A stretch of 64,000 bases of DNA. Origin: Apostichopus japonicus. Lineage: Eukaryota > Echinodermata > Holothuroidea > Aspidochirotida > Stichopodidae. The translations under genes and the position numbers were made by a program. The notes below the pieces were generated by a model. It was given only the letters and a program-made list of their open reading frames with translations, was not told the origin of the DNA and did not search any database. Below, piece after piece: positions 1 to 64,000 of this stretch. The stretch covers positions 1,524,501 through 1,588,500 of the forward strand of contig NC_092561.1 of assembly GCF_037975245.1 (NCBI RefSeq), in the 5' to 3' direction. The number at the start of each line of letters is the position of its first letter. Within the stretch, counting starts at the first letter, position 1.

Positions 1-2064
1 TCGCCACATTGTATTTCTCTTCTTCGATTTGGCTTTGATCTATAGGGCAGTACGAGTTTTTTTGTTTTATTCACGGAATTAAATCTCACCTAAATCTGGT
101 CATTATTTTGAAATATACGCTTCAGACCATGGATTATATACTGATCTTTTATTAACTATATACTGGCCTATATGTGACAAAGATGTTTCATACATACATT
201 GATTGAAACGCAATTAAAATAAACAAACTTAAGGAAGACGAAAACTTAGTTTGTGCATATCTATTATTCCTTAAATAGGGCAGTAAAGTATACCGTTCGT
301 TTATTCTTTGTTAAAACTCTCATCAGTGATACATAAGTTCTGTTTTGCACTGTGCATAAAAAAAAACCTCACTACCATCGATTTTTTGCCCTCTCGGCTT
401 TCAATAACAAGTGAGATTGTGAGGCGTGGGCTGTTGTCTGCTTTTGATAAATTTGGCGGGAAAAGACAAAGGTTGATCACAAAGATGCACTTGTTCATCT
501 TGTGAGGCTTTGTCTCGTTTCCAGAACAGGTTGAGACAACACCAGAGAAATCGAAGAGGATTTAGTTTTAATTGTATAAGCCTTATTTACTCGTATTACG
601 GGATTGGATTTCCAAATTCTTTGTTCCATCATATCTGCCACGCGCTCCCCTCGCGTGCCCATTTCTTTTAGTAATAGGGCTCGAGCAAATTAAACGGGCT
701 TTTGAATCAATATTGACGGCGAGAAAATTCGATCATAGTTAAATACTTTTTAGGGGAAAGATTATTCAAGATAAAATCCATCTACAAACAAAGCTTACAT
801 AACCCTATACTGAATAGCGGTCAATGTAGCCGCAATGTGGTTATACCCTGTTCGTTCGGTCTGTCATGTTTCTTTGTCTATTGGCGAAAAAGATGGTCTG
901 GCTAATTCCAGCTGTGTAAACGTGACCAGAAACAAAGATAATTGGTCCGAGTTTTAGTCAAGCATTATCTTCGTCAAAATTTCTCAGAATGAAAAAATGG
1001 ACATTTTAAGAATTGAAAAATATCAAAATCTTAAAAAAAAAATATTGTTCGTTAAATAACAAAGGCCTATGTATTTTGTACAATTACTTGAACTCACGTT
1101 GTAAACATGTCTTGGAAAATATGAAGAAATTAGAAAATGGTGTCAAACAGAATCCTATACCAAAAACATGACAAAATATAAAAGTATAAACAAACAAACA
1201 CACAGAGGCCTACTAGTTTTGCTCCCTTTCTTTCAAACCACTTTTTTCCGTCGTAACTTAACTTGCCTTATTACATTTATCCAATTCATTCATGTCATTT
1301 ATTTATTTTGTACATATACGTACATACATACAATCATGGAATGTAAATACTCAGTGCGTACATACATTTACATAGGACGATACAAAGATTACACTGTTTA
1401 TCGGAGCTAACGAAATGAATGGAATGGACAATGAAAATGAACTATAGCAACTTGCTAGTATAATAATAATAAATATTCATGAGAAAAAAATAAGCATGAG
1501 AAGTACACAATAATAAGACGAAAGGATATTATAAATAATTTAATCAAGGTAGTTTGCAATAAGATAGCATATATCTCTAATTTCGAGTTAACAATTGCAG
1601 ATGCTTTGAGAGGGAAGGTGCGGGGGGGGGGGGGGGTGGGTAGTTTTATTTGGAAGCTCAAATGGAGCATGCAGGTAATGTAAGAGTCTATGCTATGTTA
1701 TGTAAATAGCTATATTGTGAAGTGAAGCTTATTTGCATATTGAAAGTATTTAGACGGCTGTAGTGTATATGTAAATGTATGTAAATGTATGTATATGTAA
1801 ATGTTATTTCTGTTATTTGTATGTTAATTAGTTGCAGTAGCAGCTGTAATTATTAGTAGTGTGGAGGGTATTCGAGTGCAAGGTCTGGAAGTGAGACACT
1901 CCGTCAATATTATGTATAACTTAATGCACTCAACACATCGTGTTTGTGTATATTTATTCGCTAGGCTCCGCATGGAAAGCACTCACATATATACATAGCC
2001 CAGAACCTCTTATCGCCATCACCCTGCACATTATAGTAAGAAATAAACAAACATATTAAGTTAC
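1..2064. other. Non-coding flank, nothing recognised
   Basis: Only short, unsupported ORFs are present. The stretch has a 15-nt poly(G) run (1622-1636) and a small ATGTAAATGT-type repeat around 1755-1802. I see no splice-linked coding exons on either strand. Confidence 0.5.
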
Positions 2065-2177
2065 ATGACCACACATAGTCACGATGCAATGGGACTGGGG
2101 TTGAGAGCGGATCAGTCGTTCGGTAGTTTGGTTTTCGTGCCCAGGTTCTTTCCTGGGCGACTTTTTCTTAAAAAGTA
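2065..2177 (+). repeat. U2-headed repeat, copy A (5'-truncated)
   Basis: This matches the 3' part of copies B and C but lacks the U2-like head. It keeps the two 3' hairpins: a 7-bp stem with arms GCCCAGG/CCTGGGC, then a terminal hairpin with arms ACTTTTT/AAAAAGT. In B and C the terminal hairpin is ACTTTT/AAAAGT, so pairing is kept although the sequence differs. It ends 13 bp before copy B in the same orientation, giving a head-to-tail pair. Most likely it is a truncated copy of a snRNA-derived SINE-like element. Confidence 0.7.
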
Positions 2178-2190
2178 GTTGCATTAGAAG

Positions 2191-2380
2191 CTTCTCGGCT
2201 CTTTGGCTAAGATCATGTGTAATATATGTTCACTTTCGAGGGGAATGGTGATACACACATGACGTTGATCACACAGTCACAGTCTCGATGCAAGGGGACT
2301 GGGGTTGAGAGCGGATCAGTCGTTCGGTAGTTTGGTTTTCGTGCCCAGGTTCTTTCCTGGGTGACTTTTCTTCAAAAGTA
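2191..2380 (+). repeat. U2 snRNA-headed 190-bp element, copy B
   Basis: The first 41 nt match the 5' end of U2 snRNA (CTTCTCGG...TTTGGCTAAGATCA...GTTC) with about five differences, covering stem-loop I and the branch-point-pairing region. From there it diverges completely from U2. A hairpin with arms TTC(C/A)/GGGGAA follows, then a unique middle, a T-rich tract near 2330-2342 that could resemble an Sm site, the GCCCAGG hairpin and a terminal ACTTTT-CTTC-AAAAGT hairpin. Length is the same as copy C (190 bp), close to genuine U2. SINEs with snRNA-derived heads (SINEU type) are known, so a retroposon is the conservative reading. Confidence 0.75.
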
Positions 2381-4407
2381 TTTAGAGACATATCAATTTT
2401 TTCGTATAAATAGATAAGTCCACCCACACTCCTCAGTCTCAAACTGTACAATGATGAATAATACCATCATGACACAAAATTCACGCATGTCGGATGTGCG
2501 CACGTGGCCAAATGACGCCGGTACGCGCAGCCAGTTGGCCAAAACGCACTTCAAACAGTATGAATAGTACCCAATTTAATGTTAATTTATGTTTCTAAGC
2601 TGAATGCATGGATAAACAAAATATTAACGTTTCAAGTTTATCTCAAGTTACATATAATAGGTGTGGTTTTTTGTTCTCCCTCTGCCTACAACCACTGGCA
2701 AGTTCATTTCTATTATTCAAGGTTAATATCTATAATCGCGCATGATCTTCCACCCAAACCAATAAATGAAGTAACAGACTTCGTTGGCCGCATCGTATAT
2801 ATACATGAAGGGAACTATCCAAACATATATATACAGTATACAACACGAACTCCAAGGACTTTACTGAAATAGACCCAGCACGAGTCTAACAACAAAGTTG
2901 TCATCAATTACTGCCGATATACATATAGCAGGGAGCTGCTACTCTAACCCTGCATATAGTTCATCTGGACACAAGGAAACATGCTCTGCATGCAGGGTTG
3001 AAAATGTTACCCAAAGCAGCGGGGATGATATTATATGACAAGTGGGCTCACAGACGATAAGAAGATTGTAATACAACGGACGATAAGCACAATGCATTAT
3101 GTGTAAATATCATTTCTTCTTCGAACAAAGTCAGTTCATGTTTTAGGCCTGATGTTCACCTTTCGTGACGTCATCGAGAAAAATCTACATATACTTCAAT
3201 AAGTCCTGAGGCTGTCAAACGCAATATATATACTGATTACTGTTTTTGTTTCTTACACATTGTAGGCAATTAATACATTAATTCTGGATTTGAAATGACT
3301 GGTTTATCTAATTCAGTGTTTGTTTAATCGTTGTATTCAATGTATAGATAAATGCTTACACCGGTAATATTTATATATTGTACTAATTTTTAGTGAAGTT
3401 TAAAACCATTAGCCGATTTATGTTGATATATAGTGAACATACACATATGCACGCCGTAGACACATGCCAAGCACCATCTGTTTCTGTATATTCTCGCCGA
3501 TCCGCAAACTATACGCGATATCTGGAAATATTTTTCGGTGGCTTGCGGGATTTTCCCCGGCGGACGTCGGAAAAAAAAATTATCAAGGTTTTCGAGCCAT
3601 GCAGGCGAAGGAGGTCGATGAAATTATTTGTATTAACATCGAATCATAGCTAGCTGTTCGTATATTCTGAGCATCGATTCTGAGGTGGGGGGGGGGCAGG
3701 ACGTGGGTCGTGATTCAGTCCCATGGACGATCCTGGGTTCGTAGGTTTAAAAGTTTATGGAAAATGCTGTGGGCAAAAGTCACATCAGGTGAAAGTTTAG
3801 TGGGCAATTAGGGGATGCAAATGGCACAACGCCAAAGTAAGCTAAGTAACATGGTGAAACGTGCACACATTTCCTTGAAATGACGTTTTCCACCTATTGT
3901 TGGTTAATGTTCTCACAATAGTCTATATACCAAAACGAGAGCTTGGAAGTCAGCACGATAGGATGTCATTAACGGATGTACATTGGCAAAAAACAAACAC
4001 AAAATCTGTTTTCACTCTTGTTACTTTGACCTTGAGTTGTGTTTACGGTTCATATTCTTCGAACAAGGGTTGTTGTGAATCAAGGTACAATTTACTACTG
4101 AACGTGCGATTGTACTCATCATATCCAGGCTGTTTGTCTAGTGAACATGTGAGTGTATTCATATCCTGTTTGTGACGCGATTGTCAGTTCAAAAACCTGA
4201 ACAAACAAAAACAGTAGTTGTAGTTACTTACAACGGCAGTATGACGTCACACAATGTATGGTTTCACTTCTGGAATGAAACGCATAGATGTCGAAATAAA
4301 ATACCCCACCCCCCAAAAAAAAACGCAAATAGGGAATAAATTAAAAATTTCATCATAATTCCCTCTCTGTCAAAATATGAACTAAACAACGGACGCATCC
4401 TCTTTAG
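2381..4407. other. Non-coding interval
   Basis: No recognisable gene. It contains a G run near 3687-3696 and AT-rich sequence. The short ORFs show no domain and no splice partners. Confidence 0.45.
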
Positions 4408-4640
4408 GTTAACGGCGCCGGTGCCTTTCAATCATAAGGTCCCGAGTTCGAGTCACTCCAAGATTAATGTATGTCGTCCAGTTACAGAGTTGTTGACAAT
4501 TGACAATTCATAATCATGGACGTTAAACATGAATCTAAGAGACTGACCTCGGTCAGCTTGCGGCTTTGATAAGCCAATGATGGCTTCTTCGCGAGTTCCT
4601 GCTTGCAGGAGGATCTAAAATACAATATATACATACATGT
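4408..4640 (+). mobile_element. tRNA-derived SINE, copy 1
   Basis: It has a pol III B-box-like segment (GAGTTCGAGTCACTCC, about 4443-4458) after a degenerate tRNA-like 5' part. A body rich in short inverted motifs follows, including TCCTGCTTGCAGGA, and the tail begins GGATCTAAAATACAATATA. A second copy on the opposite strand at 61625-61833 shares body and tail, which shows a dispersed retroposon. The A box is not clearly recognisable here, so the 5' limit is approximate. Confidence 0.7.
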
Positions 4641-5210
4641 GTGTGTGTGTGTACATGTCGCCTCGCATACAGCGTCGAAAATAGCTTGCAATAGCTTGCA
4701 ACCCTGTGCAAATAACTGTACTGACTCAAAAAGTAACGGATTTTCCTCAGTTGATACAAAACATCTGTTGTGACTTTTATCCAACAAAGTCAGCCAACAT
4801 ACTTTGCGGTTATCTTTTATTTGCAGTGTTTAAAAAAAGTTGTCCTTCCTTGGAAAACAACAAGTTGCTTGGAAAAGCTGTAGTTGGACTATGGCACGCC
4901 ATTTCAGCATGCAGAAATTGTGGAACGATTCTAAATCAGATGAGACTTCTAGAATTACGTTAGAAAATATGTTAGCTCTTTATTTCATAGTGCAATAAAG
5001 CAGAACATTCTATCCATGTGGTTTTTCTCATTTGGGTTTTTAGATATGCCTATTTAAATATATTAGTTTACACTCGATGAATTCAGGCAATTCATTCCAA
5101 GTCCTTGCTTCATAAATTCAAAATAGGACGCTTTGCACTCCATGATGAGTTTCGGCAAGACTTTTTGTAGAAAAGCATAAAATACATTTTTATTTTACAC
5201 TTTAATTCTT

Positions 5211-5356
5211 TTTGGATTCCCGAAAGGGAAACTTATGGAGTTACCCTTACGACCTTGCAACATCGTGAGGGGGACAGCGGATTGCAAAGTCGGCAATGAC
5301 TATAACGCGGATCACAAAGTCGGTACTTACTAGTACGGTTAGATTCGTTCGATACG
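5211..5356 (+). repeat. Dispersed repeat (copy 1 of pair with 30031-30177)
   Basis: About 145 bp match the reverse complement of 30031-30177 over nearly the whole length. Two internal sub-repeats of the type CAAAGTCGG(C/T)A are present (about 5284 and 5315). No clear terminal inverted repeats, tail or coding content were seen, so I cannot assign a class. Confidence 0.65.
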
Positions 5357-6614
5357 GCAGCATAAAGAAACGTTTTACTCAAAGCCAAAGCCAAAGTAAA
5401 TTAATCAGGTCACACATTCGGAATCTATGTATGCTAATTATGTTCTTCAATACCGCCCTTATTACTTTTCGGGAAACATTTCATGCTGTAGTTTTGATCA
5501 TATATATATAATTTTCGGATGATTGACGGCGAGCTGACATGAAGTACTTAACTAGTTAGTCAGTTGTATTATCATATGGGGAGGGGTTGGGGTGGGGGGG
5601 GGTTGTAAGTTAACAACACAACAATTCAGATAAAGTCAAACATTCAAGGACATCATAATTATTTGTTCTTTTTTAAAAACAAACATGTTACAAAGTTATA
5701 TAAAAATGTATCACACAGGCATGATTTAATGCTTAGGCTTGTACCCCCCCCCCCCTTTATTTCTGCAAATTGATTAGCCTTTATACCGATTGAAACATGC
5801 TTACATAAAGTCACGTCAGTTGACCCTCCTCAATTGCTCGAAATAATTTCTCTTAGGTATGGACATGGCAGGGCAGCTAAAGGTTGGGACTATATGCCTG
5901 GATGACAGTGAGTCCCTGCAGGTGATACCAGGCTTGTCGGTCAATCCCAGCGTTCGTTTGTACTCAAATAAAGCATGATGTTGTAGTAAATATTGGTGTT
6001 TACTGGGTTGCTGTATAAACGACGCCGACAAAGTGAAAATTATTTACCTCATTATTCAATGACGTTCATAGAATAGTAAATATTCATATTATGCATGGGC
6101 GGGATTTATTGCGATCCTAACGGAAAATATCTTCGAGAAAAACAACGTTCAAAGTTGTAAATATTTCGACTTTTTTATACCATAATTTGAAGTAAGATTT
6201 GAATAGATAAGCTAGTTAGGCCTTTGTTTATCGTTAGGGCATCGTGGGGTCAATGAGGTCGAGAAAATCATATAGGAAAGGACGCAAAACGCTGCTTTAA
6301 TTGGCCCATGTGTACTCGCAATCTCAGTCTTCGGGGTATATTCTTATGATGCATGTACCAATATACCAATAACTCATATACACACGATATTGTGTAGGCC
6401 TATATACCAGGTTAATATTTCTGTGGTTGTATATTCGTATACTTCGCATAAGTCTGACTGATACAGTGATAGCTTATATACTTGACGTTATATACCAGAA
6501 TAAACGTCGTGTGTTTGCATTGTAACCTGTTAACTTATATATCGAAATAACAATAAAACAAAAACTGTTGGCAAACTGCTTATCCACTAAAGAGCATGTG
6601 TACATATAAGAGAA

Positions 6615-6702
6615 TGTGTAAAAGTAAGTTGGCATGTCGTTTCCATCCTATAGCAGGATCCTGCTAAAGGATGGAAACGTCAGGCCCACTTACTTTTACA
6701 CA
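6615..6702. repeat. 88-bp near-perfect palindrome
   Basis: The outer arms are exact 15-nt inverse complements (TGTGTAAAAGTAAGT / ACTTACTTTTACACA). After an 8/8-nt mismatch, 11-nt arms (CGTTTCCATCC / GGATGGAAACG) pair exactly. The centre is a perfect 14-nt palindrome (AGCAGGATCCTGCT). As RNA or single-stranded DNA it would fold into one long hairpin. It is probably a very short foldback MITE; no clear target duplication was seen. Confidence 0.75.
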
Positions 6703-7243
6703 ACTTACATTTCAACCAAACTCGCACCAGAAATTATGAAAGTTTGTGTAACTGTTTGGAATTGAAAGTAAAACTATATTTGTGTGCCACAACTATATAT
6801 ATACTTTCTGTGTTTGAGCATGTAGCTATTACCGGATATAGCTCCATGATACGAGTTAAGTGGTAAATAACTCGCTAATTAGAGTTCAATCAATTAATTT
6901 TTGATCATATAGATCTTTTAATTAAAATCATGAGTCAAATGTGCAATGGGTTGGTCAGAGTAACACGAAATATACAACACAAACGCATATATTATAATAT
7001 CCATACCGCTTTTAGGGTATTAAGTTTTCTAGATTTTTGTGGCTTGTTTCCTGGTATAGAGGAAGTATAACCGTGTAACTTGATTTGAAGACTTGCTATC
7101 ATGGAACCGACCACAAGTCACTTGAGTCGTGTGAGTGAAACTCGATAACCGTATTAAGTTTCTGATGGGGGATAAGGTGCGGCTTCCTGAGTGGCATGTG
7201 GCGAAAAAAGAATAATGACCGTTACGAAGTGGAGGTTTCTTCT

Positions 7244-7560
7244 ATATGGAACGCGGAAAGGGTTAACGTGAGGCGCCGTCCACTTAGAAATGGTCGTTCA
7301 CACAGAAACCGTTCACTTAGAGATCGCCGCTCAAATGCAAGCAGTCGCCCACTTATAAATTGCCGTTTAACGTGAGGCGCCGTCCACTCAGAGATGGTTG
7401 TTCACTCAGAGACCGTCTACTCAGAGATCGTTGCTCAAATGCAACAGCCGCCCAGTTTGAAATCGTCGTTGAAGTACAGAAACCGTTCATTCAGAAATGG
7501 CCGTTGACTCAGAAATCGTCCACTTACAAATCGCCGGTCGATGCTGAGCCGCGCCTACTT
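7244..7560 (+). repeat. Left inverted terminal region of foldback element
   Basis: This is a run of alternating short motifs (TTAGAAATGGTCGTTCA, GAGATCGCCGCTCAAAT and similar), reverse-complementary to 9085-9429. The leading block with GAGGCGCCGTCCA appears twice (about 7271 and 7373), so the end itself contains a ~100-bp duplication. Confidence 0.75.
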
Positions 7561-9084
7561 AGAATTCGTCCTCCCTTTACAATGGCTATATACGTATGCA
7601 TTAAGTGGGCGTGGACTATTTATCGGCTGTGCTCCCGCCCAGTAACGTACACCGAGCTGTAACAGTAGAACGCTGTTGTTCCCGCCTCATTCAATTCGTC
7701 CCTCGGCGCCCCTCCCTTTTTCAGGAGAGTAATTTCGTCTCGGTACACCGAAGACCACATGCAATGAAAGTTTCAAGAATCCAAAAGAAATAAGATGGCA
7801 GAAATAATCCACACGTTGGGGGTCGAAAATGCCGAAGAAGTTTCCCGTAATTACTTCGAAAGGGAACAGGCAACTCATAGACAAACAGGAATAACTAATT
7901 TGGAAAGTAGTAACATCCGTCGCCAGGCCCAGTTTTTTTTCATTGGTCTAATCAATTTGACCGAGATTTGACCTTTCATGTGCTCAGTATTTGTCAAAAT
8001 AAAAGAAAGTGATGACTTAACATGTATGCTTCAGTAACTGAGCATCAAATATAACATATTCTTGGCCATGGAAAAGTGTGATGTGTATCATGATGACCAT
8101 AGATGATCATAACTGTTCACCCTTGTAACTACAAATGTTAATATTTCATTTTTAATTTACAATAATGAATAAATAAATTGTAACTATGAAATACTATAGG
8201 CGTTACACAATAGTAATTCCACTAGCTGTTACAAATTTACAAAACATTGTAATCACTTAATGATCCCTTACTATGAATTATTAAATTCAGTGTTACCAAG
8301 TAACGTTTCATGACAAATGTAATAGTATATCATTAAAACAAATCAATTGTATTAATAAGTCAATAATCATTTGAAGAAATTACAATTCGTTTGAAATAAA
8401 AATTTGTATATAATTGCAAGTTAAAAATTCTTCATGTGTGGTACTTATTAATACGACATTAGTTGTCAAAAATTAATTATTCATCATTATGAAGTAATAA
8501 CTCATTTTTTAACAATTAATATTTCATTAAAATATACAAGTATTTCATTACAGCAAATTATAATTCGTACTAAAAAATCAATAATTTTGGGGAAAATTGT
8601 ACTCACGAATTATTCATTAAAAATACTAACGGGCTTAATTATACGTCGTCTCAACATGCACAAACTCCCGAAGATTGAGTACGAACCGACACTGTATGAA
8701 ATGGATCAAAACAAATAAGTATGAGGATCAAGTCTAGTATTAGGGATTGGCCGCAAGCGGAGGAATACCAGCACCGTACTCATACACTCATCATACTAAC
8801 GTTAGATTTGTATTGCGAAAGATCCATCTTTTTTTCCAGAGGCCTAAAGAAGCACGCCTACTTTTATAACAGTTGATTCACTGCAATCAAGCAAATCTGC
8901 CGTTCTTCTGTTGTTGAAACCGATATTCACAAATTCCTCGAGTTGTATATCATCGTTTTGATCTATTTTAATTTGTGATTGAAAATTCAATGAACGAGTA
9001 CGAGTGCGAACGGTCGACGCACCTCGACTCTGTGATTGAAAAGTTCACGCCCGCCCACGATATAAATATGCAAGTTTGGCTGTC

Positions 9085-9429
9085 ACTCAAATGGACGATC
9101 TCTGAGACGACGATCTCTGAGTGGGCGATCTCTGAATGGACGATTTCTGAATCACGACGATTTCTCAGTCGCGGCGGTTTCTAAGTCAACGGCCATTTCT
9201 AAATGGACGGTTCCCGAAAATGTGGGTGTGTTTGCGCGGCAATCTCTGATTATACGGCCTGTGTATATATCAACGGCCATCTCTAAATGGACGGCGCCTC
9301 ACGTTAAACGGCGATTTCAAAATGAACGGCTGCTGTATTTGAGCGGCGATCTCTAAGTGGACGGTTTCTGAGCGAACGACCATTCCTATTTGGACGGCGC
9401 CTCGTGTTGACCCTTTCCGCGTTCCATAT
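9085..9429 (-). repeat. Right inverted terminal region of foldback element
   Basis: Read on the minus strand from 9429 it reproduces the left end: ATATGGAACGCGGAAAGGG, then GAGGCGCCGTCCA, then short units ending in CGCCGTTCA or CGTCCA. The GAGGCGCCGTCCA block is again present twice. Divergence between the arms indicates an old insertion. Confidence 0.75.
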
Positions 9430-9790
9430 CTTCTAAGCTAAGCCCAACAAGATTGTCCGGATAGCTTGAGACACGAACGTGAATGGGGAGTGTATGTTAA
9501 TGCCCCATGTCCAAGACTTGCACTATAAACAACAACAACAATAATCAAAACGGTCTTAGAAAGCTTTCATCTGTTCACTGTGAGTGAGATCAAAAACAAA
9601 ACAGAACAGAAAAGCAATAAATACAACCTGTTTGCAACTTCTCAGACAGTGTATCGTTTGGTCATTTTATCCTTATTTGAAAATTAGAAGAAATAAAGGA
9701 ACAGTTTAGTGATGATATGCTTTGTATTCCTTTTCTTTATCCAGAAATAAGAAATCTGTGTAAGGTACCCCGAATCTTTAATCCAACAAA

Positions 9791-9999
9791 GCAATTTTTT
9801 AACCTATAATATTACAATATTTATAATTATATATTTTTCCCCTGCTACTTCCGGTGTTGCACTCATAAACACAATATTACAATTTTACTCCAAGTTGGCA
9901 ATTTTTTAACCTATAATATTACCCTATTTATAATTATATCTGTTTTTTCCTGCTATACTTCCCGTGTTGCACTCATAAACACAAACTTACAATTTTAAC
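9791..9999. repeat. 107-bp tandem duplication
   Basis: Two adjacent units start GCAATTTTTTAACC at 9791 and 9898 and both contain GTGTTGCACTCATAAACACA. They differ by a few substitutions and small indels. No coding content. Confidence 0.7.
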
Positions 10000-11597
10000 A
10001 TGAATATGGATGGCCACGATCCGCATTAATATCACAGTTTACGTTGGATTTATTAGGTGCCAGGAAGATTTATATCGTATTCCTATCATGGTTGTGTGGG
10101 CAGGCTATTCGTTTAAGACATATTTCAATTTACTTTCTTTAAGCGAATAAGACTAAGTTTCATTGTTTTTCCCGAAATCTTTATAAGGGCGAACAATTGG
10201 TAGTAAGAGTTCTAACTGAGAGAGGCCTATACACCCCCTTCCCGACACCCCCCCCCCCTTCGTCGCCCTCGCTAGTTACACCACTGCAATGGACAATACC
10301 GACTATTTTAAGCATGAATTGTCAGTCGAGTGCAATTGTAGTTGCATACGCGCACCATCATCTGTATTTCTCCTCAAACATCGAAACAAGACGCTTTTCC
10401 AGTTTCTAAAGGTCAAACATTTGCCTCAATTCCTCAAGTAGCCTGTCATTGTCATTGTCGACACTTTTAAATTTAATTGTTAATTCGTCAATTTAAGGGA
10501 ATTATTAACTTTCGAGAAAAGATTGTGACCTTGGAAACAGCATCTGAAAAAAACATATGTTGGCGTAAAACGGTTATACGATGTAGTTTACCGAGAAATA
10601 TTTTCTGCCTTTGGTTTGTAACGATGAAAGGCAACTCTACAAAAACGATGGCGCTCTTTTTAAAGAACATCACGGCCAGTGGACTTATTATGGCGAGAGA
10701 GTCAGCCCATAGCTTTGATCAGCTCACAGCAAGCATATTTATGGAAAGAGCTCACATAAATAGGACTCCATGATCAAGCAAGCGCAATTTTTGTTCGTGG
10801 AATATAGCTACGTCTCTCGGGAGGATGGTTATGCCAGCCCCCTCCCCCCCCCCCCCCGTGGTCAACTCAGCTTTCTTTTAATCAGGCTTGTTCTTGACTA
10901 TAGTTAAATGTTTCCATTTCTATTAATTGCTTGTCTACTTTGCACCATATACTCGTATTTTATCCCTTTTTGCTGCATATTTTTCGCTATACTGCAGGAG
11001 CTGCGCTACGCACAATTTGATAAGACTTGTTACCCACCCCATCCCCTTCCTTACCTGCAAGCGCAACTTGGTTGTTTCGAATAAATATTGAGCAGGTTGC
11101 ATACTGCCCTACTGACCGTGACACACGTTTCAACTCAACCGTATCAACCTGTAGTGGTGTTTGTGTGAGTGTGTGCGTTTACGACTGACTAGTTGCGACA
11201 CATCGAGATTGCCATTTTATAATATGTCGCATCACGGCATTTGTAAACTCTTCATATAGTATTTCCTGACTGACAGTTTACAATGTGTGGCAGGTCATAG
11301 CTTGCAGTGTACTGTGGTGGGTTCACTCCTGCTCAAATTAACCAGTTTTAACAAACGTAACCGATCGCGGCGGAAGTCATGTTGCATGTTGACCTAGCCG
11401 AGAATCGGTCGCTAACAGAAAACAGTCGTTCGGGCGTAGTGCGCTCACGACGATCGATCTGCATCAGGTTACAGGGTTACAACCCCGACACGACACTTTA
11501 ATGTTCTGTCACAGTCATTTAACCTCCCCTCGAGAGACAACGGCGGACGGCATGTCATCTATCTTCTCCGTCTGCCAGCTACAGGAAAGGACAATTA
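10000..11597. other. Non-coding interval left of the large transposon
   Basis: No gene recognised. It holds poly(C) runs near 10248-10258 and 10842-10857 and otherwise unremarkable AT-rich sequence up to the CACTG end at 11598. Confidence 0.45.
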
Positions 11598-11614
11598 CAC
11601 TGTTAAAAAAAATT
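11598..11614 (+). repeat. Left terminal inverted repeat (CACTG...)
   Basis: The 17 bases CACTGTTAAAAAAAATT are exactly reverse-complementary to 24873-24889. The flank ends in TA. Confidence 0.85.
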
Positions 11615-11990
11615 GTAAATTTACAGTAAATTCCTGTCGATTTTTACAGAAAAAGCCGGTTTTCTATATTTACATGTAAACGTCTGTTATTTTAACAGAC
11701 GTTTTCTGTACAGCAAGTGGTTTACACAAAATTGTAGTATTTTTCCCTCCAAAGAAAATTTACAGGAAAATCCTGTAAAATTTTCCAGAATATGTCAGTT
11801 TTTAATATTTACATGTAAAATTCTGTGATTTTTACAGACGTTTTATGTTACAGCAAGTGGTTTACAAAAAATTGTAGTATTTTTCCCTCCAATGAAAATT
11901 TACAGGATAATTCTGTAAAATTTTCCAGAATATGTCAGTTTTTTATATTTACATGTAAAATTCTGTGATTTTTACAGACGTTATGTGTGT
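11615..11990 (+). repeat. Left subterminal tandem array, ~140-bp unit
   Basis: Nearly three units can be counted from the palindrome TTTACATGTAAA at 11669, 11808 and 11948. Each also has GTTTTCTGTACAGCAAGTGG-like and TTTTTCCCTCC segments. Subterminal repeats in plant En/Spm bind the accessory protein TnpA; a similar binding role here is inference. Confidence 0.75.
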
Positions 11991-13635
11991 CATGTACTTT
12001 ACAGAATAAGTTTGTTTTGCAATCTAATGCATGTAAAATTGGAATTTGAAGAGCGTTATACGGAAATATTCTTGAAGGTGGAAACACGTTACCAATATAC
12101 AATGGTATACAACAAAATCCATCGTGCAGTAACATTACCGTTTGGCAAAGAAAAGAATGAAATCCAACCATGAAGCTATTACCGATAGCTCCATGATCCA
12201 ACCCACAATTACCAGTTAACTTTGTCCCTACAGTCGTTTTCTGCCTTAGTGTTACATAAACTTACATTTGAGCAACAACCCCCACCCCCGTGAGGCTCAT
12301 CAATGACCCTTAATTGTCCAGCGAACGAAAACAATGTGAAAGATAACCTTGAAGGGTCTGTAGGTCAAATATGTGAAATCTAACCATTTCAAGAGTTTTA
12401 GTAACGAATTACTTGTAAATGCCTAACGTGTTAACTAATGAAAACGACATAGATGGTACTGTTCCAATTGGTTTACCGTTTGTTTAAGGAGTATACAACT
12501 TCCGAAATCCTATCAAAACAATTACTGATGTGAGCTGCCAAGAATACAATGCCCAGCCTTCAAGATGTAGTCTAATTCATTGTTTTAATGTTAACTTGTA
12601 TTGTCAGTACAACATGAACCGATGACAATTCCGTGTGCTCAATGTACGGTCACACATGCAGCTATTTATAGCTAAATGGGTCACCGAACGTATCAAAATG
12701 TTGTTAAATATGTCTAGTTCAGCAAATGTCATTTCATTCATCTGAACCACCACCCCCCCCCCCCTCAACCCCTCAACCCCTCCTCCCATTCGACCCAGCC
12801 GGTCTAGCTCGATGATTGGCGTCAACGTGTCTGTAACAGCTATGACGTCTCGCGCACAGGCGGGAATTATTTTGATACATGGGCGGCTGCCGTTGGCTTT
12901 CCCGGAAAACTTGGCTACAGTCCAGCATGCAGTCACATGACCCAAGTTGGCGCGATGAACGTCCAGTACATGCTGCGCTGTTCTGTACATTATGATTGAT
13001 CGCATCTCGCATTAACGTACGTATGAAGTGTATAGATTGCACAATACAATACTACAGCGCTTCAAAGTACGTCGACACGAGAGGAAAACAACTGCCGTTG
13101 CTGTCCAGTAGGCTACGCACATTTCCACACCAGAACAAGACTTCATTGAGTACTTCGTCAGACGTGAGTGGTAAATTTATTTGAACTATATGCCACATTT
13201 GCATTATTATTATCAACAAAACAACTTTGAAAGTCTGGTCATAACAAAAAGTTAGTTTATATTTTAGTTATAACCGTAGGGCCCAGTGCCTATAACGTAG
13301 ACTAGACGAACGATAATTAAGAGTTAGACAACCTATCGTCGCCCTACCGTGCATTTTGATATGTGCGTGTGAAGCTTAGCCTTGCTTCATGTTGTTTAGG
13401 TTAATATGATATAATATTATAAGGGTGGGTACATTGTAACTTGTAAGTTAATTGGTGCTGATAGCCTACATACATGGATGATATTGGCTCTCATGTGGCA
13501 TGTAATATGAAGTCTTTAGATTAGCAAAGGTTAATTAGCCTTTTAGAACATGACTGAATTTGAAAAGGCATAATTCATGTTTCTTTCAAATGATCAGTTT
13601 TGATTAGCTCCAATCAATAGTGAAGCAGGGCAGAA

Positions 13636-16377
13636 ATGTACACCTGTAAAATATGCAATACACTAACAGCTACTATCCGTAGCTATGTTGATCATGTGAG
13701 TTCCCATAGGAATATACCTCGAGTGAGATTTCCATGTTGTTTTGTTAATTGTGGCTATACCCTATCAACTTTTGCTGCAATGAAGATTCATGTGACTAGG
13801 TATCACCGCCATCTTCAAAAGCAAACAGCAATTGCAGCAAATCTTCAGTCAGTTAACCTGTCATTGATTTGTACGTATGAAATCTGTCAAAAAGAACTCA
13901 CAGATCTGTCCTCATATTTGGCACACTTAAAAGCACATATAAGAAAAGGCCAAATTGTATCTTGTCCATATAAGAAGTGCAAAAGAGATTTTTCAAAAAC
14001 CAGTTCATTTACAGCACATTTGTCACGTTGTCACAGAAACTGGGGAGCTGTAAACATTTTGGAGAAATACAAACTTTCTACTTGTGATCATTGCTCTTTG
14101 GATCAAGATATACCTCTAGACACTAACTGCTTTGATGTGTCTACAGAGACTGATAGATTTGTCAGTGAAAATGACATAAGCTGTGATTTCGAAAACAGTA
14201 ACAATTGCCAAGGTAGGGCGCAAGAAACAGGTCAGTCTAGACTTCAATTTCAACAAAATTTTGCCTTGTTTCTTCTGAAACTTCAGGCAAAACAACTTGT
14301 TCCATCACAAACAATTCAAATGATTGTTGAGGAGCTTCAAACTATTCACAGTTTATGTCAACAAGATCAGGTTTTGAAAATTACTCAAAAATTGAGAGAT
14401 GAGGGTTTAGCAGAAGAACGTATCAAATGTGTAGCCGATTATATGAATGAGATAGATGCATGGATTGCTATTGATAGTTGTAAAGGAAAACTCAGAACGC
14501 AGCACTGTAGAAAAGAGTACTATAAATCAGCATTCAAGTTTGTTGCTCCAATTGCAATATCACTAGGGAGAGATTCAGCACAAAAAATGCATTACTATCA
14601 TTACATTCCAATCAAGGAGAGCATTCAATTGCTCCTTTCAGATGATTTTGTGTTGGGACAATGTCAAAGTAGGCACCAAAGTGAAGACTCATCTGTTCTT
14701 ACTGACATAGTGGATGGTACAGTTTTTAAAAAAAATAGTTTGTTTCAAAGTTATGAAAGATCTTTATCCATCATTCTCTATCAAGACTCATTTGAAATCG
14801 TAAACCCACTTGGGTCGGCAAGAAAAAAACACAAAATACTAGCAATGTACTTTACACTTGGAAACATCCAACCTGAGTACAGATCTGTTGTTGATGCAAT
14901 GCAGCTTGTGTTTTTGTGTAAAGAAGTTGATTTTAAGGTCTTTGGGCAGCAGAAGGTTTTTGAGAGAGTGATAAATGATTTGAAAACCTTAGAGGAAGTT
15001 GGAATAGAAACAAATGACGGGGTGGTCTGGAAAGGTGCGCTGTCTTGTATATTAGGGGATAATTTAGGTTCCCATTGTATTGGGGGTTTCATTGAGAGTT
15101 TTTCAGGAACTAACATGTGCCGCTACTGTTTAATAACTTCACATGACTTCAAATGTAACGCACCATATGCTGTTGGGAAGCCTAGAACCAAGGAGGAGTA
15201 TGATTCTTGCATTGCACACCTTGAAGATCATGAAGAAAATCATCATCAAGGAATTAAATTTAATTCATGTTTTAATTCTTTGAGGTATTTTCATGTGTGT
15301 GCACCTGGTTTGCCACCATGCCTGGGGCACGACTTGTTTGAAGGAGTTGTTGATTACGATGTAGCCATGTTTATTCAATACTGGATTAAACAAAAACATT
15401 GGTTCACATATGCAGATTTGAATATAATGTTGGTACAGTTTAAATTTCAAGGACGCGATGCAAACAATAAACCTGCATTTGTAAATTTATCAGGTAACCG
15501 CTTAGGTGGTCAGGCCGTTGAAAACTGGAACCTTTTGAGACTTCTTCCAATTATTTTGAGTGCATATGTGAAAGATCATAATGACCTTGTATGGAGACTC
15601 TTTCTTCTTTTACGAGAAGTTGTTGAGTATGTGTGTTCTCCAAAGATTTCACATGAGCAACTTGCATATTTAAGGGTGATAATGGAGGAATACTTGACTG
15701 AGAGAAAACGACTCTTTGCTGATACTCCCCTCAGACCAAAACATCATTTCCTGAGCCACTATCCAGATTTAATTATTAAGTTTGGACCATTAATGAGAGT
15801 GTGGACTCTACGCTTCGAAAGTAAGCACTCCTATTTCAAACGTTGTGCCAGATCTGCACAAAATTTCATCAATGTTACACAGTCTTTAGCAAATCAACAC
15901 CAGTACTTTCAAGCTTATAACAGCTCAGGGAAATTATATCCTGATAGATTGGTTATTGAAAATGCCACATCCCTCAACATAGAATGTTTCATGCCTGAAA
16001 TAAAGCATGCTTTGCAGGCAGCAAATGTAAAGTTTGATGATTCTGTTATCAGTGACAGAGTTCAGATGTTTGGCACTTCTTACCAGAAGGGTTTCTTTGT
16101 AATATGTCAGTGTTCTGATACATGCTTTTCAAGTCTTAAATTGGGTTGCATTTTGTTTGCAGTTGTTGAAAGCCAAAATATTGTGTACCTTGTCGTAAAG
16201 ATGCACAGTGGATCATTCAATCACACCACTGGAGTTTACTGTTTGCAGCCTTTGAATATAGTGTCTTGTGTGCAGATTTCTAAGCTTGCTGATTATTTTC
16301 CATTGTCGGCATGTTTTGTGAGAGGAAGGCTTTTGCTTTCACTAAAGCATAAGCCATTAGCTGCAGTGCTTTTATAG
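13636..16377 (+). CDS. EnSpm/CACTA-type transposase with N-terminal zinc fingers, 913 aa
   Basis: A single open exon encodes 913 aa. An in-frame TGA lies 15 nt before the ATG, which supports this start. Four C2H2 zinc fingers come first: C4-C7-H20-H24, C34-C39-H52-H57, C79-C84-H97-H101 and C110-C115-H128-H133, probably for DNA binding. The catalytic region has the metazoan EnSpm pattern. D384 lies in YQDSFEIVNPLG, D475 in LGDNLG just before a CRYC pair, then HDLFEG (D566, E569) and RFESKHSYFK (E728). I expect a DDE-type cut-and-paste enzyme acting in the nucleus on the CACTG ends; which E is catalytic is not settled by reading. No stop, frameshift or obvious decay was seen, so it may be functional. 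The SAM gene follows on the same strand. Confidence 0.88.
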   Translation: MYTCKICNTLTATIRSYVDHVSSHRNIPRVRFPCCFVNCGYTLSTFAAMKIHVTRYHRHLQKQTAIAANLQSVNLSLICTYEICQKELTDLSSYLAHLKAHIRKGQIVSCPYKKCKRDFSKTSSFTAHLSRCHRNWGAVNILEKYKLSTCDHCSLDQDIPLDTNCFDVSTETDRFVSENDISCDFENSNNCQGRAQETGQSRLQFQQNFALFLLKLQAKQLVPSQTIQMIVEELQTIHSLCQQDQVLKITQKLRDEGLAEERIKCVADYMNEIDAWIAIDSCKGKLRTQHCRKEYYKSAFKFVAPIAISLGRDSAQKMHYYHYIPIKESIQLLLSDDFVLGQCQSRHQSEDSSVLTDIVDGTVFKKNSLFQSYERSLSIILYQDSFEIVNPLGSARKKHKILAMYFTLGNIQPEYRSVVDAMQLVFLCKEVDFKVFGQQKVFERVINDLKTLEEVGIETNDGVVWKGALSCILGDNLGSHCIGGFIESFSGTNMCRYCLITSHDFKCNAPYAVGKPRTKEEYDSCIAHLEDHEENHHQGIKFNSCFNSLRYFHVCAPGLPPCLGHDLFEGVVDYDVAMFIQYWIKQKHWFTYADLNIMLVQFKFQGRDANNKPAFVNLSGNRLGGQAVENWNLLRLLPIILSAYVKDHNDLVWRLFLLLREVVEYVCSPKISHEQLAYLRVIMEEYLTERKRLFADTPLRPKHHFLSHYPDLIIKFGPLMRVWTLRFESKHSYFKRCARSAQNFINVTQSLANQHQYFQAYNSSGKLYPDRLVIENATSLNIECFMPEIKHALQAANVKFDDSVISDRVQMFGTSYQKGFFVICQCSDTCFSSLKLGCILFAVVESQNIVYLVVKMHSGSFNHTTGVYCLQPLNIVSCVQISKLADYFPLSACFVRGRLLLSLKHKPLAAVLL

Positions 16378-16781
16378 GCATGTAAGTGGCAAATGCTATA
16401 CAACTGGGGCGTATTTTCATTGACTTAAGATGGTGCAATGTATCATCTTCTCTTAGAACCATGCTAATGAACTTGAAGCATTACATATATGTACTTGTTA
16501 AATAGCTTATGCATTTGTTGATATTACTGCAGAAAAACTGTTGTAAAGTTAGGAAATAATTATCAATTAATATCTAATTAAGGCTTTGTGTTTACATGTA
16601 AAGTGCCTTCCATTTAAAGAACTATGTTTGAGTGCAAGCTCAATTATGGAACAACTAGGTGTATATAATGGGCCTTACAAAGAAACTTATAGTAAGCAAA
16701 TGTGGCGTATGAATTATTCTGAATTGAGAAGGAACTAAAACCTTCACTTCCATTACTCAGGTCTGAGGTTCTCTTGTTAAA

Positions 16782-16971
16782 ATGAGCGTGTCAGAACAAT
16801 CAGATGATACAATTTGTCTTGAAGATGTTGCTTCATCCATAATGCTTTCCATAATGGCTGCTGGTGTGGAAAGTGTGTGCGATCTCAAGCTGATCACTGA
16901 TGATGACCTTTCCAGTGTACTGAAGCCAATACAGAGGAGAAAGCTGTTACTAGCATGGGCAAACAAGGCAG
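16782..16971 (+). CDS. SAM gene exon 1 (SAM domain)
   Basis: The exon runs from ATG to the donor G|GTAAGC and encodes the whole SAM-like region, with DLKLITDDDLSSVLKPIQRR as the core. It ends in phase 1; joining to 19291 gives GAA AAG TTG in frame. A good acceptor (CTTCACTTCCATTACTCAG, ending 16760) lies 21 nt before the ATG, so a 5' untranslated exon further upstream is likely. Confidence 0.8.
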
Positions 16972-17929
16972 GTAAGCAGAAATATAATTGCACTTTCTAA
17001 ATATGATTATTCTCCTTTTTTTTGAGGAAAGGGGAGGTTAAGAAGTAAGTTACAAGAGGAGATGGAAAAATGTCTAAATAGTAAGTACATGTGATACACA
17101 GAAGTTTCTCTTATTGTCTAAGACAGTTGCTGGTACCACAAATTGAATAAGGAAACTGGTCTCATAGTACATCATTAGCATTTTTGTAATTCTCTAAAGA
17201 AAATTTTCTGGTTAATTATTAGTATTATACATTAGATTTGAATTTTTTTAAGTAGTTTTCAAGTAGTGAGCAAATAGAACACACAGAAAACACCAGGTCA
17301 AACTAATGAAATGATACACCACATACCCAAACTAAAATATTTATCATCAAGAAAAGAGGAAACCCTTCTTTTTAATTCAAATTAAACATGTTGTTGTTGT
17401 TGTTGTTATGTTGTTTGTAGAGTATGTTGAAGTTCATATGGGAGTATGACAAGGCTAAAGGTCACCTTGAAAAACAACCACTATGGGGTAGTATGGGGTA
17501 CCTCAACTCTGGGATCATACTTGGCCCCCACTTTGGGGTCCAAATAAGCGGGCACTACGCAAACGTCTGCAGTGACCAAATAATGCCATTGACGCAACAA
17601 TTTGATATGTATGAGTGTTACTTTGCCCCAAAAACACTTGTATCCAATAATCAACAAAAATTGCCCCAATAATTTCACACTTTGGCTATACTGATTGAAA
17701 GATGCAGAGAACTGTGGCAATGGCTTGCTTTCCAAACAGTATAAGAATACACCTTGACAACTTAACAAACTATAAAGCAAGCCTTGTCCGATGCTTATGC
17801 ACAAGGTCCATATGGCATACGGTACAGTGTGTACAAAGCCATTGCCTACGTCAACAAACAAGCAGCGACTTAACCTATAATATAATAATAATAATAATAA
17901 TAATATAATAATAATATAATAATAATATA

Positions 17930-18692
17930 CAGGGTTTTTGTTAAGAAATGAAGTAGGTGGGTCAAGTTGAAAAGTAGATGGGACTGTCTGTACGCGGACA
18001 TGGGGGAGGGGTCTAAGCCGGAAAATTGCAATTTAAAAAGTCTCTAGATGCAAAATGGTTCAATATACAGTTGTTTGGTCAATGATATTGCCCCCTCCCA
18101 ATCACCCCTTTCTTCTGTCCTATTTTTCTTTTTTTCTCCTGAATTTTTTTATTAACACTCGGGTCATGGAGCCTAGGGAGGTAGCTATGCCACTGAACGG
18201 AACTTAGCAAGGGTGTGACGCACTTGCTGCATTAAATGAAGTGCGATCATAACAAAATGATAATAGGTCTACGGTACTACAAAGTGAGTAGGATTTTACT
18301 GCCAAAAAATACCCAACTAGGTCTGTGATAGAACCTTCTGTTTTTTATTCAGCTTTTATCTCTGTTGAGCAACAATTTGTATGTCAAGAGAAGCCCTTTG
18401 CCTACCTCTACTCTCACCCACCCCTCGGCCTCATCTCCTCGACCATACTACTAATGTTCAACTTCTTGTAGTTTTTACCAACAGTTAACTGCTGTGACAG
18501 TTTCAATCACACCTGATCTGGTTGTGGGTATTTACTCCTCTCGATTTTTTTCGTCATTTTTTTATTTATTTTTTAAATTTTTTTAAATTTAATTTTTTTT
18601 TTTTTTTTACTGAGCGTCGCAAAGTAGCCGGGTCATGTACGTGCAGTAAGCGGGTCATTTGACCCGGGTCCCGGCTACTAACGAAAACCCTG
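17930..18692. mobile_element. hAT-like non-autonomous element inside SINE tail
   Basis: The ends are CAGGGTTTTTGTTA and, inverted, CAGGGTTTTCGTTA. CAGGG-type termini with short inverted repeats fit hAT elements. The flanks share at least AATATA, but the AT-repeat context makes the target duplication ambiguous. The 763-bp interior has a right-hand palindromic segment with repeated GGGTCA motifs and no transposase. Confidence 0.65.
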
Positions 18693-18764
18693 AATATAAT
18701 AATAATATAATATATATAATATAATAATAATAATATAATATAGTAATAATATAATAATAATAAT

Positions 18765-19053
18765 AATAATCAGCAGTTATTTTTACGACGCTTAAGCGAC
18801 CACAAATGTGGGAGAAGACCGCAAGGGCTTATGAATTACAACTTACACGTCGGGCGGCTTCCAATTCAACATTTTAACTCAAATTTGGAATCTTTTCAAT
18901 TTAGAAAGTCATTTCAGATGGGAAAACCGTAGATTGCTCTTGGTTGAAAAACCCACCTTACTATGATCCGGCCGGGAATCGAACCCCGAACCTCCCGATT
19001 GCTAAGCCTCATTGCTTCAAATGCCACCGCCTTTATCTTCTCGGCCACAGCAA
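18765..19053 (-). mobile_element. tRNA-derived SINE with ATT-repeat tail
   Basis: Read on the minus strand, the head has an A-box-like TGGCCGAGAAGATAAAGG (19047 downwards) and a B-box GGTTCGATTCC about 60 bp later, as in tRNA-Leu/Ser-like heads with a long variable arm. A ~200-bp body follows and ends in (ATT)n. It lies in the first intron of the SAM gene, antisense to it. Part of its tail is split off by the hAT-like element, with matching ATT repeats at 17882-17929. Confidence 0.75.
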
Positions 19054-19290
19054 CCTAAACAGACGTGTCAGAGAATGCCCCTGTTGCCAATTGAAGATAT
19101 GCTTGATTCGATAGATTGCGAGCTTGAGTGCTGCCCCTGTTTGTTGTGTAAATGCTGATGTTCTGTGAGTGTCCAAAAAACTAGTACCTTAATGCAATAA
19201 ATGTCTGTTATCAGGAAATAATTTATCAAGGTTGTTTATTCATTTCATATCATCTACTTTCATTGATGTGACATATTTTCATTCTTAAAG

Positions 19291-20285
19291 AAAAGTTGCT
19301 TGGATCAGAATCTTCACAATCATCTGAACCCGACTCTGTGGCCAGTTCACCAGGCTGCAGCTGGGTGCCCAGTTCAGCAGGATCAAGTCCAGCAGCGGTA
19401 ATTGCAGATTGGGCAGAGTCATTTAAAGTTGATTGGGATAAAATGCCTAAAAGCCTTACAAAATCACTCCAGAAGAAACAGAGACCCACTCCCAAAGATC
19501 GGCGTGAAATGATCAGAATATTATGCAATGACATAATGAAAGTTGAGTCAAGTCCAGGACGAAAGCACCTTTCTATTATTGCACAGAAGATCGTTCGTGA
19601 GTTTCCAGAACCCTTTAAAGATGACATTGAAGGACTTGTTGTTGGTAGTGGATATGCATCCCTTCTTACACAGTTGGAAAACCGTATGAGCAATATCAAT
19701 AGAGGCAAATTTCACCTAAATGTTGGTTACCCCCTGTTTGTAGAGGGTGAACAGAATGAAGCACTAACAAAGAAGCGTAAACTCAGCACCTCATATGGCT
19801 GCAAAAACTGGCAACCAGAGGACCTACCTGAAGGGGAGGATCGAGACACGCAGAGAAAAAAGATAGATGACTTAAAGGTGATGCATGAACTTAACATATG
19901 GGATGACAATGAGGTTGTTTTCCTCATGAAAACTGTATTTCCAACCATCCGTGCCAAGATAAACAGTCAGCAAGTTCCTGTATGTGCTCTCCTTGATGAA
20001 TATCCTTTCTTGTTTGAGGAGGTTGGGATGATGGGACATTTTGAAGATTTAGTGGGCATCAAACTGAAATCAGTTCTCACTACAGCTTTTATAGATAAAA
20101 GTCCACGAATTCAGAAGTTTCTGCAAGTGTCAGCAAAGAAGAAGAAGGAGGTGCAAAATATAATAGCTGATGTGGAGAGTGCTAAGAAGGAAAGTGGTGA
20201 TCATTCCCCTGATGTTCCAGGAATTATTCTCCTCCTCTGCAATCACCTTGGAGATAAATGGGACGATCTTTTCTACCTTGCAAAG
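19291..20285 (+). CDS. SAM gene exon 2 (main body)
   Basis: This 995-nt exon has acceptor TTCATTCTTAAAG and donor AAAG|GTAAG and is open throughout. It starts with a Ser/Pro-rich stretch, then a mixed charged, probably helical region ending DKWDDLFYLAK. It ends in phase 0. Confidence 0.8.
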
Positions 20286-20722
20286 GTAAGAAGTAGCTAC
20301 CTTTATAAATCATTAAGCTTGTGAACAGTCTCAGAATAGCACTATTTGTCTGTGTTTTTGTGTTTTGCTCTGGTTTGTCGTTCTTAAACTTACAGTTATG
20401 TAGATGTATTGGTCAAGTTGATTGACTTTATAACGATTTTCCTCTGCGATGTTCACTGTTTGTAGGTCAGCTGTAATTGTTGTGTATTGGGACTCTGAAG
20501 TCCAAAGTTCAGTACATCATATGCCATCAGTTAATTAAGGTCTTCCCCATTGTCATCATTTTGATTTCAGGGATACATATTGTCCCTCAGTTTCATTGTT
20601 TTATGTTATGCTTTGGAAGAAACTCCTGTTTCCCAGATGGCATCTTGAATGTTTTGTCCCACTATATAATAAGATAAGTATTCCAAACAATTTTATTGTT
20701 CCTACATTTACATTATGTTCAG

Positions 20723-20789
20723 GAAACCAGTACTGTGCAGAATATCACTAAGGATCTGAAGTCAACATCCCCATGCATCATTATTCAAG
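20723..20789 (+). CDS. SAM gene exon 3
   Basis: This short exon (67 nt) lies between CATTATGTTCAG and G|GTGAGA. It encodes ETSTVQNITKDLKSTSPC followed by IIIQ and ends in phase 1, which joins exon 4 as a Gly codon. Confidence 0.75.
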
Positions 20790-20939
20790 GTGAGAAGCAT
20801 TTGGAGGATTTTGCTCTAAGATGCATTTCCTCCAGTACATATGCACTGCTCTTTTTCCCTTTTTGGTTTGGATGATAGTTGTAACATTTGAAATTTGTGA
20901 TGGTGAGTATGTGTGCGTGTGTATGTATTTTAGTGATGC

Positions 20940-21190
20940 CTACCTTGTAAACACAATTTCTCATGAAAGGAAGCTTAGACAGATCTCATAGTTGGCATGT
21001 GGGTGTACCCGATAGAGTACAAGAAGCCTATTGTTTTTGGCAAAGGTCAAAGATCATTTGGGGTCAACAGAGGTGAAACTGAATACTTTGTAAACATGAT
21101 ATCTCAAGAAGGGAATCTTGGACAGATCTCATGTGGTATGTAGGTGTGGTCACTTGAATCAACAGGGGTCAAAATTTGGGAATCTTTGAT
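20940..21190. repeat. Imperfect ~144-bp duplication in SAM gene intron 3
   Basis: The segment with CTTGTAAACACAATTTCTCA at 20943 recurs at about 21087 as TTTGTAAACATGATATCTCA. Both are followed by GACAGATCTCAT and a GGTGT motif. Intronic and non-coding. Confidence 0.55.
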
Positions 21191-21741
21191 TAGAGAAACT
21201 TAGGAAGTTATATGATGGCAAGTGTGTCAATGACACCCCATAGTGCACTATCACCTGTGGAAGACAAAGTCATGAGTCCATATGAGATTTAACTGGGAAA
21301 ACTCTGTTACTGCATCAATTCAGCATGTATGTGTGCATTTGATGCTCAGCATGTAACATGAAACTCAAGAACTATAGCCCATTTTTGACTTCATATGTGG
21401 TAAAAACATTTTGGTTGACCATTGCAACATTTTCAATGTCATTTTTGTGTTGCTGAGGGTGCCTCAGTAAATCGATATATCAGATAAACTGTTTTTTCTT
21501 TCATATCCACACTGACAATATTGAAATCTGCCATCAACGAATATATCGAAATACCAAGTGCATCCGAAACAAACCTTGAATACCGGTAAAAATAATATTG
21601 AATAAAATATAATGACCCATTAGTGCACGCGAGTTGGAGTATATTCACGCTGCAACTGTAAAGTAGTGGTAGTCATAGCAGTGGCATTAACTTTAACTGG
21701 ACATTCTCTTAATAGTTCTAATTGATATTTATTTTTTGCAG

Positions 21742-21909
21742 GTCCAAACATGTACACTGGAAGAAAGTTTATGTTGGCAGTAGATATGGTTATTGTTAAT
21801 GACCACATTCAAACTTTTGAAAGTGCAATGACCATGCTGTTTGCAATGTTTTCATCTTAAACATTGAGTATTCATCTGAAGGTGCAACTTTAATGGAGTT
21901 TATCCAGCG
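21742..21909 (+). pseudogene. SAM gene exon 4, carrying a 1-nt frameshift
   Basis: The acceptor is ATTTTTTGCAG and the donor CG|GTGAGT. The first part (GPNMYTGRKFMLAVDMVIVN...) is open until TAA at 21858. The second part is open in another frame as LNIEYSSEG followed by LMEFIQR, and only that frame has the phase needed to join exon 5. One missing base explains both. Confidence 0.75.
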
Positions 21910-22659
21910 GTGAGTAGGCTGAAAGTACCCTAGTAATAGTTAACCATTGTTATTTTGTGTGGACATTCCCTTGACATGGAATGTAAGAGTGTATGCATAT
22001 TATTAGCCACCTTCAAAAGATCAGCCGATCATAAAGGTACCAATAAAGAAAAAAAAATCAACAAATTGCAGTTAACTCTACTCCTAGGCAGATCATTGAA
22101 ATAAATCATACTCTGTTCTCAGTTACAGCTGATTTACTTATTTTGTACTATTTGTTGTGGTCCAAGAATAACAGCAGCTTTGGTAACCTTTTGTAAACAT
22201 TGATGACCTTTACATTATTTTCACCAATGGAAAGTTAGTGTAAATAGTTGAATGGCATGTTTTATTATTTTGGAAAAGGGTGGGAATGTATGAGTTTGGT
22301 TACTTACTGAGAACACCTGCACAATTTGTTTCAACTATAGGGTATCAGCTTAAACTGAACAAAATTGAAATTAAAAGAGGAGTCACAAATTAGCTCTTCT
22401 TTTCAGATCATGATTTCCTAGAAAACTGTTGAATTCCAAAGGCTTGTAAATTAAGACAGGTATCCAGCTCAATTGCTTCTATCAATGCCAGTGAGCACAC
22501 ATACAATTGGAAACTGAGTTGTGTCACATCTTACTATCATGTATGACATACTGTAGTGTAAATTTGGGACCAAGGGAAATTAATTGTTAAATGGTTTAAT
22601 AATTGCAAACTTATTTGAACTTTATGACTTCACAGTTCTAATTTTGCTCCTCTTTGCAG

Positions 22660-22789
22660 CTGCTTTGTTGGATTGAATCCAGAAAAGGGAAGAAAGACCC
22701 CCAAATCCAAGAAGAGCTATCCTGTCAACCCAAAAATTTTGGCTTTGGTTGGAAACCTGAAGGAGTTTGAGTCAGATTGGACAGTCTAA
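22660..22789 (+). CDS. SAM gene exon 5 (C terminus)
   Basis: The acceptor is TGCTCCTCTTTGCAG. The exon begins RCFVGLNPEKG, ends EFESDWTV and then stops at 22787-22789. The Lys-rich middle is typical of a solvent-exposed tail. Confidence 0.75.
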
Positions 22790-24109
22790 ATGCTTTTCAG
22801 GCACTTCCCGTGATTGGTCACATTAGTCTGACAATTTGGTAACTTTGGATTATAAATGTAGGTCACTTGGTTGATTTAAAGTGTTCCTAGTTGAGAAAAT
22901 GTTAGCCAGCCTCTTGAGCCTCCTTAACTGGAACCATAGACTCTCCAGCTACAGAGAAGTCTCTTTTACAAATGAACAGTTAAACATTTATACAGAGTTC
23001 AAACTATTGTGTTTAACTTTGTTGGTGGATATTTACAAGGTTTTACTTGTTGACAAAATTGTTAAAGACTATTATTTGGTGCTATCATGACACCTTTCCA
23101 ATAACTCCATAAACTCTAAACTCTTCCAAGCAGGTTCACAAATGTTAGAAAAGTTTTGAATCCATAATAGTTTCAGATGTCAAGTTATTCTGTTAATTTT
23201 GTTAATGCTATAAGCTTGATATCTAAACTATATTTTGTTGTCAAAATATAAAATCTCTCTGCTAAATGTTGACATGAAATCTTTTCATAAAACTGCTCCT
23301 TCCACTCAACAGCAGAAGCACAGGAATATAAGGACAACTTTTTTAATCATTTCCAGGTACAAAGGTCAAATCATTGTTTATATATCTTTTGATCAGATGA
23401 TTTACAATATCTTTGGTTAACAGAATAGTTAATCTTTATTCTTACGTATTGTAACATATCCTTGTCTTTAACTTCCACTTTGAACTTAAAGGGCTAAAGA
23501 AGGTCATGAAAATTAGAAAAAGTATACAATCCTTATCAGCGATAGAGGAGTTACCACAGTTAAAGGTATTAATTTTCTGTGAACATTGATATGCCCATTA
23601 AAGTGAATATGTTATATGAGCGATATATTTAATAATGCTAGAACATTTAAAAATACATGAAATGAGCATAGTTGTAATAAAGTTAAGTGAAGAATAGTGA
23701 AGACACCTAAGTTTCTGTGGTCACATAATACAGTGACCTTTGCATACTTCAAGTGCATCTGTAAATAAGAGGGAAAGGAACTTTGTTGTAGAGCAATAGA
23801 AAGGGCGAGGAACTAGCAGGTGTCAAAGCTTAGTGTTTTATGATCAGTTAATTGTGAAAACTTTCAGTGGCTGATCCAGGATTTCCTGAAGTGGCCGAAG
23901 AGACAAATATGGCCACATACAGACTTATCAGTATATTTCCAAACAATGAAAGTATCGTTTGTATAACAAAACCTTTTCCAAAAGAAAGGCTGGGTCACCC
24001 AGCAAATTCCCAGTCATCAATAAGAGATTGCCTTCTGATGTTCAGTCTTACATATTACTTTTAAGGTTTTGACATTCAAAAATATGTTTCAACAAGTTTT
24101 GAAGTTGTA

Positions 24110-24115
24110 AATAAA
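24110..24115 (+). promoter_or_regulatory. Candidate polyadenylation signal of the transposon transcript
   Basis: This AATAAA lies ~1.3 kb after the SAM gene stop and just before the right subterminal repeats, a plausible transcript end. No AATAAA was seen between the two genes (16378-16760). Confidence 0.4.
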
Positions 24116-24184
24116 AGTTTCAGAGAACAATAAGTTGTTTTTTTATTTTATAATCTCACTGATAATAGTAATTCCATCTGACAG

Positions 24185-24815
24185 CCAATTTTACAGACAA
24201 AGACCCATTTATTGCAAGGAAAAATACTATAGATAACATTGAAGACTAGACTTTACCTAAAAGATACAGTAAATTAAAAGTCACAATACAGTTATTTTAC
24301 AGAGAAAATTACATATTGCAAGAAAAAACTGTGTAAATAACGGTTTCAGACTGTTTATTTTCATAGAATGTAGTGTAAAATAACGGCCGTCATATAGTAA
24401 TTTTAGGGATAAAAACTTTTATAATGCAAAGAAAAACTGTATAATAACATTTTTAGACTGTTTATTTTACATAGAATATGGTGTAAAGTAACGGTTGACA
24501 TACAGTAATTTTACGGACAGAAACTGTTATAATTGGGGGGAAAACTGTATAAATAACAGTTTCAGACTGTTTATTTTACATAGAATATGGTGTAATATAA
24601 CGGTCGTCGTACAGTAATTTTACGAATAGAGTCTGTTATAATGGGGGAAAAAAACTATAAATAACAGTTTCAGACTGTTTATTTTACATGGAATATGGTG
24701 TAAAATAACGGTCGTCGTACAGTAAGTTTACGGACAAAAACTGTTATAATGAAAGATATAAACTGTATAAAAAACCGTTTTAAACTGTTTATTTTACATA
24801 GATTATCTGCAGTTG
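24185..24815 (+). repeat. Right subterminal tandem array, ~110-bp unit
   Basis: At least five units are marked by ACTGTTTATTTT(A)CA at 24350, 24457, 24566, 24673 and 24784. Each also carries a CAGTAATTTTACGGA-type segment and GTATAAATAACAGTTT. The unit sequence differs from the left array but shares short ACAG/TTTAC motifs. Confidence 0.75.
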
Positions 24816-24872
24816 GAAATAACAGACATTTTCTGGAAACTCTGCTGCCAGAGAAATTCTGTTTTTTAACAG

Positions 24873-24889
24873 AATTTTTTTTAACAGTG
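24873..24889 (-). repeat. Right terminal inverted repeat (...CAGTG)
   Basis: AATTTTTTTTAACAGTG is the exact inverse of 11598-11614 and is followed by TA. Just inside is another small inverted pair, TTCTGTTTTTTAACAGAA. Confidence 0.85.
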
Positions 24890-25657
24890 TACTAATTTAA
24901 GAAGCTTGATAAGCGTCCAGTGGGTAATATGGCATATGGCAGATGTCCCGTGTCCTCGTCCGTACTGTTTTTCTATACACATTTCCTCTGCTTCATTTTT
25001 CAATGCCTTTACAGAGATTTTTTTAAGAGACAGATTGCGTATCTATATCTCCCCTTGAGATGTTCTAAGTCTAAAGCGTGAGAAATCTCGCCACAAAATC
25101 TCACTTCTGTGTTGATACTGATTAAGCGAGGCAGATTTCTAAGGTTGTCATGGTGATAGTAATGCTATAACTATTGGAGCGTTAAAATCCCAGTTTTGAG
25201 TAATCCGATTGGATTCCAGGGGTACATCTGCTCATCAATTGTATCGTCTGCTCAAGCCGTTGATAAGTATATACGATGCTTATACACTATTACAATGCCA
25301 AGTGGCTACCGGATTAAGCGAGATTTAAGCGCCAAAATTTACCTGTATTGATTTTCCCTTTGAACCCTATACTTTAATGAACGAGTCAATTTTCTTAAGG
25401 ATGAATGGAACTATTGTAAATCCTGTATCCCCTAGATTTGCAGTTCATAGCTGACTGTCATCGAAAGGCTCCAAATTTACGGTTCACAGTCTACGAAAAC
25501 AACTTTTCTCAGACTTTTCTTTATGTTTAATCAGTCTATTCAACTTGGACTAACCGTGATTACCACAATAAAAGTACAAATGGCAAATGGACTACAAAAT
25601 GTATGTTTATTTATAAGTATAGCCTGTGTGTCCAGACTATATATCTGGTTTATTTAC

Positions 25658-25685
25658 TTCTCGGCTTTTGGGTTTAAGATCATTG
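25658..25685 (+). repeat. Degenerate inverted U2-head stub
   Basis: CTTCTCGGC followed by TTTTGGGTTTAAGATCAT on the plus strand matches the U2 5' head with a few changes. It lies just beyond the 3' end of copy C and in the opposite orientation, so copy C is bracketed by inverted U2 heads. Confidence 0.6.
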
Positions 25686-25698
25686 AAAGAATGTATGT

Positions 25699-25888
25699 TA
25701 CTTTTGAAGAAAAGTCACCCAGGAAAGAACCTGGGCACGAAAACCAAACTACCGAACGACTGTTCCGCTCTCAACCCCAGTCCCCTTGCATCGAGACTGT
25801 GACTGTGTGATCATCGTCGGGTGTGCATCACCATTCCCCTCGAAAGGGAACAGATACTACACATGATCTTAGCCAAAAGGCCGAGAAG
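25699..25888 (-). repeat. U2 snRNA-headed 190-bp element, copy C
   Basis: This is the best-preserved copy. Its first 41 nt on the minus strand match U2 snRNA with one difference (A to T in AAGATCA(A)GTG), including the GTAGTA branch-site pairing motif. A TTCCCT-TTCG-AGGGGAA hairpin, the unique middle, the GCCCAGG/CCTGGGT hairpin and the terminal ACTTTT-CTTC-AAAAGT hairpin follow. The length equals copy B exactly. It is not a normal U2 gene, because U2 stem-loops II-IV and the Sm site are absent or replaced. Confidence 0.8.
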
Positions 25889-28800
25889 AATGTAAGTAAC
25901 TGTAACTACAACGAGTTGTGCATTATAATATGTTGAAATTTATGTGAGTTGTTATCACACTATCACCCTCAATCCCCCAACATTATATGATGTGAACAAG
26001 TGACAGGGACAATGTGACGTTATGTAAGGTATGTGAAAAGTTAATTAAGGACCGCAGTAATCATCTAGGGGCTTTCTAGGCTTGATAATTTGCAAACATA
26101 ATTTTGAAAGTGACTTTGGACTGTTCATTATGATTGATACAAACTAACGACCAACCTGTTAATTAAGTAAAAGCATGCAAGTTTGTTATACGATATGCGG
26201 TGTATATTGGTTTATATTTTACACTTAACAGATCACTTGTGGTAGCAGTTTCACGAAATATGTTAACGAATTGGTAATCAAGCGGCAGTAATTTGTCGAT
26301 GATATGAACCATACAAAACCGCGGTTGCATGGGTAAACTGTCAATGAAGGGTTATATATAAAGAGCTGGCTAACCAAGAGATTCAAGGTGTTACTCTTAT
26401 CACTATTCTTGAAACTTGCCCTCCCCCTATCCGGACAGATTATCGTTGTAGTTAACACAAACTGAAAAACAAAATAATCAAACAGTGGATATGACTGGGC
26501 CGGGTCAAGTTCATTCATTGATTAAAACAGGCACTAACGAAGGTCAGGGATTGATTAAGAAAAAGCCTTGACAAGGGAGATTGTCTTGTATGATAAGTCA
26601 CGTATGGTCGCTGACCAATCAGAGAAACGCTCATTCAAAGGAAGTCAGGAAATGTTACGGAAAAGATTCAAATTGTCACGGTAAGCTAACATATGCATAA
26701 GTAAGGCTATGTGTATTTAATCTCTTTAGGAACAATACAACAATTATAGTAACGTTCATCCGCATAAAAAGGTTAAACATTGTCGGCAAAAGTCACTGAA
26801 TGGACATTTTGAAGTGACCTTGTTGACATGTTTTTCAGTTATCGTCATTATGTTCGATGCTTTGATGTTGAAAAGGATGAAATATTCTGGTCTGAAAAGT
26901 CAACAGGATTGAAAGTGAGTTAAGGTGTTTAGAAATTTGTTGGTAAAACCGGATGATTCCATAGTGATACCTGATGACGACACATATGGATTGGGGAGTA
27001 ATATATGCTCAGCTTTTACCTCTTATAGTTAAACTCTACACGGTCATGCATTGGAGATTTGTGTCACGAGAGTTCAAACCATCACCTATCACATGGTGGG
27101 TATATAGAACATATATCCGTTGAAATTATTTCTACTCTTACGACTTTGGCAAGCAACGAATATTAATTTAGTGTATATATAAATCAATTAATATACAGAT
27201 ACGTCTAGTTACAGTGACGTGTAAGTATAACCGACCTGTGAAAATGACAATTGAAGTCTTTTACGAGTTGCCCTACCTCCATATAAAGCCCTACCTCCAT
27301 TCCCAAGGTACGATAAAAACAGAAAACAATAGCACCCCAAAACAATGAGGTCTATAATATTTAAAAATAAAAGTTCTTGTGGGAGTGTAAGCGGTGTTAA
27401 AGATATCTATGGACAATGGAGCTGAATCCTGTTTTACCACAGTGACCATATAGGATTCAGTTCGTTATAATATGTACATCCTTGGTCTGAGAAGCCAATA
27501 TCCATGTGTGACGTTATATACTATTAATTTTCAAATTTTCGATTGGTCATATTTTTGGACGGAAGTTTCCAATATATTCAATCTACTTTTGAGTATTCTG
27601 ACTTGAATTATTTATCAAAAAGACTGATTCTTTGACATAAAATAAATAAATTAATAACAAAGGTTAAATCATTTAATGTTAAACTATTTTAAATAAATTG
27701 GAAGATTATTTTGTTTATCCAATTGATTGGTCGGCAAGTTCGTATTTTAAGCTAATAGTTTAGTTTAGAGACCCAAGGATCAGGAAGCCTTACAGTAGCT
27801 TATTTGAGACCCTATCCATGTTAGATCGTGGATGAACACCGGCTTAGTTCAAGCCTTCTCTTTTCGATAAGTGTTCAGAGGATAACGAGGCAGTGGTGTA
27901 AATTCGCTCCAATTCCTGCTCCCGGGACGGTCATTTAATGTCCCCATCCGAGGGACGAGAGTGTATACCCCAGCATCTGACCACTTTTTCAATTACTGAG
28001 GTAGGCAAAGGCACCCCATTCGACATCACTGCAGTGCAGCCATGACGAACAAAGTTGTTTCGAACCAAGTGAAGAACAGAAACAACCCCCTTTCCCAAGT
28101 TCACAAACCAGAAATAACAAACCCAAGGAAGACTTCGTGGATGTGCCATTTGGTCTTTGTCATTTCTTAGACTTGTGCATGAACATGGAAGCAAGACGTC
28201 TCTGCGATTTAATTATAATGGCGCTTAAAACTTGACGCTTGCTTGTTTACAAAGAGACATAATTCGAGAGGGGGAGACCTGTCTGCCCAAAAACCTCCGC
28301 TCTGCATTTAACTGGTGAGATATTCACTACCCATGGACAAAAGGAAAGATTGAACACATCATCAACGGAGAGGACCAGACGTGTTTATAGGCCTATTACT
28401 GAGCCTCCCTAAGCTTGCATGTACCACACTGTCCCTGTATAGCTAACAGAAAGGCTGGCTGACAGGTTTTCTGACTCAAATGATCTTGGTATCAATAATT
28501 AAGTGAAATCGCTCCCAATCATTGTTTAGGTGGGGACAAGGTGTATCCGTGGAGCAGACTACCGTGGTCTGAAAACGTGCTTTATCTCTGTACAGCCCAA
28601 GGAACCCCATTATCATGCATACATCCGATTTATACATTTGAATGACTGAACGAGTCCAGCCGTCTTGACCGGGACTAAGCTGGCGGAAGTTTTAATCTCC
28701 GGTTACATTGTGTTGCCCAGTCAATGGTGTGTGTGTGTGATTTAGCAAACCTTAGAGAGCTTTTAACTCTCCTCTGGAGTTATTGATTAGCGGATAACAG

Positions 28801-30030
28801 TACAAAGCTCCGGGGAAACTAAGCATTTCTTATTTAATCTGGAATTAAGTATATTTTAAGGGTAGGTTTTAGCTAAATGCTAATTCACCGTAAGACTCTT
28901 GAGATGTACCGTTCTTCAACAAACATAACTGATTTTACCGCCAGAAACAAGCCCCACATACACTCGTGTATACAATGAAAGAGTTGTAAGTATCACGTGT
29001 GTAGATAGCATGGGATAACCTGCCTGTTCTTTTCAATTTACCGAAGACAACAAACGTTTGTCTGTGTGACTTTAGCCGGGTAAGGCGTAGGAAGCATATA
29101 AAACACTGACCAATTTCTATTATATTATGTCAAAATTTATAATCTTTCGAAACTTAACGAATATAAGTCTAACAAATTGTGACCAAAAATAAGGTCGAAA
29201 ATGTGAACTATTATAAGGTATATGAGAAAAAGTTGATCATATTATTGCTTGACACTCCTTTTTAGCTTGGATCCGGCTGAATGATTTAGCACTGTGTGGA
29301 TAGGCGTAGAGTAACGGGAAGGGAAAAGAGGGGCACGATGTCCCCTACTGTTCAAATGGAGGGGCAGGACTATGTTTCCGCCCTCACTTTCCCCACAAAA
29401 AAACTAGGAAACATATACTACTGCCTCCACCCTCACCCCCATAATCGAGAAAAAAAAACCTGGTCAGCACGCTCCCCTCTCTTGACCACTTCCGGTTACT
29501 CCGAATAAACTTGTAAGATTCATTTTGAGTAGTCGAATGAGAACTTTATAAAGCAGAATACATAAAAAATAAATGTGTTCCTTATACGTCTTCTGCCGTA
29601 TACAAGCGGTTGTTTTCGAGACAGATAAATTTCCATTTTGGTTTTTATTTAAACTCAACTGATGTTACCCCTATCAACATAATAGACTAACCTACAAGCT
29701 TCAGTTCCATGGACTATTTCTTATGGGGTTAACAGTTTATGTATCAAACACAACATATTTAACATTTTATAGATAGGTTAACTATACATAATATCATCAA
29801 CATTTACTAACTCTATAGTACCAAATACAATTTTAATATTCCTTTGATAATTTTCTTCTACCTGTTGAATGTTATTTCTAACATTATTTTGTCAAACAAT
29901 GCAGACACTACGATTTTAGTAATAGCAACCTTGCTGAGAAATATGACGGTCTAGCTTTCGCTGACCAAAGATTTGTACCAACGATGTCTTCGGCTTTGAG
30001 TACAGCGGTCTCTATATGTTTCATGTTGGA
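25889..30030. other. Long non-coding interval
   Basis: No recognisable gene or clear transposon end. A minus-strand ORF at 27931-28194 has no domain I know and no splice partners. The sequence is AT-rich with sparse simple repeats. Confidence 0.4.
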
Positions 30031-30177
30031 GGAATCTAACTGTAATAGTAATTACCGACTTTGCGATCCGCTTTATACTTATAGTCATTGCCGACTTTGC
30101 AAACCGCGGTCCCAGTCACAATTTTGCAAGGTCGGTAAGAGTGAATCCATAGTTTTCCCTTTACGAAATCCCAAAAT
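30031..30177 (-). repeat. Dispersed repeat (copy 2 of pair with 5211-5356)
   Basis: The reverse complement matches 5211-5356, including GCAAAGTCGGCAATGACTAT and GCAAAGTCGGTAATTACT. It has ~10 bp more in the middle than copy 1. Confidence 0.65.
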
Positions 30178-33100
30178 GCCTGCATAACGAAGTGTCGCAC
30201 AACATTTACTACGAGTCCTGCATTTCAACATCCAAGTCACACACACAGACACATATACAGCAGTACAAAAGGAAGACTACAAATCATTGCTGGTAGCATA
30301 TCTAAAAAGATGTCCCCGTGATGCTTTTTTACACTTTTCATGAGAACTCACGAGCAGATTTATATCGAATCTATTCATTGAACAGTGTTTGCTATTTTCT
30401 TGTTTTAACAGAAGTTGGAGAGCGCCGTCGATCAAACTCACCGTGTACCGTTAACAGAATACGAAACACAGGCGCGGAAATCAGCAAGCGTCTAACTTTT
30501 TCAAAAATAGAGGGCGATATATCCTTAAGCGTTTGCGAACCTTAATATATTGAGACTTTGTGAAGTGAAGCAGTATTGTATGTTGGGTCTACAAAGTTAC
30601 CAAGTTTGGGCAATGTTTTCAAATATTCTTGTAAAAGCGAGTACCGCTCACTTTATAAAACTAGGCTGAAATTAATTTATTTTTTCTTGCGTTCACATAT
30701 CTCCAACGTTTATTCCATCACCATTGATTGGTAAGGTTCCATTGAACATAAGTAACATTTATTTTTATCAGATGCTTTATCTCTCCAAATATAATCGATA
30801 CGTAAAGCCCATAGCTCTATTAGTCATAAGATTGACATTGACAAAGAAACATGTTTTTCTTCAGAACTGATTCCAGGCTGTTTTCCCCCCAAAAAAGGCG
30901 GAAAGTGGGGAATCTGTACCAAAAAGGACGTGGGTGGGGGCTAATAGAAGTATAAGTGTGTCTTTGGGGGGGGGGGGGAGCTAAATTTTGGGAACAGAAT
31001 TAAATCTGCAATTGCTTGCACATCAACCTTAGGCGATAATATGCACGAGACTGCCTTAGTTTCGTTTAGAAAAGTCATCGGGAAAATTGTTATCGTGCTC
31101 AACTTTTGCACTCTTCATTTTTCTTTAAAAGGGTTATGGAAATATAACCATATGTTTCCTGGCCCTTCCGTATTTCTCGGGTCCCCTATGGATCCCTGAC
31201 CTGGAGACTGTGGGACCCCTCCTACCATGGACACAGCACGGATTTATGAGACAAATACTAGGTAACAAATAATTCAGGCAGATATTCCACACTGATACAT
31301 CCCAATCAAAGTGGATGCGCGCCCTCTTTTACTTTTTCTTGTTTGGAACGCCAGTTGTTTATACGTTGCTGCGTGGAGTTGTTTGTCCAAACCACTTATG
31401 ATTACATGTCATTTGGAAACCTCTCGTATCTAAAGACGGTACCTGTAGTATACTACGTTATAACCACAGTTTCAGTCCATCCTAATATTTACTTCAACCT
31501 CAAAATCACTTCCTGTTTCCTTATCCGGACATTGATATGATTGCAAAACACTAGTGCACTTCGTCATTACCCATACTTTGTTCTGTTAATTCTTCATTTA
31601 GTGACTTAGATATTAAGGTCAACGCATACCCCTTCCCCACCCTCTCCGTTTTTTTTCAACTTAACCCTTGCGTGAAACACGAACGCAGTTAAATGTTTTG
31701 CTATATTAGACCATTTATTTACGAATGATGATTCTAAGATTGAATCCTCCACCCTCATTCCTATCGAATCCGAATTGTTAATTGAATTACCATTTGGCAG
31801 AGCGAATTCCAAGAATTAAAATATAATGCAAATTTGGGACTTTCCAGCGGGAAATCAAAAGTTCCGCAAAAAGTGCAAATTGAGCGAGTGTGTGTGTGTA
31901 TAAATATATATACAACTCATCATATGACGTCGAAAACAATAATGATGAAGCCAAATTGAAACTATAGCCAACTGTGAAAATTGCACAACTTTCGTTAGCA
32001 TTCATACATTTTCCCCACTAGATGTTAAATAATTTTTCCTTCCTTACCTTGTTATGTCACCCGTTCTCCCTCCATAACTGCAGGTAGCGATGGAATGGAC
32101 GAGTGGTGTGTGAAGGGCGAAGGGGTTTATCATTTAAGCTTAATAACCAAAACCCAACATTTTCATCTTATGGTCTAAATATGTTTGTGCAAAGTAAATC
32201 TCCTAGGCAGCTGAAAAAGAGCTCTTCCCTTCTGGGAAGTGTCTTAGGGTGTTGGGGGGGGGTAATAGAATGGTAGGGTGATGGGGAGGGGGGTATTAGA
32301 GCTATTCCTAAATGGAAAGAGGTTTATGAGAGAATTATTCATCAGAAGCATCTCCACGGATCTAGGAGTTTTCGGAAGGGGAGGGGGTTGAACCAGGAGA
32401 CCAAATATTACTACAGAAAGAGTGGTGCAAAAGAAAACTGGTAAAACGTAACACATACAAACACGCAGAGTGTGATAAATGTTTCCACTGTACCTTTTGT
32501 TAGCAAAATTAGGTTAGGTTAGGGTAAGTTTTAATGCCATACACATTTTCAGGAGATGGAACCCCGCCCCTTCCCCCCGCCACCCCCCCCCGTCCCCACC
32601 TAGGCTCTGGTTAAAAAAATTAAATAGTTACCGACACTTTGAAGCAAAAGAAAGACAACATGGAGAATATATACTGTACACCAGAATCAGAGGTGATCCA
32701 TCTTTAATATAATACCGAACACATGGCAGGTTTCTTGCATTATTAGTATAATGACCCTGTATAACCGTTCTGTTGATCGAAACCAAATTACAAAACACAC
32801 TTCAAGCTGTGTATACCACATATAGGTAAGGACTAATACCATTAAAGGAAGAATCATCCGAGGTAGCAAAAATAACCCAAAATAAAACTTAACTGATCGA
32901 CTCTCAAGCCCAAGTCCCTCTCTGTAAAAGTTGAAAGGTTTACAGTCTTGTATCAAGGCAATGCCTTCTCACATGATTTTTACAACCTTCAACCCTCCCC
33001 CTTGATCATTGGTAACTTGTCACAACCAACACCCAAGTGTGCACAAATTCAAACAGTCGCTCCCGGGACACTACAGTGGGCCAAATCAATGTGTCCCCCT

Positions 33101-34139
33101 AGGGCACTTTCCCATAGGGTGCAGCCACAATGACATCACCTGGGTTAAATGAGGCAATGGAAATAGAATGCCTGACTTTTTTTATTCTGCTTGAAGAAGC
33201 CTGCGACCAACATTTACTAACATGTACAAAATAACTCCAAATATGCTAGAAAAAGACCAAAATTGGTCAGCAAATAACGTTATCTTTCGAGCTCCTTTTA
33301 CTGGAACTCTCAGACCAATTTGTATTTACCGCACAAGAGTGGAAATAATTCTTTAATTTTGTCGTCAAAATCTGAGTTCCAGCAATTATTTAAAGCGTAG
33401 TACAATTTGGAGGCAAGCACTGGCGACCTTCGAACTTGAAAAGTCCAGTGGTGTGGTAGACTGACAATGTAGACTGACAAGGGAGAGGGCAGTATATAAC
33501 AATGATGACCTTTGACATCAGTTAAAGGTCTTGAGAGCAGTCAGTATCAGCCAATGTAATATCATAAAAATTTGCTAACTTGTGAATAATAGTAGTAATA
33601 ATAATAATAATTGAGTACATGCATATCAGAAAATACAATGAAGAAAGTTAAATGCATACAAAGTTCATATAATTCACTTTGGGAAACTTTGTGCTTGAAG
33701 CCATACACAGTACTGTACTATTCAAAACCTGAAGTGATCTAAAGTGGGTTTTGTCTTAATAAAATGTATGCCTATTGAAGAGTAATGTTGTAGGGAAAAG
33801 GGAACACAATTAGCCTCTAAAATGTTAAAGATATTGGAAAAGACATATTGAAACTTACATACTAAAACAATGATAGAAAACAAATTCATTGCAAGGAGAA
33901 ATGACAACCAAAATATATAGAAAAATGAGTAATTTTAGTTGATATGAATGTTCAGATGAAGAGCTACTTTCTCATGTTTATGTTATTAAAGGCAATAAAA
34001 TAAACTGTAATTTTTCCGCAATTAACAATAGCAAATTGTGGATAAATTGTGAAAAATGATTGCTGTGACCATTGATCAATCACTTGAAAATGTCATCATG
34101 CATTGTAACATATCCATTTCATAAACTAGCAAAAAGTAT
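30178..34139. other. Non-coding interval
   Basis: No gene recognised. A poly(G) run lies near 30967-30979, poly(C) stretches near 32573-32591 and a short TAA microsatellite near 33595. Confidence 0.4.
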
Positions 34140-34690
34140 ATGCATTGTTGACAATACAAATCACAAATGCATTATTGACAATACAAATAGCTAATGTATT
34201 ACTGACAATACAAATAGTTCATGTGTTTAACAGCTGCAGTACTGACAATACAAAAGTGTATGAGTTACTCACAATACAAATACTGTAATACATTGTTTAC
34301 AATACAAATGGTATAGCATTGTGTACAATACAAAAAGCTGATGTAGTCATGACAATACAAATAGAGTATGCATTGTTGACAATACAAATAGCTAATGTAT
34401 TACTGACAATACAAATAGTTCATGTGTTTAACAGCTGCAGTACTGACAATACAAAAGTGTATGAGTTACTCACAATACAAATACTGTAATACATTGTTTA
34501 CAATACAAATGGTATAGCATTGTGTACAATACAAAAAGCTGATGTAGTCATGACAATACAAATAGAGTATGCATTGTTTACAATACAAATAGCTAATGTA
34601 TTACTGACAATACAAATAGTTCATGTGTTTAACAGCTGCAGTATTGACAATACAAAAGTGTATGAGCTACTCACAGTACCAATATTGTAT
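34140..34690. repeat. Higher-order tandem repeat: 201-bp unit of ~30-bp monomers
   Basis: Monomers of 26-33 bp each contain GACAATACAAATAG or a close variant. They are themselves arranged in a repeating order of 201 bp, seen from CAGCTGCAGTA(C/T)TGACAATAC at about 34231, 34432 and 34633. About 2.7 higher-order units are present. Confidence 0.8.
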
Positions 34691-35671
34691 GCATTGTTGT
34701 CATAGCATCCATTATTTGTTTTCTGTTGGTGTAGCATTCATTTGATTTGGTCCCACACTATTAAAGCCAGAGAGTATACAAGATGAGCAACAAAAAAACA
34801 AGACAAGCCACAAACTGGATAACTAAACAATCTAACAATTGTACATAATCTATTCATATGTTTAGTCTACCAAAACAGTGGAAACGCCGTTTCCCCACCC
34901 TCCCCCCTGTCATCTACTCAATCCCTGTCTCCCTGTCTGCACCCCCTTCCCACTCATGGGGATCCAAATAATTTCATAAGCTATTGTCTTTTAATTGCTA
35001 TTGATCTTATCACATAATGTAACTTAATTACTGTTTGAGACCAGGGAGATGAAACTAAAACAACCATATTTTTGGATCAAAATTTTTGACAAATCAAAAA
35101 AAGGTTTGAAAAAATGTTAATAGGGATACAAAATGTGAAGAATGAGTAGAAAAACAAAAAGGTTTTAGATACAAATATCATGTACAAAACCAAGCAAGTG
35201 CTCTATACCCTGTGAAGCCATTCCTAATCAGCTGATATAGTGTTTATTGCATGTCATGAAAAGTGAGTCTGGTTATAAAGGCGAAAAAAGACAGACAACC
35301 AGTACAATTTTTAGTTCTGCGCTACCCTGACGCGAGATGAAAGGCACTATGCAGATGGAAAAATGCAAAATTTGAAAGACGCCCTGTTTAATTAGATTTT
35401 TAGTTACATGAGCACCAAAACCTGGTTGGGAATGTATTTCAAATACCATCGAGAAAACATTTTGCTTGTTTCTAAGAAATTACTTCCGTTATGCACTTTT
35501 GTAAGGGAAACAATGGAAATTAAATTCCATTGTCTTCTGTTATTGTTATTACTCAGCCATTTGTGGTGCATGGGAAACGACAGAATCGCTGCCATTGTTC
35601 CATTTACTTGCAACAATTTAATTAGTTAAGTAGTTAATTTTTTGCCCACTCCTTCTTCTTTTCAGTTTCCT

Positions 35672-35672
<1 letters not shown>

Positions 35673-35750
<78 letters not shown>
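35673..35750. repeat. (CTGT)n microsatellite
   Basis: About 19 uninterrupted CTGT units. Confidence 0.95.
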
Positions 35751-35979
35751 GGACTGCTTTATGCTCAGAGACAACTTATAAAGGCAACAAACTATCAGCC
35801 TCGATTTGGATTTGAGTCCGAACTTGTCCACTTTTTGTTGGAAATATATACAAATTGGCGATATATTCATAAAAAACATTGTCAAGTAAATGAACATTGG
35901 TAAATTTACAAAAAAATTCAAGAAACACCAATCTCCCATAAATTGTGCGACATGATTGCTTGCTTTGAGTCAGAGGGTG

Positions 35980-36021
35980 ATGGGGGAGAGGGGTAGGGGG
36001 AGAGGGGTAGGGGGAGAGGGG
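35980..36021 (+). repeat. G-rich 14-bp minisatellite
   Basis: Three units of TAGGGGGAGAGGGG, able in principle to form G-quadruplexes on the plus strand. Confidence 0.8.
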
Positions 36022-36135
36022 AAAAGGATAGCCAAAGGGGGGTAATCAAATTGGTCAATGTGAGATTTATCCTTTTGTTTTCCCTAAAGTGGTTAATAAT
36101 ACTACTTAATTAATTATTTAATTAATATTCATTAA

Positions 36136-36145
36136 TTTATTTATT
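36136..36145 (-). promoter_or_regulatory. Candidate polyadenylation signals of the SLC1A gene
   Basis: Two overlapping TTTATT on the plus strand (AATAAA on the minus) lie ~620 nt after the SLC1A stop. Other such motifs are nearby in this AT-rich block, so the choice is tentative. Confidence 0.35.
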
Positions 36146-36468
36146 TTTTCATAATTTTTTATTCATTAATTGTACAGAACCAACATACTACTAACCTGCT
36201 GAAGCTTCAGGTTTTGAAATGGTTTTGCTTTTGTGCATAATTAAATTGTTAGATTCAAATTTGTAAAAAAATAACTTGATATGGATCAGACCTATGGAGT
36301 TGTACACATGTTATTCAGATTATTAAAAGAAGAGATGGAAGGTTGGAAGGGGGAGGGGTGGGAGAGGGAGGGGGGTTGGACAACCTGCTGGGAGAGAAAG
36401 CTTCATATTTTAAAGCTCTCATATGGATAACTTAGGACATCACAAATTGAATATTGAACATTATGGAA

Positions 36469-36575
36469 GGATGGGGTGGGGAGAGGGGTGGGATGGGGTG
36501 GGGAGAGGGGTTGGATGGGGTGGGGAGAGGGGTTGGATGGGGTGGGGAGAGGGGTTGGATGGGGTGGGGAGAGCA
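36469..36575 (+). repeat. G-rich 22-bp minisatellite
   Basis: Five units start GGATGGGGTGGGG at 36469, 36491, 36513, 36535 and 36557. It probably falls in the 3' untranslated region or flank of SLC1A, where the transcript strand would be C-rich. Confidence 0.85.
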
Positions 36576-36710
36576 GTTTTGGGGGATGGGAAGAATACTG
36601 GGACTAGTCGGAAGGGATAATATTGTTCTGCTAACGATATACAAACTCCAGTAAACTAGTTTACTGAAGATTCACACATATTGGTCACGTTTATCTTACA
36701 TCGATCCTCA

Positions 36711-36745
36711 CCACCACCATCACCATCATCACCATCATCATCACA
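36711..36745. repeat. CAC/CAT trinucleotide tract
   Basis: An impure (CAY)n tract lies 21 nt beyond the SLC1A stop codon, so it should be in the 3' untranslated region. Confidence 0.8.
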
Positions 36746-36765
36746 CATCGACATCATCCTCATCT

Positions 36766-36852
36766 CTAGAAGTGAGCTTCTTCTTGTTTCTCTCCAAGTG
36801 GAGTACCACTATTAGGATAGTTGCTGATCTGGTGGCTACCCTCCTCCAGTTC
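36766..36852 (-). CDS. SLC1A coding exon 10 (short C-terminal tail)
   Basis: Acceptor CTCTTATTCAG; encodes [16 protein letters not shown] through EEAHF, then TAG at 36768-36766. The 28-residue tail is hydrophilic, as expected for the cytosolic end. Another C-terminal exon could exist, but phase and stop fit this one. Confidence 0.8.
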   Translation of the reverse strand, partial: ELEEGSHQISNYPNSGTPLGEKQEEAHF

Positions 36853-39800
36853 CTGAATAAGAGGAAAGAATAGCCAGTCATATGTAATACTTGATTCTTG
36901 CAGTGAGTGTGGTCTGCATTGATAAGCATTTCAGGCTATGAATTGATGAAGTCTTATACGTTTTTTGGCCTTTCCGGTTTGTTATTGCCTCTGAGAAGCT
37001 GATCTGATGGTCATCTGTCATATTTAGGATTAAATAATAAAATTATAATACCAGGGAGTTGTTACCTCAGTTACAGCTTTCTGATGCTACCAAAGAGACC
37101 ACAACTCGATCTTTGGAAGACTATTTATATTTTACGGATATTGAAAAGTGCGATGCAGGTACCTGTTTGTTTCTATGATTGAGTCGATACCCTGGCACAT
37201 GGCCAGATATTTCATACTACTAGCATTGTTAGAGAAGTCCATTCCAGGATGTTATTTCTACAATATTAAAGCTTTGCTTTTAGTCTCTACACTAGCTAGT
37301 AGATATTACATCGTAGGTAGGCCTATATAGCTTACACACAAGGAACTATATATATCCCATTCAGATTTGTAGTTGAATGTTGATTTGTCCATATCAATGA
37401 CCTCAGCAGTCTCAATCTGGTAGTTTTGAAGGTTTTTTGCCCAGGAGTGGTCGTGGGAAGTCGCAAGTTACAAAACAACAAAGACTGGTATTTGAGGAAG
37501 TACTCAGCCACGTTCAGTGATGTGTTACCGGTTTACTTGAAATTGCCCACTCATGCTGCTGATGCAGCAATGATGTTCCTCTTAATGTAGTCCAAAAACC
37601 ATTAAATGACCTTGGTATTGTTATTTTCTAATCAACATTTAAAAATCCATGCAACAACATTAGTTTTGTAAGAGGAAGACATGGTTATATATACCTTAAT
37701 TGCACATATATATATATATATATATATGTTTTATCAAATGGATTAGAACTTTCAAATTTTTCAGATGTAAAATAGGGTACAATGTGTGACCCTTAGCTGT
37801 CAGGGGGAGTGATCCTAATTTAGTGTAAACAAACTTAATTCTGAACGGTGCAATCAAATTTAATCAGCCAGATTGAACTAGAAACTTATCACATTAATGA
37901 GGGTTAAATGTGTTTACCCTTTCCGTAGCTGCATCCAGTTCCTTCTGCGAGAATTTCTGGACGATCGCGGCACCGTACGAGTCTCCCAGGACGTTGATGG
38001 AAGTACGACAGCGATCCCTGCAAGAAGAAAAATCAGTAAATTACTTTTAGATTTCACACAATAGACAGACTGGTGTCACAAGCAACGGGGTCAGAGAAGG
38101 CCGACAGGGAGGAATATGACCCCCTATAAAGAAATGGAATCAGAGGATCAAAGGTCACATGATGAGCAAAGAGTGAGAACAATAAGAAGAATCGTCGGCT
38201 ATAAGTGTATCATGAAAAAATTCCGGTATTGGAAAAAAAAGAATGTGCAAACATTTTTTCAGGTATGTACACAAATTTTAAATCCTGCTTTCTGAATCCC
38301 TCCCCTGTTGCTTGTTCCTCGACTAAATATGGCAGAAGAAGAAGAATTAGGTGGGGTACTTCATCAAGTAAAGCAGGAGGCCGAGTAACTGAAAAAAAAT
38401 GATGCCCAAAATACTTCCACATTTGAAGAAAAAGGAGTTTACCTATGTAGGAACAATTGAGATAACTGAATATTTGCAATTTGTCCGAAATAAATAAAAA
38501 ATTAGAGACTTTTGGGTGGTAGAGTGAAGAAGGCAGACTTCTGGAATGAATGTGGATGTCACAGCTAGGGGAACAGTTCTACATGGTTACAAGGTCGGCC
38601 TGGACAAGGTCAAACGTGTGTGCAGAAGAAGTTTTCAGGAATGTGAAGTGATCCACTTGTTACGATCATGCAATGAGATAAAATAAATGGTTAACTTTTT
38701 TTTATTATTAATTGCATAGATCTGAATAAAGCTGACAGAACTAAAGGAAGAACATAACAGGATCAATTATATAAGAAATGATCTACTTTTAGCTGTGTGG
38801 GCAAGCTTGTACACACACGGGGCAATAAGAAAATTATTATATGAATATTCAGCACTTACAGGAACCAATCAACAGTAAGGAGAAGGCTGACATCCTCAAC
38901 GGGAAAGCCTGCAGCGGTTAGGACCATCAGCATGGTGATGAGCCCGGCGCTGGGAACACTGGCTGCACCGATACTGGCCAGAGTAGCGGTCAGACTAAGG
39001 GTGGAAGGAGGGAGAAGGAACAGAGAGGAAAGGTAATCAGATTATTTTAGTCAATGCAGCTGGTTTGTTTACAGGAAACATCTCCAACCATGCCCAAACA
39101 ACAACAAAAACCTGGCATAGATTTATCTTTTTAAGTAAATTCTTGAAGTATTATCAAATCAGGGATTTTACAGGTAACAATTCACAGGGGTGGGGGGATC
39201 CAAGATGTTCTAAAGGAGGAAGGTGTATGGCCTGGCATTGGGGGTGGAGGTCATTGAAGCTGACTGCCATGTAGAGGGATGTGGGGTCTTTCCTAGCAAA
39301 AAATGTAACATTTTAGACTTTTAATGGTGCATTCAAAGACATATTTAGACTATCCAGTAGGTCTATAATTTAGGTCTAAATTCAAGCTTGTACTATTTCC
39401 ACTTTGGAATTTTGTGTGAGGTCAGAACATGAGGGGGGGGGGGGGCTACACCTCCCACACACCATCCACCACCTTCCCTGCATGAATAAAATCCTGACTC
39501 AGAGAACAAATAATTGCTTAAATTCTTTTCTTTGTTTTAATCGTCTAGTGTTCAACGCTGTATTGTTCCGAATACAAAGGGTAAAAAAGCTGCTTAAACA
39601 TCTTTGCCACTTTAACAGTGTTAGCGACATGGCCAACTTTCTATAGCCTTTTGCTATATATACCAGTTAAAGTAATCCCTGTATTTCTACTAACGCACTG
39701 AATCACTCATATCTCACCAGTGAGTGAACAGATATTAGAACAGTTCAACGCACCTTATGAAATGATACTACCAGTACGAAAAAGTTACGGGTAAATGAAA

Positions 39801-42800
39801 ATGCTGATTGAATTCCACTAACGATGATTGCAATGGTAATTGTTCATGGTTTCAAACAGTAGTTTGACAATCATTGTACTGAAACAATAGGCAGAATGAA
39901 CAATGCCTATCGCAAGTAGGCCTGCAGAAGGAAAGGGGAGGGGAGGGCAGGGGAGGGGAGGGGAGAGGATGGTAGCTGAGAGGGGTGGATTAGAGTGGAG
40001 AACAGATGAGGAGGATTCAACTGCAAATTAATGAGAAGCAGGAGCTGACGAACCTCACAGTCAAGACTGTACCAAATGTCATAGTGAATCCATTCAGCTG
40101 ACCGATGAATACTGATGCGACAGCCTCATAGAGGGCAGTACCATCCATGTTCACTGTCGCACCGATGGGAAGCACGAAACGACTGACACGTTTATCGATT
40201 CCGTTATTCTCCTCGAGGCATTTGAAGGTTACAGGTAAAGTGGCAGAGCTGTTGAAATTTGACAAAAAGGAAGAAAATTAAATCAGAAGAAAGAAGGGAA
40301 CAGGGGGGGGGGATCTATAGAGACAGTAAGAAATGGAAAAAGAACAGAACAGTGGTGCGTTGTATTAGTCATAGTTGGAATTGCCTTAACTTTTTTTTTT
40401 ATTAAAAAGCAACAAAATGTAAACCAAATGTATATATCACTGAACAATCACCTGCCATTTAAAAAAAGATATTTAAAGACCCGCAACACTGCTCTTGCTT
40501 GATATTTACTATTATTATTCTGTGTGTGTTTGTGGAGGGGGGCGGTGGGGGGCAGGTGGTGGAATCTGGCATGCATCGTCCTTATCATTCAGTTGCTTTT
40601 TTACATGGCATTATGGCCACCAGGTTGACTGCAAATTGTCCTATGTAATCAAATTCAGAATACTGTTAGTTTCAGTTTCAATACTAGGATTTCAACCTTC
40701 TCTGGGAGAAGTAGTTACGCACTGGCAAATATAATAACAGATTATTATTTCTGTTTTTTTTTGTCCATTCCACGTAACATCTGATGATTTTCTTCGGTCA
40801 ACAGGCTCTGAAATATTGGTTTCATACGCAACAAGATGAAGCAAACCTTCATATGTAATAACAGTTACAGTACCTCATGCATTGAGCTATATTACCATTG
40901 AAGCACTTTGAGCAAGCAATGTTATTAGAATCCTCCCCCACCCCCCCCACCCCATTAATCTTAGAAATTATATTTAGTGAGTTTTTACAACCTTTTGTGC
41001 AATACATAATATTTTGTACAACACATAATATTTTGTACACTACATAATATTTTGTGTGAAACGTAATATATTTTGCAATATATATTATTGTGTACAATAC
41101 ATAATATTTTGTGCAATACATAGTAATATTTTGTACCATACATAGTATATTTTGCAGTACATATATGACTGTGTGCAATACATAATATTTTGTACAATAC
41201 ATTATATTTTGTGTCTGACAAATTTAATGTCATGCTTCTTTTATGTCTCACTTTAGTCGTCTAAAGTAACAGAGTTTTTTCCAGAGGCACTTAGTGGTGT
41301 TCCAAGGAGGGAGAATGTGAGAATTGTGGAGGGGGTAGGCAAATGCTTTCCAAACTACATTGATGAGTTGAGTTCATTATCTTAGCAACTATAAATGCAT
41401 TTGGGGAGCCAGTGGAGTTGGGCTGAGGGGAAAATAACTAACATAAAAGTGCTTGACTATATATTACTAATTAATTCATCGATAGGGGAACTAGGTGAAT
41501 CTAGAGAGAACAGAACTCACATACATGTTTAATAACCTAGCAGCTTCGTCTTTGGTTAGGGTGGAGGAGGGTTGGCTTTGCACAGGGGTAAGTGGAGGGG
41601 GAGGAGGAGGGGGAGGGGGAGGGGTAAGTAGAATGGGAGCATCAGAGTTAACTTACCTTGACGAAGTAGCTATGGCAGTTAACCAAGCTTGTAACATTCC
41701 CTGGAAGAATATAATTGGGTTTTGTCTGGTCAGAGCAAAGTAAATCAACATGAGTACCCCCAGATGAATTATAAGTCCTAAGATGACCGTCACCATATAC
41801 ATGGCCAGCTGGGCAAAGATCCGGTCTGGATCGTCCATTGCCAAGATTTTAGCGCAGATCAGACTCATTATTCCGATGGGTGAATACCTGGAAATCGGCA
41901 ACAAAAAGACAAAACAAAAATCAAAAAACGTAAATTTGACCGACTGAACTTCACAGCGTTCTTCGTAAGAGCTGTTGAATGTTGAGCCGATACTTTATAG
42001 CAATTTTTCACGATTGGGGAAAAGACAATTTATTAATAATTAAACGCGAAACTCGCTTTTTTTTTGGCGACAGACTATTACTTTGTGGTCTATCTGGGAT
42101 ATGGGAGGCAGTATTGGACTAACATCCTCTTGGGTGGCCCTAAGGTACCATCTGCTTGTCTCCCCCTCCCCTCCCCTCCCCTTCATCATCTCCCTCTCCC
42201 TTTCCCTCTGCCTCTGCCCTCCCTCTCACTCTCACTCCCCTCCCCCTCTCTCCAACTGTCCTATTAAGTTTTGCAGGCACCATAAAAAAGGAGAAAGTTG
42301 ATGTGGATCTTGACAATGGGATCCCCTTGACCTTGGCCGACCCTTGACCTTGGTAGGGGAGGATGGGGGTGGGGGGGTGGGGAGCACCTGATCTACCTTT
42401 TGCAATAATCCAGCACTGATGTGAGGACATATCACAATTGTGACTTACCACATGACGAGATCTACCATCTGCATAGTAAGTTCAGTAAGAACGCTGAAGA
42501 AATCGATCATTACTTGGCCCTGCCTGCCCATTCGACTCAGAAGGATACCAAACACAATGCAAAAAGTGATAAGCCCTGCGGTATACGGAAGAGAACGGGT
42601 ATGAAAGCACGTTATTATATGTCTGGAACCACCCCCCCACCCACCACCCACCCCCTCACCCACCACCCACCCCTCACCCACCACCCCTCTACCACCTCCG
42701 CGCTACTTGATCCCTTGAATGTGCCAAACAGGTCATAGATTGATAAAAGAAGAAAGATAAAAAGCTATAAAGAAAGAAAAGGAAAATACTGTCAGGGACT

Positions 42801-45800
42801 GCAGATACGCAGGGTTTTTCCTATATATGCAATTATTATGTTTGAATTAACTATACAGTCTACTCTGTGGTTTCATGTATTAACAGAATGTCGTACTGCA
42901 GGTCTTCTTCGCATTAAAATGGCTTGTCGATTACAAGCGATTTAACCAGCTCTCAATCATATAACATTAATTGGAGCAACTTAAAGGCCAGAGATAACCA
43001 AAGATCTCAATGTGCCTAATCAATGAAACTGCACATACCTGATCATTACTGGCAGTTTGGTTAGCTGACGGGTTTTTTATTTTCTTTTATATATCTCTTT
43101 CTTTTTGTGGCGAGCAGAATTGAACCTTTTTGCTGGTTGGATTTTGGCCACAGGCCACTTTTCTAAAAATCGCTGCTATGGAAACAAATCATATTGATCC
43201 AAAGCTGCATGGAGTGAGTTAACTATGTCAAGAAGGAAGCAGCAAATAATTTGACATTTTAGTTTGACAATGTCTTTCTCTGCAGTGCCTTATGCGCGTT
43301 TTATGCGCGTTTTGTGAGTTACGATTCTCTAGCTATCATTCAAAGTCTCATTATGGCCCTGGGCATCTGCAAAATGGGATTGTCTCAAGGGATCGTCTCA
43401 AACTTGATAAACATGACTCACCTAGCACATTCATACTCCCTTTGTACCCCAACTTCCTGACTGATGTTATGGTCCCATTCTTTTCAACTTCTTCATAGTA
43501 CGTTTGAGTCTAGACGGAAGAAAAATACAAGAATCATCAACACAATAATCCGCTTAATAATTTTTATGCAAATATGCATGAAGTTGGCATACTAGAAAAA
43601 AAAATTACTTTAAAATGTTGTACAAGGAAAGGAAGTAGGATTTTTTTTGTTTTTAATGAATTTCTGAAGATTTCTTTGTATATGCCTCAAAAGTCATGAC
43701 AATTTTGGCAGAAGTATTAATTTCCAAAAATATTTGATTAGATATAGGTATCTTTTTTGGTGTATACAGCTGTTGTTCAAGTTTGTCTCCTGGTGTATAA
43801 AGGGAATGGAGACTCGCACACAAAGAAATGTCTGATGCCGGTAATCTGACCTATAGTTTCGAATGTGTTAGACACCACCATCGATCCCAGAAAATACAGA
43901 CACAGCTTGCCACTGTCGGTAATTAGACACTAGTGTACAGTCAATACATACAGCTACGGTCAATACCCACAACACAGTGTACATAGCAGCGTGGACATCT
44001 CAGGTCTAGATAAAAGATAACAAGGTATCACGTTTCATTACCGTCTGCATTTTGTAGCGACAAGAAGAAAACGTCATTTGCCAGCAATGGAAAGTTAACT
44101 TTCTCAGAGCGCGGCACGCGGTTTGAGGCAAGTCTTCTATGCCTTTAAAGACTTTGACCATGTTTATAACTTTTAACTGTTGAAGACTTTGACCATGGTT
44201 TTTGCATATTCATAGGAGATAATGCACATCCATTTGAGGAAGAGTAAGTGCATGATTAGAAATGTTGTTCTTCTTTTTCATGAAGTGAAACAACTATTTA
44301 CTTTGGCACAGGGCTGATGATTTCCAAACACTCCTGTAAGCTGACTTAAAAATAACTTTATACGGATCTCTCTACTATGATCAATAAAACTTGATCTTTG
44401 GGAACAAAGCCAAGATTGTTTTCTTCTTCTAGGCAATGGAAAAAGGATCAGATTGTGGGGAAGATAACCAGAAAGAACATTGTAGAGGGACTCTGTTAAA
44501 GCCTAAAGCTGTGGACTAAAATCTAATAAAAGGAAACACAACAACAAGGACATGACGAAAAAGGCATGTGAATATTGCAGGTAAATAGTCTGAAAGAATG
44601 TAATACACCAGAGCTAAAAGAAATAAAAAAAGAGAGGACCATTCCATTACAAATGAATGCCAGGGACATACTCAAACATAATCACATTATTAAGAAACAT
44701 TGACATATTAAACAACCGTTGCTATGGAGATCAAAGAAATACAAAGATAATATAAAGTGTTAGAAATGGAAATATGTAAAAGAATAATCATACAGGGGAC
44801 TTTTAATTAAAAATGGCAAATTCAAATTTAAAGGAAGTATAAATTAGTGAAGCAAATGGAACGAGGAAAAAAAATCATAATTTAATTGGTTATCAACCGG
44901 TTATTAACCGCAGTTTACTCCACCCGGTAAATTTGCTAAACACATGGACATTGATAACATTACGACTGCCATGCAAGTTGACACCCAAACTGTCAAGAAA
45001 TGCTCATGAAGTTTATGTTATTTTTGATTATAAGTTTGGTGGCCATTTTACCATAATTTGCCACTATCAGTTTTGGTCTTTCAAGGACCTTTATTTCTTA
45101 CAGATTCTGTAAATTTAAACATGCTATTAGAAAGTTCTCAGATCGAGGTAGGCCTACAATCCCCTTTCTCGTTTTCCTCCACATGTTACTCTGAGACTTC
45201 AAAGCCAAATGTTGGAAATATTAAAAGAATAAAATACCTCACTGCATGGAGGCAAAATGCTTTCACACTGGTCGTTAAAAATGCTTTAAAATTTTTTTTG
45301 AACATTAGTGACTTTTTCTTTGTTTTCTAGCATACTTTTGGGCCTAACACACCTTCCATGGTTATGACACAACAACAACACAAATTGATATCCCTCTGTG
45401 TTTTTTTCTATACATACCTGTTCAAAACAAGTTTGAACCAAGTTGTTGGGAAATACATTCCTGGTGAGAGAAAACAAGAGAACTTAAGTAAGAAAATACA
45501 AAACCAATTTAAGTCTGTACCATGCATATCCTTATTCTTACCACATCTCAATCAAATGCTACATTTGAACACTAATGCCTCTCTGGAGACCCTCTTTATG
45601 AGATGGGTCAGGGGTGGACTGGAGAATGATTTGCCCTCACATACCCCTCCCTCCCTCCCTCTCCCACACACTCATACCCCCACCCCCCCAACATTCTCTC
45701 ATAAAGAGATATAATATTACCCCCCCTCCTCAAAAAAAAAATAACTGAATTAATTTGAAGCAAACAATTCCCGAGATGATTTGTCTTTCTGACAAGGTAA

Positions 45801-48800
45801 AAGCATTTCCCCTGCCCTACAACATGCACATTCATCAATGCTCTTCAGAGATGAGGGGAAAAAATTCAGGTATCACAACGACCTGCTTCACAATGCTGCC
45901 TGGTTTCTAGTCTAAATGACAAGAGTGCCATCTTTGTGTTGGTAATATTCACAATCGAGAAAGCTAAGATCAATTAATATATTACTCCCCAAATTTTTAC
46001 CAGCTTTCCCTTAAAACTCTTTCTACCCAACAGTTTGACACCCTGTTACCCTGTTACCCTGACCTGGTTCCAGTCTAGAGACTATCAGGCCAGAACGAAA
46101 TCACAGGCTGCAAAACAACACTGCAAGTGAGATCAAGGTTAAAAGTTTAATATGTCATGCACTTTCAGTCACGTCTCAAAGTTCAATTGCTTGATTGCTC
46201 ACACCAGAGCAATTCCCAGCTGCACTTAATACTATCCACAAACGTTGCACAATATGGTATTGCCCTTCAGACATGACAATGCCCCTCTTCACTACACTTC
46301 CAAGCTCCCCACCCTGTCTGCTTCCCACCCCCCACACCTCTGCATCCCACCCCCTCCCCCAAACTCCTAAATGTCTTGGCACCCTTGATTCCATATCACA
46401 GTCGCGGCTATCACGCCAATATTTGTGATGCTTGAGTAAGCTCCACAGTTCAATTCCGCTAGTCAGAGCTTTTTGACAAATTGGACGCTCTCAGCTTCCT
46501 AAACCACAGAAGTTATTAGTTATGTAATTGTTACAACTCTGACAATGGTAAGGGACCCCATTTATTATATCCCGGGTAGAAAGCAGCATGGAGATAAGTA
46601 CAACAGGATCACAGGTTTATGGTTTTATGCTACATCACTTACTGAATTAAACCCATGAAGAGCAAAAATGAACTTTAAAATAACAAAACACACCCGATGG
46701 CAATATGAGTAAACAGGCAGCCAAACAATTTGACTATTGTTCTGATATCGGAGGGGAATAATGGATGTCCTTCATGGAACAATAGAGGTGTTAAAATTTG
46801 CTTAATCTCTTTCATACGATGGTAGCTTCAAATATTTTTTGGCACAAGATATTAGGAACTAAGTAGTTTCACTTGGCTTATAAAATAAATGATTCACCAC
46901 TTGGCTTGTGTTTACAAAACTAACTTTGAGACAAACGAATACATGTTTATGGGACTGTACCTGAAAGGAAGAAATAAGTTATGTTTATTTGTAGATGGAA
47001 GTCCTTCATACATCAATAGAGGTGGTAAATTTTGCTCAATTCCTTCATACCATAGTAGCTTCAATATTTTCGATATTATATTATTATTATTATTATTGTT
47101 TAGGGGGCACAGGATATTAGGAACTACTTTAGATTCTACTTTAGTTTCACTTGGCTTAAATATAAAGGATTCTCCACTTTGCTTGTGTTTAACAAAACTA
47201 ACTTTGAGACGAACGAACACCTTGTTTTGGGACTGCTGTTATTCTTAAAACTATTGGTCGTGTGTCATAATCAACGAATCATAATTCTAGAAATTATTCA
47301 AATTATTATCATTCTATTTGTATTCATTTTCCTTAAAGTATTTCTTCTTGTGGCAAACGGATGTGATGGATCGATAATTATCCGCCAAAGTTAAAAAGAT
47401 GACAGTGCAGAGAAAAAGATGTTTTTCACCGATGAAATGAGAACACACGTACTATAAGCGTTATTGTAAAAATTTGCAAGCAAATCCTTCATTCCGTTTT
47501 CAAGATAAATCACAGTCAAAATTGTCAAAGTTTGTATCGTAAAAGAAGTGAACTTGGAACAAACAGATGTGATGTCATAGTTGCACGCTTTGGGGGGGGG
47601 TGGGGGTGGAGAGGGGGGTTTATGTCCACTTACTTCAAATATTGTATCTTGCCAACCATAGAAATTTCATTTTGTAATAAAGGTTTTTTTTGGGGGGGGG
47701 GCCTGGACTATCCTTTAAATGATAAGAACAACTTCATCCTGGGAGGTAGGGATAAACAAATCAGCTTCAAATTAAAGTTATTGGTGAATTTAGATTCCTA
47801 TGTGACATTCTAACCTTACCCAAGCACTGGATAACACCACTTTACCAAGAGAATTACTTGCTTTCATTAGGACACAGTTTAGTAGTCTGGGAGCTGAGGT
47901 GTTGAAATTTGTAAGCCCCCCCCACCCCCCTGAAGAAGGTGAAAGTTGAGATCTTTTAATCTCCATCATGCAGTTGCAACAGCTGCATGCCGTCTATGCT
48001 GTACTTTAAAGGGGGATTCCTGTGGCAGACAACTTAATGCTTATTTGTGGCTGAGAAAATTATTTTACGCTGAGTAGAAAACACCATCCCCGTAAATAAC
48101 TTTTCAGAACTTCTAAAGTGGCTGATTAAATGTAACTTATTGTGACTGGCTATAAGCCCGGATTCTTCTCTGAATCTCATCACAGTTGGTTGTCTCTGAT
48201 GTAATTATGCAAATGTCTCTTCAAAAGCTTTACTGTCAAATTATATAATCTTTCTTGTGGATATATCCTGGAGACATAGCCGATAGATTTGGAACCTTTC
48301 ATAGCTGTCAATGTGTCTCGATCTGTATTCACAATTTCATCGGAATGCCACTTTCTTGTAGAAATATTATTCTCCACTGTGAATAAGTGAGTTAAGCATT
48401 TACAAAGATAACCAAACCATTTCCAACTGAATTGCAGTGATGACATCATTAACTTACTGTTGCCAGATGCCAAAAAAATCACTAAATTTGAAAAACTCAT
48501 ATCTTCACAGGGGTTTAGGCAGCCAGCTGTCCAGCCATCTTTTGTATGGCTGGTTTTGTGAAATGACAGCCTATTTTCCGTGCACGGCTTGCAAAATATA
48601 TATGAAGCCGTGCAAAGTTTTCTCAAGTTCGACATCCCTAATTTCGCCAATCAAATCTCAGATTGACTAAACTAAACAGCTTGCATTTTACCCTCCCATG
48701 CCTCAATAAACAAAGTTTCTAAGGTGGCGTTGCCCCATAACCCCCACAAGGACCCCAGTTGTGGGCCCCTTCACCCCATCGTGAGGTTTTGACCTATAGA

Positions 48801-51471
48801 TGCACACAATTACTATTATTGTTTTATTAAGAAATAAAACTTCAGCCACCGGAATTTCAAGTAGAGGAGCATGCTGGTCCGCGTAGAATGCAGTGGAGAA
48901 TTTCAACCAAATTTATTTCAACTGCCCTGGTTACCATGGAAGCGTAAAAATTGACTAAAACCATCCGTTATCTTGAAATTAAAGTCACAGACTGTCAGTG
49001 TACAGCTAATCGTGGGGTACACGATTACCTATCGCAGTTTATTTCATGACTACATAATGATAAGATGTGTCCAATTAATACAAGCCCAGCCCATCTGTGC
49101 CATCCATATTTTTTTTTTCATGATAAAATTATATCCGAGATTCAAGATGGAAGACTAAATTTCCAATAGAGGGTGATGGAGGGTCGTTCATTGTCTTGTC
49201 GTGGAGAGGTTACGTGTATGGTGCTATTAAGAGGTCGCCAGTTCATTCTAGACACAGAAGAGCAGATAGTGCTGATGTCATGAGGAGATAGGTAAGTGAT
49301 TTAGTGAAGTACATATACTTTAAACTGGCTTTCTTTCTAAATACCTGATCAGATCCAAGAAAGTGTCAAGGGTCGAGAGTTTGCTTTGCTGGTCTCCATC
49401 TCCGAGAGTCTCCTTGCTTGCGTGTTTTCCTGGTTGGATGGTCATGACTAGGAACATACCAATGCAGACAGCGATAAACGTCGTGGAGAAATAGTAGAGC
49501 ATCGCCCTCAAACCGAGCTTCCCGCTAGATTTGGCATCGAGTCCGGTCAATCCTGCATGGGGAAGGGAAAAAAAAAAACTTTTGGAGTCAAAATTTAAAA
49601 TTCTCGTTCAGTATACGAGATAATATCGTTGCATCTATGAAGTAAAATAATGTAAGTTGCACGATTGTTAACAGACCTGGGAATAACATGACAATTAATG
49701 GTTGGGTTGTTATTTTCAGATTTTTTTGTTCTTAACGTACTGTTTAATTTTCGTTTATGTGTTTTCTTAACTTTTTATTCTTTTGGTTTCTCTGTCTTTT
49801 GATTTATTTGATTTTTTTTTTAGGTTTTGTGAAGTGCCTCTAGGCCTTTTGGTATTTGGCGCTATATTATAAGAACTTATTTCGTATTATTATTATTTTT
49901 ATTATTATTATTATTACATGCTACTGCACTTTCATCTTATTTTTGTGCCTTCATTGCCAGGAACAGGAAAAAACTGAAGAGCAATACTTATTAAATTGTT
50001 GCACTCCTACCAGGCCTCTGTCAATTTACCCACAATAAATGACTATCACGTACACAAATTTAGTTAAACATACACATACAGAAAAACCAAATGATCTTTC
50101 TTTCCGAAAAGGAAAGAAGTCACAAAAACAGACATTAACACACTACGCTTCATTACTAACGCAGACACAATTTTGAGCTGGCGACTAACAAATATGTCAG
50201 AGGTCAAAATAATATTCGTCAGGGATCAGGAAGGGAACTTGGTGAAACGTTAGTGCATTCACTTTTAACAGGGAGTTGTAGCCACTCATGTACTTTTAAA
50301 GACAACACTATTACACAAGATTTACAAACACAAGATTTTACAGCTTTTTACTTCCGATTACTTGTTTTAGAGCAGCTAATAAGTGGATTTTCATGCTATT
50401 AAAGTGTTCATTAGCTAAAGGTTACATCCAAAAACCCGCCGTTTGTACAGAACGGCAGGGTTTTTTTTTCCAGTTGGTCAACTGAGTGATCAGTCCCATC
50501 TTTTCGCACCAAATGCAACTATTGACACAGCTAGTAGCCAAATCACTATCAGATCAAGGCAGACATGGCAAGGTGTGAACAAATCAACTCTTCCAAACTA
50601 ACTAGTCTGCTTGCAGAAGAGATAAAGTTTCAGTAAGATGAGGTCAAGAGAGCTGAAAAATGCAACCTATGGTTAATGGACTAATTCTCGTCATGTTGAT
50701 CAATATTTTCAGTGCTGATTGATACTAAAATCCCATAAAAATGTAGAATTTGTTTATAAAATAGTCATACACTCTACATGAAAGAAATGTTTGATTATTT
50801 ATACAAAAATCATGGATTACGATCAAGTACGTTATCTCTTTCTGAATGGTGGAAACTTTTTGGGTGGTAGAATCGAAAAGAGGTGTAAGCTAGATGGCAG
50901 TGCCCGGGGAGCGAGGGTGCAATGTTTAAACATTCCGATGTGTAGTTAGGTAGATGGGAAATGGCATATGTGGAGTGGGAGACAGGCATAGGCATAGGAG
51001 CCCAAGTTGATTTGAGGGGGCTGTAACGATTTCCCCGAAAATATTTCCAACATTTTTCACGCGCTCTGCGCGCCTTCAACATGTTCATGTGCATATCATG
51101 TAGGCATCGGTTATTACATTGCTTGCCAATTTACATACAATCATTTGCCGTGTTATTACCCTTCCATTTTGGTTATAATTATTGGGAAAGTCGTTACAAT
51201 AAAATGATCATAATAATATCAGTTTAACCATTGAAAAACACATGGCAAATGATTTTTCTTTCAGTAGGTGCCCGAAAAATTCTCAGCATATTGCCTGAAT
51301 TTTGACAAAATTTTTTGGTTGGGGGGGCTGCAGCCCCCCCTCAGCCCCCCGCCTCCTACGCCTATGGAGACAGGTAAGAGAGGAGCCAAGTAAATCAAAG
51401 ATTTAATAGGTAATTACAGAGGAATTAAATTGAGAAGTACACTATTTGTACCTTGCTATAGTATACTACCA

Positions 51472-51523
<52 letters not shown>

Positions 51524-54500
51524 CCCTATATAACCAATACTGGATATTATACACACACTTCAGGCCTTTAGAAGCTAACAGCTTGGATTTCCATGAACGG
51601 TCAAATCACACATATTACAATGCCAGAATAACACTACAAATCTCAGAGATAGAATTATCCTCCCACATTTCCTATTTTGCTCACATGCCGGTATATATTG
51701 TATATGTTTAATCCTAGTAAAGGATCTAGTACTTCTATATATGGTTGCCAAACTCTCTTATAGATTTCCTGTATTGTTTTCCCAGACTACCTGAAACAGG
51801 TTCAGGAGCAATAGTTATTTGAATAAATAAAGTTAAAATCCAAACAGGAAACTCGTGCATAGCCTAGATGAGTTAATTGGGTATTATTAGTATATAGTCA
51901 TTTGAAACAGTGATATTAGGGTAGGAGACAGTATAGGTTGATAACAACCAAACTAAGAATTACAAAAGCAAAATGGCAACATAGATACATATTTACAAAT
52001 ATAACCAAACATATGTAGTACTTAGTTCATTATTAATGTCCCTAACAATATTTAATAATAGTCCTACTTTCTGCATATAAAAATGCATACTCCCAATTAA
52101 GATCTATAGTATATATATATTTCAGTGTTTACATGCATATAACATTGTTCCTGTCAACACCCACTGTCTAATTATATTCATGTAGGTTGGCTAGAATATC
52201 AAACCCTACTACAAATAGCACAGTAATCTTACGGACACAAAGACCATCAATTAAACTACTTTAATGTCCTCCACACTCAGCGAATCACAGTTTCAAGTTT
52301 GACCAAAGCTGCTGCTTTTTGCATTTGTGTCCCATTTGCATTGCATGTTGCTGTTTTGTGATATAGCCCACAAAAATGGCAATCCATTTGACAAAACAGA
52401 CTGACAATCTGACCAAAAGGCAGATTTTACGACAAATATCTGCATAATTATTAATAACACAAAGTCTGGCACCAAAACTAACAACTAGGACAGCATTTCA
52501 GGACATAAAGTACATCAACTTTAATATCATACAGATGCATTAGATATTACTCACTTGAATGCATAAACAGGCATCTATCCTAATAGCCTAAGCCATCTCT
52601 CTGGGTTACTGACAATAATAACCTAAATCATAATAATAATCATGATAAGACTGTGGATTTATATAGTGCCAACTCAGAGACAAGAAGAAGCTGCTTCTAG
52701 GCGCTTAACGAAACAAGTCAATATAGCAATCAAAAGAACAACAGACAACGGGAAAATCGGAGAGGACCCTAACATGGTCCCCATAGCACAGCCACTGGTA
52801 CCACAGCCTGTGTATTAAACTAACATACAGCACAAAACAATTCAAGGCTAATTATGTCTTTTTCGCGCTAAAAGCCTCCACAAAAAATCTTGACAATTAT
52901 CATTCATAGAGGTATTGAAAACACGCCTGTAAACTTATATCAATCAAACAAACAGTTTTACATCCTTGCAGGGTGTTCAAGTATACACAATAATATTATA
53001 ACAGTACAATATACTGTAGACTGCCTGCAAGCAACTCCACTGTTGGATGTGTGAATAAACTCCAGATTATATGGCAATTTGATTCAAAGGTTGTTATCAT
53101 GGGTAACGCACTGAATGTATGTTGCCAGTTAATATTTTCCTATATAACAATATACAATGGAGGCTATATTTATCCACCTTAGGGAGTAGGTTTACAGTTA
53201 CATTCACTGCCAATGCAACAATCGCTGGATAAAATTATACTTTTAATCCAACTAGCTATATTTGAAGGGACACCCACTGGCATTGTAATGCACCATAATA
53301 TAATACAAAAGAAATGCCTGGATGTTCTTGACCTTATGATCTGTCAGGTACAATGAATGTGGTTATGGAGGCTTTAAAGTGTGGAAGGGTGGGACATGTT
53401 CCGCCCCCGCCCCGCCCCCTCCAACCTCCTCCGTCAACATTTCATTTTGGGATATAGGAGACAGGAGATTTGGTATTAATCTTGGCCATTATTTGGAGCG
53501 AGCTGGAGTGCTTTTACAGAAACAGTTACAATTACACTATTAAACATTAAGGAGAGGCCAGATGAAGAAGAAACAGCTTTAATTTGGACTAAAAGCCGAC
53601 AGAAGTCGAATTTCTAATAGACAGACAGAGCGAGTTGCAATGAACAGGACTGAATTTGCAGAGAGAACCATCTCTGTAGGATGGCAGTCGAGAGAACGAT
53701 CGCCGTAGGATCGCAGTCGAGAGAGTGATTGCCGTAGGATCGCAGTCAAGAGAATGATCTCTGTAGGATCGCAGTCAAGAGAACCATCTCCGTAGGATCC
53801 CAGTCGTGAGAATGATCTCCGTAGGTTGGCAGTCAAGAGAATGATCTCCGTAGGATCGCAGTGAAGAGAATGATCGCCGTAGGATCGCAGTCGAGAGAAC
53901 AATCGCCGTAGGATCGCAGTCAAGGGAATGATCTCTGTAGGATCGCAGTGAAGAGAATGATCGCCGTAGGATCGCAGTCGAGAGAAAGATCTCTGTAGGA
54001 TCGCAGTCGAGAGAACGATCGCCGTAAGATCACAGTGGAGAGAACGATCGTCATAGGATCACGGTTGAGTATTTGGATATTAAGTATATCAACTAGTGAC
54101 CATTAATTGACTGTCTAGCCTATTTGTCTAATGACTTATGGAATAAGATAAAACAATTGAATATAATTCAAACTTGGAAGACCTGAGAGCATTAGACATC
54201 ATAATGCTGTGATGTTATCACACATAATTATCTCTTTGTTTTAGTACACATGAGTTTGTCTGTTAAAGTTTCAGATACTGCTGTGATAAAGTGGTCCAGT
54301 TATAGCCAGAATTTATGGAAGGAACCATAAACTTAGATCGTTAACAAGAAAAAAACATATCTAACTCTGCAATAATATATTAACTGTTTATCATTACATA
54401 TTTACCTTTGTTTGTTGTCTCTATTTACTGTTTCAGGGAATCAAAGGTAATGCAAGATGGAGAGATAGATTATTGGTAGATAGATAGATTAGTGCCACAG

Positions 54501-56118
54501 ATTATATCGATTCTGCATTGTTTTCCCCCTTTGATGTGCAAACTAATCCCTAACTCTGCCATGCTCTTACTATTATGTAGTAATTTTGTTTTTTCATTTT
54601 TCATTTTCTTCTTTTTTGTCAAATATATGGTCATTCATAAATAAATCAAGATTCCATTCAGTTCTCAGTGTTTCTCTGTCCAGACATCACTACTTTTTTT
54701 ATTTTATTTTTTTTAATATTATTTTGGTGCTTAAATCACAAGAGACTTAAATTAAGCAAAATTAAAATTTTGACCTCTACAGGTCATTATTATAATATTT
54801 CAATGTCGATTATTAATTATTGATAATCGATTATTAATAAATCATTATCTATTATTTATTAGTGATTATTATTTATTATCGATTAGTAAAACCTGTTTAT
54901 CTAAATCACCAAAAGCGGCTGAAAAACTTATAAAATAAAATTTAAAAAAATTAATATATATCAAATTAATACTGCAATGCACATGAAAGTATCTGGTTTT
55001 CTTTCTGTTTTGTGTCTTTCTGAAGGAAAGATTTATCCTTGTCAGCTATGACATCATTCAGTTCTTTGTTTAAGTCTTCCGTCAGATATTTTCTTAAAAT
55101 TTGGTATTAAACCAGTAAACAATAATCAATCAATAATCACGCATGAAAGATCACCCAAATATAAAAAAAAAATTGACTTGATTTTTCATTACTTCAATTT
55201 TTTTTTTTTTTTGTTAACGGAAAACTTGTTTAGCTATTAAACCTGATGGACTCACATTGAAAACTGGAACTTTAATATCAATATTAAGTGACATCCAATT
55301 ATTAATTTGAAATTTGATCAAAAAGTCAACTACAAACAGTGGCTAAAAGTCAGTTCATAGCACTGCACTGCAACCCCCTATCGTAACGAACTTATCAGTG
55401 AAAATATCTACTGTAGAGACAGGAAAAGGAAGCAGACAATTTAAGCAGATTCCAAGATTACTAATGCTTGGACAATAAGTAGACACAATTTGACAGAATG
55501 TTAGACCTGAATATTAAACAATTCCACTGGCATTGCTTGAAGACAGATCTGCGGAAGTTTAAAATCGACATCACTGCAACAGTCCTGCACAGTGGCGTGG
55601 GAAGGTACTTTTGAGTGGGGGGCTGAATACTGATGGCCGGCCTGGGGGAGCGGTCTAAGTAGAGGGGGTGTCTCCCTCCCCTTTGGATTTTTTTTGCATT
55701 TCCAGGTGGCCTCAGATGCAAACCCCCCGGTTCCTACGCCCTTGGTCCTGCATTAGACTTGCATTTCAGTCACTTTTATTATTTTCACTTTGCCGAGAGA
55801 GAGAGAGAAGGGGAGGGAGCTGTGGAGGGGGGAGGGGGGGGAAGAGAATACATCAAGTTTACCTGTTATCAAGCTTGAAATGATCAAAGGCAGGATCAAC
55901 ATTTTCAAAATTCGCATCAGTATTTCTCCGGGGAAACCCAGGACGACGATGGTCGTAGCCGAGGGTTCTGCCAGCCGCAGGAGGAGACCAAACAAGATCC
56001 CCAACACCACGCTGATTACGGTCATAATAAGCAGAATATTTGCCATAAACCAGACTTTAAATCGACCCGACCTCGAATACACCTCCACGTTGTCTGTACT
56101 CTTGGTTTGTCCGTCCAT
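36766..56118 (-). CDS. SLC1A2-like: Excitatory amino acid transporter (SLC1A family, EAAT2-like), 10 coding exons, 489 aa
   Basis: This is a sodium-coupled glutamate/aspartate carrier of the plasma membrane. Coding exons on the minus strand are 56118-55863, 49552-49345, 45460-45418, 43509-43422, 42575-42449, 41887-41657, 40248-40054, 38994-38860, 38017-37918 and 36852-36766. All junctions are GT-AG and in phase, totalling 1470 nt. TM1 is at ~24-49. The HP1 serine motif SSSSATLP covers 316-323 and NMDGT (TM7 sodium site) covers 351-355. HP2 has [11 protein letters not shown] from 390. TM8 has D429, R432 and N436 in [10 protein letters not shown], where the Arg marks acidic rather than neutral substrates. 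The HP2 motif resembles EAAT2. It is shorter than vertebrate EAATs because the TM3-TM4 loop and C tail are short; NGT in that loop could be glycosylated. No lesion seen. Exact paralogue assignment is uncertain. Confidence 0.93.
37918..38017 (-). CDS. SLC1A coding exon 9 (TM8)
   Basis: It encodes [19 protein letters not shown], containing the substrate-contacting Asp, Arg and Asn, then [14 protein letters not shown]. The donor is assigned as AGG|GTAAAC. Confidence 0.92.
38860..38994 (-). CDS. SLC1A coding exon 8 (HP2)
   Basis: It encodes [17 protein letters not shown] and on to [10 protein letters not shown]2 is the extracellular gate that closes over the substrate. Confidence 0.93.
40054..40248 (-). 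CDS. SLC1A coding exon 7 (HP1, TM7)
   Basis: It encodes [20 protein letters not shown] and the NMDGT sodium-binding motif, then [13 protein letters not shown]. Donor GTGAG|GTTCGT. Confidence 0.93.
40985..41215. repeat. ~20-bp tandem repeat in SLC1A intron
   Basis: About eleven degenerate units of TTTTGTACAATACATAATA. It opens long minus-strand frames that are not real proteins. Confidence 0.8.
41657..41887 (-). CDS. SLC1A coding exon 6 (TM5-TM6, HP1 start)
   Basis: It encodes [15 protein letters not shown] through [11 protein letters not shown]. The HP1 serine string is completed across the splice junction. Confidence 0.92.
42163..42252. repeat. Homopyrimidine tract (plus strand) in SLC1A intron 5
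   Basis: About 90 bp are almost purely C and T, so the transcribed minus strand gives a purine-rich RNA. A second tract of CCACCC repeats at 42628-42700 lies in the preceding intron. Confidence 0.7.
42449..42575 (-). CDS. SLC1A coding exon 5 (TM4c-TM5 start)
   Basis: It encodes [16 protein letters not shown] to [11 protein letters not shown], ending TG|GTAAGT in phase 2. Confidence 0.9.
43422..43509 (-). CDS. SLC1A coding exon 4 (extracellular loop)
   Basis: It encodes [16 protein letters not shown] to GSMNVLG. NGT is a potential N-glycosylation site in the extracellular TM4 loop. Confidence 0.88.
45418..45460 (-). CDS. SLC1A coding exon 3 (43-nt micro-exon)
   Basis: It encodes [14 protein letters not shown], the conserved 'FPxNLVxxCF' step after TM3. 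Acceptor CTCTCACCAG and donor CAG|GTATGT; ends in phase 0. Confidence 0.9.
46765..47235. repeat. Imperfect ~230-bp tandem duplication in SLC1A intron 2
   Basis: GTCCTTCATGGAACAATAGA at ~46768 matches GTCCTTCATACATCAATAGA at ~47000. CTTGTGTTTACAAAACTAAC at ~46904 matches GTGTTTAACAAAACTAAC at ~47185. The second unit has gained an ATT tract. Confidence 0.65.
49345..49552 (-). CDS. SLC1A coding exon 2 (TM2-TM3)
   Basis: The exon continues as [20 protein letters not shown] and ends at TFLDLI plus AG (phase 2). Confidence 0.92.
49790..49920 (-). repeat. 'ATTTATATAGCGC'-type dispersed repeat, reverse copy
   Basis: AAGTGCCTCTAGGCC...TTTGGCGCTATATTATAA then (ATT)n matches the reverse complement of 52625-52700. 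Class not determined; only two diverged copies here. Confidence 0.4.
50987..51366. mobile_element. hAT-like MITE with 8-bp target duplication
   Basis: The ends are CATAGGCATAGGAG and, inverted, CATAGGCGTAGGAGGC. GAGACAGG is directly repeated at 50979-50986 and 51367-51374, a perfect 8-bp target duplication as made by hAT transposases. No coding capacity in 380 bp. It sits in SLC1A intron 1. Confidence 0.8.
51473..51520. repeat. (TA)n microsatellite
   Basis: 24 uninterrupted TA units in SLC1A intron 1. Confidence 0.95.
52625..52810 (+). repeat. 'ATTTATATAGTGC'-type dispersed repeat
   Basis: (TAA)n followed by GTGGATTTATATAGTGCC and later CTAGGCGCTTAAC, a layout common among small repeats of marine invertebrates. 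A diverged inverted copy lies at 49790-49920. Confidence 0.4.
53676..54065. repeat. 29-bp minisatellite, about 13 units
   Basis: Units of GTAGGATCGCAGTCGAGAGA plus (A/G)(A/T)GATC(G/T)CC repeat every 29 bp (for example 53676, 53705, 53734). Variation between units is mostly C/T or A/G. It reads open in several frames because 29 is not a multiple of three and the unit lacks stops; I do not regard it as coding. Confidence 0.85.
55590..55744. mobile_element. Short hAT-like MITE beside SLC1A exon 1
   Basis: The ends are CAGTGGCGTGGGAA and, inverted, CAAGGGCGTAGGAA. The direct repeat GTCCTGCA at 55582-55589 and 55745-55752 is an 8-bp target duplication. It lies only ~120 bp beyond the 5' splice site of coding exon 1. 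Confidence 0.75.
55863..56118 (-). CDS. SLC1A coding exon 1 (N terminus, TM1, start of TM2)
   Basis: The ATG lies in CAAATATGG, and the exon ends ...ISSLITG at donor CAG|GTAAAC in phase 1. The segment [20 protein letters not shown] is a classic SLC1 signature. Confidence 0.92.
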
Positions 56119-56211
56119 ATTTGAACTCTAGGGATTTTTGACGAGTCTAGATGGAAGCGTTTTCTTATGCCGCAGGCGTCTTGCGATGAGCTCTTCTAAG
56201 ATGCTTTAAGG
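56119..56211 (-). other. SLC1A 5' untranslated part of the first coding exon
   Basis: On the minus strand a strong pyrimidine tract and acceptor (CTCTCTTTTCCTCCTTTAG) end at 56212, 93 nt before the ATG. So an upstream non-coding exon, and hence the promoter, should lie further right; I could not identify it. Confidence 0.6.
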
Positions 56212-59200
56212 CTAAAGGAGGAAAAGAGAGAGGAAAAAAATTATAGAAATATTAAAAAAAACAACCAAAACAGAGAGAGTAACGGGATAATAGCAGTCAG
56301 AGGTATCGAAGACCTACAGTGTTACGAACTTCAGTCTGATTTTGTGTTTCAATACATTGTGTTACACTCCAAATTAGCTGTGTATTTATATCTATATATA
56401 TTAAAACCTCAAACTTTGGTTATTTACACATGAAGTCATTGAGTGGTCACAAACTGAGTATCACCACTGTTCAGATTGCCAATTATAACTATCTCAGCTA
56501 GATTGCAATAGACTTTAAAATACAAGAGTTTTTATTTGTTTTGATTATTGCAGGGGGGGCGGGGGTCATAATGCTATTAATGGGTATTTGACTTGTTAAC
56601 TGTCAACTATTAAAAAGCTTCCATCAGGCAAACCAAATTAGCTTAATGATTTAATCAATAAGTCAACAAGGTAACAATATTGATTTTGATACTCCATGAA
56701 AGACCTTCAATTAGTTTGACTTATTGAAAATGTAAGTTCGCAGTCTGTTATGCAGGGACATAAAATTCAGCAAATTTGTTCGTAATGTTGCGGTAATATT
56801 GATACCTAAACATTACTAACTTTTGAAAATGCAGGGAGATCAGGATTGTGCTTTCTCCAGGGAGGGGGGGGGGGAGGGGGTGAGGGTATAACACAAGCAA
56901 ATTAGGTCACAACTTCTTATCTAGTCATGGTAGTGTGGCATGCCGATCCTTTAGATTTACGTTCGTTTTGTGTTTAAATAGGGAATATCTGGGGTCATAT
57001 GATTCCAGAGCATACACACAGGCATCATGATTGCCATTGCCACGACATGATAACAGGATTGTTGGGTCTGATCTAGAGTACATATGAGCACCATGAATTT
57101 GATCCCCCCCAATGGTATCAGAATGCCCCCCTGCCCCCTGTGTTCTCAAGGCGCTGGTTAGTTGGTCACCGTAAAGGAACCATATAGGGTTAATTACAAA
57201 TCCCTTGATTTAACTATTCGTGGGAAGGGAAATGGAATCTGATCAAACGACAACTGTGAACTCCAGAGAATCTGACAGTTTGGTCATCTCTGGAGCAATA
57301 TCAAACTGGTCCTCCTGATGCTAGTTCTTACATTCGCAACAATGAGGTCGTAAGGGGGAAGGTTGAGGGGAATGCATTTCATCGATAGCGCTATCTGAAA
57401 GCCCCTGCATTTGACATTTTCCCAGCACTGCATGCTTGACTAGCTGTTGTCCATGGCACTGATAAGCCATACTGATTACCAGCCAAGCTGCATGGTACTG
57501 GCGTACTAATGTGGCATGCATAAGCAGCTTGGCAGTGCCAGCTGGTCATATTTTGGGAGATACAAGTGCTGCTAATGGTCAGGAATTGAAAGTATTTAGT
57601 TTTTAAAAGGTGCTGTGTAATTCCTACTACCACATTGCACTCTGGAGCAAGGATTAATTGAACACAGATTTTTGTAACCAAACACAGGCACAGTCTAAAA
57701 CTGTAGTCATTGCAATACACCTGCTTCGATGCATTGTTTAACACATAGCTAATAAAAACTAGGTTCAACAAATGAAATATGTACCTGTGGATTAGTATAC
57801 GCCAGTATGTATGCCTAAAGAGGCAGGTGGGGAGGGGAGGGGGGAAGAGAGTCAGCGGAGGATATATCCCTTGTCCCTTTGATCAATTAAGGAATGTGTC
57901 AAGAATAATGTATTCTAATATTTGTAATATACTAAATGAAAACTTGAAAGATTACAAAGAAGGTGGCCAGGTAACTAATTGTCCCTAAGACCCTGACCTA
58001 GCTGTCAGGTATCCTTGTCAGTGTATCGATCACCCTCCAATAATTAAGAGAGAACAGCTTGATAGTTCACTAGCAATATAGAATGATACATATCCATATT
58101 TGGACACGTTTCTATGATAAATATGTCTCTAATATGATTTCTACCTTGGTTAACAGGAAAATGACCAAAGACATAACTTCCTTTGAGATCGTGTTTTTAA
58201 CCTTCGTTGAAAATGCTTGTTTTGTCCACATTTCTTTTATTAAACCATTTACCCAGGGATGTTTTTTAGTTCCAAAGTTATTTTTCAATGTCAGAAACAC
58301 AATCTGATCACGATTCAACATTTTGGCCGTCTTTTCTGAACAAATAACGAAAAATGTATGTGAAGAGCATGTTTGTCATTGGGCATAATTGACATAGGGC
58401 AGTCATGTGTTTTTCTTAGTTCAATGACAAAGTTGATTCTGTGGTTTCGTAACTGATGGTTAAAACTCATTAGCATACATGTGTTTGAAAATACTATTTG
58501 AACCTGTCACACTCAGGATGTATCGAACAGAATTTTGTAGATTTTCGAAAATCATTTTACAATTCAAGAGAAAGCCTTTCGCTTAATTTATTCCAAAGTA
58601 AATCCACTCTGAAAATTTTCTGGCACCCAGACACTTTCTTATCAGCAATAAACAGTTACATGCAGATCATTGTTGTTGTTACCCATAACACAACATGCTG
58701 CTAAAAAAAAATGCAACGCCCACGCAAGTTTAGCAAAGCCCTTAAGCTGTACATAAGCATGCAAATTAGATCCAGTGTTTTTGCCAAAATATACCCTTCA
58801 ATTGGGATATATAGATCTATAGCTGTGATACACACTGTGTCATAATCTAGAAGCATTGACAAGCCATCTATATATATCCATATAATCATCAAGTCCACTG
58901 AACTTCACAAACACTCTGTTTTCTTTTTTTAACTGGTACTAGTTGCTCCATAAAAACAGCCAATCATATTGTTCTACACTGTGGCTTTCATAGTCAACCA
59001 CAAGCACATATGCTTGAAAGCGACACAGCCCCGTTAAAATTATCATGTGGGGCTCTCAAATCATCATCGAAACTGGATTAACTCCTATTCCAACGACAAT
59101 CAGCCTCCCTGCGAGTATTGCGTGACAATTACCTCGTTCTCTGATAACGTGAGAACAGGATATAAGCGAGCCAAGATTATAGCGTGACACAGCTGCAGCA

Positions 59201-60030
59201 GGCCGGACTCGGGTCATCTAGGATATTACATCGCCGGGGATTTCTTGACCATCTCTCACTCAAGGGTGGTGTAGATAGATTTTAAAAGTTACATGCATCC
59301 TCCTGCTTAGTCCCGCCTCTGCCTCCACGGTATCATAGATGATTAAAATTATCAATGCAGAAAGCTCTACCTCGTCCTCTACAGCTGATGAGATCTTTTG
59401 AGATGGAAAGGGCTTTGGCCTCTAGAAAATTTAAGGAGGACATTTTATGCTAACAGGATGGATACCTTCGAGATCACTTCATGAACTGTGTAAAGTGCTG
59501 GCATATTGTGTTTGGCATAAAATGCAATCGGCAGTAAGTTACATGTTTAGCCTCCTGTTTGGCTCGATTTCCACTCTAAAATTACATCAAGAATTGCATA
59601 AATGTGCGTGTCTGGAGAGCAGATGAAACTTAACTGATGAACTGACAGGGAAATCCACAACAGGATGTCTAAACAATCATCCTCAAAGAAGTAGTTGAAT
59701 GTATTATTAGGTTTGGCACAAAACTTCAATCAACAATCAACAATGTACTTTTTACATATCTCCTGTTTGGCTGGCCCTCTCCTCTGCACGAAGTCGGTTA
59801 ATTAACAAAGTTTGTTATCTGTCCGCCCCACTTTCATTTTGTTGTTTTTGATTTTCAAAGATACATCCTTTAGATGAGGTATGATGTTAACACAAAGGCC
59901 GAGTAAACTGCTGTATGCTCATTCATAAACAGGAAACTTTGTCGAAATGTTGTTGCTTGCTGACAATGTGCGTGCTAGCTGCAATCAGTTCAAATCTAAA
60001 TATGACACACTTATATGAGTACTATAAATT
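56212..60030. other. Presumed SLC1A 5' intron/upstream region
   Basis: No coding exon recognised. It contains G runs near 56554 and 56862-56879 and AT-rich sequence. A non-coding first exon may be hidden here. Confidence 0.4.
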
Positions 60031-60305
60031 CAGGCGCGTAGCCAAGGGGGGGCGAAGGGGGCAGCTGTCCCCCCCTTGAGCATATTTTTTAAATGTTTTT
60101 TATGATATTGCTAGCATTTTCAAAAGAGAAAATGCTAAGATGCAACTTACAAGGCCTGGGAAGTGCCATTTCCAGCGATCTAGGAGGCATTTTCATCCAA
60201 AATTTTCTTGTACGCGCCAACTATGGTGGCGCTACGCTTTGATAGTTTGCAATGCCGAATCTACAGTTTCGCCCCTCCCTTGGCAAATTCCTGGCTACGC
60301 GCCTG
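60031..60305 (+). mobile_element. MITE 'GGCGCGTAGCC' family, copy 1
   Basis: The ends CAGGCGCGTAGCCA and, inverted, CAGGCGCGTAGCCAGG are flanked by a perfect 8-bp duplication TATAAATT (60023-60030 and 60306-60313). The 275-bp body has a poly(G)/poly(C) left end and no ORF. Eight-bp duplications and CAGG ends suggest mobilisation by a hAT transposase. Confidence 0.85.
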
Positions 60306-60596
60306 TATAAATTGCAAAGAAAAAGGACATTTGACTTCTACAATTTCATGAGTGCCCCCCACCCCCCCCCCCCAAGAAAAAACAACAACATAGGACAAAG
60401 TTAGTAGAAGCCAGCAGCGTGTTACAGTATTTGAAATCATATCACTCCTGCGTGAAATATTTATATTTATTCTGTAAATTAATATGGCTAGTTGTAAAAT
60501 GATACCTCAGTATGGGTAGAAAATGTAATATGAGAGAACACAGTCTCCAAGACATGGCTGTTGCAAAAAGAAGGCACATCTACAGTCAGTTAATAA

Positions 60597-60763
60597 GGGG
60601 TTAATCAACGGTCTAGCGTGCGTTACACACAGGAGTAATGCACGATCGGGGGATAATGCAAGCGATGCACGAGGGCGGAGCCCGAGTGCATCCAGCGATA
60701 GCATTAACACCCGGAGTGCATTAATCATGTGAGTAACGCACGCTAGACCGTTGATTCACCCTG
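60597..60763. repeat. GC-rich palindromic element
   Basis: AATCAACGGTCTAGCGTGCG at 60603 is matched in inverse at the right end (CGCACGCTAGACCGTTGATT, to 60756). The arms continue imperfectly through GTTAC-CACA-TAATGCAC. The core holds nested hairpins such as GCACGAGGGC/GCCCGAGTGC. A related partial segment (CGTGCGTTACTCACAGGATTAA) lies ~100 bp further at ~60868. Confidence 0.7.
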
Positions 60764-61009
60764 TTCATTCATACACTACCATTTGTGTGGGGGAAAAAAT
60801 CATAAAACAAAACATTTTTGGTTACATATAACCAAAGATTTATTAAAGTGATGCCCCGTAATTTTACCGTGCGTTACTCACAGGATTAACCACGGTCAGC
60901 TGACCTGAATGGACCAATAGGATTTAGGAATCTTTACTAAGTATGAATGAACTGTTGTTTAAATAGATCTCTAGCTTTATGGCCCATGATATCACTTTTC
61001 ATTCTAGAA

Positions 61010-61470
61010 ATGCAACCTATATCTTTAATTCTAATGTATAGATGTGTCCAAGGCCTGGTTCCAGATCACCTAATACTGATAATACTATTCTACTGAGATG
61101 ATAGCCATTCTTACAGAACTAGATCTAGCTGCTCCAGTAATGTTTTACTTGCTCCTGTTAGATCTGGGAATGGTAAAAGGTCCTTTAAAGTTTACTGGAG
61201 GCAGGTCGTGGAACAGTCTTCCCCCAAAATTTGAAATGCTTGCCATATGTTAATATTTTTAAAAGCAATATGAAAAACTTATATATTTAGTTTAGATGTC
61301 TGATATTTGTTTGTCTATCTTTTTTGCGCTTTTGGATGTTTACTGTTATTCAACTGCATAATATCGTATGTGTATTTTGTATTGAGGGCTCCTATGGAAA
61401 GCAATGCTCTGCACTGAGCAGGACTACCCTCTTTAAAGATGACCATCATAAAAAATAATAAAAAAAATTC
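61010..61470 (+). pseudogene. LINE reverse-transcriptase 3' remnant (CR1/L2/Jockey type)
   Basis: Broken frames give MYRCVQGLVPDHL, then YRTRSSCSSNVLLAPVRSG, then KRSFKV and, after a frameshift, RSWNSLPPKI. This is the typical C-terminal end of non-LTR retrotransposon ORF2, where 'sFkvaaprlWNsLP' is conserved. Stops and frameshifts show decay. The 3' untranslated part contains GGGCTCCTATGGAAAGCAAT and ends in an A/AAT-rich tail at about 61470. Confidence 0.75.
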
Positions 61471-61624
61471 TGACCTTACAAAGAAAAAAGCAGGTATTGA
61501 AGCGTTAAAAATTAAAGACGTGAAAAGGCAAAAGGCAGAAAATGCATCAAGAACATATAAAGGGGAGATCTGGGTTTAATTTATTATATATGGCATCATA
61601 AAATGCTGTGCAAATAGTTAAAAT

Positions 61625-61833
61625 ATGTATATATATATTTTAGATCCTCCTGCAAGCAGGAACTCGCGAAGAAGCCTCATTGGCTTATCAAAGCCGCAAG
61701 CTGACCGAAGTCAGTCTCTTACATTCATATTTAACGTCTATGATTTATATGAATTGTTAATTTTCAACAACTCTGTAACTGGACGACGTACATTACCTGG
61801 GAGTGACTCGAACCGGAGACCTTATGATTACTC
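61625..61833 (-). mobile_element. tRNA-derived SINE, copy 2
   Basis: This is the reverse complement of the element at 4408-4640, including the B-box region (GGTTCGAGTCACTCCC on the minus strand, ~61815-61800), TCCTGCTTGCAGGA-type core and GGAGGATCTAAAATATATA tail. The tRNA-like head is cut short at the right. Confidence 0.7.
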
Positions 61834-62660
61834 CATAAATCCAATTAAATATTACTCCGTAAATCCAAGATGCTCAGCTTTTGTCAAAATTCTTAAACTG
61901 TTTTGATTTTAACCTTTGAGGAAATAGTCCTCACTTAGACATTCAGTCATCTTTGTGTGTTCCTTAAAAATGTCTGAGACCAATTTGGAGAGTAAAAGAC
62001 CTCAAGGAAAATATTTTTTGAAAACTTCTAGCAATTATAGCCTGCTATAATTTGGGGGCCTATACTGACTACCGTTACTTATTACTTGGAGGGTTAGTGC
62101 TGGTTCAAATCTCATTCTATGAACTTAGTTTTACTCTTTTCAAATATTGCTCTTGGTTCACCTGTCTTTTAACTTTCTGTTGTTGATTTACTTTCAAAAC
62201 CAACGCAAAGAAAAATCTTAGGAACTGGACACCCCGGCATCAAAGCTGCTACAGAAATAATTAGTACCACACTTGTAGAATTCAAATCAAAGGATGAGAA
62301 GTTTTCCAACAGCGAGGAGCAGCACCAAGAATAAACTGTCGGATAGTCTCCTTCGTCCCATACTCATGTCCCTTTTGCTTTAGTTGTTATAAAACTTACT
62401 GGTTTATATATTTACGAGTGACCCACTTACCTGTCGCGAAAATTTTTCTAACTCCGAAAAACACAGTGAGACACTTTGTGGGTAGAAAAATGAAGGAAGG
62501 CCATTAGGGCCAGTGAGGGTGTACAGTGTTAAAAGATTACCAGGGCATTCTAGACACGGTAGAATGCGGTGCTTAGTTTGTGGGGAGACAGGTAAGTGGG
62601 GAACGAAGTAAATATATACGTACATGGTGTATTAGGTTTATGCGACTATAAACCTAAACA

Positions 62661-62951
62661 CGGCGCGTAGCCAGGAATTTGCTAAGGGAGGGGCGAAACT
62701 GTAGATTTGGCATTGCAAACTATCTAAGCGTAGCGCCAACATGGTTGGCGCGAAGTGTACAAGAAAATTTTGGCTGAAAATGCCTCCCAGATCGCTGGAA
62801 ATGGCACTTCCCAGGCCTTGTAAGTTGCATCTTAGCATTTTCTCTTTTGAAAATACTAGCGATATCATTAAAACATTAAAAAAAAATTTTTTAAATATGC
62901 TCAAGGGGGGGGCGGCTGCCCCCTTTGCCCCCCCCCTTGGATACGCGCCTG
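62661..62951 (-). mobile_element. MITE 'GGCGCGTAGCC' family, copy 2
   Basis: Inverted relative to copy 1 and similar over its length, for example the shared GGAAATGGCACTTCCCAGGC. The left end has CGGCGCGTAGCCAGG (one base of the CAGG start lost) and the right end ATACGCGCCTG. No clear target duplication remains, suggesting an older insertion. Confidence 0.8.
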
Positions 62952-64000
62952 AACCCAACCAACTTGGCCACTTACAAATTATCCGATTGAACAATTGGTA
63001 TATTATTAACCTTACATCAGAGTTAGACCTAAATTTTTCGCAATTAAAAGTTGCAGAAATATTCAAAAGAATACTTTTTCTGGAGCTTCTGGAACTTCGA
63101 CTTTTCTCTCAGAGTGGTTGAAAGGGTAAGCAATTAAATGTCTCAAGGGGAATAACTACAGTACCGGTATTAAATGTATGTTGTAATTTTACCATGGCTG
63201 ACCATAATTTGAATTTTTAGCATATTTTAGAGGGGGTGAGGGGGGGGAATAACCGATGACCTTTAAAGAGTTGTACGACCGACCGGAAATTACTCCTAAA
63301 ACCTTGCACGCAATCATTTCTATCATAAGGATTACCATTTTTATTTTGTCTTTTATCCTTCAGCTTAAATTTATGACTGATGTGAAATTGAAACCCCGAG
63401 TTATGTTTATGGATCCTACACATAAGGATTTACGAAAAGAGTAAAGACTATTTATGAATAGAGAAAAGAAAAGAGTATTTATGAATAGAGAAAAATACTA
63501 TTTATGGAAAGAATATTCATGGGAAACTTATCACTCAAACAATTTCACTTTTGAATGTGTCAAAAGGTTTAAATCCCAAGGACAAATGACTCAGTATCCA
63601 TCCCATGGTCATTACTTAGAATTGAAAGTAATAGCACCCAAACTTTTCTGAAATTTTATATTAGATGTAAGAGTTACTGGTAGACACTTTTCACGAAGAT
63701 CTGTAAATCAAGGGCATAGAAGCATGAAACTAAAACTTGTATTAAAGCCACTCACTTGCATGTGACCTAGGCAGAACTAAAGACTGTCGTTTAGTTTTGG
63801 ATATCAAATGGTTTTGTCTTGAACCAGCAAATGTATGCATGATTTAAGCCTGTAACAGTAGAGAGATAATCTGTGACCATTTGCTATCACTATTACAGCA
63901 ATAGAAGAGCTTTCAAAACATTCAGAAATGTTATCTAAATGAAAACAGACACAAAAGATTTATATCAGAATTGTCTCACATTTCCTGTTTCATCATGTTT
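62952..64000. other. Non-coding right flank
   Basis: No gene recognised. A small direct repeat TTTATGAATAGAGAAAA occurs at ~63449 and ~63477. ORFs here are short and without known motifs. Confidence 0.4.

What the first reader, a model, noticed from the sequence alone, without database searches (positions are those of the whole stretch)
11598..24889. Intact-looking two-gene CACTG transposon pairing a zinc-finger EnSpm transposase with a SAM-domain partner
Seen: exact 17-bp CACTG ends bracket a 913-aa open transposase frame and a separately spliced five-exon gene starting with a SAM domain. Known: CMC/EnSpm elements have CACT(A/G) ends, and plant En/Spm uses a second protein (TnpA) that binds subterminal repeats. 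Inference: the SAM protein is the animal counterpart of such an accessory factor, perhaps assembling by SAM oligomerisation. The SAM gene resembles host-annotated 'SAMD3-like' proteins, so many such annotated genes may be transposon cargo.
Basis: partly seen in the sequence, partly recalled or inferred. Interest (0 to 1): 0.85.

Follow-up and report, generated by a model that had tools for sequence, protein, structure and literature searches.

The report
Two-gene jumping DNA element lineage
A mobile DNA element in what looks like an animal genome carries a cutting-enzyme gene plus a second gene that accompanies it in many related element families, and that second gene has different front ends in different families, perhaps alternative self-assembly modules.

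Summary
Real, mobile and multi-copy, but this copy is not intact. The element (11598-24889) has exact 17-bp CACTG ends, subterminal repeat arrays, and 2-bp target duplications (18 TA/TA, 2 TG/TG, 1 mismatch, of 21 copies). Its 913-aa transposase has C2H2 fingers and the D-D-C(2)C-H(3)H-E signature of the EnSpm/CMC group, invariant in 13 of 13 family representatives.

The partner gene belongs to the element. All 45 transposase loci merged (50 of 383 candidates scored) have it downstream on the same strand. So do six divergent families and three further loci. The two proteins' divergences agree (Mantel r 0.93). In these capped searches, 57 of 60 partner loci tie to the element.

New here: the partner's N-terminal module differs between families (SAM-like, CIDE-N, or an unassigned region) while its core is kept. 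An acceptor-like site precedes the partner start in 10 of 11 families, suggesting one pre-mRNA, as in maize En/Spm.

The window's own partner gene is broken (exon-1 deletion, exon-4 frameshift). Its SAM domain is weakly supported. TnpA-like function and the SAMD3 link are untested.

The parts
11596..11597 (.). left target-site duplication TA
   Evidence: TA on both sides here; TA/TA in 18, TG/TG in 2, TA/TT in 1 of 21 copies
11598..11614 (+). left terminal inverted repeat CACTGTTAAAAAAAATT
   Evidence: same position in other copies
11617..11988 (+). left subterminal array, about 2.6 units of 140 bp
13636..16374 (+). transposase, 913 codons: N-terminal C2H2-type fingers, DDE-type catalytic core
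14785..14787 (+). first candidate catalytic Asp (D384)
   Evidence: invariant in 13 of 13 family representatives
15058..15060 (+). second candidate catalytic Asp (D475, GDNLGSH)
   Evidence: invariant in 13 of 13
15817..15819 (+). candidate catalytic Glu (E728), after C(2)C and H(3)H
   Evidence: invariant in 13 of 13
16745..16760 (+). acceptor-like site just before the partner ATG
   Evidence: 10 of 11 families have one within 100 nt; shuffled mean 4.3; 1 of 1000 shuffles reaches 10
16782..16971 (+). partner gene exon 1, coding part (SAM-like module, 15 residues shorter than siblings)
19291..20285 (+). partner gene exon 2 (conserved core)
20723..20789 (+). partner gene exon 3
   Evidence: GT-AG borders and phase
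21742..21909 (+). partner gene exon 4; frame broken in this copy, stop at 21858-21860
22660..22789 (+). partner gene exon 5 with stop (not reached in frame in this copy)
24320..24806 (+). right subterminal array, about 4.5 units of 108 bp
24873..24889 (-). right terminal inverted repeat
24890..24891 (.). right target-site duplication TA

Best explanation
This is a cut-and-paste DNA transposon of the EnSpm/CMC(T) group whose lineage uses two element proteins. The transposase binds and cuts the CACTG ends (inferred from its catalytic signature and fingers). The partner protein is an inherited part of the element (shown by linkage and matching divergence). It probably acts as an architectural, TnpA-like factor: its core contacts the subterminal arrays and/or the transposase, and its N-terminal module makes copies of the protein assemble, bringing both ends together (inferred). 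Partner mRNA is probably made from the same pre-mRNA by splicing over the transposase ORF (inferred from acceptor-like sites and the short gap). Because several N-terminal modules occur (SAM-like, CIDE-N, an unassigned region), what is kept may be the ability to assemble, not one fold (inferred). This copy's partner gene is defective, so it would rely on siblings for that protein.
For: Linkage: 45 of 45 merged transposase loci have the partner downstream on the same strand (50 of 383 candidates scored). Six of 6 divergent families have a partner-core match downstream, weakly in L085 and L087 (E 2e-4, 3e-4 in a small set). Three of 3 further loci have a partner start, two of them (L098, L100) looking like members of families already seen. 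Four of 4 partner loci fetched from one further group have a transposase C-terminus upstream, E 4e-16 to 2e-5. Co-inheritance: Mantel r 0.93 for 9 families, 0 of 20,000 permutations; r 0.885 for 7, 3 of 5,040; clades (B,C), (A,(B,C)), (D,F), (H,K) in both trees. Mobility; ends shared by family B at 52% transposase identity. Catalytic signature 13 of 13. Module change: CIDE-N 1.9e-10, above Pfam's cut-off, in family G. Shared pre-mRNA; in family E the acceptor AG falls in the transposase stop codon.
Against: No transcript, binding or transposition data. The core has no PDB sequence match at E<=0.1 and its AlphaFold model failed (mean pLDDT 37), so DNA binding is not supported by fold. The SAM assignment is below curated cut-offs. 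Duplications are 2 bp, not the plant 3 bp. Upstream of the transposase no strong 5' donor was seen in 3 of 6 families scanned (B, C, D), and no acceptor-like site near the transposase ATG in 4 of 6 (A, C, D, F). Subterminal TTACAG/CTGTAA enrichment is clear in A (12 per 1,200 against 9 per 12,092) but modest in B (10 per 2,600 against 10 per 6,119). Many transposase rows were not checked for a partner.
Confidence: 0.6

Rival explanations
1. The partner is transposon cargo with an anti-silencing or regulatory role (for example affecting host chromatin or the element's own transcription), not part of the transposition machinery.
For: Fungal EnSpm and other transposons carry TET/JBP genes thought to evade silencing (PMC12730594, passages). 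The partner core has no recognised DNA-binding fold. Changing interaction modules would suit a regulator.
Against: All 45 merged transposase loci keep it on the same side and strand, and the main clades of the two trees agree, whereas PMC12730594 reports TET/JBP genes passing between transposon lineages.
Confidence: 0.25
2. A host SAMD3-like gene was captured once by an ancestral element and has since become a passenger without function.
For: The multi-exon structure is host-like; the partner is broken in this copy and in a decayed subfamily.
Against: Open partner frames are kept in families whose cores are only 17-55% identical, which a passenger would not be expected to keep.
Confidence: 0.08
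3. Chance adjacency or an annotation artefact: two unrelated genes trapped between ends.
For: None found.
Against: Linkage in 45 of 45 loci and in divergent families.
Confidence: 0.01

Closest known systems
Plant En/Spm, Tam1 and Tgm CACTA elements (tnpD/tnpA type)
   Same: CACT(A/G) ends, subterminal repeats, transposase plus second protein, transposase ORF in the intron-1 region of the second gene (PMC2613891 passages); both proteins required in maize as cited there.
   Different: 2-bp not 3-bp duplications; C2H2-type fingers on the transposase; SAM-like, CIDE-N or unassigned N-terminal modules on the partner; no sequence comparison with TnpA was made.
Animal TRC elements (SmTRC1 and relatives)
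   Same: Animal CACTA-related transposases with Transposase_21 similarity and 2-bp direct repeats (PMC1636069, abstract and one section).
   Different: TRC ends begin CCC; the parts read mention no partner gene.
CMCT clade including ESTA, Plavaka, Transib/RAG
   Same: D-D-C(2)C-H(3-4)H-E signature, CA..TG termini in most cases, 2-5 bp duplications (PMC12730594 passages). RAG1/RAG2 is a comparable two-gene case (PMC4411706, search listing only).
   Different: No relation between this partner and RAG2 or TET/JBP was tested.
Host-annotated SAMD3 / SAMD3-like proteins
   Different: In this genome no clear stand-alone host locus was found among the loci examined.

Membership tests
CMC/CMCT (EnSpm group) DNA transposon | D-D-C(2)C-H(3-4)H-E catalytic signature | tested here: met
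   All seven positions invariant in 13 of 13 family representatives
CMC/CMCT (EnSpm group) DNA transposon | Transposase_21 (PF02992) domain | tested here: inconclusive
   Hits in 4 of 12 transposases scanned, E 5e-4 to 6e-3, all below the Pfam cut-off; none for the window protein
CMC/CMCT (EnSpm group) DNA transposon | CACT(A/G) or CA..TG terminal inverted repeats | tested here: met
   Family A and family B; none found for C-G in the stretches fetched; H-M not looked at
Plant-type CACTA/EnSpm | 3-bp target-site duplication | tested here: not met
   2 bp, TA or TG; agrees with animal TRC and the CMCT range of 2-5 bp
Plant-type CACTA/EnSpm | Repeated subterminal motifs | tested here: met
   Arrays of 140 and 108 bp in the window; 8-mer TTTACAGA/TCTGTAAA recurs in the ends of A and B
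Plant-type CACTA/EnSpm | Second protein binding the subterminal repeats (TnpA) | not testable with these tools
   Needs a binding assay; only linkage and layout shown
SAM domain proteins | Match to a SAM profile at curated threshold | tested here: not met
   No hit in the window exon or the longer sibling; sub-threshold SAM_TNK 4.8e-4 in family B; PDB profile search shows no SAM
CIDE-N proteins (family G partner) | Match to CIDE-N at curated threshold | tested here: met
   41.1 bits against cut-off 23.5, on two exons joined at a predicted splice; the exons apart give 0.0017 and 0.21
PB1/ubiquitin-like (families H-M partner) | Match to a PB1 or ubiquitin-like profile | tested here: not met
   No such hit in Pfam; PDB hits only at E 0.39 and above

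The most novel reading that the evidence does not exclude
Animal EnSpm-type transposons carry an obligate TnpA equivalent built from a conserved core plus an interchangeable polymerisation module (SAM, CIDE-N or PB1-like), and host genes annotated SAMD3 or SAMD3-like, vertebrate SAMD3 included, are its domesticated or still mobile descendants.
Probability: 0.35. Interest if true: 0.85.

Novelty: new variant of a known kind. Interest (0 to 1): 0.68.

Why it matters
If the partner is required for movement, animal EnSpm elements would join plant En/Spm and RAG as two-protein transposition systems. A change of module at a fixed position would point to self-assembly as the conserved need. It could also turn an annotated 'host' gene family into transposon content in animal genomes and give SAMD3 an origin. 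It is testable: some siblings in this genome read open in the transposase, exon 2 and exons 4-5, although their exon 1 was not examined.

Tried and rejected
Single-sequence AlphaFold of part of the window's partner exon 2 gave mean pLDDT 37 and was not used. PDB profile searches of the partner core, the SAM-like exon and the unassigned N-terminal region gave no significant match. Scans of viral contigs confirmed no relative. CACTR end pairs for families C-G were not found in the fetched stretches; family B's came only after fetching more, so the others' ends remain unknown. Paper searches listed no title or abstract start linking a SAM or SAMD3-like gene to EnSpm elements; 58 was poorly specific. 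Rejected: chance adjacency, and TA as part of the terminal repeat, because two copies have TG on both sides. Hydra species are reported enriched in CIDE-N domains beside transposase genes (PMC7642931, passages); a lead only.

Rows and choices: one search used all 62 rows and 62 of the 109 rows (the rest judged by eye further fragments of the same loci); merging gave 45 and 60. One search shows 12 further partner loci: 5 have a transposase nearby, 7 were not tested. Of the further partner loci four were tested. The transposase rows, and those beyond the representatives fetched, were not each checked for a partner. In one search the threshold (8 of 12 pyrimidines) was mine, the shuffles kept single-base content only, and for family L the 'start' is the first recognised codon, not an ATG. 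In one search I cut the first 110 residues of partners H and K. E-values of my own hmmsearch runs are for small fragment sets.

Full report
What is there. The element at 11598-24889 has exact 17-bp CACTG inverted ends, a left array of about 2.6 units of 140 bp and a right array of about 4.5 units of 108 bp, a 913-codon transposase (13636-16374) and a five-exon partner gene on the same strand. End searches list 30 places that match at least 99% of the left query and 30 that match at least 98% of the right query; I paired these by position into 30 elements of 9.6-20.7 kb. Among the window copy and 20 others, 18 have TA/TA, two TG/TG and one TA/TT beside the ends: a 2-bp target duplication, since TG/TG excludes TA as fixed terminus.

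The transposase. Thirteen family representatives all keep D384, D475, C495, C498, H704, H708 and E728, the D-D-C(2)C-H(3-4)H-E signature given for EnSpm, Mirage, Chapaev, Transib and RAG1 in PMC12730594 (passages). The nine compared pairwise are 27-61% identical. Pfam Transposase_21 matches 4 of 12 scanned, below cut-off. The N-terminal region matches solved C2H2 proteins (best E 1.2e-6); I count four fingers by eye. Family B, 52% identical, has the same CACTGTTAAAAA ends with TA at both sides in the two copies compared.

The partner gene belongs to the element. From 62 rows each transposase and 60 partner loci result. Every transposase locus has a partner match downstream on the same strand, the nearest 1.3-8.4 kb away. 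Of the 14 partner loci without a scored transposase, two gain one, five have transposase remnants upstream (L090, L091; L101, L102, L105), four lie between family-A ends, and three stay unresolved (C5:21406569, C17:25559784, C21:6349924; about 3.75-4.6 kb examined). Six more divergent families (L083-L088) have a partner-core match downstream, weakly in L085 and L087; three further loci (L098-L100) have a partner start, two of them resembling families L and E; four of four partner loci of one further group have a transposase C-terminus upstream. Candidate lists were capped and many rows were not checked, so these are counts of what was examined. Divergence of the two proteins is correlated (Mantel r 0.93 over nine families, 0 of 20,000 permutations; r 0.885 over seven, 3 of 5,040), and main clades agree. 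Together this shows long co-inheritance; it does not show function.

Different front ends. Families A-F share a homologous first exon. Its SAM label rests on sub-threshold hits: SAM_TNK 4.8e-4 and SAM_2 0.0094 in B, 0.017 in C, 0.066 in F where CARD ranks first (0.0074), 0.17 in E; none in D, the window or its longer sibling; the PDB profile search finds no SAM. Family G instead starts with CIDE-N (1.9e-10 on joined exons). Families H-M start with a mutually similar region that looks ubiquitin/PB1-like to me but has no library match. From recall, SAM, CIDE-N and PB1 domains can all polymerise; I take this as a hint that assembly is the conserved property.

How it may be expressed. The gap from transposase stop to partner start is 14-666 nt in the 11 families measured, with no AATAAA/ATTAAA in 10 of 11; by coordinates family C has roughly 2 kb. 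An acceptor-like site lies within 100 nt before the partner start in 10 of 11, against 4.3 in shuffles, 1 of 1000 shuffles reaching 10. In family E its AG overlaps the transposase stop. This fits one pre-mRNA in which the transposase ORF lies in the partner's first intron, as described for maize En/Spm (PMC2613891, passages). Against it, strong upstream donors were seen in A, E and F but not in B, C, D, and acceptor-like sites near the transposase ATG only in B and E. No RNA was available.

This copy. The partner gene in the window is defective: 15 residues are missing from exon 1 relative to 4 of 4 readable siblings, and a one-base loss in exon 4 relative to 7 of 8 siblings gives a stop at 21858-21860. 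Siblings without these two defects exist. So 'intact-looking' does not hold, although the transposase frame is open.

Verdict. Membership in the EnSpm/CMC(T) group is well supported; the plant 3-bp duplication is not met. That the partner works like TnpA is the best guess (about 0.6 for the whole mechanism), not shown. The paper searches named in Tried and rejected did not list this pairing, which is not proof that it is unpublished; Repbase was not searchable.

Noticed in passing
G000 C12:6005466, C9:15259430, C19:8043953, C12:6012983, C13:21347974: A subfamily about 92% identical to family A in the transposase match shows the same number and kind of stops in transposase and partner in several copies: a defective element that apparently multiplied using proteins supplied by relatives.
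   Followed up: partly
G000 C2:5905724-5913020: In the C2 copy the partner exon 2 match is split by about 7.3 kb, suggesting a nested insertion.
   Followed up: no
G000 C12:6009001 and C12:6010913: Two elements of the decayed subfamily lie head to head about 1.9 kb apart in opposite orientation.
   Followed up: no
window 17870-18780: Intron 1 of the partner holds two AT-rich simple arrays (17877-17929, 18693-18770) around other sequence, possibly a nested repeat; the transposase-to-exon-2 gap is about 1 kb shorter in the C17:30.79 Mb copy.
   Followed up: no
PMC7642931 (passages): CIDE-N domains are reported over-represented in two Hydra genomes together with transposase genes, as expected if some are transposon partner genes.
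   Followed up: no
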